Translations under genes and position numbers: made by a program
Shown here: positions 1-64,000 of the stretch, one piece after another
Numbering within the stretch: the stretch's first letter is position 1
Layout: each line of letters opens with the position of its first letter
Assembly (NCBI GenBank): GCA_948567375.1
Contig: OX419761.1
Coordinates: forward strand, 46,600,243-46,664,242
Length of the DNA: 64,000 nucleotides
Reading direction: 5' to 3'
Source: Lunularia cruciata
Taxonomy: Eukaryota > Streptophyta > Marchantiopsida > Lunulariales > Lunulariaceae
The notes under the pieces: generated by a model
Told to the model about the DNA's origin: nothing
Database searches by the model: none
What the model saw: the letters and a program-made list of their open reading frames with translations, nothing else

Positions 1-900
1 TACTTGATAGTTGGAAGACCAAGATCATCAACGACAAGAGCATGTAGAGAGAGCAGAATTTTGAGGAAGGAGAGAAGAAAAATTGATTTCCAAAGCCCAG
101 GGTATTTGAAGGCAAGAAGCACATAGACATAGTGGAGAAATTTGTGTTTCATTGTGAATGATATTTTGAAGCTACAAATCTTCAAGATGAATGGAGACAA
201 GTTCTCTTGGTTGTAAGCTAATTGGATGGAGCGGCAAAACTAAGGTGGTGATCTCAAGTGGAGCAAGTTGAATAGCAATCTTTTGCATCAATCTTGACAT
301 GAGAAGAATTCAAGAGTGAAATAATTAGGTGAATGTAAGTTATAAATGCTACACTAGCTGCATGAGATAAGTTGGCAAAATTTGAATAGATTGGTTTTGT
401 AAGAAGCTATATCACTCAATTCTAAAACACCATAATGCAAATTCCAAATATATTAGAAGGTGAAGGTTTGGATCCATTTGTGAGGGGCTTGAAGTCATGC
501 ACCAAATTGGAAATGACCATGTGGGAGCTTAAACACTTGGAGGAAGCCATGCAATTAGCTAAGTGCTTTGATTCCTTGGTTGCAACAACTTGGTCTTAAC
601 CTCAGCCTTCATAGAACCTCCCCACGCACTACACATGCATGGAAGAACCAGCACCAATGGAGATCAATGCCATCTAGTGGAAACCACTTGGCATTATATA
701 TAAGGAAAGATTGTGACAAAATGGCGGTTTCTTTTATTATCACCAAATTTGGCATCGCATTGTTGAATGTCCACTCAAGAATGAACAACCATAACAAATC
801 ATCCAAATTGAGTTTGTGGAGCATGATGATCATGGAAATGAGGAATCCCAGTAAGATAACTCAAGCCACCTATTGAGAACTTGATTAGCTCCAATGGGAT
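1..900 (+). pseudogene. gag remnant of E1
   Basis: Several frames carry pieces of a capsid-type protein. One lies near 100-160 (FEGKKH, then VEKFVFHCE), another near 225-260 (LDGAAKLRW followed by a QVEQV segment), and a third near 475-500 (FVRGLKS). The same landmarks recur on the minus strand in E2 at 43.2-44.0 kb, which supports the assignment. Stops and frameshifts interrupt every segment. The open stretch at 568-876 is the gag C-terminal part equivalent to the E2 segment at 43,233-43,469. No intact zinc knuckle can be seen. Confidence 0.6.
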
Positions 901-944
901 TAAATGTTTGACCTATGCAAGTTTGCTTCTCTTGCAAAGTATGA

Positions 945-1230
945 TATCTGATTGTGATTATAGGATTTTGGTTGATTTTTGGAAATTCAAAGAATTTTAT
1001 GTCCATGCAATTTGCAAAAGAATTAAGTATTCTTATCAAACCAACAACTATAAGTAGATTGATGATTACGGATGGTATAAAGAGGTTTGTACTTCACATC
1101 CTATTACATTCAAGATTAAGGAGGAGTATTTGGAGTGTATGAGGTTTATAGTAGCACCTTTATATTATGATATCATTCTAGGTTTGCCTTAGCTTGAACA
1201 TCATAAGGGTTAATATGATAAGACCTGATG
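945..1230 (+). pseudogene. Retroviral-type aspartic protease remnant of E1
   Basis: The frame reads FGNSKNFMSMQFAKEL, then a basic stretch, and in a shifted frame ECMRFIVAPLYYDIILGLP. The second part is the conserved C-terminal protease strand seen as DVIIGLPWL in E2. In other gypsy proteases the catalytic Asp-Ser-Gly lies just before the first stretch; here FGNSKNF suggests that Asp-Ser-Gly has been lost. At least one frameshift and one stop are present. Confidence 0.6.
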
Positions 1231-1276
1231 ACAAATTCTAGAATAACACCAAGCCAAGAATTAATGATCAAGTTGT

Positions 1277-2740
1277 TTGGCACCTTTGAGTAAGACATCT
1301 ACAAATAGTCAATTGCAAGTTGGGAAGTTTGTTAGTAAAGCAGCCATAGAGCAAGCTTTAAAGGAAGATAAGCCTATTTTTGCGGTGTGGATCAAGCCAA
1401 TTCTGCATGGAGAATCTAATGAGGGCCAGAAGCCTCATCAAGCAATCGTTGATCAAATAGTTCAAGAGTTAACAAATGTGTTTTTGAATGATCTACCAAA
1501 GGGATTACCCTTGAATCATGGTATGCCCTTCAAGATTGAGTTATTGCCAAGAAGTACTCTAATGAGTAGACAAATCTATCTACTCTCACCAAAGGAGTTG
1601 GATGAGCTTTGAATAACACTCACAGAGTTATTGGAATAAGATTTCATATGACATAGTACATCTCCTTGGAGAGCACTGGTACTATTTTTCCCAAAGAAGG
1701 ATGGAGGACTTTGCTTTTGTATTGATTATTGTGGCTTCAATGAACATATAGTGAAGAATGCATACCCCTTGCCTCAAATTGATGACTTGCTCAATGAATT
1801 GAGTGGAGTATTATACTTCTCCAAGTTGGATCTCCAAAGTGACTATTAGTAGATACCTATTGAGTGAGAGGATCTGCAAAGGACTACCTTCTACACAAGG
1901 TATGGGTATTTTGAATGGAGAGTTCTACCTTTTGGTGCTCACTAATGCTCCAATAGTCTTTGTGGATTAGATGCATTAGGTGTTGGATTGGCTATTTGAT
2001 TTGTACATGGTGGTGTTCTTGATGATATTTTAGTTTATAGCAAGATGGAGGCACAACATGCAAATCATGTGCAAGAAGTCTTAAGATGATTATGTCAATG
2101 GAAGTTCTACTACAAGAAGTAAAAGCGTGCCTTTTTGGTAGAAGGAAGTTACCTTCTTAGGTGATAAGATCTCATCAGAGGAGATCAAGATGGAAGAATA
2201 TAAAATAAAGGCCATTATTGATTGGCCCTCTCTTAGATGTCACAAAAGTATGGGCATTTGATTGATTGGCAAGTTTTACCAATAGTTCATCCACTATGCT
2301 CATTTGGCCACACTATTGAGCAACCTCTTGAGGAAGCCTTCAAGCTTTAAGTGGACCACCAAGCACAAAGAAGCATTCCAAAAGTTGAAACATATGGTGT
2401 CTTCAAGACCAATTCTTCAATGGTATGATCCTTAACTACCTTATGTGGTTGATTTTGATGCTTTTAACTTTACCATTAGAATTGTGTTGCACCAAGAATT
2501 TCCAAAAGGGTTATGTCTTGTTGCCTTTGTGTCTTGCTGACTAAATAACACATAAAGGAATTTCTTTGCTCAGGATCAAGAACAACTAACAATGGTATAT
2601 GCCACCAAGGTATGGAGACATTATTTCTTGGGGAAACAAGTGATCATGCAAATCAATCACAGCCCTTTGTTGCAGACATTACATTTGGAGCACATGAAGA
2701 GTTTGATATCATTGATAAAAGGAACAACTAAAATTGTTTG
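1277..2740 (+). pseudogene. Reverse transcriptase and RNase H remnant of E1
   Basis: An open segment at 1,277-1,612 ends with the typical approach to RT (FLNDLPKGLPLNHG, then LLSPKELDEL). RT follows in fragments: WRALVLFFPKKDGG near 1,670, CIDYCGFN near 1,720, YPLPQIDDLLNELSG near 1,765, LPFGA near 1,925, and the catalytic box VLDDILVYS at 2,012-2,041. RNase H pieces lie at about 2,400-2,740. Stop codons and frame changes occur throughout, so it cannot make an enzyme. It parallels E2 at 33.3-34.7 kb. Confidence 0.8.
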
Positions 2741-3515
2741 ATATAAAACATGAGTACAACCATTAGGCTCTATGTCATCCTTGATGCACTATCACGACAA
2801 CTTGATTTGAAGACTCTTCTTCTCATCATGATAGCAATTATGACAATGTTAATTGACTCAAAAGTCCAAATTGAGTTTAGGACCACTTTACAACAAGATT
2901 TCTTCTTTCAAGTGGTACAAGATCATCTTGCAACATGTGACAAGGAATACAACACCTTCTCCTTCAAAGAAAACCTTCCATTTTGTGAGAACCAGATCTA
3001 TATTCCAACTAAGTGTGATCTATGACTTATGTGTCTTCAAGAAGCCCGTGACTTACCAGTTGTTGGTCACATTGGTATGGACAACACCTTGGGTACCATA
3101 CAATGCCAATCATGGTGGTACAAGATGTTCAAGAGTTTGTTTGATCTTGTGAGAACTACCAACATAACAAGGCCAACAACCAAATATTGAGTGGCCTCTT
3201 TCAACAACTTCCCATCCCATCTACTGGATGGGAACATATGAGCTTATATCTCATCACCTCATTGCCCAAGACAAAGCAAGGTCGCACAAAAATTGTGGTG
3301 TTTGTGTATAAGCTTAGCAAGAAAATCCATTTGGCACCAACTTTTAATACAATGGATGCTCCAACATTGACCCATATCTACTTTGACAATGTCTTCAAGC
3401 ATCATGGTATGCCTTTTGTACTCATCTCTAACCGTGATCCTTGATTCACCAAAAAAAATTGGCAAGCATTCTTCCAAATACTTGGCAAAAACTTTCAAAT
3501 ACTTGACACACATTC
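2741..3515 (+). pseudogene. Integrase remnant of E1
   Basis: The N-terminal part reads CLQEARDLPVVGHIGMDNT near 3,030. The core begins with WEHMSLYLITSLPKTKQ at 3,230-3,280, followed by FVYKLSKKIHLAPT, and then HHGMPFVLISNRDP at 3,400-3,444, a position that normally holds the second catalytic aspartate (present). The first catalytic aspartate position reads tyrosine. A stop directly follows RDP. Similarity ends near 3,515 before the third catalytic residue. Confidence 0.75.
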
Positions 3516-4790
3516 ACAATTTCCAAATTTACACATGCAATCTAAGGGCCCTTGGGTGCTTAGGATACTAACAATAATTGATTCTTCAAGAAAATTTTCT
3601 CCCATTTTGTCATTTGCCTCCTTTGGTGTTGTGACAACATGGCATGTTCCGTCCATGAACCAAACTTCCTCCTCCATACTACCAATACTAACCAATGTAG
3701 GGGGGAGATATATTTGCTCTACCTCCCAATATTGAATCCATTGTTTAAAAAAATGGACAAATATTATTGAGTTTATCCTCATTATTCTCCATCCTCACTT
3801 CAAGTCCTTGTTCATAAGACACTCCTCTGTGCAAATTTTTTTCCATTCTTGAGTATCTTTGTATGATTTCACATATCTTGCCCTTTTTTTAAAGCCTATC
3901 AACATTCATAGAGAGGGAAATCCTCACTTATGCCAAATCAAGTAAGTGGCCATGTAGTTGAATGTCATGCTTTTCTATACCTGTGTTTTACACGTATAGA
4001 AAAGCACGACATGGATCCTTTTTCCTCCATGGATCTCACTAAAGTGCTCCCTATCCTTTAAATAATCAAGTATTTGTGAGTAGTGATGATAAGCTATCCT
4101 AAATTGGTCATATTTTCCCTTTTTTGTTTTGCCCAAATTGCAACTTGGTAGGTGGACTAGAACCCCAACCCACCCTTACCATGTGTGTGGGCAAGCCCAA
4201 ACAAACTCCTTAATCCTTTGCTTGTTACATTCAACCATATGAGTGGGAAAAAAGCAACCATCTTCTCAAGTAACTCTTGGTATCAAGTAGGAAGAGGAGA
4301 GATGGGAGCAAACTCATATTACAAAGCATATGGCATGGGAGATTCATCCATGTTTCCAAAGTGTAAGAAGTAAATCTAGATTTTGATTTTAATTTGCTTG
4401 TGCAACCTCTATTACTGTATTATGTTGGGATGGTCGGGCTATAGGTGCCATGTTTACTCACCAATTCTAACACCTTTGTGTGTGACCTCTATGTTGTATG
4501 GCTATTATGGTGGTAGTGATAAGAAGTGTGTTTACTCACCAATTCTAACATCTTCAAACAAGAATAAAAAATGTTCTAGTGATGTACCATTATGAACTAT
4601 CCTAACACACCTAACATGTCAATCTTTGCTAACCCACCAGAGGTGCACGAGGAGATGCAAGCCCAAGGAGATGAGGCTATTTTTTCAAACGGATGGAAGG
4701 ATACGGGAAGATTCTCAAACCAGATTCAACACATTGTTGTCCATTACAATCTCTCTCTCACTTACATCTGGCTTAACACATGTGGTTAGT
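3516..4790. other. Spacer without recognisable gene
   Basis: No conserved domain was recognised in either strand. A near-identical 21-base string starting gtttactcacc occurs at 4,452 and again at 4,530, each within a tract about microsatellite-like transcribed debris, suggesting a short local duplication. A strong hairpin lies at 3,962-4,012 (separate entry). Small open frames here have no features of real genes. Confidence 0.4.
3962..4012. repeat. 51-bp near-perfect inverted repeat (hairpin)
   Basis: Two 19-base arms (3,962-3,980 and 3,994-4,012) are reverse complements apart from one A/G difference; the short spacer itself contains GTG and CAC that extend the pairing. Possible sources are a MITE terminus pair, a small-RNA precursor, or a palindromic element remnant. 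No target duplication is evident. Confidence 0.8.
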
Positions 4791-5799
4791 TAACATGGGT
4801 GGTTAGAATTAACTCCAAATTGCATCAATAATTATATCCCATATAGTTATATAATTAAGTCTTGCATCTTCATAATATACAAACTATAAAATGTGAAATT
4901 AAAACCCCCACTTGTGTCAACATACTTTTTGGTACACATATAAATCCATATGAGACCATTCCTTATTGGGACCACTAACTTGTATCCAATTGTATAATAT
5001 TTTATGGAGTTCAAAGTTCTACCTAAATAATTTCAAATTTTTGGAATTTGAAACCCCTATTGTTTGTATTGATTATGTGTTTCATTTAACTTTCATAATT
5101 CTTATTTGGGAAAGATAATTAAATTATAAATAAAATCTTATATTCATTGTTAAAATATTGTAATTTATTTTCACAAGATTTTCCAAATCAGAGTGTTAGT
5201 ATTATGATAAAATATCATATCTTTAGTTTTTTAAATACACAATATGTGGATTCCTGAAAGATTGTATGAGATGGATATAAAATTGAATTCCATTTATCTT
5301 GTTTCTAAATGTACATAACCTTTACGACTAACATAATAAATGCAACATAATAAGTATGAGCTTATCATGCTTAATATAAACAAGCTTAACAATAACTGAA
5401 TAAATGGAAAGCTCCCATTGTCATTAGCTAGAGCATCTATTTTGTATGCAATAGTGCATCTTTGATTCTTAAGGAAACATCATTTTATTTTATTCTAGTT
5501 TTATTATAAAGATTTGATGATTACTAGTGATTTATTTAAATGGTCTGTTTTAAGTGTATCTATATAATATCCGACTTATTACTAGTAAACTAACCTTTAA
5601 ATCATCTTATTCTGGGTTTAAGAAGCGGGAGGTTGAGCAAAGCTCATTAAGATTACTTTAGAGTCAACTAGCCTCATTGCATACCTATTATTTGATGACT
5701 TTATTAACTCAAAAGTGGATGAGAATCTGAATCATGAAATATAATTTGAACAAGGTTGCCATGTCCAATTAAAAGTTAGATGTCGATACCTCTCTCTAA
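4791..5799. other. AT-rich spacer
   Basis: Very AT-rich sequence with poly-A/T tracts; no coding signal, RNA gene or terminal repeat was recognised in about 1 kb. Confidence 0.4.
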
Positions 5800-8080
5800 T
5801 GACTTGGTTAATATATTCACTCCTTGTTTTATTCCAACATATTCAATCCACTTTGAAATAGCACACTCACTCCTCTCAATCATCTTTTAAATGAATTATA
5901 AGTAGGTAACTAATCAAGGGTATAAACACAGAAGATGAAAGCAAAGTAGTGTTAATCAAGTTATCAAATTTTTGTTTTATTAAATTGGCATAGTAAAAAA
6001 CCTTATAAAACCATATTATATACTTTTTATAAATGTGTATAGATATAATGATCCACTTATTACCATTTAAATAACAAAATTGTAAATATAGATAAACAAA
6101 TATTACAATATAGATTTGGTTTCAATTAGCCTAGTTTATATTAAATAAGGTTTACTAAAGCTACTTTGACTCACCTTGATTATACTTTACACGTATTACT
6201 CTATTTTACCAAATCCAAATCAATTTAATTAGTAGCTTATGTTAGAAAGAAGACAGGGTTTAACCCATTTGTAACAACGGTAGTGATCACTCTAAGTCAA
6301 CACTTACATATCTAAAGCCTCTAATATGTAATTTGTCATTAATGTAAACTACAAAAAATTATGTATAACTTTTTAAATCAAGCATCCATTCTGTTTATTA
6401 TAGTTTACTTCTTATCTTGCATAATATTTGATCATTCTTATTTCAAAAGTTTTGTTTTTTGATTTAAAATCAGAGCTATTTTCAAATATCTAATTTTAAC
6501 AATTGAACTTGCAAACATCTATATTGCACAAAATGAATATGTTTATGAATGCTTGGAATTTATAGATATGATTTGAACAAAAATTGGAATTGGTATGGCA
6601 TGATGATTTAATTAAATTTATATAGATACATTTACTTTTGACAACAATTGCACACATCTACTTTTTTCCAACAATTTAGTGCAACAAGCACATATTGAAT
6701 ACATGACAAAGGTGTATTTAGTATTTGTACTTTCCATCACAATCACCAATGTAACTACATAAATCAGACACGTGAATTCTACTTGAAATATATGTATCTG
6801 TAATTTGGAATCCATATAGCATAGTGATATAAGTAACCCTTTTACACATATATCTACACTTTTATCACCATCAAATATAATAAATTAAATTAAATACATG
6901 GCATCCTTTAGAGATTGATAAATTTTGTAATACATAAATTTTGTTTAAATGATATAAAAAATAATGGAAACAATATGTTGCTCCCATGTATCTACCTTTT
7001 TCCAAATACATTTATTGTAATTGGGGAGTATAGTTTTGTAATATATACTCTAATATCAGAAAAAAAGTCTTCAAATTATCTTATGGTCCAAGTACTTGGG
7101 AAAAAAATCTCTCCTAAAGTTCAAATGGTACAAGAAGAGTCTTTAAATCAAAACTTCATTATTTCAAAAGGTTATCAAACAACAATCCAATAGATGAAGA
7201 TTACAAAATTTTATTGAATATTTTGATAAATACCAGATATTGTGACTGGATTTATGATACTTATTAGGCAATTAAAATATATATCCAAATTTGAGTGGTC
7301 ATTTTAACTTACAATATTAACTAGTAACAAATTTTTGCAAACATGATATATGCAAATGTATTCATTCCAATTTGAAATAGCACACAATTCCTCTCTTTTG
7401 GAAGAGTTCTAATTAAATAACCACTATCAAGGGGTATTGACAAATTACTTGAAGGCAAAGTAGCATGAATCAAACAATATAAACCAATATTTGTATTAAA
7501 TTGGCCTATGTAAGAGCACAACTGAACCAAATTTTATGAGCTTTGTATAAATGTGATAATTATTAAGTTCACTCATTACCATTTGGATAAAAAATATTTT
7601 AATATGGATTTAGCTTCAAGTAGGATAGTTTACAATCAACAAGGCGTACTAAAGCTACTTAGCTTGGGCTAAACTTAATCCCACTAACAATCATTGTTGA
7701 TTCTATACAATCTCAATCAATATAGTTCCTAACTTATGTTCATAAAAATAGCTTGGATTTGACCCATTACAAACAAGGTAAATAATAAATTTATATTAGC
7801 AATAAGAAGTCCATACCATCTATAAAAAATATTTTCCATGGATAAGAATACATGAATCATGAACATGTTTCTATACTATATTTTCTCAATTAAATTTTAT
7901 CCTTTTATTCCTTAGTTTGCAGTAACATATTTAATTTTCATTTTAGTTACCATGTCCTTTCAATTTAAAAACAAATTTATCTTTGAAGATTGAATGACAA
8001 GAAATCAAGTTGCAAATATAAGTATTTTACACAAAATAATTTGTTTTTTCATGAAAAATAAAATATTAATATAATATATG
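5800..8080 (+). repeat. AT-rich direct duplication, unit about 1.5 kb
   Basis: The stretch starting near 5,820 (attccaacatattcaatcc, then gaaatagcacac) is repeated near 7,355 with the same order of landmarks: gaaatagcacac; a reagcaaagtag block; ttaaattggc; a cattaccatttrratraaaaaa block; ggtttactaaagctact versus gcgtactaaagctact; and a tttracccatt block at about 6,260 and 7,770. A further match follows (about 6,480-6,540 versus 7,980-8,040, ending in cacaaaat). The copies are substantially diverged. It may be a tandem duplication or two copies of an unknown AT-rich repeat. Confidence 0.6.
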
Positions 8081-8239
8081 TATATCAGTAAACAATAGCT
8101 AAACATGATCAACAAATAAACTCAATAACAGCTTGATATGTCCCATGAAATTTTTTTACCAAAGAGTACGTCCTATATCAACAACAACTAGGCAATTTTC
8201 TTTGAGTATATGTATCAAGGAGAGCTTGTTAATTATGCA

Positions 8240-9865
8240 AGTATATTCTTCCACTAAGCAAGGCGTATGTGTAAAGACTTTGACTATGACAATGGAGCTA
8301 CATATCTAGCTCCATTAGCCATCCAATTCTATATGGAGATTAACTTACTTCCAACTGAGGACTACAAGAAGGTCTCAACCACTACCATCCAAGGAGTACT
8401 TCACCTCATAGCTCAAAATTTTGTCAATCATCTACAAGTACCAAGATTCAAATGAAGAGTACAAGGAGGTTGAAAAGTTTGTGCTAGTGGATGAAGAAGG
8501 GATCACTACCACAACCAAGAAGAAGAAGCCAATAGTTCCATTGAGGTATTAGAACCCACCAAAGAAGCCAAGAAGGAACCCATAAGTCATAGATGTATAT
8601 TTTGAGGAGTAAGAAAGAGACTCTAAAGGTAAAGACCAAGAAAAGGAAGAGAACTTGTTTACCTTGTAGTGGTTAGCATCTAAGTTTGGAGACAAGGAGA
8701 AATACAATATGCACAATTTGAACAATAAAAGAAAGAGCTAGATGCAAAACAAAAGATCAAGCTAAAGAAGAGCAAGAGCATACAAGAGAACCCCTTAGCC
8801 CTAATAGAAGAGGAGGCACCCATAGGAGGAAAGTAGGTGGCTAAAGGGAACCAATAAGAAGACCTTTTGAGTGAAGGCAATAAGGAGATAAAGAACAAGT
8901 ATAGGAAGCCAAAGGAGAAGAAGAAGATCTTTTGAATGGAGTGAAAAATGAAGTGGGACAGGAGGCCGCTCAAGACCAAAGTGTAATAGTGAAGGAAGGC
9001 GCCAATATAATTATACATTTGGTAGGTTTGGCTTTGTAGATGATGGAGACAATTTTGCCCCAATGCCAAGAGGTCTATTCATATGTGGTCAATTATACTG
9101 CATTTGTCCAAAAGCTATACAAGGTAATATACACCAAGAGTGCAAAGGAGGACAAGTGTAAGAAAGAGATGGAGAAGAACTAAAACCTATACAAGAAGGA
9201 AGCTAGGAAAGAAGTAAGTGCGCTTGTAAAAGAGAATTTTGAAGGGAAGAAGCATAACACCTCCCTCTTCATAGACCAAATGTAATACAAAGGCACTTGC
9301 TAAGCCAAATTAAGATGCAAAGCACAATGAAATTCCCATAGGTAAGACATTTGAAAGCTATAGGGAGACTTGAGAGCCTTTTGCTTGGATCATAAATAGA
9401 ATCCATAAGGGTGTAGAGAACAACTCAAGGCTAGAGAGGAGGAATTGGTAAATATTTGAGGAGAGTTGGAGACTTCCAAGATCAAGGTAGTCATCTTGGA
9501 AGTCCAAATATCCAAATGTAGGAAGGAAGTGGCCAAACAACTTGAAGGGCTGGCCAAAGCACTTGCAAGGGAGAAGGAGGAGAGGAAAGTCAATTGACTC
9601 CAAATGTTAAAGGAAGTGAAGAAGGTAATGAAGAGCCTTGAACAACAACCTAGAGGAAGAGAAGGCAAAGGTCATCAAGCAATGGGAGGGAGCTCAAGAT
9701 CAAGTCATAATGGTATTAGAGGAACTAACTCAAGGGAGGACAACGAAGATAAAGTTACATGAGCTTAAGTAGTATGTAGAAGTTGGAGGGGAAGACATAC
9801 AAAGATGACAAGATAGACCACGTGGTACTTAAACTTAGGAATCACATAGGTAGGGTGTTCATTGA
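8240..9865 (+). pseudogene. Degenerate Lys/Glu-rich coding remnant, unrecognised family
   Basis: The plus strand shows a once-coding texture: an open piece at 8,267-8,455 (MCKDFDYDNGATYLAPLAIQ), then FVLVDEEGI and repeated KKK, KEE and EKK tracts across several frames up to about 9,850, with many stops. Charged, heptad-like composition suggests a coiled coil. The same texture occurs at 17.7-19.0, 22.3-24.5 and 30.2-31.8 kb. It may derive from the gag-like protein of an unclassified retroelement, but no enzyme domain is visible and the function is unknown. Confidence 0.4.
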
Positions 9866-9870
9866 GACCT

Positions 9871-10561
9871 GTGAGCCGGCATGTCTCTCACTCAAGATGA
9901 ACCTCTAATGGCTATTAGGGTAGCGCACCATGGACTAAGAAGGCAAGAAACCCCAACTCCATCATACTTCTCCAAGGCTAACACTCCAAGACTCAAGACA
10001 TTGCTCACTAAAGAACTCAATGAGAGAGAGATAGTTGCAAATGAAAGGATGATGAGTACCTCATCACCCCTTGTTTATATACTTGTGAAATAGTTACGTA
10101 CCAAAGTTACTAATTACCTTAGTAACTCAAGTTACTAAACTAAAAGTCAAGTAAAGTCAAAAAATAGAAAGGAATATCCATTCACATGGGCATATTCCCC
10201 TAAGCATGTGGTCTTATCTTGACCCAACCACTAAGTCAAGGATTCCTTCACATGGGCTATCCTTGGACTAAAGAAGAATCCAAAACAAAAAGGCTTGCGG
10301 GCCCAAGAGTTCTCAACTCTTTCCTCAAAGCCAAACACCTAGGAATAATACCAAGTCAACACACTAAAGTCCAAAATAGTGGTGCTCATCTTTTCTACTT
10401 CCTCTAAAGTAAGGTCCCCTCTATCTTAGCTATGACTAACTTTAGCTAACCATGACTAATACAAAACCATCCTTGATCTCTACTTAAATAATATCTCTTA
10501 AATACTTTTAATACCAAGCTAAATATCACAATACCACACACATGCACAAATGGGTGTTACA
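9871..10561 (-). repeat. R1 solo-LTR-like repeat, copy 1
   Basis: Read on the minus strand it starts TGTAACACCCATTTGTGC and ends CCGGCTCAC(A), so it has LTR-like TG...CA ends. It is flanked by a perfect 5-bp duplication GACCT (9,866-9,870 and 10,562-10,566). Four other copies lie at 11.1, 15.8, 27.1 and 36.0 kb. No internal region or partner LTR adjoins it, so it is probably a solo LTR. Confidence 0.8.
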
Positions 10562-11130
10562 GACCTATGATACTTGTCTTTTAGAAATAAAATATTACAA
10601 ATAGTAGGCTCAAATCCTTATTAGGGTTTGTAAATTAAATACTTTGTAATAGTACTTTAGGCTTAAGACACTTATTGAAAGAGTTATTTGGAGTTGTAGA
10701 AAATCTTTGTATTTGTAGGACCTTTTTAGATGTACCATTTAGAGTAGTGAGCCCAAAGGTAAAAAATGTAAGTTGTCTTTGGAGTGAAACTATATCTCCC
10801 TAATACAAACCTACATGCACATAAACATGATGGTATAAAGATAGTGTCATTATCAATGTATATTGAGGATGAGCCAAGAAGATCTTTTAACTTCCTCAAC
10901 CATTAGATTTATTTGGCTTAGAGTAGGAAGAGACTATTTAAGGTTTTAACCTATTGTAAATATTTCATTCAATCTTCCAAACACAAACAAATCAAAAGGG
11001 CCAAAATCCCTTTATCTCTTTTGCTTAAATTCCAAGTATTGATTGCATGCCTTTGGTTAGTCACTAAGTAGTGAAGAACTTCATAGTTGGAACTATAAGG
11101 CTTGAGTGGGATTGACCTTGTGATTAGGTC
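10562..11130. other. Spacer without recognisable gene
   Basis: Nothing coding or structured was recognised between two R1 copies that lie in opposite orientation. Confidence 0.35.
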
Positions 11131-11826
11131 TATAACACCCATTGATGCATGTATGATCTATATGGATATTAAGTTTGGTATTGCAAGTAGAGTAGAACTA
11201 TTATTTGTATGGAGTTAAGCTAAACTTCTACATTAGTTGTGATCAACTAGAGCTAGTCCTAGCTAAGATGAAGGTGGCCCTATTCTAGAGGAAGAGAAAA
11301 GAGTGAGCACCACTACTTTGTCTTCTAGTGTATTGACTTGGTATTATTCCTAGGTATTTGACTTATGAGGAAAGAGTTGAGAACTTTTGAGCCTTGTTGG
11401 TGCAGAATTTTTCTATAGTCCAAGGATAGCCTATGTGAAGGAATAATTGATTTAGTTGGTAGGTGAGGATAAGACTGCCTACACATGGAATTATTTCCAT
11501 GTGCTTGGATATTCCTTCAAAAATTTTGACTTTATTTGACTTTTAGCCTATTAATTTGAGTTACTTTGATAATTAGTAACATTGGTTTATAAATTTTTCA
11601 CAAGTATATAAGCTAGGGGTGAGGAGTTACTTATCATCCTTTCATTTGCAACTATCTCTCTCACATTGAGTTCTCTAGTGAGCAATGTCTTGAGTCATGG
11701 AGGTGCCTTGGAGTTCTAGCCTTGGAGTAGTGTGATGGAGTAGAGTTCCTTGCCTTCTTAGTCCATAATGTGCTACCTTAAGAGCCATTATAGTTTTATC
11801 CTAAGTGAGAGATAGGCCAACTCATA
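11131..11826 (+). repeat. R1 solo-LTR-like repeat, copy 2
   Basis: Starts TATAACACCC (TG changed to TA) and ends CCAACTCATA, a decayed form of CCGGCTCACA. Left flank AGGTC (11,126-11,130) and right flank AGGTA (11,826-11,830, sharing the terminal A) look like a target duplication. Internal landmarks match copy 1 in reverse: agtatataagc..ggggtgagga near the end and a tcttgagtc block. More diverged than copies 1 and 5. Confidence 0.7.
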
Positions 11827-13138
11827 GGTATGGGATCCTTGAATGTTTTGAGAGAATAGAGCAATGTTGTGATGGATTAAAAAATGAATTTTAGTATTAC
11901 AAATACTATGGAATCAAAAAGCAAAGTACCTTTGGAGTTTTAAGGTTTTACCTTAGTTTAGAGTTTTACCTTCTAAGAAGTTTAGAACATAGTTATGGTT
12001 ACTAAGTGTTGACTTATTATGGTAGAATTGGTAAAAATAGGTTGTTCTCTTGAGGATACAAGTTAGAAATGACTAGAAACAAAGATAAAGTATCACAGTG
12101 TCATAAATTGTCTATTCTTGCCTATTTAACCTATTGGGCAACAACCACTCATAGTGGAGGGTAGAATCACCACCTTTATTCCACTACAAAATGAAATATC
12201 ACCAATTATCATACTTATTATAGATTTAATATAGAGGATTATTGATGATGATGGTTCATTTGTACTTAAGATCACTTCATCTTGGAATTTCTTTATCTTC
12301 CCATCCAAATTCTTGAAAATTATTTTGAAGCAATCAAAAGTACCATGATTTGCACTCATATCACAATGTTGAAGTCATAAAAAATTGATAATATTAAGGT
12401 GTCTCACAAATAGTGTCTTAGAATGCATAAACTAAGAGAGAGTAAGATCTCCCAAGGATCCAATAACTTTTACAACTATGATTGTGATATAGTGTGCATC
12501 CTTCTCAAAAGGCATGGCATCACAAGAGTCTTGAATGACTATGTTGTTGAATTGTATAAATTTGTGTTACTTTACTATACGTTAGGTTTGCGATGACCTA
12601 TCTCTATATTGTTCTTGACCTTTGCATATCTGCTAGAGTTGCAAACTCTATTTCCACACAAATGACTTCCTTCTCTTGAGTGCTTGTGCTCATGCATCAA
12701 GATTCCTCACTCTCACTCAATCTAGTCTGCAATCAATCAATCAAAATGTAGACTAATGTACATACACCAACTTGACAATCTTCATGGTATAAACTTCATT
12801 TGCTGCAATGAAAATATGCACCAAATGAAGGATTTGAACATAAGATCTAAGCACTATATACAATCCTACTTAGCCACCAAAGAAATCTAGTGGCTACAAT
12901 GTGCTAGAAATCCCTAATTACATCTAAGCCACACAATGCTAATCAAATCTTATCTACTTATCTAAACCTAACCCTAATCCTAAGTTAGTATAAGCCATGT
13001 AGTATGGCCACTTGAGCCACTTCACTTAGTATCAACCACTATTGTGTCAGGTTAAAGACGTAATATAAGATGATTGTTTTGTAACCTAACTACTATGTAC
13101 AAAATGTGTTTAGATACAACATATCATGCAATGCAATT
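11827..13138. other. Spacer with a shared repeat block, no gene
   Basis: No coding domain was recognised. The block at about 11,985-12,130 (ctcttgaggatacaagttagaaatg) is the inverted counterpart of 20,020-20,165, so both belong to one repeat family. The rest contains only short open frames without conserved motifs. Confidence 0.45.
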
Positions 13139-13171
13139 GAGAGCAGTTGCAATGCAATCGCAACTGCTCTC
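13139..13171. repeat. 12-bp inverted repeat at R2 copy edge
   Basis: Arms gagagcagttgc (13,139-13,150) and gcaactgctctc (13,160-13,171) are perfect reverse complements around a 9-base loop, seven bases before an R2 insertion. Significance unknown. Confidence 0.75.
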
Positions 13172-13177
13172 TCATAT

Positions 13178-13928
13178 TATAACTTCTGAGGATAAGAGAC
13201 ATTAAGAGAAACACAAGAGAAGAAACACAAGCTTCCTACTCAATCCTTCAATGCTCCAAAGGAGCACCTTGACTTCATTATATAGCAAAGAGGATTCTCT
13301 CAAAGGAAGCTTCACCTTTGGATCAGATACATGAATAAGTTACTTGGCAGGGAGTTCTACCCTTAGATTAGTTGCATGCATGGATGACATGTCAGTTCTG
13401 GTCCTATCTAGTTGGTCAAACAAGCTTTGACTTTGGGGAATCTTTGCAGAATATTTTGGTAGAAATCTCAAAATTGCATGGGTGGGGTACCATTGGAAAG
13501 CTTTCAATGAGATAAAATAGGAGGAGAGAAGAAGGAAAACAGTCTTTCTTCTTTCCATGGGAGAATTTGCATATTTTTTAGGCCTAATTCATCTGCTTAG
13601 GATTCCATAAATGGCTATGAAGTTTTTAAACTATTTTGGCTCTTGCCCTATTAGTAAAAGTACTCTCTTGGTGATATCTCTATCTCGTCTGCTTAGTCCA
13701 TTATCTATAACATACTTCCAAATGTTACCAAGCCAATTTTCACATCTAAATAGTATATCTAGCTATTGATATATTTTAAGGCTATTTTTACCTCTTGCTC
13801 TATTAATAGAAGTGCTCTTTTTGTGACACATCTATTTGATCCATTTAGCCCATCATACCTAACATCCTTCCAAATGCTTCCAAGTCAATTTCCACTTCTA
13901 GATAACATATATAGTTATTGGTATTACA
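13178..13928 (+). repeat. R2 solo LTR, copy 1 (long form)
   Basis: Starts TATAACTTCTGAGGATAAG (decayed TGTAATATTCCGAGGACAAG) and ends TTGGTATTACA. Flanks CATAT (13,173-13,177) and CGTAT (13,929-13,933) are a probable 5-bp target duplication with one transition. Contains the R2 landmarks tccaaaggagcacctt and ggtcaaacaagctttgac, and carries two tandem copies of the 3' block (the long form). R2 is the LTR family of element E3. Confidence 0.85.
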
Positions 13929-14009
13929 CGTATCTATAAAATAGCTTTTAGTTGTTTGTGACAAAGTTGGATGTTGCTCATTTCATATAAAGCTATTGAT
14001 GGCGTGACT

Positions 14010-14345
14010 CATATGCAAGACAATTTGGTACAAGATATGAGATACAAAGAACAAGGTATGAGAAGCAAAAGAAATGAAGTATGAGAAACAAAGTATGAGG
14101 TTAGGTACAAAAACAAAGTGTGAGAAACAAACAATATGAGGTTGGAGATCAAGTTCAAGTATGAGATATGAGTACAAGACAAGTAGTACGAGGTATGACA
14201 ACAAGACAAGTAGTATGAGGTAGGATACAAGGTATATGAGTATTAGGTCTACAAGGTATACAAGGTCTGAGCACAAGTATGAGGTCCAAGGTGTGAGATT
14301 GAGATGAGTATGAGGTATGAATATGAGATGAATAGTACAAGTCTT
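14010..14345 (+). repeat. Degenerate purine-rich minisatellite
   Basis: About 335 bp composed of variants of gtatgag, acaag and agaaacaaag in irregular alternation (for example gacaagtagtacgaggtatg followed by caagacaagtagtatgagg). The plus strand is nearly all purine plus T. The long open frames on the minus strand here (14.0-14.4 kb, Leu/Ser/Tyr-rich) are products of this composition, not genes. Confidence 0.8.
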
Positions 14346-15767
14346 AATGTCATGACCCACTTTGTTATGAGCCTTAGGTTTTTGTTGCTTTTTGTTGTTT
14401 TTCTTCATATAAATAGTCCAAACTAGACATTTAGAAGTGTCATTTGCAAGAAGTGTGGATTTTTAGGAAGTCATACCCCCACAATATAGAGATATCGGGT
14501 GCCTAAACAAAATAGACTCCCCATGGTTGCACAACAAGGATGGGACCGGACTCATTTCATAGTTGGACTTATTTTGTTTCCATTTGATAGGGCTAACAAA
14601 GAAGCTTTCCCAACAAAACAACCCATTCTATTATGAGGAAGCCCAAAATTTATGAAGTTTTGTGGGATGATGAGGGCCTCAACACTTTTTGACAAAAAGT
14701 ACTTTGCTAATTTCTACCACCATTTTAATATCATATGGAAAGATGTACGCACCGCTAAAGAACCATTGACAACCATTTTGTGCTTGGTCTCACACATGCA
14801 ATTGACAATCATGACCCTTCACCAACCACTAGAATGGAAGGACAGACCTCACCCCATTGAGGCTATAAAAAGGCAAACTCTACCTTATGAGTCAAATCTT
14901 TCTACATTTTTACTTTTTTGATTTTCAATTTTCACTTTTCCTCTTATTGCATTTTTCTCTTTGCAATTGCTATCTCTATGATATCACACAAACACTTTCA
15001 TCATAGATTGTCAAATTATGTTGATATTGTCAAGAGTAGAGCACAAGATGTGAAATGATAAAATGGAATAGAAATCATGTTGTTGTGCAAATTTAAATAT
15101 TCAACCATGATGGGATAAACTCCCAAGAGAGGAATCAAAGTAAACAGGAGCAAGGTGGTAGAAATTTTCAGCAAACTACAAGAGATTTTTTAAATGGGGA
15201 TTATATTGCCAAACCAACCACATCAAAAGAGGAGAATAGACTTCTTACTATGGGATTGGGGTCTCCCGGATGGAGCCATGTTGTAGGAAATTTGTGACAA
15301 TACCAAGAATTTGAGTGGGAATTCCTTATGAGGATGTCCTATGATGTGGAAAAATTATCACTAGCAGTAGATGTTGGGCATGGATTGGTCCTTGTTTGAA
15401 GGAAATTCATGTCAATACCTCACTCGGTTGACCCAACAAACAATTCAAGCATAAAATCAATGACTTATTTGTTGGAGAAAAATCCATGAATAGGTACAAA
15501 ATCAAAAACATGAAGGACTCCACTTCCAATAAGGATAACGGGGTTGTTTATTCAAAACAAAAAAATATAAACTAAAACTAGGTAATCTTCTTCCAACTCA
15601 TACATATAAGCAAAAGCTAGTTAGTTGGACCATGATGTTTGGTGTGCACTTCAAGAGCTTTTGTAGTACATGATGGAAGGTTCTACCACCGTTATGGCTC
15701 CCTCATCATCCACTTCTCCACAGTAATTAACCTCTTGACATACAAGGAGAAGGAGACGTTCTTGTCC
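14346..15767. other. Spacer with a TATA-like element, no gene
   Basis: No domain was recognised. A CTATAAAAAGGC string at 14,862-14,873 followed by a pyrimidine-rich tract (about 14,900-14,985) has the look of a retroelement U3/R promoter or a dead gene promoter. The open frame at 14,652-14,921 overlaps it and has no recognisable domain. 14,940-15,767 has no recognisable content. Confidence 0.35.
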
Positions 15768-16458
15768 TATAACACCCACTTGTGCATGTGTGTGGTATTG
15801 TGATATTTAGCTTGGTATTACAAGTACTTGAGAGATACTATTTATATAGAGATAAAGGATGGTTCTAGATTAATCATGATTAGCTAGAGTTAGTCATAGA
15901 TAAGATAGAGGGGACCTTACTTTAGAGGAAGTGGAAAAGATGAGCACCACTATTTTGGATTCTAGTGTGTTGACTTGGTATTATTCCTAGGTGTTTGGCT
16001 TTGAGGAAAGAGTTGAGAACTCTTGGGCCTGTAAGCCTTTTTGTTTTGGATTCTTCTATAGTCCATGGATAGCCCATGTGAAAGAATCCTTGACTTAGTG
16101 GTTAGGTCAAGATAAGACCACATGCTTAGGGGAATATGCCCATGTGAATGGATATTCCTTTCTATTTTTTGACTTTACTTGAATTTTAGTCGAGTAACTT
16201 GAGTTACTACGGTATTAGCAACTTTAGTGTGTAACTATTTCACAAGTATATAAACAAGGGGTGAGGAGGTACTGATCATCCTTTCATTTGCAACTATCTT
16301 TCTCTCATTGAGTTCTCTAGTGAGCAATGTCTTGAATCTTGGAGTGTTAGCCTTGGAGGAGTATGAGGGATTTGGGATTCCTTGCCTTCTTAGTCCATGG
16401 TGCGCTACCATAATAGCCATCAAAGGTTCATCCTGAGTGAGAGACAGGCCGGCTTACA
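15768..16458 (+). repeat. R1 solo-LTR-like repeat, copy 3
   Basis: Starts TATAACACCCACTTGTGC and ends GGCCGGCTTACA, a close relative of copies 1 and 5 in the opposite orientation. Flanks TGTCC (15,763-15,767) and TTCCC (16,459-16,463) are at best a mutated duplication, unlike the GACCT/AGGTC seen at other copies. Confidence 0.8.
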
Positions 16459-16688
16459 TTCCCACCTACATCATCCAACTTACTTTAGCAAAGAACTCGA
16501 CATGCCAAGGAGATCACCAAATACCATGAGTCAGACAAATAATATGCTCAAACCATGACACTTTTGCAAGTGGTGGAGAAAAAAAACTCCATTAAAATTT
16601 GGAAAAAGACTCCAATTGCCCATAATAAAATTCAAGTTTTGAAGGATCCAAAACAATTGCATGAGTTGGAATCTTTGTTGAAAGATAG

Positions 16689-17428
16689 TGTAATATTCCG
16701 AGGACAAGAGAAGAGAAAAAACACAGATTGCACACTCAAACATTCGATGCCCCAAAGGAGCACCTTCTCTTTATTATATAGACAAAGAGGATCTCCTCCA
16801 AGGAAGCTCCACCATAGGATTAGGGACACAGATAGGTGACATGTCAGCAAGCTCCACCCTTGGATTACTTACTTGGATGGGTGAACTGTCTGGTCTAGGT
16901 CCTATCTGGTTGGTCAAACAAGCTTTGACCGGAGGGAATCTTTTAGGGAATCTTCCTGTAGGAATCTCAGAATCACGTGAGGAAGGTACCGTTGGAAAGC
17001 TCTCGACAAGACAAAGAAGTGGGGAGGGAAGGCCAGCACTTCCTCCGTTGGGGGGGGGAATCTGCACATTTCCGAGGCCTAATTCATCCGTTTAGGCCTC
17101 CAAAATTGCCTTCAAAGATTTCATGCATATTTCGGTTCCTAATCTATTAGTAGAAGTCCCCTTTTGGTGATACCTCTTTCTGATCTGTTTAGTCCATCAT
17201 GTGTAACATACTTCCAGATGTTACCAAACCAATTCTCACCTTTAAATCATATGTCTAGCTATTGGTTCTAAGGTTCTCAAGTCTATTTCGGTTTCTGCCC
17301 TATTAGTAGAAATACTCTTTTGGTGATACTTCTATCTGATCTATTTTGACCATCATGTATAACATCATTCTAGATGTTACCAAACCAAATTTCACATCTA
17401 GATCATATGGCTAACCCTTGGTATTACA
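16689..17428 (+). repeat. R2 solo LTR, copy 2 (long form, best preserved)
   Basis: 740 bp from TGTAATATTCCGAGG to CTTGGTATTACA, with inverted termini TGTAATA/TATTACA and a perfect target duplication GATAG (16,684-16,688 and 17,429-17,433). It keeps more CpG than the other copies. The 3' half has a tandem duplication of roughly 165 bp (blocks starting near 17,120 and 17,285). Open frames on both strands inside it are not genes. Confidence 0.92.
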
Positions 17429-17433
17429 GATAG

Positions 17434-19500
17434 CGGGAGTAAAGTTGCATTGTATAATTGACTTGGGAGGGATATCCATTGCAAGGAAAGGAGGCAGCAA
17501 AGAAAAAAAATGTTGGGATTGCCTAAAGAGAAAAATCAAGGAGCAAGGATTCCTCCATATGAATCTCATATCCCATAATAGACAAAAATAAAGTAGAACC
17601 AAATAACAAGACACAATCATTGCTCTTGCATAACAAAAAGGGAATGCATACAATAGGCAAGAGGAAGAAGATAGTTGTAGAGTCTAACTCCCCAACTATG
17701 GCTTCACCTCAAAGGAAGATTCACACTATGAGATGAAATGGAGGATAAAACAAACCTGCCCTATGGAAAATGTCATTAAGTGCACCAAATATAACAAGAT
17801 GGGAACATCTTGCCAAATCTCAACAAAACTTGAGGAACAAATGCCATTTTGCCTAGTATGTGATACAAGTGAACAAGGGTGACATCATTGAGGTGATACC
17901 ACCACTCCAACCAAAAAAAATGAGGTGAGCAAGAATGAGTGAGCAATCTCAACTCACAGAGCAAAGGAGGCAATCGCCCCAAGCTATGACTAGAACCTTG
18001 CACCTTAAATGACGAAGACCATATAAAGACAACCAAGCAAGGATGGCAATTCTCTACCTTGGCTTACGGTGACTTGCACCATTCACACCATGATGTCAGC
18101 AATGGAAGCATTGGAAGAGCTTCTATTGATATGCCAAAAGTTGAATCCAAAGATAAAGGAACCAATAGCCCTTATCCACCACTTACATCACCTAATCCAA
18201 CCCAAACAAAAAAAAGGATAAGGAAAATGAGAAGTGTTTGGAGGAGTTCCAAAGGGAGGAAAAAAAATGGTAGGAGTATGAGAAGCTTATCAATGGCTTA
18301 AATAAAGAGCTTGATGATTATAGCCTACAGGTCTACTACCAAAGAACTAAGCACAAGGAGGGTATTTGAGATTGAGAAGACAAATTTGTAGCACTACAAA
18401 GCAAGCTAGAGATTGTTCAAGGGGAGTCAAAGGAAATGGAGACCCAATATAGTAATATAAAGTAGTTGATTGACCTCCATATCTCCAACATATTTAGCAA
18501 TTAGCAACCTCAAACAATAATAGGAGAAAGTGTTGGAACAAGACAAGGGGATTTGTCAAGAAATGACCTATGAATTGAGTGCCAAAAAAACCAAATGGGA
18601 GAACAAATGGTCTATGCTACTCACCACAATTGGTCATATGACCACTCAATTACTTAGTCAACTAAGACGCATGGCCACAAAACCTCCCAAAAAATGAAGT
18701 GAAGGACTTGTGCACTCAAAGTAGCACATTGGAGAGGAAGATGTGCTAAAAAAACCACTCAAATGTTGTCTACAAAACTCTAGAGCCACGCTAATGCCAA
18801 GTTCAAGAAAACTTGGTCCAACTTTGGAAAAAATCATGGATGGCTATTGGAAGGAGCTTGCAGACCTTATTTACATCTACCAAGGAGCTTAGAGTTTGAC
18901 CCAAGTGCCACCTACTTCCCCTACCAGAAAATAACAATGGGAGCCTCTTCTTACAAAGGTAGTTGTGGTCATTTTTGTTGTTTAAAAAGGAGACATCATT
19001 TTGTACATACTATCACATTTTTCATTTTTTTAGCATTAGGAAGTTTGTAGATGTATATAATTTGTAAATGGGTATCCAAGTTGGATCAATGCATAGTAAT
19101 AGTTTTTTAATAGTAGATGACCTCTGATTTGGTTGACTACAACCATGGCTACCTACCACTAGGTTTAGGGTTAGGATAAGGTATGATCAAGATTCAGTAG
19201 TTAGATGTACTTAGGAAGTTTCCATTCATTGTAGTTGTTGGATCTTTTCATTGCCAAGTAGGAAATATAAAAGGCTTAGGCATGATGTTCACTGGGTCCA
19301 TTTGGTGCATTCTTCTTTTGCAAGTAAATACAAATTTTATACCATCAAGACTCATGAGTTGGTGTTTACATATTAGTTTGCACTCTGAATGGATGATGCT
19401 ATGCTCAACTAGTTTAGGAGTGACAAATATTGAAGGACAAACCCAAGCTTTGGAGGACGATGGCATATTTGTGTGGGATTAGAGAGTGGCTCTTTGGGAG
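17434..19500 (+). pseudogene. R6 copy a: degenerate coiled-coil coding remnant
   Basis: Fragments of a charged, coiled-coil-like protein run in changing frames. One at 18,059-18,301 contains TKKRIRKMRSVWRSS. Another near 18,270-18,480 (YEKLINGLNKELDDYSLQVYY, split by stops, then ALQSKLEIVQGESKEMETQY) is the clearest. The 3' block (19,250-19,440: atgttcactgggtcc, tttggtgcattctt, ataccatcaagactca) is homologous to 24,800-24,950, tying it to R6 copy b. No enzyme domain is visible, and the function is unknown. Confidence 0.45.
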
Positions 19501-22000
19501 TTTGGCTAGAGTCATGAATGATAAAAAATAAGCCCGTATGGCCTCAGTGTCTTGTCACTTCACCTATGAGATAAGATTGAGTAGCACAAATCATTTTTGA
19601 CTCCCATAACCTTGTGTCTTTTGGGAAGGTAGAACATGCCATTATGATTGTAGTCTTTAGAGTTATGTAAATTCTAAAACCTCTTCTACCCAATTTAGTT
19701 TACAAAATTTATCAGACTTCCTTCATGTGGTATTGTAGTGGTATACTTTTTATTTGACTTGTGGTGGGGGTATTGCATGAATCATAGCTCCTACAAATCT
19801 TACCTTGGTAGTTTGAGGCTCAAACAAAAGGCATGAAGCAAATCATGAACAAAGAGGCTTTAGAACAAGCGACCTTTGTTTGGAATGAACCCACCCCTTC
19901 TCAAGAATACTCTAGATTTGACCCTTTAGCACATGAGAGAATAGGTTTCTAAGCATTTTGTAGTGTCATTTGTTTAGATGAAATTACTCTCTTTTAGGAA
20001 TGATGTTGCCCAGGATTCTAAACACAAAATAATAGATTGTCTTCATTGTGACCTTGTCTATCTTTTTTTAGCCATTTCTAACCCATATCCTCAAGAGAAC
20101 TTCCCATTCTTACCAATTATACTATAGTGAGCTGACACTAAGCTACCACACTTAGTATGGGATGATATTAGAGACAAGAAACAAATGCAAGGTTACAAAC
20201 AAGAAATGAAGTATGATGTATAAGGTACAAGGTGTGGGCTAACATCAAAAGGGTTGATACTTCATATGGTTGTAACTTTTGCTACATACCTCCAAACACT
20301 ACGATTTTAGTGTCAATAGAAAAACCTTGTGAAGCTGCTCTTAATGGAATAATGGTCTCCCCATTTGAAATACTAACCATATAAATATCAAAATGAAGAA
20401 CCATTAAAGTTGAATGTTCCAAGTTGAACGTTGATAAAGATCTTCAAGTCCACCTCCTTCATACCTTGGTGTATGCAAGGATGAAGCTAAATAATACCAT
20501 GTTGAGTTATTTCTTACCTAAACATAATATTATGTTTCCTTTTTCTTCCCAAAAGTAGAAAAATTGGAACAAAATTGTACTCTTGAGAATTAGTAAGGCA
20601 TGACAATAGTTTTCATTGTGAAGCGTCTTGTTTGGAATTGATTAAATTATCACCTTTAAGAAATAGTTGGAATTGGTTCTTATTAAAAATGATATTTGCA
20701 TTCTCTATTTACAATAGTGCACCATAGTTTGTGACATTACACTCTTTTGGGAGTCATTCCTACCAAAGAAGTTAAATAAGTAACAATAAAGAACTACCAA
20801 TTGTGACACTTCTATTCAAATCTGGCCATCTCAAACCCATATGATCAAGGAAAAAACTTGCTTCTTGACATTATCCTACTTTTTGGACATAATGTTATCA
20901 CAATCCTACTTCAATATAAATGTTCTTAAAATCTCGTAGCCTAATATAATGCAATCAAATTTTTAGTAGGATATCCATTGAGTAGCAAACAATGAAATAT
21001 TAGATTTTTCCTCTTATTTAGTTATGCTAACTTAGTTAGATATACCTCTAGCTTTATTATTACTAAATCCATCTAGTTATAAATAATTCAAAACCACCAT
21101 ACTACTAGTGAGCATCCTTGAGTGTTGTAAATCTCCTTCTTCATTCATCTTTAGTCACTTGGTGGTAGAAATACTCAAGAGTTGTTGAGTTGCTTCACAA
21201 CTCAAGAATTGTCAATCATGCTTCTTTTATGTCCCCTAAAAGATACAACTATAGTGACCTGGTTTTTCCTTAATGAAGTGAAATTCTTTTTTTGTTTAAA
21301 AATTGTAACATAACAATAAGTAGTTTAGTACTTAGGTGAAAAAAACAAAATTTATTTATTTTCAACCTTGTAATATGTCTTGGATGATGTACTTTGCCAT
21401 ATGGGTCTTGAGGACAAGGTACATGACCACTCTTACCCCAAGCAGCCAACTCATTATGAAGGTCATACATCTTGGTGTTGTAATCACAACCATATGATAA
21501 TAGTTTGTAACCTTTGTTTCTACAAACCTCATGGTCTTCATAGTTACAAGTTGAAAGATAATACAAAGTCAAGAATCATGATGAATGATATGAATTCTCT
21601 TAGACAAGGAAAACAAGCATGAGATCACAAGTTTAGGGTTTAGGTACATCAACTATTGCACATTCATGCAGCCAAGTGTTGATGCAAACATTCAATTGGT
21701 ATGATTGCTCCACCAAAGAAAACAAATCTGAACCATTTGCCTCAACTAAAATGCTTTCATGCCAAATGTGTGACATTACCACCAATTGTCAAAGTAGTAC
21801 ACCCCAAATATAAAATGGATACTTTTGCTATAAGGTAGAACTTTTGGCAAATTCTCTCATTCTATTGCCTCATTTTTGTAGGATCTTGATTTTGATGGTT
21901 GTGCATTTTGAGAGTCTATTTGACAGGTTAATTTTGGGAAGGTAATTTCTCATATTAGTGTGCAACAATGAGTGTAAAAATAGTAATAGATGAGAGAGGC
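19501..22000. other. Spacer with dispersed repeat blocks, no gene
   Basis: No coding domain was recognised. 20,020-20,165 matches 11,985-12,130 in inverted orientation. 20,640-20,900 (gtgcaccatagtttgtgac, then gaagttaaataagtaac) resembles 25,980-26,220 (gtgcaccaagtgtggtgat, then gaggctaaataaaaaac). Short open frames such as 21,380-21,622 lack recognisable motifs. Confidence 0.45.
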
Positions 22001-25000
22001 AAGAGGGAAAAACAAGAACTTCATGTGATCATTAGCAAGACAATGGACATCTTTGAGTGAGAACTACATCAATGAGTCAAGTACATTCAAAGTAGAAAGA
22101 TAGAAATCTTGTTATATGATTGGATCCTCTCAAATTTTTCCATGCTAAAAGATATATGTAGTGATTGTGAGCAATAAATTCTTGAGAGGCAATCCTACCA
22201 CTTGGACAAAAGATGATTGACAATGGGTTCTTGGACATAAAACTTCCTTGTTCAATCAAATTTTCATAAATACCTAGCATGGTCATCCTAGTCCAAAACT
22301 CAGAGCCAAGATAGACAACTCATTTAAAGAAGCAAAAGTTATTAATGGCCACTATGTAGACTTCCTAAATGATCTTGTCTATTGAGTCATTATAGAAACT
22401 ATCATAAAGTTGTTCAAGTCTGAAAAAATTTCTTATGTAAACTTGAACCAAGCCATCTTTTTTCAACTCCTCCACAAGAAAAAACTAGTGAGTTGGGCAT
22501 GGATGTTTTGTGAATGAGTGGCAAAGTTAGTAAAAGAAATGAAGAAGCAAGGAAGCATTACTATCATATTTCCATTTTTACATTAGTAAGGACCTCCTTA
22601 TGGAGATGAAAATTAAGAAGTATCTGAGTCATTTTTATTATCTCAACTACTTCTTGTCACACCCTTATGCCCAAAAGGAGATAGAAAAATACAAGGCAAC
22701 CAAGAAATAGTATGCAAGTACAAGGAATTTTGTCAAAGTAGGCAAATCATACAACATGGCAAATTTTTGTAAGAATATAACTATTATACGACCCAATATC
22801 CAAGGATCTAAGAAGCCAAAACAAACCATCCAAATAATAGACATATCCTTAGGAGAAAATAGAAGCTGAGGAGAAATGAGAGTAACATGGACAATAATGA
22901 CAAGATAAACAAGATAAGAAACTAAGGTTCACAAACCACATTTGAATATGAGAGAGTTGCTTCAATCCACAACTAGGGATCAAGGAATGACAATTTGTTT
23001 ACTTGTATTTTGTCACCCAAAAAGATGAATGTTAGAAATATGAACAACAAAGCACAATAGTTTCAAATGGCAAATGAAGGCAAATATCATGGTAAGTCTT
23101 TATCCAAGGAAGAAATGACAAGGATGAAAAGAAGCCCTATTTCCAACTTGAGAAAGAAACCAAATGAGTGGGAAATAGTGCTAACCTTGTTTTTAAATGC
23201 CCTAGGATTTAAAGCCAGATCATTTTTGGAGGTGCTAGTCATCATCTTGAGAACCATACAAAAAAACCAAACCTTGTTACAAAGAATGTGGTTTGGATAA
23301 GGAACCACCCATGGTGGCAGAAGTCCTCATAACAAAGGAGGAGAGTCCATCAGAGGATGCTTACATGATGGCCAAAATACAAATAAAGCCATTGATATGG
23401 CCACAACACCTAAATAAAAGAATGATCATCAAGATCAGCCTGTAGAGCAATGGCTGGATAACAAAGATCAGGCAAAGAACGCCATCATGATGAAGGACAT
23501 ACTATAACATCTGAAATGCAAAAGCAACTCTCTATTGTGGTTGATGGCAATAAACACTATCAATATGGTTATGCTAACAATGGAGGTCTTGGAGAATTCA
23601 ATGGCATTCTGTCATGAACTAGATCCTATGGTTAAAAACCTAGTAATACTTGTACAAAACCTACATGATCTCGCTCAAATGATGGCAAAAGATAAGGCCG
23701 TACTTTGTATCAATATTGATCGAATCAAATGAGAGCTCAAGATAGAACTATACAAGTGCAAAGAGAATGATTGTATGTTGGAGGAATCTCAAAAGGGAGA
23801 GCTTGCATGACAAGAGCAACATGAAGTGGTCTTCAAATGCTTTCAAGCAAACGTTGCTACTTTCAACAATAGGTCTCCAAAAAAGAAGCCCAATACAAAG
23901 ACCAAATAAGGTTACATGATGAAGAGGTGATGACACTACATATAAACTTGGAGGAGGCCATAACCAAGACAACTGTAGCCAAAGTATGCTACAAGAACTA
24001 CAAGGGGGTTATCAATATTTTTGTGTAGGAACTCACTATGCCTAATGCTAAAAAGAAAAAGAAGACAAGTTGAAAGCCAAGCTTTGTGACAAGTTGACAA
24101 AGGAACTCCAAAGTGAGCATACAAACCTAGAAAATGAATGAGTGTGTCTACTTTTGACAATGAAGCACATTGCCTCTCAACTCCATGGGTAGTTGGATAT
24201 GGATTTTATTTGAGTAATCAAGCATACAAAGTTTAAAGAATTCAAGATGCATATCAATGTGTTGGAAAGGAAGGTATATACAAATGAACAACTCATGCAT
24301 TCATAGTCAAGTTACAAGCCCACTCCATGACTAAGTTTCAAGAAGCAATGACTCATTTTAGATGAGCCATTGAAGGTTACATAAAGGAGCTTGTAGAGCT
24401 CATTTGACTATGTAAAGGAGAAGGAAGTTCATCCCAAGCATCATCAGATCAGCAAAGAAATGAGTAATTATTTTGTAAGAACAATCTGCAAGCAACTTTG
24501 TACACAAAGACTCATCTTGTAGTTAGGATATGATAGGTTTTGTAGTTGTAGCCTAAGGTCCTTCATATCTACACATACTTTGTACATAGCTAGCTAGACT
24601 ATGATACAAAGGTCTTGTGCTTGCATGTTACCTCCAAGACCAAATTGTGTAAATGACAAGAAGTGGAGGTGGTTGCTCCACGTGGGCCGTGCCTACTTCA
24701 GATTAGATTATGATAAGATAAGATTAGTGAGGTATATATGTAAATATAAGATCTTAAAGACATTGGAGCCATTTGATTCCTTTGGCAGCCAAGTAGTACA
24801 TGTGTAAAAGACTTATTCCCAATGTTCACCATGCTCCTTTGGTACATTCTTTTATTGTTAGCAAAAAAAGTTCATACCATCAAAGTTAAGCATGTGTATA
24901 TGTGTTTACACTTTGTATGAATGGTCATTGGATTGGTTAAGCCAAAGTGAGGAATCTTGGAAGTAGGAGAAAATACACTTGAGTGAGCAATCTCATTCAT
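22001..25000 (+). pseudogene. R6 copy b: degenerate coiled-coil coding remnant
   Basis: Coding-like fragments extend from about 22,330 (FKEAKVINGHYVDFLNDLVY) through 23,067-23,300 (ANEGKYHGKSLSKEEMTRMK) to a charged, heptad-like region at 24,000-24,450 (KLKAKLCDKLTKELQSEH, TNLENE). Stops and frameshifts are frequent. The downstream block at 24,800-24,950 is homologous to 19,250-19,440. It is the longest example of this family in the window and the best place to reconstruct what the family is; no known domain was recognised. Confidence 0.45.
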
Positions 25001-25148
25001 GTTTGACTAGAGCATCACATATAGGAGCTCTAAAAGATAAAGGATGATACATTGAGTAGTATCATATAGTACTTAGATATTGATAGTTAAGCAATATCAT
25101 CCATTAATGACTCTTATGAAGTAGTAACTTTTAGGAAGTGTAGAATAA

Positions 25149-25717
25149 TATAATGTTCCAAGGACAAAAGAACACAAAGCTTCACACTCAAAACTCGATG
25201 CCCCAAAGGAGCACAAGGTCTTTATTATACAGCAAAGAGGATTCTCTTAAAGGAAGTCCCATCCTTGGATCAGATACATGGATAGGTGATATGTAAAGAA
25301 GCTATACCCTTACATTAGTTGCATGCATGAATGACATGTTAATTTTGATCCTATCTGGTTGGTCAAACAAGCTTTGACCCAAAGGAATCTTTAGGGAATC
25401 TTCTTGTAAGAATCTCAAATTTGCATGGATGAAGTACTATTGGAGAGCTCTTGATGAGGCAAATACGGAGGAGGGAAGGCCAACATTTTCTTCCCTATGG
25501 CCAAGGATTGGTACATCTTTTAGGCCTAATTCATCCGTTTAAGACTCCAAATTTTACTTTGAAGTTTTCAAGCTATTTTTGGCTCCTACACTACTAGTAG
25601 AAGTACTCTTTTGGTGATACCTCTATTTGATATACTTAGTTTATCATATATAATATCCTTCTAGATGTTACAAAGCCAAATTTCACCTTTAGATGATATG
25701 TCTAGCTCAGTATTACA
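25149..25717 (+). repeat. R2 solo LTR, copy 3 (short form)
   Basis: 569 bp from TATAATGTTCCAAGG to CAGTATTACA, with flanks AATAA (25,144-25,148) and AATAC (25,718-25,722) as a probable target duplication. It has only one copy of the 3' block that is duplicated in the long form. Confidence 0.85.
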
Positions 25718-27086
25718 AATACTACTTTGTGATGGTAGTTTGTTAAAGTGATAGGACCTTCAAGAAACTTCTACCTCCTTTTTTATGCATATTCTAGTAT
25801 CTAGTGCTTAGTGTCTCAAAATAGAGTTAACATTGTACAACTATGAACTCAACAAAGCATACAACAAACATAGTTGATCCAAGAGACTCAACAACACCAT
25901 CATAGAACCTATTGGGCCAACAAAATACAAGGACTATCATAAGAAAAGTGATCATAAAAAGATGTTATCAATGAGTCATCACATTTAGGAATCATTTGGA
26001 TTAGATTTGTAGTTAGCATGGTTACTTTTGAATTCTCTTTTTGTAGTGCACCAAGTGTGGTGATATTAAACTCATGGGAATAACTTGGCACAAGAGGCTA
26101 AATAAAAAACAATAGATGGTCATCATTATGACACTTTACTGTGGTTTTAGTAATTTCCAACTCGTATTCTTTTGGGACCAGTTGGTTCATATCACATTAT
26201 TACAAATTTGAATGACACTCTATCATAACAACAATTTTGAATACTTCTTCAGTCCTCAAGTCACCCTTTGAATTGTGTTAGTCATTGTATACTTGATATA
26301 CATATTTTTTGGTTTAAAAAAAAGAATTACATGTATAATAGACAAGTTCATTGATTCTTAATCCATACGTCTAGTTTAGTAAAACATTGACTTCTAAACC
26401 ACCTAAACTTTGGTACAAGATAACACTTTGGGTGTTCAAATATTTCTAAATGTTTGAGCTTGCTCATCGCTTTGATACATCCTTACTAAACACTAATGAG
26501 CATTACACACATGCCACTTGCATTGCCTTATTGTCCATATCATCCAAAGTCATATATTAGAAGTCAACTTTTGCTCAAATAACAGTCTCATGAATAAAAA
26601 GCATGTTCTTCTCATTGAACATGTATGTTTCATGCAGACAAAGAATTTTATGGTACAAACAACCTCTTGAATTAACATTTATCTAGATAGGTGTCATGTT
26701 TATATGGACTTCAAACTCCCATACAGGACTTTGTGTAAAACAAGTATCCTTTTGGTATAACAAAACCAAAGTTTTGCATTTTATTTAGTTGTAGTTTAAA
26801 ATTTAAAGATTATATAAATATTATACTTATCTTATCTAATTTCCATGAAATAAAATAACTTTGAATTGAAAATTTTAAAGTTTCTAAACACAATAATAGT
26901 CTTGAGAGTTGCAAGTGCATACAATTTTCCAATTGTATAAGTGTTGTTGTTGTGTTGATGAAGAAGAGTTTCTTTATGATGGTTGATAAAAGGGAAAGAC
27001 TTACCTTCTATACTCTGAATCCAATGTTTTTAAATATTATGCAAAATTATTTGAAATCAATGATATTCATATATGCACTTTTGTAT
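25718..27086. other. Spacer with dispersed repeat block, no gene
   Basis: 25,980-26,220 resembles 20,640-20,900 and, more weakly, 12,000-12,130. The remainder is AT-rich with no recognisable coding or RNA feature. Confidence 0.4.
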
Positions 27087-27770
27087 CATAACATCCATTG
27101 GTACATGCATACTCTCTTTGAATATTTAGTGGCATATTGTAAGTAGATGAAAGATGTTTGATTATATGGATTTTAACCAAGCTTATAAATTAGCTAAAAT
27201 CAACTAGAGTTAATCAAAACTAAGACAAATGTGTTTTTTTAAGTGTGGGTTAACAAATTAACATCACCAACATGGATTATAGTGTGTTTTTTATGTTCTT
27301 CATATATATTTTGCTTAGAAGAAAGTTTTGAGAACTATTGGATACACAAGCCTTTTTGGTGTGGATTTTCTACAATCAAAGGATAGCCCATGGGAAGGAA
27401 TCCTTGACTTATTTGCTAGGTGAAGATAAGATCACATTGCTTATGGAGATAATTTTCATGAGTACAAATATTCTTTTGACTTTGACTCTTTATGACTTTT
27501 TGCATAGTAAATTGAGTTATTGTATTAATTAGTAACTTTTGGTCTAAGAGTTTTACAATTATATAACCAAGGAAGAGGAGTTAATCATCATTCTTTTATT
27601 TGCAACTATTTTAGTCTTATTTGGAGCTCTGGCGAGTAATGACTTGAGTCTTGGAACTACCTCACAATTTTACTCTTGGAGTAGTGTCATGGAGTTTTGT
27701 CCTCCATCTCCTTAGGTTATTATGTGATGCATTAATAGCCATTAGAGCCTACTATATATTAATCTTTTAA
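27087..27770 (+). repeat. R1 repeat, copy 4 (highly diverged)
   Basis: Follows the R1 order: cataacatccattggtacatgc, tattgtaagta, agctaaaatcaactagagtt, aggatagcccatgggaaggaatccttgactt, a ggaagaggagtta block and tgcaactattttagt. The 3' terminus is eroded. It is the most diverged copy in the window and so probably the oldest. Confidence 0.65.
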
Positions 27771-27872
27771 CATTTTGCATAGTGTTTAATAAATGAGATA
27801 TTCACAAAACCTTTTGCTCCTACTTTTATGGATATTCTTCTTGATATGATCTTTATGATTTGTTAGCAAGCA

Positions 27873-28296
27873 TGTAAAAGACCAAGACCGAGGAGAGAAA
27901 TAGGAGAATGGAAGATCACATTGGGACACTTGAATGTGGGAAAACTCCAAATGCCTAGCATGAGCTTTGGCTCTTGTATTTATAGGGAGCATACAAGGCC
28001 CTATTGAAGCTTCCCAAGAAGCTTCTTTGGGCTGCTTTCTTGAAGTGAAAGCCAAGTTAAACGAGAAGCTTCTCACAAGCTTCCTGCTTGAAGTCATTTA
28101 CTTGGCATGCAAACTAAGCTGGTTGGAAGCTTCTAGAAGCTTTCTTCTAGAAACTACATACTTGGGGTGCAAGCTAAGCTAGTGAGAAGCTTCCCAAGAA
28201 GCTTCATAGATGCTTCTAGAATGTTATAGGCTAATTTGGCCTATTCATTACTTTCTTCACCTTGACTAACTTTGTTGCTAAACTCATATTGTTACA
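27873..28296 (-). repeat. E2 3' LTR
   Basis: On the minus strand TGTAACAATATGAG...CTTTTACA, 424 bp, matching 44,357-44,780. Contains several GAAGCTTC palindromes. The adjoining internal sequence (28,297-28,312, minus strand GCGGTGGGGGAATA) is the polypurine tract that primes plus-strand synthesis, which fixes this as the 3' LTR. Confidence 0.88.
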
Positions 28297-29080
28297 TATT
28301 CCCCCACCGCTAGTTGGTGACACCTTTGCTGCCATTGAAGCTTCAAACTCTTGGATGGATGTTTGTGTATTCTGAAGATAAGAAGGAAGCTCCCAAGTGG
28401 CATCATGAAGGGGATAGCCCTTCCAAAGGACCTTATACTCTTTATGTTGTTGGCAGTTGTGTTGGATGTCGTGATGTGCAAGTATACAATCAACTTTGTA
28501 CTCCTCATGATCATGGATAGAGATGGGAGGAGGAAGAGATTGGACACAAGAGGAAAAAGAAGATGGATTAGGAGCAAAGGATTTTAACTTGGACACATAA
28601 AAGATAGGGTGGATGCACATATGACAAGGTAGTGCAAGTCAATAAGCAACAAGAGAGATGACTTGGGTGACATCAAAGAGTCTTATCCAATCAAAAGCGA
28701 GATTACAAACTTGGGTATCAAGTGGGAGGGGCAATTTACTGGAAGAGAGCATGACTTTGTCACCAACTAGAAAGGTGAGATCACGATGATGTGGTCTGCA
28801 TATTAATTCTGACTCTTTTGAGCAACAAGGAGGTGAGACTTGGCTTGTTGGAGGGATTGGCATATGGTGGTCAAGAAGGTTGAAGTATGAGGGACATGAG
28901 ATGGAAGAGGAACAAGAAGGGACTCTAGAACAAGTGGATCTTGGCCAAAATTGAAAAAGAAAGGAGAGAATCCGGTGCTTGCCTATATGGAGTTATTGTA
29001 TGCAAACTCTACAATTGCAAGACATTCATCCCAATTGGTGTGATGAATATTGACGAATGCACAAAGCATATCCTCCAAGG
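28297..29080 (-). pseudogene. E2 integrase C-terminal part and chromodomain
   Basis: Minus-strand translation gives, from 29,080 leftward, NCTLEDMLCAFVNIHHTNWD and EFAYNNS (integrase end of core), then FLVGDKVMLSSSKLPL (28,639-28,863). A chromodomain follows at about 28,370-28,500 (EYKVDCILAHHDIQ, then EYKVLWKGYPLHDATWELP) with its aromatic and Trp residues. Chromodomains are typical of chromoviruses and direct integration to methylated-histone chromatin. Frames change between segments. Integrase resumes on the far side of E4 at 32.6 kb. Confidence 0.85.
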
Positions 29081-29165
29081 TGCAATTTTCAATTGGTACA
29101 CACATTTTTCTGTTTTGTTTTGGTTTGTTAAAGTTTTGAACAAGAAGTGAATTAAGAAAGCCAAA

Positions 29166-30199
29166 TTATGAAGGAAAGAATGGACTTGTGTGTCTTTGGA
29201 GTAAACCCAAAGAAGTTGACCTTGAGTCGAGAACCAGAAGTACTAGGATAGGGTTACAAAGAGACAAATCCAAAGAAGGGTGTCTTTGGATCGGGAAGCA
29301 AAGGCCAATATGAAGATGGTGTAACAACCTCTCTATATGTCAGGCTGGGCAAGAAGTACACTTCAAGAAATGACAGAGGTAGGAGAAGAATACCTTGATA
29401 GTGACAAGAAACCAACACATAGAAGAAGTGAGAGTTGATTTTCAAATTGACTCAAGAATGATTGCACTTTGGGGTACCAAAAAATTGCAAATACGCAGGA
29501 AGAAATTGAATATGTCAAGTAAATATCCTATTTCTCTAAGTATTTGTCCTATATTAATGTGTGTCAAGAAGCCAATTGAGAGTGAAATTTTCCAAAGTCC
29601 AAAAGGAGTTAGAGTGTTGCATCTAGGAGAGGGGATGGTCTTCCAATGCCAAAGAACTAAAGAGAAAATCATGGCAAAGAAAACTAAGAACGCACTCACA
29701 ATGAGGAGTTTTTCAATTTGGAGATTAGATGTCATAGCTAGGATCAAGGTCTTGATTAGACTTTGGATTACATTCTTGGCATGGAATTGGAATTTCTGTT
29801 TTCCAAGCATCATGGCAAAGATATCTACTAGTAATTGTGAGGAAGGCACTAAAGTAGAGGGGAAGAGAGGAAATATGGCTTGATGGACTGAGTCGGATTG
29901 GAGGTTAGTATCGGGGAGGGAAATAGGAGAGGAAATTGGGATCACCTTCTATTGGAAGTGTGATGCTGCAGAGGAGACCGCGGAAATCAAAAACTTGTTC
30001 TTCACTCCACATACTAACAATGGCTACAAAGTGAAGTCCTATCAGGCCCCAATCAAGCAGAGAATTGTGGGAGCAATAATGGCTATGTTCAAACCTAAAA
30101 GAACAACATATGTGAACATGTAGGAGGCAATCTTCTTCCACCACATGTTTTCAAGAGTGAAGGTGAACTGAGCAAAGTGCTTCCACCAACAAACAAGGC
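29166..30199. other. E4 left part, two overlapping antisense open frames
   Basis: Frames of 162 codons (29,395-29,883, plus) and 167 codons (29,442-29,945, minus) overlap almost completely. Neither has a recognisable domain; the minus one is hydrophobic. The element orientation (polypurine tract on plus strand) favours the plus frame, but long antisense pairs are expected in this composition, so neither is called a gene. Confidence 0.3.
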
Positions 30200-31790
30200 A
30201 GATGATCGTCAATTGGAGAACCAATTTGACTCCACATTACTTTGCATCGTTTGCAACACACTTCTACTTTGGACTAAATTTGTTGAAAATGGAGGAGAGG
30301 CAGCATATGGTGTAATATTTCCATCTTGATCTATGATGAGAAGAGGATGAAGAGGAGCAACAATATATGTTACAATTGTGAGCCAACAATGATCACTTCA
30401 TCAGAATGGGACAGAGGGAGATGGTGGAAGGAAGAAGTCCAAAGACAAAGAAGTAGACTAAACCCAAAGAGGTAGCATTGCCCTAGACATGACGAAAGAT
30501 CCAAAGACTTAATCCGCAAGGTAAGAAGATGGTGAAGGAGGAGGCTTTAGAGATAGAGTCAAAAAGGAGAGACAAAGTCTAGAGGAGGAGACTCAAAAGA
30601 AGACAAGCTCACACTATAGAGTGAGGAATTTGGAAGTGAGAGTGATGGTGAAGAGGAAGTCTAGCAATTGATTGAGGCAAAAGAAGATGAGGCATTCCAT
30701 GCAGCAATTAATCATATGGAGGGAGGAGATAATCCTTGCTTAGAATTGGGCATGGATGAAGAGCCAAAGAGGGAAGACCAGAAAGGAAGTAGAGCCAAGA
30801 AGTCCATAATAGTTGAACTTGCAAGAGAGTGTAACCCAAAAAGAAGAAGAAGCTAAGGAACTTTGGGTGGATGCAGTCTTGAAGAAGAAGACTTTAGAGA
30901 ACTTGCAAGAGAGTTTTGAGAAGCGTGAAGAGAGATGCACCGTCAAGCCGTAGAGTTGAAAGCACAAATGACATTGTTGGTGAAGATGAAAGAGGAGGCC
31001 AGTGAAGTTTGCATTGAAAGTATTCATGTGAAGGTGATGGCGGCTATGATGGAGTAGGAGTTAGAGAGCCTGAAGAAGAGTACAACCGGAAAAGATCAAG
31101 CATGGCAGAGAGAGTTGGCAATCTAACACCAAGAGGAGGAAAGATTGCATGGTTTGGTCAGGGGTGTTGAGATATAGAGTGCTTAGTATGCCAAAGGGCA
31201 GAAGATGCTTGTTGTGTACACAGATGAGTTAAAGATGCACCAATAAGATTTCAAGGCAAAATGATCTTGGGGGTATGCATCAGAGTCAATAGGAGAAGTG
31301 GTTGGCAGATTGTGAGCCATGCTGAGCACAAAGTCTGAAAGGAGATTGAAGGAAGTGAGATTGCACAAATTGAAATTACTTGTGCAAGAAACTCAAAAGA
31401 GGCGAGCAAAAAATGTAGATATGAACACTCTTTTGATTCGTTTGAGCAAAAGAGTAGATAGGAAGATAATTGAAGTAGGAGATAATGTAAGTCTTAGATT
31501 AGATTTAGTGAACTCAGAGTTAGAAAGACTTTGGAGTAGTGTGAAGGAAGATAAGAAGTCCAAAGTAGCAAAAGTAGGAGTGCAGGTGTATTTGGATCAG
31601 TTATTTTAGACATTAGAGAAGAGTAGGTCAAAAGATAAAGATGTAGATAGATTAGATATGAGTGCAATTGTGATTCAAAGTGAAGAGGTGGTAGAAATAG
31701 CAAAGGATTTAGTGGTATTTAATAGACCCAAAGAAGGAGAAATTATAAGAGGATCATTAGGGTTGAGGGCCAAAGAAGAGGTAGACATCG
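30200..31790 (+). pseudogene. E4 coiled-coil coding remnant
   Basis: Plus-strand fragments are strongly charged: 30,668-30,856 (EAKEDEAFHAAINHMEGGDN) and 31,319-31,609 (KSERRLKEVRLHKLKLLVQE; later RLDLVNSELERLWSSVKEDK), with an intervening region near 30,880-31,100 rich in Glu, Lys and Gln. Heptad spacing suggests coiled coil. This resembles the remnants at 8.2, 17.7 and 22 kb and sits just upstream of a polypurine tract, as expected for the structural protein of a non-autonomous LTR element. Confidence 0.4.
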
Positions 31791-31923
31791 GGTAGGATTG
31801 AGATATGAAGAGGCAAATATAAAGAGGTGCATTATCATTTTAGATCTACAGGTTGGTAAAGTTGTTGTAGAATGGTATTTTTGTTAGTAATTGTTAATTG
31901 CTTTACTATTTAAAGGGGGCATT

Positions 31924-32583
31924 TGTAGTGTTTCATTGTTCATTATTCCAAATTTCTGAAGATAGATAAAGCAAAGTGCTAATTTTACTGCTCATCACTT
32001 AAGCTTAATTTTGAGCATCAATTTTATATTTGTGTTTGTGAGTGTGTGGAGAATTTTGAAGTGCAAGTCAATATGCTTGTTGGATGTTGGATTATGTAGC
32101 CTTGATCTTTGTTTTGTGTGTTTGATCTTGAGTGAAGTGCAATCGGAGCAATGCCTTGACAGATCTGAGAGGAATTGTAGTGCTAGTAGTCTTTTGCATT
32201 TAGGAGTGCAATGTTGAGTTGATGTGAAGCAATTTTGATCAAAGAAGTTGTGCCTTTAGTGGAGGGGTAGAACACAATTTTGAGGTGAAGGTGCCTTACA
32301 GTGAAGTAATTGTCTTTGGAAGGATCTAAATTATCACAATCAAGTTTCTTTTAAAGATTTGATGTAGTTGTGATTAGTGAGTGTTAATTTGTGATAAGAC
32401 TACAAATCAATGCTTTTTACTCTCTTTTGGGTGTGGTTTCTACCTAAGAGATTAAAGAAACAACCAAGAAGAACTACTTGTTACCATTTTTCTTTGTATT
32501 TGGACATTTTTGATTTGTATCTTTGTGAGAACCAACTTTATTTGCCTGATTACCACAAAAGTGATATTTGTTGGGTCGTCACA
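31924..32583 (+). repeat. Probable 3' LTR of E4
   Basis: 660 bp, TGTAGTGTTTCATTG to GGGTCGTCACA, directly after a polypurine tract and ending exactly where the E2 integrase sequence resumes. The single copy means the assignment rests on position and termini only. Confidence 0.5.
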
Positions 32584-32588
32584 TTGCA

Positions 32589-33332
32589 CGTTCAATTTAT
32601 CCATCATTTTGAGGATGATAGGCACTAGACAAAGCAAGCTTGGTGTAGAGTATATAGAAGAGTGCTTGCTAAACTTTCTTGGTGAATTGAGGATCATAGT
32701 TGGAGATGAGTACACACAACATCCCATGATGTTTGAATACATTATCGAAGTAGATCTATGCCAAGGTTGGAGCATCCACAATATCAACTATTGTGCCAAA
32801 TAGATTTGCTTACTAAGCTTATCCACAAACACCACAATTGTTGTGTGACCTTGCTTTGTCTTGGGCAAGGAGGTGATGAGATCTAAGCTTACATGTTCCC
32901 AACGACTAGATGGAATGGGGAGTGGTTGAAGGAGTCCACTCGGTTTTTGGTTATTGGCCTTGTTGCGTTGGCTGCTCTCACATGATCAGAAAAACTCCTA
33001 AACATCATGTACCATGTTAGGCCACCACCATTGGTGTTGGAAGGTACCCAAGGTCTTGTTACAACCATGTGACCAAGAATTGGTAGTTCATGAGCTTCTT
33101 GAAGGCGCATAAGTTGGCAATCACCTTTGGCTAGAACATAGATCTGGTCCTCATGGAATAAAAGGCCTTCTTTGAAGAAGAAGGTGTTGTACTCCTTGTT
33201 GCATGCTACAAGGCAACCATATACCATCTGAAAGAATGGATCTTGTTGTAGAGCTATCCTAAACTTGATTTGGACTTTGGAATCGACCGACACTATCATA
33301 ATTGTTGCCGTGATGAGAAGAAGAGAATTCAA
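32589..33332 (-). pseudogene. E2 integrase N-terminal and core part
   Basis: The open frame 32,889-33,332 covers the zinc-binding region (QEAHELPILGHM then altered cysteines). The core continues toward 32,589 with a YHPQNDG...IERA block whose frame is broken by a stop; this glutamate is the third catalytic residue. The coding ends at the E4 junction. Confidence 0.8.
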
Positions 33333-34720
33333 ATTAGGTCATAATGATAGGGTATCAAGGATGATATTGAACCAACTAGGTTTGTACTCAAGTTTGATGT
33401 CAAACAATTGTAGTTGTTACTTCTATCAATAATGTCGACTCTTCATGTGTTCAAATGTAATGTTTGCAACAAGGGCTTGTGATTAGTTTGCATGAACACT
33501 TGTTTCCCCAAGAGATAATGCCTCCATACCTTGGTGGTATATACCATTGCTATTTGTTCTTTATCTTGAGTAGAGTAATTCCTCTCTGCTGTATTTAGTC
33601 TACAAGACACAAAGACAATAGGATGTAATCCATCTTGAATTCTTGTTGTAACACAACTTTGATTGCAAAGTTAAAAGCATCAAAATCAACCCCACGTGGT
33701 AGTTGAGGATCATATGGTTGAAGAATTGGTCTTGAAGACACCATATGTTTCAAATTCTAGAATGCTTCTTCATGCTTGTTAGTCCATTGAAAGCTCAAGT
33801 TCTTCCCCAAGAGATTGGTCAATGGTGCGGCCACATGAGGATGGTAGTTGATGAACCATTGGTGAAAACTAGCCATTCCATAAAATGCCCATACTTCAGT
33901 GGCATCCTTTGAAGTAGGCCAATTAGTAATGGACTTGATTTTTTCCTCTTCCATCTTGATCCCCTCCGATGAGATCTTGTGAACCAAGAAGGTAACTTCC
34001 TTCTGCCAAAAGGCATACTTGAACTTCTTGCAATAAAAATTCCACTTTTGTAGTCATCTTGGGACTTCTTGCACATGATTCACATGTTCTATCTTTGTCC
34101 TACTATAGATTAAGATATCATCCAAGACCACCATCATGTACCAATCCAACATTCCATCCAACACTCGATGCATCTCATCCATGAAGATTGTTAGAGCATT
34201 AATGAGTCCAAAAGGCATAACTCTCTACTCAAAATGTCCATACCTTGTGCAAAAGGCAATCTTTTGCACATCCTCCTTATCAATGGGGATTTGCTAGTAG
34301 CTACTACTAAGATCCAACTTGGAGAAGCATCATGCTCCACTCAATTGATCAAGCAAGTCATCAATTCAAGGCAAAGGGTATGCATTCTTCACTGTCTCTT
34401 TACTGAGCCTAAGATAATCAATACAAAAATGAAGTCCTCCATCCTTCTTTGGAACAAGTAGTACCGGTGCTCCCCAAGGAGATGTACTATATCATATAAA
34501 ATCCTTCTCTAACAACTTCATGAGTGTTGTTTGCAACTCCTCCAACTCCTTTGGTGAGAGCCAATAGATTGGTCTACTCACTGGAGTACTCCCTTGTACT
34601 AACTCAATCTTGAAGGGCATACCACAATTAGAGGGTAATCCCTTTGGCAGATCATCTGGGAACACATCCACAAATTCTTGAATTATGTGGTCAACCATTG
34701 CTCAATGAGGCTCCTAACTC
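33333..34720 (-). pseudogene. E2 reverse transcriptase and RNase H
   Basis: From 34,698 leftward: VDHIIQEFVDVFPDDLPKG, WLSPKELEELQTTL (RT approach), fragments of fingers and palm, the catalytic box VLDDILIYS at about 34,095-34,122, then thumb KSITNWPTSKDATEVWAFYG (33,757-33,987) and RNase H pieces down to 33,340. Stops and frame changes occur between blocks. Confidence 0.82.
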
Positions 34721-35037
34721 TTGTTGGATCCTCCTTGTGCAATCGGCTTGATCCACACTGCAAAAATAAACTTATCTTCCTCCAAAGCTTGCTCTATAGC
34801 TGCTTCATTGAAAAACTTCTCATATATGGATTTATCTTACTCCAAGGCTCACTCTATTTTTGCTTTCCTGACAAAATTCTTGTCTTGGGACTTCTCTTCC
34901 TTCAAAGCTCACTCTATGGCTATTGTCTTTACAAACTTCCCATCTTGGGGCTTCTCTTCTTCCAAATCTTGCTTTATGGCTGCTTTCCTTACAAACTTCT
35001 CATCTTGGGACTGACTATCCTTAGGTGTCTTACTCAA
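34721..35037 (-). pseudogene. E2 spacer between protease and RT, with repeats
   Basis: The minus strand encodes a degenerate repeated motif (DGKFVKTIAIE, DEKFVRKAAIKQ, each about 27 residues) also present once in E1 at 1,315-1,355 (VGKFVSKAAIEQ). The repeated unit of about 81 bp is visible four times between 34,750 and 35,030 (cttcctccaaagcttgctctat and variants). The E3 insertion follows directly. Confidence 0.6.
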
Positions 35038-35443
35038 TGTAATATTGCAAGGATAGCAGAGAAACACAGATGCACAAATACAAGTTTCACACTTAAACTC
35101 CGATGCCCCAAAGGAGCACCTTCTCTTTATTATATAGACAAAGAAGATCTCCTTCAAGGAAACTCCACCATAAGATTAGGCACATAGATAGGTGATATGT
35201 CAGCAAGCTCCACCCTTGGATTACTTACTTGGATGGGTGATATGTCCGTCTTGGTCCTATTTGGTTGGGCAAACAAGCTTTGACCAGAGAGAATATTTTA
35301 GGGAATATTCCTAAATGAATACCAAAATCATGTGGGTGAGGTACAATTAAGCTTTCAATGAGACAAAGCAAGAGGGAGGGAAGGCCATACTTTTCTCCAT
35401 TAAGAGGGGGGGGGGAATTGCACATTTTTGAGACCTAATTCAT

Positions 35444-36858
35444 TATAATACCAAGAGCTAGTCATATGATCTAGATGTGAAATTTGGTTTGGGAACATCT
35501 AGAATGATGTTATACATGATGGTCAAAATATATCAGATATAAATATCACCAAAAGAGGACTTCTACTAATAGGGCAGAAACCAAAATAGACTTGAGAACC
35601 TTAGAACCTATAGCTAAAAATATGATTTAAAGGTGAGAATTGGTTTGGTAACATTTGGAAGGATGTTACACATGATGGAATAAATAGATCAAAAAGAGGT
35701 ATCACCAAAAGTGGACTTTTACTAATAGAGTAGGAATTGAAAGATGCCCAAAATCTTGGAAGGCCTAAATGAATGAATTAGGCCTCAAAAATATGCAGAT
35801 TCCCCCCAACAAAGGAAAATTTGGCCTTCCCTCCCCTTGCTTTGTCTCGTTGAGAGCTTTCCTATGGTACCTTATGTGATTCTTAGATTCCAATAGGAAG
35901 ATTCCCTAAAAGATTCCCTTTGATCAAAGCTTGTTTGACCAACCAGATAGGACTTGTGAGCCGGCCTGTTTCTCACTCAGGATGAACATCTGATAGCTAT
36001 TATGGTAGCGCACCATGGACTAAGAAGGCAAGGAACCCCAACTCCATCATACTCCTCCAAGGCTAACACTCCAAGACTCAAGACATTGCTCACTAGAGAA
36101 CTCAATGAGAGAGATAGTTACAAATGAAAGGATGATGAGTACCTTCTCACCCCTTGTTTATATACTTGTGAAATAGTTACGTACCAAAGTTACTAATTAC
36201 CGTAGTAACTCAAGTTACTAGACTAAAAGTCAAGTAAAGTCAAAAAGTAGAAAGGAATATCCATTCACATGGGCATATTCCCCTAAGCATGTGGTCTTAT
36301 CTTGACCCAACCACTAAGTCAAGGATTCCTTCACATGGGCTATCCTTGGACTAAAGAAGAATCCAAAATAAAAAGGCTTGCGGGCCCAAGAGTTCTCAAC
36401 TCTTTCCCCAAAGCCAAACACCTAGGAATAATACCAAGTCAACACACTAGAATCCAAAATAGTGATGCTCATCTTTTCTACTTCCTCTAAAGTAAGGTCC
36501 CCTCTATCTTAGCTATGACTAACTTTAGCTAACCATGACTAATACAAAACCATCCTTTATCTCTATATAAATAATATCTCTTAAGTACTTGTAATACCAA
36601 GCTAAATATCACAATACCACACACATGCACAAATGGGTGTTACAGACCTAGACCAGACATGTCACCAATCCAAGTAAGTAATCCAAGGGTGGAGCTTGTT
36701 GACACATCACCTGTTTGTGTGCCTAATCCTATGGTGGAGCTTCCTTGGAGGAGATCCTCTTTGTCTATATAATAAAGAGAAGGTGCTCCTTTTGGGGCAT
36801 CAAATGTTTGAGTGTGTAATCTGTGTTTTCTCTCTTCTCTTGTACTAAGAGTATAAGA
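35444..36858 (-). repeat. R2 solo LTR, inverted, inside E3 LTR (long form)
   Basis: Begins TATAATACCAAGAGC and ends AGTATAAGA, the reverse of R2 with decayed termini. Flanks TTCAT (35,439-35,443) and TTTAT (36,859-36,863) are a target duplication with one transition. It carries the duplicated 3' block of the long form and is itself interrupted by R1 at 35,956-36,644. Confidence 0.85.
35956..36644 (-). repeat. R1 solo-LTR-like repeat, copy 5 (youngest nest level)
   Basis: Nearly identical to copy 1 at 9.9 kb in the same orientation. The host R2 sequence reads through as GACCT; flanks are GACTT (35,951-35,955) and GACCT (36,645-36,649). It is the innermost of four nested insertions, hence the most recent of that stack. 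Confidence 0.9.
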
Positions 36859-37065
36859 TTTATCTATTTAGACCTCCAAAATTGCCTTCAAAGATTTCAG
36901 GCACATTTTGGTTCCTTCTCTATTAGTAGAAGTCTCCTTTTTGTGATACCTCTTTTTGATCTATTTAGTCCATCATATGTAACATCTTTTAGAGATGTTA
37001 TCAAACAAAATTTCACATCTAGATCATATGGCTAACTCTTGGTATTACAAACCTCCCTCCTTTTA

Positions 37066-37500
37066 AGATGCAACATCCTTGTTGTGTAGTTGTTGCTAAA
37101 ACACTTGCACCATCACCGATGCATGTGTCAAATTGGCAATGGGCTCCCAAGTTGCCTCATAGAGGGAGTAACCTTTCCATTGTACCAAATAGTCCCCACG
37201 GATGGCGAGTACCATGGATGCATTTCTGGAAGATACTCTCTACTTCATATTCCTCCGTGTCATCAATGAATGTTAGACAAGGTAGACTGTCTTGTGTGGA
37301 ATGACAAGGGTCAATCAGGAAGCATATTTGCATTGTAGGGAAACATGGAACACTGGATGGATCTTCATATGTGGTGGTAGCTTGAAGTGATAGGCCACAG
37401 TGCCAACTTGATGAAGAATAGAAAAAAGACCCAATAAAATGAAGTCTTAGCTTACAAGGGCCAATTAATGTGAGGTTGGTTGTAGACAACCACAATTGAT
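37066..37500 (-). pseudogene. E3 integrase C-terminus and chromodomain
   Basis: The open frame 37,157-37,495 contains WLSTTNL and then DDTEEYEVESIFQK. After a frameshift the alternative frame reads YLVQWKGYSLYEATWEP, completing a chromodomain. The polypurine tract follows. A stop lies near the end of the shifted frame. Confidence 0.8.
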
Positions 37501-38620
37501 CCCAACATTGAACTCCATATGCTTATGGTGTGCATCAGCATATTGCATCTATAAGTTTTGTGCAATCTACAATCTATGCTTGGCGCTCTCCATACCTTGT
37601 TGGAGAGCGCCATTTTAGAAACAAATGTGTTGATTGCATTGACCTTGGTAGCCACCGGATGGATCTTCATCAAGCTAGAAGGTGTGAAGGGATGCTCACC
37701 ATACATGAGGAAGAATAGAGGAACATGGGTGGATGCATTCACCAAATTGCTATAAGCAAATTCTACCAATGGGAGTAGGGTGTCTCTTGCTCCCCTAAGG
37801 TGAAGCCATGCAACATGTCTTCAAAAATGCAATTAGCCTGTTTTGTTTGTCCATATGTTTGTGGGTGGTAAGCTGTGGACATGGCCAACTTGGTTTTGAA
37901 GAAACCAAAGAATGATCACCAAAACAAACTAGTGAATTGAGTGCTCCTATTGGTGATGAGTACTTGAGACAAGACATGGTGAGAGAAGATTGCATCTAAC
38001 TATAATAGAGCTAATTATGGAGCAGTCACATCCTTGGTGGTAGGGCGTACATGAATCATTTTGCTAAGCTGGTCCACAAAGACCATGATGCAGTCAAACT
38101 TTGAGGTGGTCTTGGGTAATTCACAAACGAGATCCATCTTCACTTGTTTCCAATGTGTAGGAGTGGGGAGATAATGAACAAGCCCTATAGGAGCTTGATT
38201 AGAAGTTGTGTTTAGTTGACAGAGTAGGCAGGTATGCACATAGTCCATCATGTTGTTGCTCATCTTAGGCCAATTGTAATGGCACTAGATTGCATCCAAG
38301 GTCTTGTCCACTCCGACTTGGCCTGCAATGGCTGAATCATGACATTTCACTAGAATAGTAGTGCGTAATTTTGAGACATTTGGGATCCATAATATACCAT
38401 TACAAAAGGTGAGTGCTTGGGTGTTGGTGATGCCTTTGGATGATTGCGCTCCTACAGTTTGTGGATCAGTTTTGTAGTAGCTAGAATCTCGGGCTAGAAT
38501 TTAGGGTTAATCTTAACCTCGGCCACCAAATTTTTTACCATTGGCATGCGAGTGAATGCATCTACAAGTTGCTTCTCACCTTCAACATAGGTGATTGTCA
38601 TGTTGAAGCACTATTGCTAC
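37501..38620 (-). pseudogene. E3 integrase
   Basis: The zinc-binding region ends CHYNWPKM...YVHTCLLC (38,180-38,290). The core starts KQVKMDLVCELPKT (first catalytic Asp intact) in 38,015-38,263, continues in broken frames with TAYHPQTDG-like sequence at 37,820-37,880, and ends VEFAYSNLVNAST...FFLMYGEHPFTP in 37,452-37,769. Frameshifts separate the three pieces. Confidence 0.82.
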
Positions 38621-40038
38621 TTTGCCTGCTAAATCTAGCAATAAGATAGATCTTTTTGTGTCTCAAGTTAGACCAGAGGTTTTTGGTCTGTCTCTACTAC
38701 AAATGCTTTCTTGCCAAAATAGTGCTTCCAATGCTTGGTTGCTAGGACAATGGCCAACTCTTCTCGTTTTGAGGTGTGATAGTTGCACTCTATCGGTAAC
38801 AACTTTTGAGAGAAATATACAATTGGATGCTATCCATCATGCCACTCTTGTTGTAGGATTGCTCCTATTGCTATGTTTGATGCATCTGTAGCCAACTTGA
38901 TTGGATGTTTTGGATCATACCACTTCAAGATTGGTGCATGTAGCAAGGCAACTTTCAATTCTTGAAATGCCAACTCTTGTGTGGTTCCCCACGTCCACTT
39001 CTTCCCCTTGCCAAGTAGTGTCATTAAAGGCAGTGCAACCTTTGAGAAGTCCTTGAAAAATTGACAATAGAATCCCATCAATCCCAAGAAGCTCTTGAGT
39101 TGAGTTTGATCTTCTGTGGCACTCCATTTTTGAATGACCTCTATTCTATCTATCAATACTTGAATACCCTCTACACTTACTCTATGCCCCAAGTAGTCTA
39201 CTCTAGACTTGCCAAACTTACACTTTGACATTTTGGTGTACATTCAATTTTGTCTTAAAATCTAGAGGACTTCTTGTACATGCTATTTGTACTCCATCAT
39301 TGTGCTACTTTATTTTAAGATGTCATCCAGGAAGATGATAATATTATCTAAATATGGATGAAATATGTCATTCATGAGACTCATGGAAGTGGTATGTGCA
39401 TTGGTGAGGCCAAAAGGCATCACGAGATACTTAAAGTGACCATACTTGGTTCAAAAGGTAGTTTTGTACACATCCTCCTCTGCAAATTGGATTTGATTGT
39501 AATTGCTCCACAAGTATAGTTTGGTGAAGTATCTTGCTCCATTGAGTTGATCAAACAAGTCATCCATGCGAGGTAAGGGGTATTTGTTCTTCATTATTTG
39601 TTGATTGAGACCTTGATAGTCAATGCACATGCGCATTGTACCATCTTTCTTCTTCACAAACAAGACAAGAGCTCCATATGGTGATATGGTGGGTTAGATG
39701 AACCCTTTCTATAGCATATCCTCAATTTGAGTCTTACACTCCACCAACTCATGAGGTGATATGCAATATGGGGCCTTACAAGGAGGTGTCTTCCTCGGGG
39801 ATCTCTTAATTTTATGATCTACTCTACTTTTTGGTGGTAATCTTGAGGGTAGATCATTGGGAAAGACATCTTGAAACTCATTTAATACATTTTTCAATTT
39901 CTTAGGAATGTGTCTATCAAGTTGTGCACTTTGGACTTCTCTTATTAGACCCATGAAACATCTATTGGTCTTATAGATAGTTGTTGTCCCTATGACATAG
40001 AGAGGTAATTCTTGCTTGTGTGATTTTTTTAACCCCAA
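38621..40038 (-). pseudogene. E3 reverse transcriptase and RNase H
   Basis: Open pieces: 39,709-40,038 (NEFQDVFPNDLPSRLPP, CISPHELVE), 39,451-39,663 ([33 protein letters not shown]), the catalytic box FLDDIL near 39,315-39,335, and 38,830-39,243 (KMSKCKFGKSRVDYLGHRVS, then LATDASNIAIGAILQQ starting RNase H). RNase H continues in fragments to about 38,621. Only a few lesions separate the pieces. Confidence 0.85.
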
Positions 40039-40224
40039 TGATCAACCATTGGTGGCTTCTCACTACTTTCTTCCTCCAATCTACCATAGGGTTGTAATGC
40101 TCCATCCATGGCATGCCTAAGTTGCATCATAACAAGCTATTTGTATCACTCGCCACTCAATTGCTTCTTGATATGCTCCTATAGAGAGTGTTACCCGCCT
40201 AGGTAATGATTTAATCCTCTTTTT

Positions 40225-42137
40225 TTACCTATTAGGTAACTCTACTTCTTTGCTCTCAACTCTCTCTAGATCCATTCCCAATCTTATTGCAATACAACAA
40301 GACAAAAAATGCTCTCTTGCTCCCGAATCTATTAATTCTCTCACTTGATTGCCTTCTAGGACTCCATTCACAATAATCAATTGTGAGGTTGCCTTTTGGG
40401 ACCTTTGCATGTTTGTCTTCCTCCTTCCCTCTCTTTCTTGCTTCCTTATTGAGCCAATAAGGCCATGGGGTACACTTATTAGCAAATCTTTGTTCTCCAA
40501 AGTGATTTCCACCTCGTTCTCTTTAATGCATCTCTCTATGTTGTTCAAAAATTGCATGTATGAAGGACGAGAGCCTCTTGGGAGATGAGCATGACAGTTG
40601 GTAGATATGTGCACAATACGGTCACAATTGTAACAACAACGTTCTTCTTGAGAGTTCCTTCTCCTCGTAGTGCTCCATCTCTCCATTTGTCTACTCATCC
40701 CCACTCTCCTTGAAGTAGTCATGCTTCTTGGTCTTGAAACCAAAGGTTGCCCAATTCCATTGGTACTAGTCTACCCATGTGTGGCATTTTTGCTTGATAA
40801 TGTTGAGGTGGAACTACTCCTTCACTTCCATCCAATACACTTGCTATTCTTTGTGCACAAGCAATGGCTTCAAATACCATATGAGGATTTTGTACCATGA
40901 CTTCTTGGCAAATCTGCTCTTTCAACCCTTGTTTGAAATTGTTGAGAGCCTTTGCAAGACTCATGTTGGTTATTGTGACTTGTAGATCCAAAGATGCGTC
41001 CATATACTCTTGTACGTTATTCTTCTATTTCAACCCCCATAGTCGGATTCAGGACATCTGCATGGAATCCACCGACTATAAATTTTTCAGCAATCCTTCT
41101 TGCATTTTTGTCCATGTGACCTCTCTTCTCTTTGCCAACGTGGATCATTTCCAAGCATTGTACCATATGAGGGCTTTATCGGTCAAGTACCCACATGCAA
41201 ACATGTTTGCAGCATGCTTGGTGATCTTTGTTGAGAACAATTAGAAATATTGATTCATTCTCAAGATTTAGTTCTCCACTACACCCATCATACACTGCCC
41301 CTTGTAAGGCTTGATGTTCCAGTTCTTCTTTATCCAAAGTAGCAATGTGGCTTCATTGTTGACCGGATTCGTAAGCACGGATGCCTCTCCAACAACTTCA
41401 ATCATAGGTACTAGGTTTTGAGATAGCTATTCTTCTTGCATTGCTTGATCATTCTTGAGGGTTTGCACTTGACTTTGTAATGTCTCCATGGTCATCTTAA
41501 TCTCTCAAAATTTGTTCAACATCCCTTGCATTTGTTGCACCAGCTCTTGCAATTGCGGATCTCTACAACACTCAATTGTTATTGTCTACTTCAATAAAGA
41601 GCTAATATGATCACTTTGGAGGGTGCACAAATTATTGGGACTACCATTGGGACCTCAAAAGCTATCACTTGTTGATAATATTCCTCACTAAAATTATTGA
41701 CCATGAAATCTCTAAACATCACTTTTGGTCTCACTACATAAAAAAATTCTACTTGAGTGTTGAAAGTGAGAGGATCTGGGATATTCAATTCCATCACAAC
41801 AAAATGTAAATTATCAAATCCCATTCTCTATTATAAACTACTACAAGAAAAATCACCAAGTTTGGTGAATTCATCACTATGTCCATGATTCTACTCCAAA
41901 ATGGTAAATGAGGTATACTCCCACTTGCTCTCACTGAATGTACATGACCTTGATGTGAAACAAATTCAGAAACAAAAAATGGGGTGCAAGAAAATGTCCT
42001 CTAGGACCTTCCATCCCATCTTCTTTCTAAAACACTCCTATCCTATCAATTTCTTTGCGGGTTTTCACTCCAAAATTATTCAGTTTCAATAACCATATTC
42101 TTCCAAGAAGGGTGATCTACTCTCTTGAATTGAAACA
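40225..42137 (-). pseudogene. E3 gag and protease
   Basis: From 41,824 leftward: the start of gag (MGFDNLHFVVMELNIPDPL), a broken middle, then 40,719-41,003 (LAKALNNFKQGLKEQICQEV, EAIACAQRIASVL). The last frame, 40,225-40,743, holds a zinc knuckle CCYNCDRIVHISTNCHAH and the protease active site VRELIDSGAREHFLS. In this protease Asp-Ser-Gly is intact. Frameshifts separate the three pieces. Confidence 0.82.
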
Positions 42138-42153
42138 CCTACTTTGACTCCAT
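42138..42153 (-). other. E3 primer binding site
   Basis: Minus strand ATGGAGTCAAAGTAGG directly follows the 5' LTR and is a decayed form of the initiator-Met tRNA complement (TGGTATCAGAGCAGG type). Confidence 0.6.
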
Positions 42154-42740
42154 TGTAATATTATGAGGATAGCAAGGAAACATAGATTCACAAACACAAG
42201 TTATACACTCAAACTCCAATGCCCCAAAGGAGCACCTTCTCTTTATTATATAGACAAAGAGGATCTCCTCCAAGGAAACTCCACCATAGGATTAGGCACA
42301 TAGATAGGTGACATGTCAGCAAGCTCCACCCTTGGATTACTTACTTGGATGGGTGACATGTTGATCTTGGTCTTATCTAGTTGGTCAAACAAGCTTTGAC
42401 CAAAGAGAGTCTTTTAGGGAATCTTCTTGTATAAATCTTAGAATCACGTGGGTGAAGTACCATTGGAAAGCTCTTGATGAGAAAAAGCAAAGGGAAGGAA
42501 GAACAACATAACCTCTATAAGGAAGGACTGTACACATTTTTGAGGCCTAATACATCTATTTAGGCCTCCAAAATTGCCTTCAAAGATTTCAAGCATATGT
42601 TGGTTCTTACTCTATTAGTAGAAGTCCCCTTTAAGTGACACTTCTTTTTGATCAATTTAGTCCATCATGTGTAATATCTTTCTAGATGTTACCAAACCAA
42701 ATTTTATATCTAGATCATATGGCTAGCTCTTGGTATTACA
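42154..42740 (-). repeat. E3 5' LTR (R2 short form)
   Basis: 587 bp bounded by TGTAATATT and TATTACA (plus-strand view), next to the primer site and to the right target duplication CTCAA. Has a single 3' block, like R2 copy 3. Confidence 0.9.
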
Positions 42741-42745
42741 CTCAA

Positions 42746-44340
42746 AGGTGCCAAACAACCTAATCTGAAATTTTATACCTTGGTGTTGTACTTAAATTTT
42801 TCATCAAGTCCAATCAAATTGAACCTTATGATGTTCAAGCCAAGGTAGTCCTATAATGACATCATAATGTAGAGGTGCCACCACAAACCTCATACACTCT
42901 AAATACTCCTTCCCAATCTTGAAGGTAACAGGATGTGAGGTATGGAATGCAAAACCCTTTCTACCATCCGCCATCATGAATCTACTTCCAATTATTGGCT
43001 TGATAGGAACATCCAATTCCTTTGCTAATTGCACGAACATATAATTCTATGAACTTCCAAAATAAACCAAATTCCTATAACCACAATTAGATATCATACC
43101 TTGCAAGTGAGGGCAAACTTGCATAGGTCAAGCTTTCAATCCCATTAGAACTAATCAAGCTCCCAATAGGTGGCTCAAAATCTACTATTAGGATTCCTCA
43201 TTTCCTTGATCATTCTGCTCCACAAACTCCATCTAGGAAACTTGTTGAGGTCTTACATTCTTGAGTGGACATTCAACAATGCAATGTCTCAATTGGTGAC
43301 CAAAAAAAACCACCATTTTATTGCAGATTTTCTCTATCTGCCGTGCCAAGTGGTCTCTATTGAATTGCATCAATCTCCATTGGTGCCGGCTCATCCACTC
43401 GTGCATAGTGTATCTGTAGGGTCTTTGGAGGTTGAGGTCAAGACCAAGTTGTTGCAACCAAGGAGTCAAAACATTTGGCCAACCGCATGACTTCCTCCAA
43501 GTTGTATCTCTTGCATGATTACCTCTAATTTGGTTCTTGACTTCAAGCCTCTCACAAATTAATCAGAGCTTAACCTTTCAAGTATATCTGGAATTTGCAT
43601 GATGGTGTTTTGGAATTATGTGATATAACTTCTTATAGAGCCAATATGTTTCAACTCTGCCAACCTATCCCATGCAGCTCGTGTGACATTTATAGCTTGG
43701 AATTGACTAATTATTGCACTCTTGAATTCTGCACACATCAAGATTAGTGCAACAATTTGTTGTTCAACTTGCTCCACTCAAAATTGCCACCATAGCTTTA
43801 TTACTCCATCCAATTAGCTAGAAGCCAAAAGAATTTATTTTTGCTCATCTTGAAGATTGGTAGCTTCAAAATAACATTCATAGTTAAACACAAAAATCTC
43901 CACTACAATTGAGAGATTCTTGGTTTAGAATACCTTTGGTTTAGGGAATCGGATTTGTTCTTCACCTTCTCAAATTGGTACTCTCTCTACTTGCTCCTAT
44001 TGTTGATGAGCTCATTCATCAACAATCAAGTAAGGTACTTGATTTGTTGTTGCATAGCAATGATAACTTCCAACATTACCACCATGGTTGCTACTCTATC
44101 ATACCACTCCTAATCTATCTAATTTATTAACACATAGAAGCAACACGTCCACCATTCTCCATAAGTTACAACCAAAAGCACCAAGGGTTCCTCAAATATG
44201 GTGATCATATGTAGAAAATCTTGCCCAACGGATGAGGTGATGAATTGTGTGAAACAATGCTTGGGTAGTACTTGGACACAAAAATCCCAATGGTTTGGTG
44301 GAAGTGGATTTGGTGGTCCATAAATTCCATCCATCCCATT
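42746..44340 (-). pseudogene. E2 gag and protease
   Basis: Protease: 42,804-43,040 reads FVQLAKELDVPIKPIIGSRF...VAPLHYDVIIGLPWLEHH, with the Asp-Ser-Gly region just upstream altered. Gag occupies 43,100-44,300 in broken frames: FVRGLKSRTKLEV near 43,540, DRLAELKHIGSIRSYIT near 43,630, WWQF with QVEQ near 43,760, and the C-terminal part at 43,233-43,469. It parallels E1 gag at 1-900. Confidence 0.78.
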
Positions 44341-44356
44341 CCTGCTTTGATACAAA
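44341..44356 (-). other. E2 primer binding site
   Basis: Minus strand TTTGTATCAAAGCAGG, next to the 5' LTR; differs at few positions from the plant initiator-Met tRNA complement. Confidence 0.75.
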
Positions 44357-44780
44357 TATAAAGGACCAAGACCAAGGAGAGAAATATTAGAATGGAAGAT
44401 CACATTGTGTACTTGAATGCGGTAAAACTCCAAATGCCTGGCATGAGTTTTGGCTTTCGTATTTATAATGAGCATACCATACCCTTGAGAAGCTTCTCAA
44501 GAAACTTCTTTGGGCTGATTTCTTAGAGTGAAAGCCAAGTTAACCGAGAAACTTCTCAATAAGCTTCCTTCTTGAAGCCGTATACTTGGCGTGCAAGCTA
44601 AGTTGGTTGGAAGCTTTTGGAAGCTTCCTTCAAGAAATTACATACTTGGGGTGCAAGGTAAACTATTGGAAAGTTTCCCAATAAGCTTCCTTTCTACTTC
44701 TAGAACATTCTAGGCTAATTTGGCCTATTCACTACTTTGTTCATCTTGACTAACTTTGTTGCTAAACTCCATATTGTTCA
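44357..44780 (-). repeat. E2 5' LTR
   Basis: Partner of 27,873-28,296, with the same GAAGCTTC-rich core. Termini are more decayed (TATAAAGG on the left, TTGTTCA on the right). No convincing target duplication could be read for E2. Confidence 0.85.
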
Positions 44781-47270
44781 AAATATAGAGATTGTATAAA
44801 GAGCAAATTATTTCTTGATGTAATATTTCAATTATGTATATATTTTTTTAACTTGCTATCTAGAAAAAAACAATCTTGGTAAAATCTAATAAAGATTCCT
44901 TTTTCAAAAACATCTTACGTTAACAACATACATAGATATGATAGACTTGTGTACTTTGAAAAAGCTTGCTATTCATGAAAGTTTCTCTTCATACTTCACA
45001 GGTTCCATAGAAAGTACAAAGAAAGTGGATTAGATTATTGTGATTTAGTCTTTGTGGAAAGGTTATGTGTGACTAAACAAAACATGCTTATTGTAGGTAT
45101 CTTGTTTATCCTTGATTTTACCAATATAGATTATATGTTAATGATATGTTTGTTTACTTACGTCCATGTCATTCAACTCCAATTATTATATTGTTGCATT
45201 CTTTAGTTGCCTACTTTGGTAAATAGAATGCATCCTAAATGTAACTATAAATATGGGGCTTTTATTCTCACCACTCTAAAAAAATAGTAATAGGAGATAT
45301 TTAGTTAGATATTACTAAAGAATATCTCCTTTTAAATCTCAAAAAGAAAAGACTAATTTTTATTTGACCTATTGAGTTGATTGAGTTCTATCTAAAGTCA
45401 TGTAGAATGTGAACACTTTTTTTATCAAATGGGTTTAATATTAAAAAAAATTAAAAAATTTGGGTGTATTTTTGGAAAAAATTGAAAATTTATATTTTAG
45501 TAAAAATGTAGAGCAAGATTGCGTGAAGTAATAACAAGAGTAGACTTAAAAAACTAAAAGCCATGTCTATTTAATTTATTTAAAATATAAAATATATAAT
45601 TTATTAATGTATTAAAATTAAAATTAAGTGAATAAATAGGAGTGAGGTTCATCCCATACAACACTATGTAACCTCCGTTGATCCAAGGAGTTATCTGACT
45701 TCTTGAGGTAAAATATTTACATCACCATAAATTTCAGAAGATATCAATTTGTAGGATCATAAGTCTATAAAATTACTAGTGGAAAAATATATAAATTAAA
45801 CCTGGTCCATGCATAATGATACCATGCTAGCTCGATTGTAGTGTCATGAATATAAAATCCATATGCCATGCATTAGTTACTAATGTCATTGACTTATCAA
45901 CACATCATTGTTTTAAACTATATTATCATTAAAATAGAATATATAATTAACTCAAACTATACAAAGTAAATTTATTATAACTACATGGTAATTACAACCT
46001 ATGTAACTATATCGTCTACCCTTTCTTAGTTTTGATGGATTCAGAGATTCAACTTCTATCTACTTTGTTCCTTTGGCATTCTATACATTTTCTTCTTTTA
46101 ATAAAACTGATTCTAAAGCTTTCTTTGCCAATGCTATGGAGTAGAGCTCCATTTACCTTTAGGGTATTATCCTTGTATCTCGTATGGCTTGGTGTGTACT
46201 CCATTCCTTTTTGTTATCCTATCGTCCTTATTTTGATGAAAACCAAGTCTTAAATAAGCGTGCTAACAATGTACTTGTTGATATTATTTAGGTATTAACC
46301 CTTTTATAGTCGTATAATAATTAATCAATAAAACATTTTATTCTTTGCTTTTATTCCTTATTTGTTAATGAAAAACACCATAAAGATGGAGCACCATCAA
46401 TAAAGTTGGTAAAAAAGTATCACTAGATAAATTCATTTATTACTTATCAGCTGTTTATTTATTCAAATTATAAAGATATGCTTTATATTGAGTTTGATAA
46501 ATTTCCATTTTATTCAAATAACATCCCATATGTGATAGCAACAAAAAGGAAAGCAAGATCCCATCAAACCAAATAAAACCTTTTCTACCTTTTCAGGTGA
46601 CATACCAAAATTTATAATAATAATAATATTAATGATGGATGCTCAATATTACAGAGTTTGGATTTGATCTCAAATTTAATAAAAATAATTTATTTATTTT
46701 GAAGAAACATTTTGTTGTATTAGTATAAACAAGTTGCTCTTGTATTAGATAGGGCTGCACACCATACAAAAGAAGAAAAAATTACATATATTGTCCGGCA
46801 TTTAAAAGAAATTAAGTACATTGTCTTGCATGTAGAAGTACTACAAATTTTTAGGCTCAAATATAAAACTTCAATTCAAGACATAACATAGAGAAAAATA
46901 ATTAATTCCACTTTTGCTAATTGGTATTAGTAAAATTTTAGGATTAAAGCACTTAGTTAAGTTTCTTTTATTATTTCAAGGACATATTTACTTGGTTATA
47001 TTCCTACCATGTACTTTTTTCATTTTCTTATTTCTATAATTCAAAACTTAAGTATGATTGATCATTAAAAAATATATCATAATTGATAATTTTATTACTT
47101 TTAATATTTTTTCTTAATTATCTGCAGTTTAATTACTCGCATTTAAAAACAAGAACCATTATTATCAATCCAAAAGCTTATTATCTAGTCAATGGACACA
47201 CTCATTAATATCATCTTCAATCCATAGACTATCATAGACTATTAGAGGTCTTAGATTTTTAGCCTAAGCA
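44781..47270. other. AT-rich spacer without recognisable gene
   Basis: About 2.5 kb of very AT-rich sequence with poly-A/T runs. The open frame 46,032-46,253 is hydrophobic but has no conserved motif. Nothing else supportable was found. Confidence 0.4.
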
Positions 47271-47279
47271 ACTTTTATG

Positions 47280-49175
47280 TCTTGATAGATTGCTTTTTGC
47301 ACAAGCCTTGTGCAATACCTCTTGCCTCTCTTTAGGAGGTTTGTCAAGGATGGTATATGGACATTTTAAAGATCATTTTCAAGCAAATGATCCTTCTAGT
47401 GGATTCACTATGTTGGTTTAAGTGGTTGCAATAATAACAAAGAGAGATATTCCTACGTCAATTAGTCGAGTGTTAGGTTCCACTCTACTTCTCACAATGG
47501 AGAAAGACATTGGGTGCATCAGACTGACTGCTTTTGGAGACATCTTTTTGCACTTGGTTAGCCACATCATGTCCTTTAGTACCTTTCTCATTTTCAACAT
47601 CACCTTAGTCCACATCAATTTGGAGTAGCTACACCTTCAGGTTGTGAGGCTATATCTTTAGGCATTAGGGCACCCATAGATATCCATCCACATGGAGTGG
47701 GTAGTCCTATAGGTGAATATTGAGAACACTTTTCATAGCACGCCTCAAGCACCCATCTTTAGAGAGTTAAGGGAGGCTGGTGGATCCTTGGCAAATTATA
47801 GTCCTTTTTTGTGGTCATTTTATGGCTCTCATGCTTCCCTTTACTACCAACATGGTTGGTCATGGGAAGGAATCACTATCTTGGAATCAATTGTTCGTAC
47901 AAGATAGGGGGATTCTTTGAGGGGACCTTTATTTGACATGGCTCACTTCAAAGGTCTCTTATGTACTATTTTGATCATGCTAGGTTATGTATTTCCTTTC
48001 TTGGCAGACTATACACACACGGTGGGCCCCATAGATTAAATTAAGTAGCCTTTTGATCACTAAACTATCAAGCTAAATCTTGTAGGCGTGAGAGTCAAGG
48101 TATCAAAGTGCATAGTATGGTACTCTTTTGGTATCTTCTCCACCTTGAGCTTTTAGAGTGGTGTATCATATCTACAGATGGACTATGTATTCTTGAAGTG
48201 CTAGTAGGATCTAAAGATTTTATCACACTCTTTTTAGATGCTACACTTGTAGAGTATATTCTTCATGTGAATGACCTTCCTCTTTTAGGAGATCTGCAAA
48301 GGGCATTTGGTATACTCTCCTCTAGCATTGCCCATCTACCAACTTAACTTCTATGCACAATTTTTCCTTCATTGACCTTCCTATCCTATATGAGAGCCTT
48401 TGATAGGAAGATTATGGGAGTTTTTGGTGATATCATTGGACCAAGGACATTTGAGTGCATGATAGGAGACTTGACACATAGATAAACATCATTACCGATC
48501 TCATGCGGAGGGGTAGACCTATTTCCTATTAAGGAGATGATACCTATAACATCTTTGGGTAATTGAGCTCTCTTGGCACTCCTACTTTCCTCCCATTTTG
48601 TGGTTGCTGATTGGCCAATCTCGGAGACATATATTACCGAGGTGGAATAGTGATTCTTTTCTCTCCATATGTAATTATGGTAGACTAGAGATGGTCTATT
48701 CCCACGTTGTTGTACTTTTCTTTTCTCTCTCTGGGAACACACAAGGTGCCTAGCTGTGGAGATTGCAGATTAGAGGCTATAGGTAAACCTATAAATTCTT
48801 GTCTGAAATCACGTGTTACCTAACAGTCAGAACCCTCCACTATTGTAACTAGTATTCTTGCTATTGGGTAGGGTATTGACGTGCAACTTAACCTATCATC
48901 ACAACATGCACTCCTGGTCTATTGGTTATCACTTCCAACATTACCAAGGAGAAATACACAACACTCTTAGAAAGAAAGAACCTAAGCGTAACGCACGCAC
49001 ACCAATTCAAACCAACTGGGCATACAAACAAGCATGTAAGCAAAAAGAGGATCTAATCATAGGAATGCGGCAATAACTCTTTGTCCTTTTTGGTCAAAAA
49101 AGAGCTTCATAGCCTCCATGCTCTATCATCAAGCTAATTTAAACCTATACTCCAAGTCTCCTCCAAGTTGTACTT
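47280..49175 (+). pseudogene. LINE-type reverse transcriptase remnant, N-terminal and middle part
   Basis: Fragments in successive frames follow a plant/algal non-LTR RT: GCIRLTAFGDIFLHLVS (47,510-47,570, the GxRPIxxGE box), GWSWEGITILESIVRTR then, after a TAG at the usual Gln, GDSLRGPLFDMAHFKGL (47,850-47,960). ADYTHTVGP (48,005-48,035) follows, where the catalytic ADDTH box would be. Beyond it come LPLLGDLQRAFGILSS (48,275-48,330), MRAFDRKIMGVFGDI, FECMIGDLTHR and LPISCGGV up to about 48,520. One catalytic Asp is Tyr, so it is dead. The DNMT retrotransposon inserts just after it. Confidence 0.7.
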
Positions 49176-49179
49176 CAGA

Positions 49180-49627
49180 TGTCACGCCATTTGTAGTTCC
49201 GCATCTAGATGCTCGGACACTGGAGTTCCAATGATGGTAGTTAGAGTTATTCTAGCTGTTTCTTAGGGACTACTTTCCGATGGTTAGATTTCATGTTCAG
49301 GGTACTGACTTCACGGTGGGGCCCACCGTCACTTTGCACCGTTTGCACCGTCGAGTGTGCCGTCAGTGGGACCGTTAGGGTTTCAGGGCTAGCTTGAGTC
49401 CAGGGGGTATAGTTTCGAAGTGAGCTCCAGAGAGCTCACTTCTCTGATGTTGAGCCTTCGAGTTCCTGGCTATGGTGGACAGAGGCCGGCGAGCGTCACC
49501 TGGATTCTCTATGCTTGAGTGGGTGTGGCTTGACTGTAATCAGTGCCCAGTTGTTGGCAGTTTATAGAGTGACAAATCAAGTACTGATCTGAGTTGAGTT
49601 GAGTTGAATTGTTAAGCAATCTGATTA
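49180..49627 (+). repeat. 5' LTR segment B
   Basis: 448 bp from TGTCACGCC to CTGATTA, colinear and without gaps against 58,533-58,980; 12 differences, all transitions. Segment A, which precedes B in the 3' LTR and would hold the start of U3 and a TATA-like TGTATATACG, is absent here, so the 5' promoter is probably incomplete. Confidence 0.9.
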
Positions 49628-49639
49628 CATCAGAGAAGT
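49625..49639 (+). other. Probable primer binding site
   Basis: ATCAGAG and AG at 49,629-49,638 align with the initiator-Met tRNA complement (TGGTATCAGAGCAGG); about 10 of 15 positions agree. It lies directly at the end of LTR segment B, the expected place. Confidence 0.5.
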
Positions 49640-51149
49640 GAAGTCAGGGGGAAATTGGGTGCAGGAACGCTGAGTGTTGGTGGTATCTCCAAGCTCGGTG
49701 GATCGTGGTAGCTCGATTCAGGTTCTATGTTTCCCTAGTGTGCAGAAGCTCGTGTAGTTGATGCAAATTTGGCAGTTAGGCGGACGATGTGCGGAAGCGC
49801 TGGCCAAATTTCGAGCAAAGAAGGAGCAATTTTCGAGCAGTGTTGTGATTTTGAGCTCAGGAGGTGAAGGCAGGACCAATTTGATGCGAGTTGGGCTCAA
49901 AAAGTGAAATTGAAGGTGGAGTTGGAAAGCTCTTCTCATGAAATTGTGATTTGGAAAAACCCATTTTGTCAATTTGGCTCGAGTGGAAAGTTAGCGGGGG
50001 ATTTGGCGGACATCCATCTTTAGGGTTTACGTCAGATTTGGAGGAGTTTCGCTGTTTGGCCAAATTTGGAGAAGTTCCGCTAGTTTGGAGGAGTTTCGTA
50101 GATTTGGAGAAGTTTCGCCAATTTTGGAGGAGGTTCGAAGTGGCAACAAGAAAGGCCTCATTTGGCTGAATTTCGGCGTTTCGAGGCTTCGAGGCATAGG
50201 GCTGTGGGCTATGAGAGGCTACGAAGGCCTAGAAGGGCCAGCAAGCCAGCTTGCTGGCGTGAGGCTAGCTAGTTTAGTGTAGATCTTGGTCATTGGTTGG
50301 CAAAATCTGCCTTTCTTGCTAGATTGTGCACAACAGGGTTTGACCCCTAGATCTCTTGTTCCTAGACTGGTGCCCTAGCCAACTGGTCCACCTTCACTTG
50401 TTGTCATAGTGACTGTGCCACTGTTATCTATACACATGTAGCTTTGGCTAGGAGAGGCAGTTTGATCCCATTCTTGGTGATCTTGGTAGCTTAGGACTTA
50501 GATACGAACTACTCTTATGTCAAATGCCAAATGGTGGCAGAGTCAGTCCCGTGTTGTGTTATGAGATGGAGGGTTTTTGTTTAGATTTCTTGTGATTGGA
50601 TCCCCTCCATTCTCTGCTTCCTGTTTGTGCACCACGTTTGTGTGAGGTGCCTTGACTTTTGAGCGTTGGTGCTCTGGTGTGCTCTCGGTGGTGAGGCTGG
50701 AGTGATGACCAGTCAGACTACCTTTGTTTCTCTCCGGTGAGGCAGGAAGTGATGACCTGTAGACTGTGAGAGTGCATGTAATGATGGCAGGTTACAGGTT
50801 GCCCTTCCCCTAGTGTAGTTATCTCGGTAGAGTTACATTAGTGGGTGGTGTTTAGTTGGTGTTGGCACGTGGTGGTGTTGGCACTTGGTGGAGCACTTGC
50901 AGTTGCGACTTGCGGTTGCAGTTGGTGGTTCGGGTTTGCTGTTGCAGTTACGTGGTCACGACGGAGTTCTTTGGAGATTCCAGAGGAGTTAGCCCTGCAG
51001 TACACAGTGGGTTTACTTGGAGTGGTACTCGGTATCAGCCTGTATCTCAGGTCCCAGTGAGGGAGGAGATTGACTCTGAGTTGGAGTTCGACACAGGAGC
51101 TGATTCAGTTGAGAGTGCACTTGGTGTGTCCGCACCGTTGTTGTGGGAC
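49640..51149 (+). other. Long untranslated leader of the DNMT retrotransposon
   Basis: About 1.5 kb between primer site and the first ATG of Gag. It contains a degenerate tandem repeat (50,035-50,140) and only short open frames. The polyprotein frame is already open from 50,856 but has no ATG before 51,150, and the in-frame residues there are Trp/Cys/Gly-rich and unlike Gag. A packaging signal or internal ribosome entry could reside here; the sequence does not show which. Confidence 0.6.
50035..50140 (+). repeat. Tandem repeat in the leader, about 5 units
   Basis: Five degenerate units of roughly 18-24 bp with core tttggagRagttYcg (R purine, Y pyrimidine) follow each other. Unit length varies. 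Could be a packaging or structural element, or slippage. Confidence 0.75.
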
Positions 51150-54100
51150 ATGGACGAGATTTATGGGGCCTCCAAAGGCCCTAGGCGTTACTCTGGTACA
51201 GTGGGTACCATTGAGTTGGATGACTTCATCCAAGAGTTTGATAGTTGGTGTGATCTGCAGCAGATGCGGAACCCGACTTTGTTCACACCTTTCATGGCAT
51301 GGAAGGGGTTGTTTCAGCACTTGGAGGGTCCACCAATGGACGACTACCATGAGTTCAGGACAGCTCATTTGGAGGAGATTGAGTTATGGAGACAATATTG
51401 GTCTCCACACTATGTCTCCATCACTTCAGGTTCGGTGGCCAGGAGTAGGTCGGCTGTACCTACGAGTTCTAGCTCGAGTAGTGTTGGTGGAGCTAGTGGA
51501 GGTGCACTAGTTGGAGATAGTGCTACTACGAGTGGAGGTACCGCTGTAGGAGGTGGTGTGGTACCAGGGTTTAACCCCATGGTTGAGTTCTTCCTATGTT
51601 TGAGGCAGAACTACCAGGGAGTGCGGATTGACAAGCTGAGGAGCTTGCAGGAGTTCCAGCGGAAGGCTGGAGAGAGCCTACGCGAGGCATACACTCGCAT
51701 GAGGCGGCTGATCAGTTTCACTCAGGGAGTTACTGAGGCCCAGGCAGTCCAGTTTTGGTATGGGATACTGGACAGGGAGTTGCGACGTAGAGTTTGTGAT
51801 GCTACGTTGTTGCAGGCTACTTCGCCCACTTTGGCAGTAGTCTTTGGTTTGGCTGAGCGTATTGAGCTCAACATGGTGGAGGAGAGAGTGGTGACATCTG
51901 GATTTGGTAGGGAGACCTCATCCACGGTTGTGACTTCTTCTAGAGTGCAGCAGAGTGCACCACGCCCAGTTGGTTTTCGAGGAGAGGGTGGACAGCCCAG
52001 ATCCTATGGAGCGAGTGGAGGGCCTAGTGGAGTTAGACCCTTACCCTCATTTTTGGGTCAGCAGCAGCCAGTGAGTGGTGGTGTTGCTTGTTGGACTTGT
52101 GGTGGACCTCACCATAGGAGAGAGTGTACTCAGGGCAGCGGACCTGATACCTCTGGTGCATCACAGCCAGCACAGAGGCAGTGTGAGCATTGCCATAGAT
52201 TTGGTCATACTAGTGACCGGTGTTTTGACCTACACCCGGAGTTACGGAGTGGTAGGGCTACTATGGCAGGTAGTAGAGGAGCTCCAGTTTATGGAGGACG
52301 AGGTGGTAGAGGTGGTGGTAGAGGATCTACACCTAGTAGGGGTGCAGTACCCGCCCTTACTTCTGACACAACTATGGCTACTCGGATTGAGCAGTTGGAG
52401 CAAAGATTGGCTAGTATGGCTATTGCTCAGAGGAGATCAGATTTGGGTGCTGAGGCTTCCACCTCATATGCTGGTGATAGAGATGCTTTGGACTTCATGT
52501 GCGGAGCAGCACAGGTGGATGCATCTGTAGCAGTGACTAGGAGTGCAGTACGTGCTCCAGAGCCTAGAGGAGCATCAGTGGAGTTGGACCCACAGAGAGG
52601 AGAGGTTGGGAGACAGGTCAGACTTCCCCAGTCTTTCACGCTATCTGAGGCATTGCAGATGACATCCATGGTTCCTAGACGTCCCAGTGCAGGTGTGGTA
52701 GGTGGTGATGGAGTACCTGATGGAGTACCTGCTAGTCAGCCACCTGCTACTACACAGACTGAGTCTAGCATGATGTTGGGGGCGGCTCAGCTGATTATGC
52801 GGCATCCTTTATTTTCAGCCAGTGACATGTTTACATTGGGAGTGGACCCAGCCCCAATGTTCCGGTTGGATGCCACGTTGTGTGAGAGTAGGGATGGTGC
52901 AGTTCCTACTACTAGAGCAGAGGTGGTTGGTAGTGGAGCTGACTTGGTTGAGGAGCATGGGATCCGTTCAACGACCAGTGGTTTATGGCAGGCAGCAACG
53001 GCTAGACTGGAGGAGTTGCCAGCTAGACCGGCCTTTGAGAGAGCGCGGTTTACACCTGGTGTTGTCCTATTGGATAACCAGAGGGGGATCTTTCGTTTGG
53101 TAGGACCTTCAGGGAAGGTCTATACACCACAGAGAGTCTTGTTAGACTCTGGTGCGCAGCCCCTTATGTTGGGGAAGGCTGCAGTTGTTGGTCTCGAGTT
53201 ACGGAAGACCGATGTGGAGAGGTGTCCATTTCAGATCCAGACATCTCTTGGTGGTGGTTCGACACAGTACATCACACGTGGGGAGCTTGTTGTCCAGGTT
53301 CAGCCTGGTCATCCAACTGATAGCTCAGTGGTGAGAGCTCAGGCTATTGCGACAATAGCTGAGTCATATGATGTGCTAGTTGGGGGAGCAGTGTTATACC
53401 CTATGGGTTTCAGTATTGACTATTGGGAGGAGACAGCCTCTTATAGACCTGGTTGGCAGTCTGGTGAGGGATGGGTATGTCGCCTACCAGTACGCTTCAG
53501 TAGTGGCAGTCTTGGCTCACTACAGTCCGGGACCATGGCAACATCAGTTTTGGCTTTCAGCGGTGCAGTTACTTGGCCTGGTGACTTGTTGGAGGGGAAC
53601 GCCCATGCAGAGGATACTCCAGTACCAGAGGAGATCACTCGGCTATGGAGTACGAGTGGGATTGTTCCATCCACCTTGGATGTTCCATTGTGGAGTTCAG
53701 AGGAGGCATTGCAGCAGCATGCGGATCAGTTGGTGCAGCAGGCTTGGAGTGGAGCCTTCGTACCATCAGGGGATGAGTGTGAGGATGAGCCTCCAGAGGC
53801 GATTGCTTTGACACCTCTGGATACCACACTCATTGCTTGGCAGTATCAAGTAGAGGGGATATGTCTATTGGAGTTGTTTGGTGGGATCAGCACCGGACTA
53901 GCTGTGGTGTTACAGGCGGGTATCCGAGTACAAAGGTACTTGTATGTAGAGAGAGATGAGACTGCTAGGCAAGTCTCTCTACATCATGTGGCACACTTGG
54001 CCTATCGGTATTCGGAGTTATTACCAATGTCAGCAGTCAGAGGTTACCAGAAGGCCTTACCAGGAGACATTTCCTTACTGGGGGCGCATGACCTAGAGAG

Positions 54101-55142
54101 ACATGGGCCTGTTCACTTGGTGATTTCTGGATGGCCATGTCAGGGACATACACGTGCGGGCCGCGGTTTGGGTCTTCAGGATCCTTGTTCTGGTGTGTTT
54201 TGGGAGATGTTACGGATACCACGACATCTCCAGGTTCATCAGTCTGTTTCTCCAGCTTACCTTTTGGAGAACGTTCCATTGATGGGTGATTCTCGCACTA
54301 GAGTGGTGGCGAGTACACATCAGGTCCATTCTTGGATGGGACCTGCTGTATTGTTAGATGCAGCCAGAGTGGGATCACGGGCTCATTGTCTTTGTCTTTG
54401 GTGGACGAACCTTTTACCCAGAGAGGTTCTACAGCGTAGTTATGATGGGATTCAGCGACTAGACCACATTCTTTTTGATGATATCTTGGATGCTGGACGT
54501 CAGTCTCAGACAGTGGTAGTGGCTGATAGGTCACCTATGGCAGTGGTGAACCTAGTTGGACAGCCTAGAGCTGCATTTCCCACACTCATGAGTTTCCCAG
54601 GCTCTCATGCTTTTCGAGAGGGAGGACCTGGACTTGTTTGGGACTCACAGTTACAACAGTTGGTGGAGCCCAATGTTGATGAGAGAGAGCGGGTGATGGG
54701 TTTTCGCACCGGTATTACCGCTGTTCCAGCAGTGTCAGAGGCATCCAGGCGTCAGGTGTTAGGTCAGGCTATGGACCTGAACTGTTTGACCTGGATTGTG
54801 AGCCTTGGTTTGGCAGAGCAGCGTAGGATGCGCTTGATAGGCATCACCACTCGGACACTTGTGAGCCCTGTGCCTATCAAGACAATTCAGGCACATGCTG
54901 GGGGCGATGGACCGAGTGGACATGGTATTCTTGGGACACATCCAGTAGCTACTAGGGAGAGTGGTCTACTTGGAGTCCATCCAGGTGAGCGTGGGCTACT
55001 TGGATTACACCCTTGGTCCACATGGGATGCAGCCAGAGGACGTATGGAGCTTGCAGCCAGAGTGGAGGGAGTTTTTCACATAGAGGTTGGGACCTCTAGT
55101 GGTCAGGAGCATGACACCATTGCTCCCAAGGGCCCAGTGTAG
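51150..55142 (+). CDS. Gag-protease-DNA cytosine methyltransferase polyprotein
   Basis: 1,330 codons from the first in-frame ATG to a UAG. Order by residue: capsid-like region (about 145-240; LREAYTRMRRLI, WYGILDRELRRRV), zinc knuckles at 314 (CX2CX3HX4C, one residue short) and 345 (canonical CX2CX4HX4C), RGG box near 381-392, and aspartic protease with DSG at 666 and DVLVGG near 735. The C5-methyltransferase covers about 900-1,225: motif I LLELFGGISTGL (906), motif IV SGWPCQ with catalytic Cys 997, motif VI LLENVP (Glu 1,040), motif VIII region 1,078, motif IX ERERVMGFRTG, motif X LGQAMDLN (1,204). Order I to X is linear, as in DNMT3 and unlike DRM. After it come three G(I/L)LGxHP repeats. 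The likely role is methylation of new element DNA or of insertion sites (inferred). Motif VIII has Cys-x-Cys instead of Arg-x-Arg, so this copy is probably inactive. Confidence 0.92.
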   Translation: MDEIYGASKGPRRYSGTVGTIELDDFIQEFDSWCDLQQMRNPTLFTPFMAWKGLFQHLEGPPMDDYHEFRTAHLEEIELWRQYWSPHYVSITSGSVARSRSAVPTSSSSSSVGGASGGALVGDSATTSGGTAVGGGVVPGFNPMVEFFLCLRQNYQGVRIDKLRSLQEFQRKAGESLREAYTRMRRLISFTQGVTEAQAVQFWYGILDRELRRRVCDATLLQATSPTLAVVFGLAERIELNMVEERVVTSGFGRETSSTVVTSSRVQQSAPRPVGFRGEGGQPRSYGASGGPSGVRPLPSFLGQQQPVSGGVACWTCGGPHHRRECTQGSGPDTSGASQPAQRQCEHCHRFGHTSDRCFDLHPELRSGRATMAGSRGAPVYGGRGGRGGGRGSTPSRGAVPALTSDTTMATRIEQLEQRLASMAIAQRRSDLGAEASTSYAGDRDALDFMCGAAQVDASVAVTRSAVRAPEPRGASVELDPQRGEVGRQVRLPQSFTLSEALQMTSMVPRRPSAGVVGGDGVPDGVPASQPPATTQTESSMMLGAAQLIMRHPLFSASDMFTLGVDPAPMFRLDATLCESRDGAVPTTRAEVVGSGADLVEEHGIRSTTSGLWQAATARLEELPARPAFERARFTPGVVLLDNQRGIFRLVGPSGKVYTPQRVLLDSGAQPLMLGKAAVVGLELRKTDVERCPFQIQTSLGGGSTQYITRGELVVQVQPGHPTDSSVVRAQAIATIAESYDVLVGGAVLYPMGFSIDYWEETASYRPGWQSGEGWVCRLPVRFSSGSLGSLQSGTMATSVLAFSGAVTWPGDLLEGNAHAEDTPVPEEITRLWSTSGIVPSTLDVPLWSSEEALQQHADQLVQQAWSGAFVPSGDECEDEPPEAIALTPLDTTLIAWQYQVEGICLLELFGGISTGLAVVLQAGIRVQRYLYVERDETARQVSLHHVAHLAYRYSELLPMSAVRGYQKALPGDISLLGAHDLERHGPVHLVISGWPCQGHTRAGRGLGLQDPCSGVFWEMLRIPRHLQVHQSVSPAYLLENVPLMGDSRTRVVASTHQVHSWMGPAVLLDAARVGSRAHCLCLWWTNLLPREVLQRSYDGIQRLDHILFDDILDAGRQSQTVVVADRSPMAVVNLVGQPRAAFPTLMSFPGSHAFREGGPGLVWDSQLQQLVEPNVDERERVMGFRTGITAVPAVSEASRRQVLGQAMDLNCLTWIVSLGLAEQRRMRLIGITTRTLVSPVPIKTIQAHAGGDGPSGHGILGTHPVATRESGLLGVHPGERGLLGLHPWSTWDAARGRMELAARVEGVFHIEVGTSSGQEHDTIAPKGPV
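53850..54820 (+). other. C5 cytosine methyltransferase domain (DNMT3-like)
   Basis: Domain-level entry. Motif I at 53,865-53,900; RYLYVERDETARQVSLHHV follows, with the acidic residue expected to contact S-adenosylmethionine. The PCQ catalytic Cys codon is 54,138-54,140, ENV is at 54,267-54,275, and the motif VIII position is at 54,381-54,398 (Ala-His-Cys-Leu-Cys-Leu). The motif IX-like segment runs 54,677-54,710 and motif X starts at 54,759. The ERVMGF...RRQVLGQ spacing matches the ERVFGF...RQRLLG region of DNMT3 enzymes. The region between VIII and IX is short, so the target-recognition domain is small, also DNMT3-like. Confidence 0.9.
54923..55015 (+). repeat. Three G(I/L)LGxHP repeats at the end of the first ORF
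   Basis: GILGTHP, GLLGVHP and GLLGLHP occur at uneven spacing of 13 and 10 residues between the methyltransferase and the UAG. No known motif; may be a flexible linker, a processing site series or a docking repeat. Confidence 0.75.
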
Positions 55143-55148
55143 CAGCCA
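55140..55148 (+). promoter_or_regulatory. UAG stop in a CAR-YYA readthrough context
   Basis: The stop reads TAG CAG CCA, matching the UAG-CAR-YYA signal known from tobamovirus-type translational readthrough, and the downstream RT frame is the same frame. This would give Gag-PR-MTase as the main product and the RT-integrase fusion as a minor one. The alternative is a decayed CAG codon, like the other stops in this copy. Confidence 0.5.
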
Positions 55149-56909
55149 GTCAGTACGTCTTCCACTCCTACTACAGTTACAGAGGATACTTGGGAGCCAG
55201 ATCTTGGACCCAAGCTTACTGGAGAGGAAAGACGGAGGGTTTGGAGGTTCTTGAGGAGTCACACGAGTTGTTTTGTCTTCAGTATGAAGGATTTGGGTGC
55301 TCTGAAGGGACCTGGTATACGGATTGAGCTGACTAGCAACACACCAGTTTTCCGACGTCCTTATTGATATAGTGATATGGAGAGGACATTGATTCAGAGC
55401 CGGAGTAGCGACCTTTTTGAGGCTGGTTTGGTGGAGATTTCACATGGAGAGTATGCATCAGCGACAGTGATGCCAGCCAAGAAGGATATGCATGGCAACT
55501 ATACAGATAGGCGGATGTGTGGAGATTACCGTCCTATCAACCGACAGACCAGGGCTGATCGGTATGCCATGCCTACACCGGAGGAGATTTTTGATGCGAT
55601 TGGGCATGCAAAGGTCTTCAGTACTTTGGATCTACGAGCGGGATATCATCAGTTGCCGATCAGGGAGGAGGATAAGTCCAAGACAACATTTTGGGCTATT
55701 GATCCTCACGGCAAGGATGTGTTATATCAGTGGAGATTCTTACCATTTGGGTTGAAGAATGCTCTTGCTGAGTTCCAAAGGGTCATGGATAGGATCCTAG
55801 CTGGACTGGATTTTGCTCGGTGCTATATTGATGACATTTTGGTGTATAGCACTACTGTGGAGGAGCATGAGAGACAGTTGTTGGAGGTGTTTGAGAGGTT
55901 GAGATCTCATGGACTCAAATTACATCCTTGGAAGTGTAGGTTCTTCCATGAGCAGGTTGAGTATTTGGGTCACACTATCTACCCCGGAGGACTTGGTGTT
56001 CAGCAGACCAAGGTGGAGGCTATTGCACGTATTCCTCGGCCTACGGATGTGAGCAGAGTGCGAGCATTCCTTGGGTTGGCGAACTTCTATCGCCGCTATG
56101 TTAGAGGATTTAGTGCCATTGCCAAGGCCTTGACGAAGCTGACCAAGCTTACACAGGAGTGGTGTTGGGGAGATGAGCAGGAGAGAGCTTTTGTAGAGCT
56201 CAAGGAGAGGTTGACATCTGCTCCTATTTTGAGGAGACCGATCAGGGGACGCCCATTTCAGGTTCACACTGATTGGAGTATGTTGGGGCTTGGAGCGGTG
56301 CTCACCCAACATGATGATGAGGAGAAGGAGTTTGTGGTGGCCTATGCTAGTCGCTCCAACAATTCAGCGGAGGCGAAGTATAGTTCATATGAGGGAGAGT
56401 GCTTGGCAGCAGTTTGGGCAGTAGCACATTTCCGATGTTACCTATTTGGTAACCCCTTCACTCTCATCACTGATCATCAGCCGCTGAAGTGGTTGATGGA
56501 GTCCGACAAGCTTTCAGGGAAGCTTGCACGATGGGCTCTGATTTTACAGGAGTATGATTTCACGATTGTTCACAGACCTGGAGTGGTGAACCGTGATGCA
56601 GATGGGTTGAGTAGAAACCCATGTCCCAGCCAGCAGGATCAGACCGGAGCACGTTGGCATGGTGAGACAGATGAGGAGATGGTGCCAAGTTGGCATGCAT
56701 CGGCCTTTTTGTGTATATTTGCAGAGACTTTGGTGATATCTCTCTCAGCGCATACAGGAGGAGTTATTGAGGTCACAGATCCAGAGAGTGAAGATATTGG
56801 TACAGTTCAGCGAGACATTCATGATGATGTCTTAGTGATGGACTATCTTCGCACTGGTGTTGTGGGTGGCACAGTTGGGGCCAAGGAGAGAGACCGTGTT
56901 CTTCAGTGA
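55143..56909 (+). pseudogene. Reverse transcriptase and RNase H (pol, broken)
   Basis: In frame with the upstream ORF. A UGA at 55,365 interrupts the conserved RRPY..YSDMER segment just before RT, at a position normally Arg. From 55,368 the frame is open for 513 codons: RT with ATVMPAKKDMHGNYTDRR, CGDYRPIN, STLDLRAGYHQLPI, LPFGLKNAL and catalytic YIDDILVYS (55,824-55,850). RNase H follows at about 56,240-56,610 with HTDWSMLGLGAVL, YEGECLAAVWAV, ITDHQPLKWL and NRDADGLSR, all catalytic acidic residues present. The frame ends at a UGA at 56,907, again where Arg is expected. Confidence 0.9.
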
Positions 56910-58256
56910 GCCAGACGGTTTAGATTGGAGGGTAGACACCTTTTGCGTGTATGGGAGGATGGTAGAGTGCGAGTAGTACCACTTCCATCACAAAGACCAT
57001 AGTTGGTCCGTCATGCTCATGAGGAGCTAGGACATTTTGGAGTAAAGCGTACATATAGCTTACTCCAGAGTCATTATTGGTGGCGCAATATGCAGACCGA
57101 GGTACAGCAGTTTGTTGCCAGATGTGTGGTTTGTGACCGAGTTAGAGCATCATTCAATGCTCCTACGCCACAGTTACACCCATTACCTATCATGGGATTG
57201 GGTTACCGTTGGAGTTTGGAGTTTGCCGGACCTTTACCGCTGACTGTGAGACATCATCGGTATGTTTTGGTGATGGTGGAGCACTTCTCCAAGTGGATTG
57301 AGTTGGTGGCACTTCTTGACAAGTCTAGTGAAGGGACAGCTTACTCGTTCCTGGATCGAGTTCTTAGTCATTTTGGTGCACCAGCTGAGGTTTTGACTGA
57401 TCAGGGTACAGAGTTCTTGGGAGAGTTTCAGGTCTTGTGTGACAAGGCTTTGATTGATCATCGTACTACATCCCGAGATCACCCTGAGGCAGATGGCTTA
57501 GCAGAGAGAGTGGTTCAGACGGTGAAGAGAGGATTGCAAAAGTATGGTTTGCAGAGAGGCCACTTGGGAGATTGGGATCTCCAGTTACCTTGGTTGGCCA
57601 TGGGCTATCGGTTCAGCCGGCAAGCCTCCTTAGCATCCTTCTCTCCATACTTTCTACTTTATGGACGAGATCCAGATTTACCTGCAGCCATTTGTCGAGA
57701 TGCTACTGTAGTTTTGGACTTGGATGACCCCAATGTATGGATGAGCGCATGTTCTCAACGGGCAGAGATCTTTCGGAGAGTGATGCCGATGGCCTTTGAG
57801 AACTTGGCGATTGCTCAGCATAGAGATACTTTACGCTATGCTACCATTCGAGGAGGAGGTTATAGACCCTCGATCCGTCGATTTCATCCAGGCAACTATG
57901 TATATCTACAGCAGACAGCACCGACGACACTTGATGTTTCTACAGGCCGCACTATCTTGAGAGTGCGCGAGGTTTTGCCATCTGGAGTCCTTGTGTTAGA
58001 AGGACGTGATGGTGTTGTTTGGAAGGATCATGTGCGCAATTGTGCGCCATGCCACCTCCCAAACATTGATGGTACTATGGACCCAAGCTTGGCACTTGTA
58101 CGTGCAGGCTTGAGGTGTATGTTATGTGGCTCTTCTGGTGGAGCTGCTACTATGTTAGTGTGTGATAGCTGTTCGAGAGGATGGCATATGGCATGTATGA
58201 CTCCTCCCCTCACGGTGGTTCCTCAGGGACAGTGGTTATGTCCTAGATGTACTTGA
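56910..58256 (+). pseudogene. Integrase with C-terminal PHD finger (pol, broken)
   Basis: Continues the same frame; a UAG at 57,000 lies just before LVRHAHEELGHFG, and from 57,003 the frame is open for 417 codons. Zinc-binding: H at 57,018 and 57,033 (HX4H) and CVVC. Core: WSLEFAGPLP, where the first catalytic Asp is Glu (57,219-57,221); LTDQGTEF with Asp at 57,399; and ADGLAERVVQ with Glu at 57,504, 35 positions on. The C-terminus (58,110-58,256) is a PHD finger with the full C4HC3 set and a Trp two residues before the last CxxC pair, ending at a UGA. No chromodomain is present. PHD fingers read histone H3 tails, so this is a likely integration-targeting module. Confidence 0.9.
58110..58256 (+). 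other. PHD finger domain
   Basis: Cysteine pairs CMLC and CDSC, then HMAC, then WLCPRC: C4HC3 with PHD-type spacing and the typical MLVCDSC and PPLTVVPQGQW segments. It ends one residue before the stop. It occupies the place of the chromodomain in E2 and E3. Confidence 0.92.
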
Positions 58257-58413
58257 CCTATAGCTAGTTCATTCTTTATATGGTATAGATTGCAGACAGG
58301 CGACTAACGATGGGGCTCCATAGCACCCGGCCTCCTGATCTTTGCCCATTAGAGGGTATACCATATACTTAGAGTAGATGGCTATCTGGAGTTAGAGGGA
58401 CCTAACCGCCAGC

Positions 58414-58425
58414 TAGGGGGGCAAT
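58414..58425 (+). other. Polypurine tract
   Basis: TAGGGGGGCAAT immediately before TGTGGCAC at 58,426. This is the expected primer for plus-strand DNA and marks 58,426 as the start of the 3' LTR. Confidence 0.65.
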
Positions 58426-58530
58426 TGTGGCACTTTAGAGTCTATGTATGACTTATGTGTGAGTTGTGCTTCTATAGTGTATGATGTTGACAGCGATGTA
58501 TGTTGTGTAGCGATGTATATACGCACGACA
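58426..58530 (+). repeat. LTR segment A, first copy (U3 start)
   Basis: 105 bp, TGTGGCACTTTAG to ACGCACGACA, following the polypurine tract; contains a TATA-like TGTATATACG. Repeated at 58,982-59,086 with two transitions. Absent at the 5' end of the element. Confidence 0.88.
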
Positions 58531-58532
58531 AC

Positions 58533-58980
58533 TGTCATGCTATTTGTAGTTCCGCATCTAGATGCTCGGACACTGGAGTTCCAATGATGGTAGTTAGAGT
58601 TATTCTAGCTGTTTCTCAGGGACTACTTTCCGATGGTTAGATTTTGTGTTCGGGGTACTGACTTCACGGTGGGGCTCACTGTCACTTTGCACCGTTTGCA
58701 CCGTCGAGTGTGCCATCAGCGGGACCGTTAGGGTTTCAGGGCTAGCTCGAGTCCAGGGGGTATAGTTTCGAAGTGAGCTCCAGAGAGCTCACTTCTCTGA
58801 TGTTGAGCCTTCGAGTTCCTGGCTATGGTGGACAGAGGCCGGCGAGCGTCACCTGGATTCTCTATGCTTGAGTGGGTGTGGCTTGACTGTAATCAGTGCC
58901 CAGTTGTTGGCAGTTTATAGAGTGACAGATCAAGTACTGATCTGAGTTGAGTTGAGTTGAATTGTTAAGCAATCTGATTA
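58533..58980 (+). repeat. 3' LTR segment B
   Basis: 448 bp colinear with 49,180-49,627. Separated from A by AC, so A-AC-B reads GACAACTGTCA, an inverted-repeat junction. Carries the tandem gagtt units near its end. Confidence 0.92.
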
Positions 58981-58981
58981 T

Positions 58982-59086
58982 TGTGGCACTTTAGAGTCTA
59001 TGTATGACTTATGTGTGAGTTGTGCTTCTATAGTGTATGATGTTGACAGCAATGTATGTTGTGTAGCGATGTATGTACGCACGACA
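58982..59086 (+). repeat. LTR segment A, second copy (element terminus)
   Basis: Same 105 bp as 58,426-58,530 (two transitions), separated from B by a single T, ending GACA just before the right target duplication CAGA. This B-T-A junction resembles an LTR-LTR joint. Confidence 0.9.
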
Positions 59087-59090
59087 CAGA

Positions 59091-60955
59091 TCTCAACAAA
59101 TTCCTACTCCATGTGAGGATGTTCTACGTCTTCTTGATGGAGAAAACTCTATGCAGCTCATATGACCATAACTCTTTTTTAATAGCTTGGATTCAAGTGT
59201 TATAGGATTCAACAAAAAACCTACGAGAGAGGCTTTCCAATGATATAAAGTAGACTTCAATCAAATCACTAAAACTCCCTTGAAAAGCTCTCAAAGTTGC
59301 CAAGTTTTACAACTCTCACCATAATTTTGAAATCCACTTTTTAGGGTTTTGCCCCTAGTTCTTGCCAACTTTCCCCTGATTTCTAAATAAGATGTACACT
59401 TGATACTCACAAAACACTTTGGAAATCTGAACTCTCAATCATAGTCACAAAAGTGAGAGAATTGACATTCAATTAGGATTGAAGAAAGAAATGCTCCTCC
59501 GAGCTTATGATAATCATTTCAATAAAACTTGTTGCATCAGATCTCACTCTTTATGAGCCCAAAGCCAACCAAATTTTCCACAGTATTTGGTCATGATCTT
59601 GGTTAACACTCTGTAAAGTTTGATGGCCTAATCCAACCCCAATCCCTAGATATGGATCAATTCTTGAGCTAGGCTAACTTGTCAGCTCTACAAATCCAAG
59701 TATACTTAATCCAAGACCCTGAATTCTCTATTTAAAGAATTCACATGAAACCTTCACAAAAAGGTGCACACCCTAACCAAAAACAAGACTAGAAATTTTG
59801 ATTGGGTATCTAGGGCCACAACTTGGGGAGTAACCAAAATTCCAAACCTGATCACTAGCTCTTCTCCATCACCTTACACCTCAAGAGCTTCAACTTCAAT
59901 CAACCAGATCTGATTTTAGATTAATCAAAAACTGAAATTTATTGTGCTCAATACTGTAAGCACTTTGTCTACTCTCCAATCCCACTGATAGATAGTGAAA
60001 ATGTCTCAAGAAGCTCCTCAGTTGCCTACTTTGTGCTCTTGGGTATGAATTACCCTCCGTGATTCAATTGATCATATCCCTCTCATAATCAGCTCAAATT
60101 GTATGATTTCTATATCTAAATTGTAGCCTATCATCTCCTCTTCCCTACCATGTCCTCTGTCCCCCAAATGGCCTCTCCAAACTCCTTTGATGGTCCAAAA
60201 ACTATAGCCTTCTCTATTGGGATCCAATCTCTTGCACATTTGTCCTTTAGTCTTTTTACTTTTTGACAAATGGACCTCACAACTCCACCTTGAAGCTTAT
60301 GAGTGGAAATTTAGGCATTCCACAACTATAGAAGTACATATATTGTCAAGTACCAGACATGCTCATAAGTAAGCACCAAAAGGACAATAGGATCCGGGTT
60401 TCCCATCACCGACTCCACAAATACTGCCCCAAAATGTGCCACCAACCAATCCCGTAGCCGTCACGGTGCAAAATCTAAAGCCTGATGAGAAAAGGATTTG
60501 GGAGTGGCAGATTGGGAGCATGGGACATCTCATGCTCAATTTCTTCCTCTTATGTTCTACCACTCACGCACTGCTACAACTCTCACTCCCAACGTCCTCC
60601 TCCCCCTCGAGACTCCTCGACTAAAACACCTCCTCGTCTCTCCACTTGCCCTCATCTTTATTCATTAGAGCACTCAAATATGATAAGATTGTAATCCACA
60701 TGGCCAATCACATACATGTACAAAGATTGCTCACCTGGCAACATCTCATCCGTTGGATCTAGCAAACAATCTACCACACTAATGTGGAGATAAATTGATA
60801 AGTCACTTTTTTATGTGCTACGCAAACCACAACACGATAACGTGTATGGGAGGACGTGCCATCCTTTGCTTCAATACCATCAGATTGGACCTAAGGTTTG
60901 TAGTCTTCTATGATGGAGCAACATTGTTAGCATACACTACATTCTCTCCTAGTTG
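59091..60955. other. Spacer, unrecognised, between LINE pieces
   Basis: No domain was recognised on either strand. Joining 49,175 to 59,091 restores the empty site of the DNMT element, so this stretch lies in the original host of that insertion. Since LINE coding seems to resume only at about 60,960, it may be another insertion within the LINE. Open frames at 60,363-60,694 overlap each other and show no motifs. Confidence 0.4.
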
Positions 60956-60959
60956 ACTC

Positions 60960-61800
60960 ATCCTTTTCTTGGGGGCTACTAGAGCACGTCTTTGCTCTTG
61001 CTCTAGCAAGGGTGGATGCTCTTGGATTCTAGGTAGACTATGCATTAGGGGATTTTGGCTCCTACCAACTACCTTCTATATAATGATGAGGTTATGCATA
61101 GGTTTGGTCCACCAGTTTGCATCTTCATTATTCACTTGTGAGTGTGATTCTACACTAGATGTAGTAGCGGTCCATATAACACTATGTCCTTGCTTCCAAT
61201 GTAATTTCCATTGTAGCACGTGTGTAGCCTATCCCATAAGGGCCATGTGGACTTGACATCATCCCCACCTTCCACTGGTAAGGAAGACAAAGGATAGCTA
61301 CCCATGATGCCATAAGGGATATAGTGTTTGTTGTGGCACAAGAGAGTGGATATCTTGATTGGAGTGAGTGTTTGTATGCATTGCAGACAATATGTGTTAA
61401 AGAAGACTATACTTGGTCCAAGATGATCAGGTGACAATGACAGATGTTGTGGTTATAGACCCTATGCATGATGCATTTTTGGAAGGAGTGATTACTCATT
61501 CCCTAGATGTGCGACAAGCGAAGCAACATCACGCAAGGTCTCCAAGTATAATGGTTTGTAGCAAGGTCACCTCTTTGTTCCTCTAGCCTTGGAGTTATAT
61601 GGAGAGATAAATACAATATTTAATACTTTGTATAACTTATCATATTAGGCGTCAAGGTGAACCACTTTCACTCTTATGCTTGGTAACATAGTTTAGATAG
61701 ATGGACACAAAGTGTCCATCGCCCTACCAAGTTTTGGCTTGTGCAATCCATAGGAGAACAATCACACTAAACTATGCTTCTTGTGATGCTCCGTTATTTT
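60960..61800 (+). pseudogene. LINE-type element, C-terminal remnant
   Basis: Fragments match the C-terminal domain found after RT in plant/algal LINE-like proteins: ARLCSCSSKGGCSWI (60,990-61,030), FYIMMRLCIGLVHQFASSLF then CECDSTLDVVAVH (61,080-61,165), DVVVIDPMHDAFLEGV (61,443-61,495), QAKQHHAR, and in the next frame FVPLALELYGEINTIF (61,575-61,622). Frameshifts separate them. Same strand and order as the RT remnant at 47.3-48.5 kb, so probably the other end of one element. From memory of the family; not verified by search. Confidence 0.5.
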
Positions 61801-62060
61801 GGAGACTGTCCGGGCTTGTATACCTCCAATAATTTGCGGAACTTGAATATTTTAGATGTAGTAAGGCAAATTTCTCATTTCGATATTGTCGGAGTCTAGT
61901 CTCGTTCTTACCCTTTTCGTCCCTTCCTGTACGGCGTGACGGGCCCTTCCCATCCTCCGTGTTTGCTACGCGGTAGCCATCTCCACGGGACACATCACAC
62001 ATCTCCATCGGTGACCGTAACTACAGAATGTAAAATGTAAGAAGGGATGTAGGATGGACA

Positions 62061-62101
62061 GACGGGAAATGTTCCCGTCCAAGAGTTTGAACATTTCCCG
62101 C
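62061..62101 (+). promoter_or_regulatory. E2F-like sites upstream of the right-edge gene
   Basis: A perfect TTTCCCGC (62,094-62,101) matches the E2F consensus of S-phase genes. Just upstream an 8-bp inverted repeat GACGGGAA/TTCCCGTC (62,061-62,068; 62,072-62,079) contains two related half sites. They lie 150-190 bp before the proposed ATG in DNA that retains many CpGs. E2F control fits a DNA-replication gene. Confidence 0.5.
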
Positions 62102-62248
62102 GCTCCGAAGGAAAAGCATTTCGACAAGTGATAGTGAATTCGCGCTTATGAGCTTGAACCGCTTGCTATTTGCGCATCTTTGCATCTCGTCGCCAATTGA
62201 GGGAGTAAAGAATCTAGTGAGGCTTTCTTTTGGGTTCATTGGACGAAA

Positions 62249-64000
62249 ATGGCTAGCGAAGATGAGGATTTAGAACTGTTGCTGTCGATGCAAGAAGACG
62301 AAGAGGCCGTTGTCCGCGGCACTCCACCTCCCTCGCCTGCTGTTGTCAAGGATCGCCCGGGTATGAACACCTCACGCTTCGTGCGGGAAATCAATTGGAA
62401 GTTTTAAACCTGCAATACCGCTCATCCTTGTTGCTCTTTGCAGGTTAATTGACGATTCTCAAATTATTTAATGTGCGGGCCTCAATTGTAACAGCTCATT
62501 TCCAGTAGTAATGTCTACGCCTCAAGCCAGGCATCAGCTCGAGACACAGAACGTATTATCAATTCTTTGAATTGCTGGTGTCAACTACAAAGTATAGCTC
62601 GAATTATGTGGGTAATCGGAGTTTTGTCGCATAATTGTGAGAGATAACAATTCAAACAGCTTAAATGATTATGCTGAACTTACAAGCTCTTGGTCCCTTC
62701 TCCTTTGGGAAGTGAGGAGAGAAGAAGCAGGAGGTTTTTACAGCCAAACGGCGGATCCAGCAGCTTTGGTTGAAGTCGAGGGTTCTACTTTTAGTACAAG
62801 GATGGCAGAGATAACGTCTAGCTTTGCTGCAAGGTTCAAGGGAAATTCCTCCAGCACGAGAGTCCAAAAGTCCAATGCTCAAGGGCAAATTGATGTTTCC
62901 TCCTCAACAATTTCCAGCAATTTTCGCAGAAAACCATCGGGCACGACGAATGGACTAGGTACATCTGCAACACAATATTTCCCGCAGTATCTTCGGTATA
63001 GGCATTATTAAGGACGATTAGAATATCAGTAACGATAATCATATTGCAGTTTCTGCAAACATGGATGTTCCAAATCTGTGAAAATTCGAATTGGGTTAGG
63101 GCCCGTAACGCTGTAACGCTCTCTAAGTACGGAAGATGGTTGAGGGTTGTCTACCGTGAAACTAGTTGATTGTCTGCTGCATGCTGGAGCCTGTTTCTCC
63201 ACGCGAAATATCTCTCAAACAACACGAGAGCGAGTTTGTATTCTTGTTTTCTAAGACACTTATCTTGTTACCTTTTCATCAAGAGCTGATTGTACGTTCT
63301 TCTCATCAGTGCTGCATGGAGTATTGCAATTTGAGGAGTACTTAGGCCTGGTTTCTTTGAAGGCACTCAATCAGGGCTTCACATCAAAGATTCTCCAAAA
63401 ATTAACATGGAGATAGCTATCTGTGACTATTTGTCATTAAAGTAGCGTGTTGTGTCATCAGCGTACCGCACTCATATATGGGCTTCAACTAAGATCTTAA
63501 CTTTGTAGACTCTCTCGCTATTGGACCTTTTACTGTTCCCACTTGCAACCATTCTCGTTGTCTCTGTTAGTCATGTTTTTGGTAGAAAAACTAACAGAAC
63601 ATTCCAGCTCTGAGGTGTGTCTTGGGAGGATGAGCATCCAACCGATGGAAGGTTGACTCCAGCTCGTAATAATGCAGGTTACTGTTCAGACGATGATAGT
63701 TCGAAATCAAAGAATTCTGTCAGTATGGATGCATTCAAGGAAGTTGTTAAGAACACTCTGAATGTCGAAGCCAATAAGCTGCCACGTGCAAATCCAAAGC
63801 AGGAGTTCCAACAAACGACCTCCATCAGCAGCATAGATGTCGAGTTCTTTTCCGGTCTCAAAATCAAGTAGGTCTTAGGAGCTACACCGTTACTGGAACC
63901 CTTGTTTCTATAACCATCAGAGGAGCTCTAATTTGTTGAGTAATTCGATGTTCGTGCAGTCGCTCAAAGACACAATGTTGTCTTAATTTAGTTGCATGGT
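62249..64000 (+). CDS. Partial spliced gene, probable MCM10-like replication factor (N-terminus)
   Basis: ATG at 62,249 in CpG-retaining DNA. Proposed exons with consistent phases: 62,249-62,360 (MASEDEDLELLLSMQEDE, then GTPPPSPA; donor GTATGA), 62,731-62,958 (EITSSFAARFKGNSSST region; donor GTACAT), and 63,615-63,867 (SWEDEHP, SVSMDAFKEVVKNTLNVEA, ending SIDVEFFSGLKI; donor GTAGGT). The gene continues beyond the window. The acidic DLxLLLS start with a TPPxSP motif and the SGLKIK segment recall plant MCM10, where SGLRI begins the conserved DNA-binding core; E2F-like sites upstream agree. The acceptors of exons 2 and 3 have weak pyrimidine tracts, so the boundaries are tentative. An unspliced reading stops after 16 more codons. 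Confidence 0.42.

Follow-up and report, generated by a model that had tools for sequence, protein, structure and literature searches.

Why should a genome parasite carry an enzyme of the very type with which its host silences it? This is the puzzle raised by the window analysed here, a 64,000-nucleotide stretch of the Lunularia cruciata genome, where a first-pass annotation had seen, in the open reading frame at 51150..55142, a Ty3/gypsy retrotransposon bearing its own cytosine DNA methyltransferase (DNMT). That reading frame runs as claimed, from an ATG at 51150, with a homologous ATG in the relative P0001, to a stop at 55140-55142. The element itself is larger than the stretch first named and spans 49180-59086, with all of its features on the + strand except for the unstranded target-site duplications. 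Split repeats with 4-bp duplications, a PHD finger, a leaky UAG, the many further copies and the defects of the copy in the window had all escaped that earlier reading.

ORF1 encodes Gag, an aspartic protease and the DNMT, and closes with UAG. Its Gag part gives a weak Retrotrans_gag match in Pfam (E 0.08) and holds two CCHC knuckles (52089-52127 and 52182-52223), read by eye and checked. The protease domain (53124..53387, LLDSGAQ) was recognised with a profile from relatives that have Pfam aspartyl-protease matches. The DNMT follows at 53856..54797, so its placement between protease and reverse transcriptase (RT), in frame, is borne out. Beyond the stop, the ORF at 55377..56909 encodes RT (55512-55979; PF00078, 6.3e-30) and RNase H (56166-56555; PF17917, 9.7e-37), and the integrase ORF at 57003..58256 contains H2C2 (57003-57146; PF17921, 2.9e-16), the rve core (57204-57485; PF00665, 7.1e-11) and, at its C-terminus, a PHD finger (58116..58250; PF00628, 7e-11). 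This protease-RT-RNase H-rve order and the gypsy-type RT in the RT tree agree with the Gypsy assignment. An Rfam scan at gathering threshold gave no match, and no tRNA gene was found within the 64-kb window.

The identity of the methyltransferase was examined at several levels. All five C5 motifs listed by the first-pass annotation, namely I, IV (SGWPCQ), VI (LLENVP), IX (ERERVMGF) and X (LGQAMDLN), lie in one frame, and in alignment the C5 motifs come in linear order with the motif IV Cys (codon at 54138) and the motif VI Glu (54267) present. A match to C5 methyltransferases, on which the whole claim depended, is there: a single-sequence search finds DNMT3A at E 7.6e-10, and when a 12-member DNMT profile was run against PDB chains, DNMT3A was again best (4.8e-22), followed by DNMT3C/3B. 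On the same scale DRM scored 4e-10 to 2e-9, HhaI 3e-7 and DNMT2 about 2e-5, and none of the 56 PDB matches of this profile was a chain named DNMT1. By score against PDB chains, the predicted enzyme thus belongs to the DNMT3 class, nearer to DNMT3 than to DRM, DNMT2 or bacterial enzymes. The Pfam DNA_methylase model gives 21 bits on the window copy, just below its cut-off of 22, and exceeds the cut-off in 8 of 11 relatives scanned, with no match listed for P0020, P0040 and P0045.

The element is not alone. A search of the window's own 566-Mb genome yielded 118 more matches with identities of 94-97%, and the methyltransferase is kept throughout, as all 119 scored matches, window included, cover residues 1-339 or 1-338. 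DNMT-bearing relatives were found in Marchantia, Riccia, Calypogeia, Sphagnum and Closterium, as well as in metagenomes. A one-off chimera or assembly join, for which nothing speaks except the rarity of the architecture, is ruled out by these further copies and by the relatives in five named genera. When ORF1 is compared with the Marchantia relative P0002, the DNMT is the most conserved part (71% identity), ahead of gag (63%), the protease (62%) and the linkers and tail (42-52%), and RT and DNMT distances are correlated (r 0.867, n 20, 0 of 2000 permutations). Within the genome, polymorphisms found in at least 3 of 41 copies include fewer amino-acid changes than private ones do, both for the DNMT (p 0.015) and for RT-RNase H (p 0.013). 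This selection signal is modest and uneven across frequency classes, as the N/S ratios for changes seen in 1, 2, 3-5 and 6 or more of 41 copies are 1.67, 1.1, 0.55 and 0.89 for the DNMT, and 2.1, 1.72, 1.88 and 0.13 for RT-RNase H. As judged from sequence, therefore, this appears to be a multicopy Gypsy-type family of streptophytes with an rve integrase, whose DNMT3-type enzyme would have been captured long ago and retained since.

The protease-DNMT-RT order of the window is not the only one: in relatives from metagenomes the DNMT sits after RNase H and before the integrase. When the two domain orders were compared in a tree rooted on DNMT3A, type II DNMTs fell inside type I; in a smaller, midpoint-rooted tree the two types formed its two sides, but with P0030 inside type II, and a single type II clade without P0030 was not rejected there (p-AU 0.112). 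One scan of IMG/VR found no relative; in a second, which gave at least 80 loci, the C5 methyltransferase matches were all partial, at 20-48%, and we take these loci to be phage-like from their scores and contig types.

The part of the earlier claim that did not stand is that of plain LTRs. Instead of identical LTRs at both ends, the window copy has split direct repeats of the DIRS/PAT type, in the order A-internal-B-A-B. Repeat A1 (49180..49627, 448 nt, beginning with TGTC) is 97.3% identical to A2 (58533..58980, 448 nt), and B1 (58424..58530, 107 nt) is 98.1% identical to B2 (58980..59086, 107 nt), the right end of the element; both B repeats close with GACA. The element is flanked by CAGA on the left (49176..49179) and the same 4 bp on the right (59087..59090). 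Of 40 further copies, 34 show the A | B-A-B layout as well; an A is present at 39 of the 40 left ends, and none of these has a B upstream of it. An exact 4-bp target duplication flanks 32 of 39 copies including the window (33 with an expanded copy), against 3 of 1482 in the control; terminal TGTC is present in 39/39 copies and terminal GACA in 36/39, so that the short duplication and TG...CA ends typical of Ty3/gypsy elements are found along with DIRS/PAT-like repeats. An exact 4-bp duplication is what a DDE integrase leaves. The rve integrase is present, and the three ORFs gave no Pfam match to a phage-integrase (tyrosine recombinase) family. Reading 58980-59086 as a stray second LTR beside plain LTRs is ruled out by the layout in those 34 of 40 copies and by duplications that lie outside B2.

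How such ends are made is a further question. The internal region begins after A1 with a candidate primer-binding region (49628..49643), and the A1|CATCAGAGAAGTGAAGT junction is identical in 24 of the 29 left ends read there, with no canonical tRNA 3'-end primer site seen by eye after A1. On the other side a polypurine-like AGGGGGG (58415..58421), a candidate polypurine tract, adjoins B1, and AGCTAGGGGGGCGA precedes B1 in 31 of 37 right ends read on that side. Taken together, the landmarks on the polypurine-like and primer sides point to B-A as the repeat unit, whereas the ends at which integration takes place lie 107 bp off. That the integrase joins ends located within the repeat unit is at odds with the textbook LTR cycle. 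A 2-LTR circle with two identical B|A joints, opened at random at one or the other, should give A-B-A left ends; among the 39 left ends with an A there are none, and this model was rejected. With an added asymmetry, the circle-cut model is a possibility. At the B1|A2 joint two element ends are abutted with 2 nt between them (GACA-GC-TGTC).

The stop between DNMT and RT offers a clue to expression. It reads UAG CAG CCA (55140..55148) with one frame on both sides, and is TAG in 40 of 41 copies, followed by CAR-YYA in 39 of 41; UAG-CAR-YYA is described as a leaky stop context (PMC2754532). Because this leaky UAG separates Gag-protease-DNMT from RT, the DNMT is expected at Gag level. Most ribosomes would halt there and release Gag-protease-DNMT, and a minority would read through and add RT-RNase H-integrase-PHD, so that particles would hold DNMT in Gag-like excess over RT. 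The position of the DNMT, on the same side of the leaky stop as Gag, allows a concrete stoichiometry to be proposed.

What, then, might the enzyme do? We give a probability of roughly 0.55 to the following explanation as a whole: a captured DNMT3-type enzyme has been kept, is made at Gag level through the leaky UAG and methylates the element's cDNA de novo, and the PHD finger reads H3. Self-methylation of cDNA would be the likeliest role. The DNMT would act on new double-stranded cDNA before insertion by the integrase-PHD protein, with a CG specificity that we assume from DNMT3 and SymbioDIRS-Dnmt3; the PHD finger would recognise the H3 tail of histones at the site of insertion, and the methylation would afterwards be upheld by host maintenance enzymes, with the new copy resembling silent resident DNA from its arrival. 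The annotation's suggestion that the enzyme hides the element from host silencing meets counter-evidence. Private C-to-T changes per site amount to 0.29 at CG, 0.32 at CHG and 0.10 at CHH, as expected of the mutational scar of dense CG and CHG methylation, and such decay indicates that the DNMT gives copies no shield from host methylation. This decay could be attributable to host enzymes alone. In yeast, two SymbioDIRS-Dnmt3 DNMTs are reported to methylate CG de novo, while KnitGypsy-Dnmt3, the sole Gypsy DNMT tested, gave no methylation, a result its authors judged inconclusive (PMC5890265).

Some of the same evidence can be read differently. The DNMT might have its main target in host chromatin, at the insertion site or close to it, guided by the PHD finger and seeding heterochromatin there, rather than in particle cDNA. 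The PHD finger is a second chromatin module conserved alongside the DNMT: it is present in 17 of 18 relatives having an integrase and at least 260 residues beyond it, it accompanies the DNMT in both domain orders, and its solved kin in the PDB include CHD4, KDM5, PHF21A, ATXR5 and UHRF1. We nevertheless hold this reading to be rather unlikely, as in the window's arrangement DNMT (ORF1) and PHD (readthrough product) are far apart in the polyprotein and would be made in unequal amounts if the proposed readthrough works, and the 32 target sites have no obvious sequence motif.

The domain might instead have been retained for a structural, Gag-like role or for binding nucleic acids, with dispensable catalysis. 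Both motif VIII arginines (54387 and 54393) are Cys in the window copy, one of them is Cys in 16 of 41 copies, and GWECQ replaces GWPCQ in 12 of 24 type II relatives. However, the motif IV Cys and the motif VI Glu are each intact in 41/41 copies, the Cys and Glu-Asn columns are invariant across 12 divergent members in alignment, and the Arg-to-Cys changes are compatible with CG decay, and we consider this account improbable. Even less probable is methylation of RNA, either genomic RNA or primer tRNA, as de Mendoza et al. proposed for SymbioLINE-Dnmt (PMC5890265): Gag-level co-expression would put the DNMT on packaged RNA, but among solved structures the DNMT3 enzymes are the nearest, and DNMT2 scores far behind them.

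Retrotransposon DNMTs are already known from Klebsormidium and Symbiodinium, and the likening of this captured C5 enzyme to the charophyte case was right. KnitGypsy-Dnmt3 of Klebsormidium nitens shares Gypsy domains, a DNMT3-type enzyme in a retrotransposon ORF, purifying selection and a repeat layout "the same as that of a DIRS retrotransposon", and against the text of that report the window's family is of the same type, in a different host group (PMC5890265). K. nitens Gypsy RTs (P0188, P0227, P0268) share a 35-row RT-tree set with the bryophyte clade (support 80); no K. nitens DNMT is among the DNMT matches listed, which in one search were the best 120 of 325. What is new here is the split repeats with 4-bp duplications, the PHD finger, the leaky UAG and the RNase H-integrase placement in metagenomic relatives; the main text of that report is without the words PHD, readthrough or target site, and gives target-site duplications for SymbioLINE only (PMC5890265). 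SymbioDIRS-Dnmt3 likewise has a DNMT3, A-coding region-B-A-B repeats and two domain orders, but a tyrosine recombinase in place of the rve integrase, and Gypsy and DIRS are termed only distantly related (PMC5890265). PAT and Ngaro share the A1-B1-A2-B2 repeats, and DIRS elements carry a methyltransferase domain; PAT/DIRS and Ngaro, however, use a tyrosine recombinase, unlike the rve integrase and 4-bp duplication seen here (PMC4157794), and the PAT/DIRS enzyme is Dam-like and adenine-specific, not a C5 DNMT3-class one (PMC5890265). Chromoviruses, Ty3/gypsy elements with an integrase chromodomain, also bear a chromatin-reader module at the integrase C-terminus (PMC3605345), whereas the window's family has a PHD finger there, with no Chromo match in Pfam, together with the DNMT and split repeats.

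DNA methyltransferases and split or other DIRS-type repeats thus occur together in DIRS/PAT (adenine enzyme), in SymbioDIRS-Dnmt3 and in rve-integrase elements like the window's. It is a tentative and rather unlikely idea that their recurrence across unrelated integration enzymes reflects a causal link. Such repeats would then imply an unusual cDNA form, for example a circular one or one with internally templated ends, and methylation would control its ends or junction; this family would be a DDE-integrase element integrating through such a form, with the GACA-GC-TGTC joint found within most copies as a candidate for that junction.

A literature search limited to titles and abstract openings turned up no description of bryophyte Gypsy elements with a DNMT; the present family extends the case of a DNMT-carrying jumping gene from algae to land plants, in multicopy form. 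Marchantia, a laboratory model, is among the hosts, and there particles, cDNA and methylomes are open to study. The Lunularia cruciata genome reportedly grew through Ty3/Gypsy bursts (PMC9985172), to which the window's family may belong. The copy in the window is itself defective, with three more in-frame stops at 55365, 56907 and 57000.

The methyltransferase motifs named in the first-pass annotation are real and all fall within a single open frame, ORF1 (ATG at 51150, UAG at 55140-55142). It encodes a Gag region bearing two CCHC knuckles, followed by an aspartic protease and then a C5 cytosine methyltransferase (DNMT). Reverse transcriptase (RT)-RNase H (55377-56909) and integrase (57003-58256) follow downstream in the same frame, in which stops from 51150 onward lie at 55140, 55365, 56907, 57000 and finally 58254. 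At its C-terminal end the integrase carries a PHD finger (PF00628, 7e-11), whose closest relatives of solved structure, judged by sequence, include CHD4, KMT2D, MLL3, PHF12, DPF3, KDM5, PHF21A, ATXR5 and UHRF1, several of which are readers of unmodified H3K4. Identity and architecture of the element are secure. The DNMT lies on the Gag side of a stop for which readthrough is predicted: the UAG at 55140 is kept in 40 of 41 genomic copies (the window copy and the best 40 of 118 other listed matches), and CAR-YYA follows it in 39, the other two being one cut by a deletion within the site and one gapped over all of it. In tobacco mosaic virus, CAR-YYA right after UAG is described as the essential readthrough hexanucleotide, in a source that also mentions rice gypsy elements as earlier-noted candidates (PMC2754532).

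With regard to the methyltransferase itself, DNMT3A was the best solved relative in a single-sequence search (7.6e-10), and a profile of 12 members, 32-70% identical to the window copy, again placed DNMT3A at the top of the solved structures (4.8e-22), then DNMT3C and 3B, with lower-ranked matches to DRM (4e-10 to 2e-9, limited to profile positions 3-134), HhaI (3e-7) and DNMT2 (about 2e-5), which upholds the C5-methyltransferase assignment. The motif IV Cys and the motif VI Glu-Asn are invariant across the 12-member alignment, and that Cys and the Glu are retained in all 41 copies. The two motif VIII arginine positions vary among these copies (R/C/H/L 31/7/2/1 at one, R/C 25/16 at the other). 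Cys occupies both in the window copy, which also has extra stops and is therefore probably inactive and non-autonomous.

Other copies were sought in the same genome (565,766,749 bases, 74 contigs) and found: 118 besides the window, at 94-97% identity and covering the full DNMT domain, with the 119 matches scored from 13,716 first-look candidates being a lower bound for copies. Inflation of the L. cruciata genome by Ty3/Gypsy bursts has been described (PMC9985172). Identity to the Marchantia protein P0002 is 71% in the DNMT, 63 in gag, 62 in the protease and 42-52 in other stretches and the tail. Among the 41 copies, DNMT singleton polymorphisms number 68 amino-acid or stop vs 33 silent, and those in at least three copies 15 vs 20 (Fisher p 0.015 vs singletons); the RT-RNase H counts are 114/49 and 22/23, respectively (p 0.013), the drop there being seen only for variants in at least six copies, with an uneven trend over frequency classes. 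The DNMT is thus under selection comparable in strength to that on RT, on modest statistics. For Klebsormidium nitens copies, de Mendoza et al. give Ka/Ks < 0.2 (PMC5890265).

The element has the layout A-internal-B-A-B, with repeat A at 49180-49627 (A1) and 58533-58980 (A2), and the 107-bp repeat B flanking A2 on both sides (B1 58424-58530, B2 58980-59086). Of 40 further copies, 34 have A at the left and B-A-B at the right; in the other six, two show only A-B in the fetched right stretch, one lacks the left A in the fetched stretch, one has no right match, one has B only and one has an expanded right end. Elements start with TGTC in 39/39 copies and end with GACA in 36/39, and the B1/A2 joint is both outer element ends abutted: 30 of 40 right ends have GACA-2 nt-TGTC there, 26 of these as GACAGCTGTC. 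An exact 4-bp duplication lies outside the ends in 32 of the 39 copies read, window included (two were unreadable), vs 3/1482 mismatched pairs, while a 5-bp duplication, by the same measure, occurs in none of the copies read. The seven without it comprise one masked copy, five differing and the expanded copy, which reads A-int-(BA)x3-B with AGGC on both outer sides, raising the count to 33/39; its three tandem B-A units may have arisen by unequal exchange or replication slip. Such target duplication shows that the rve integrase inserts this split-repeat element. A split direct repeat layout is also described for PAT and Ngaro (PMC4157794) and for SymbioDIRS-Dnmt3 of Symbiodinium and KnitGypsy-Dnmt3 of K. 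nitens (PMC5890265); PAT, Ngaro and SymbioDIRS-Dnmt3, however, use tyrosine recombinases, whereas the domains of KnitGypsy-Dnmt3, an element of the same kind as ours, suggest an rve integrase.

A polypurine-like AGGGGGG stands just before B1 (AGCTAGGGGGGCGA in 31 of 37 right ends read there), and the sequence after A1 is conserved, non-canonical and identical in 24/29. Textbook reverse transcription from these landmarks would yield B-A-internal-B-A, and the integrated form is a circle of that product opened 107 bp away. Random cutting of the circle at its two B/A joints predicts A-B-A left ends too, and none were seen, so that either one B/A joint is special (e.g. left unsealed in the cDNA) or B1-A2 serves as an internal template on which the ends are completed. 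End completion from an internal template has been proposed for DIRS elements.

Searches of public proteins returned 45 matches with ORF1, 325 with the DNMT profile (best 120 listed) and 4166 with RT (best 120 listed). Among the matches listed, named DNMT-bearing sources are Marchantia polymorpha, M. paleacea, Riccia sorocarpa, Calypogeia fissa and four Sphagnum species, the nearest named kin of the window RT are liverworts, and K. nitens appears through RT relatives only (P0188, P0227, P0268). Four Closterium proteins (P0207, P0263, P0272, P0279) have DNMT pieces upstream of RT, short and unsure in their DNMT-tree placement. The Marchantia protein P0144 (Mp_7g09570), a 612-residue prediction with DNMT pieces and a PHD finger, without RT or integrase, may be what is left of an element after deletion, or an artefact of gene prediction.

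Domain maps of all 45 ORF1-search matches and all 285 listed proteins gave two orders: the bryophyte type I, protease-DNMT then RT-RNase H-integrase-PHD, and type II, RT-RNase H-DNMT-integrase-PHD, shown or fitted as fragments by 23 of 24 metagenomic proteins (P0021-P0044). The remaining one, P0030, carries a DNMT but no RT, and its precomputed Pfam list contains a protease match; in P0045, the DNMT precedes RT. A PHD profile seeded from the element's own family matched 17 of 18 proteins having integrase and at least 260 residues beyond, all but P0045, which has a sub-threshold Pfam PHD match. In 14 of the 24 type II DNMT domains, motif IV reads GWECQ or GFECQ and not PCQ, Glu replacing the Pro just before the retained catalytic Cys. 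In the RT tree (FastTree, 95 rows), all 17 type II rows fall within one 19-row branch (support 100), whose remaining two rows have no DNMT in the predicted protein, type I rows spread according to host, and P0045 is separate. Type II and five unassigned rows group in the 85-row DNMT tree (support 91), nested inside type I when rooted on the very long DNMT3A branch; in a careful 32-row tree, the two types take opposite sides and P0030 falls among type II. If captured once, the DNMT would have moved within the polyprotein at least once, in either direction. RT and DNMT distances correlate (r 0.867, n 20, 0/2000 permutations; within type II, r 0.871, n 16), as expected if both travelled together.

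A1-A2 distances (K2P) in 19 copies, some partial over A and one over 131 bases, range over 0.007-0.046 (median 0.017). The A1-A2 differences counted include 138 transitions at C or G and 17 transversions. These transitions fall 68 in CG, 47 in CHG and 23 in CHH, for 32, 49 and 139 such sites in A, and private C-to-T changes per site over the 41 copies are 0.29, 0.32 and 0.10, respectively. Such a pattern is the scar expected from plant CG and CHG methylation, so the family is probably well methylated and its DNMT fails to conceal it, against the earlier suggestion that the element may hide from host silencing in this way. We infer a mechanism in which the DNMT would be made at Gag level and methylate the element cDNA, and an already methylated copy would be inserted by an integrase carrying a histone reader (PHD). 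New within the literature searched are the occurrence in land plants, the association with a PHD finger, the putative leaky stop, the two domain orders and the target duplications showing integrase insertion of a split-repeat element.

The element (49180-59086) also stands out in composition, with 50.1% G+C vs 36.6% in the remaining window and a skew of G over C along its length. Chromodomain-bearing and other retroelement remnants lie upstream at 28234-28620 (-) and 38833-39243 (-) (PF00385; PF17919), and two 56-nt direct repeats, 71% alike and starting 60 bases apart, occupy 44561-44676.
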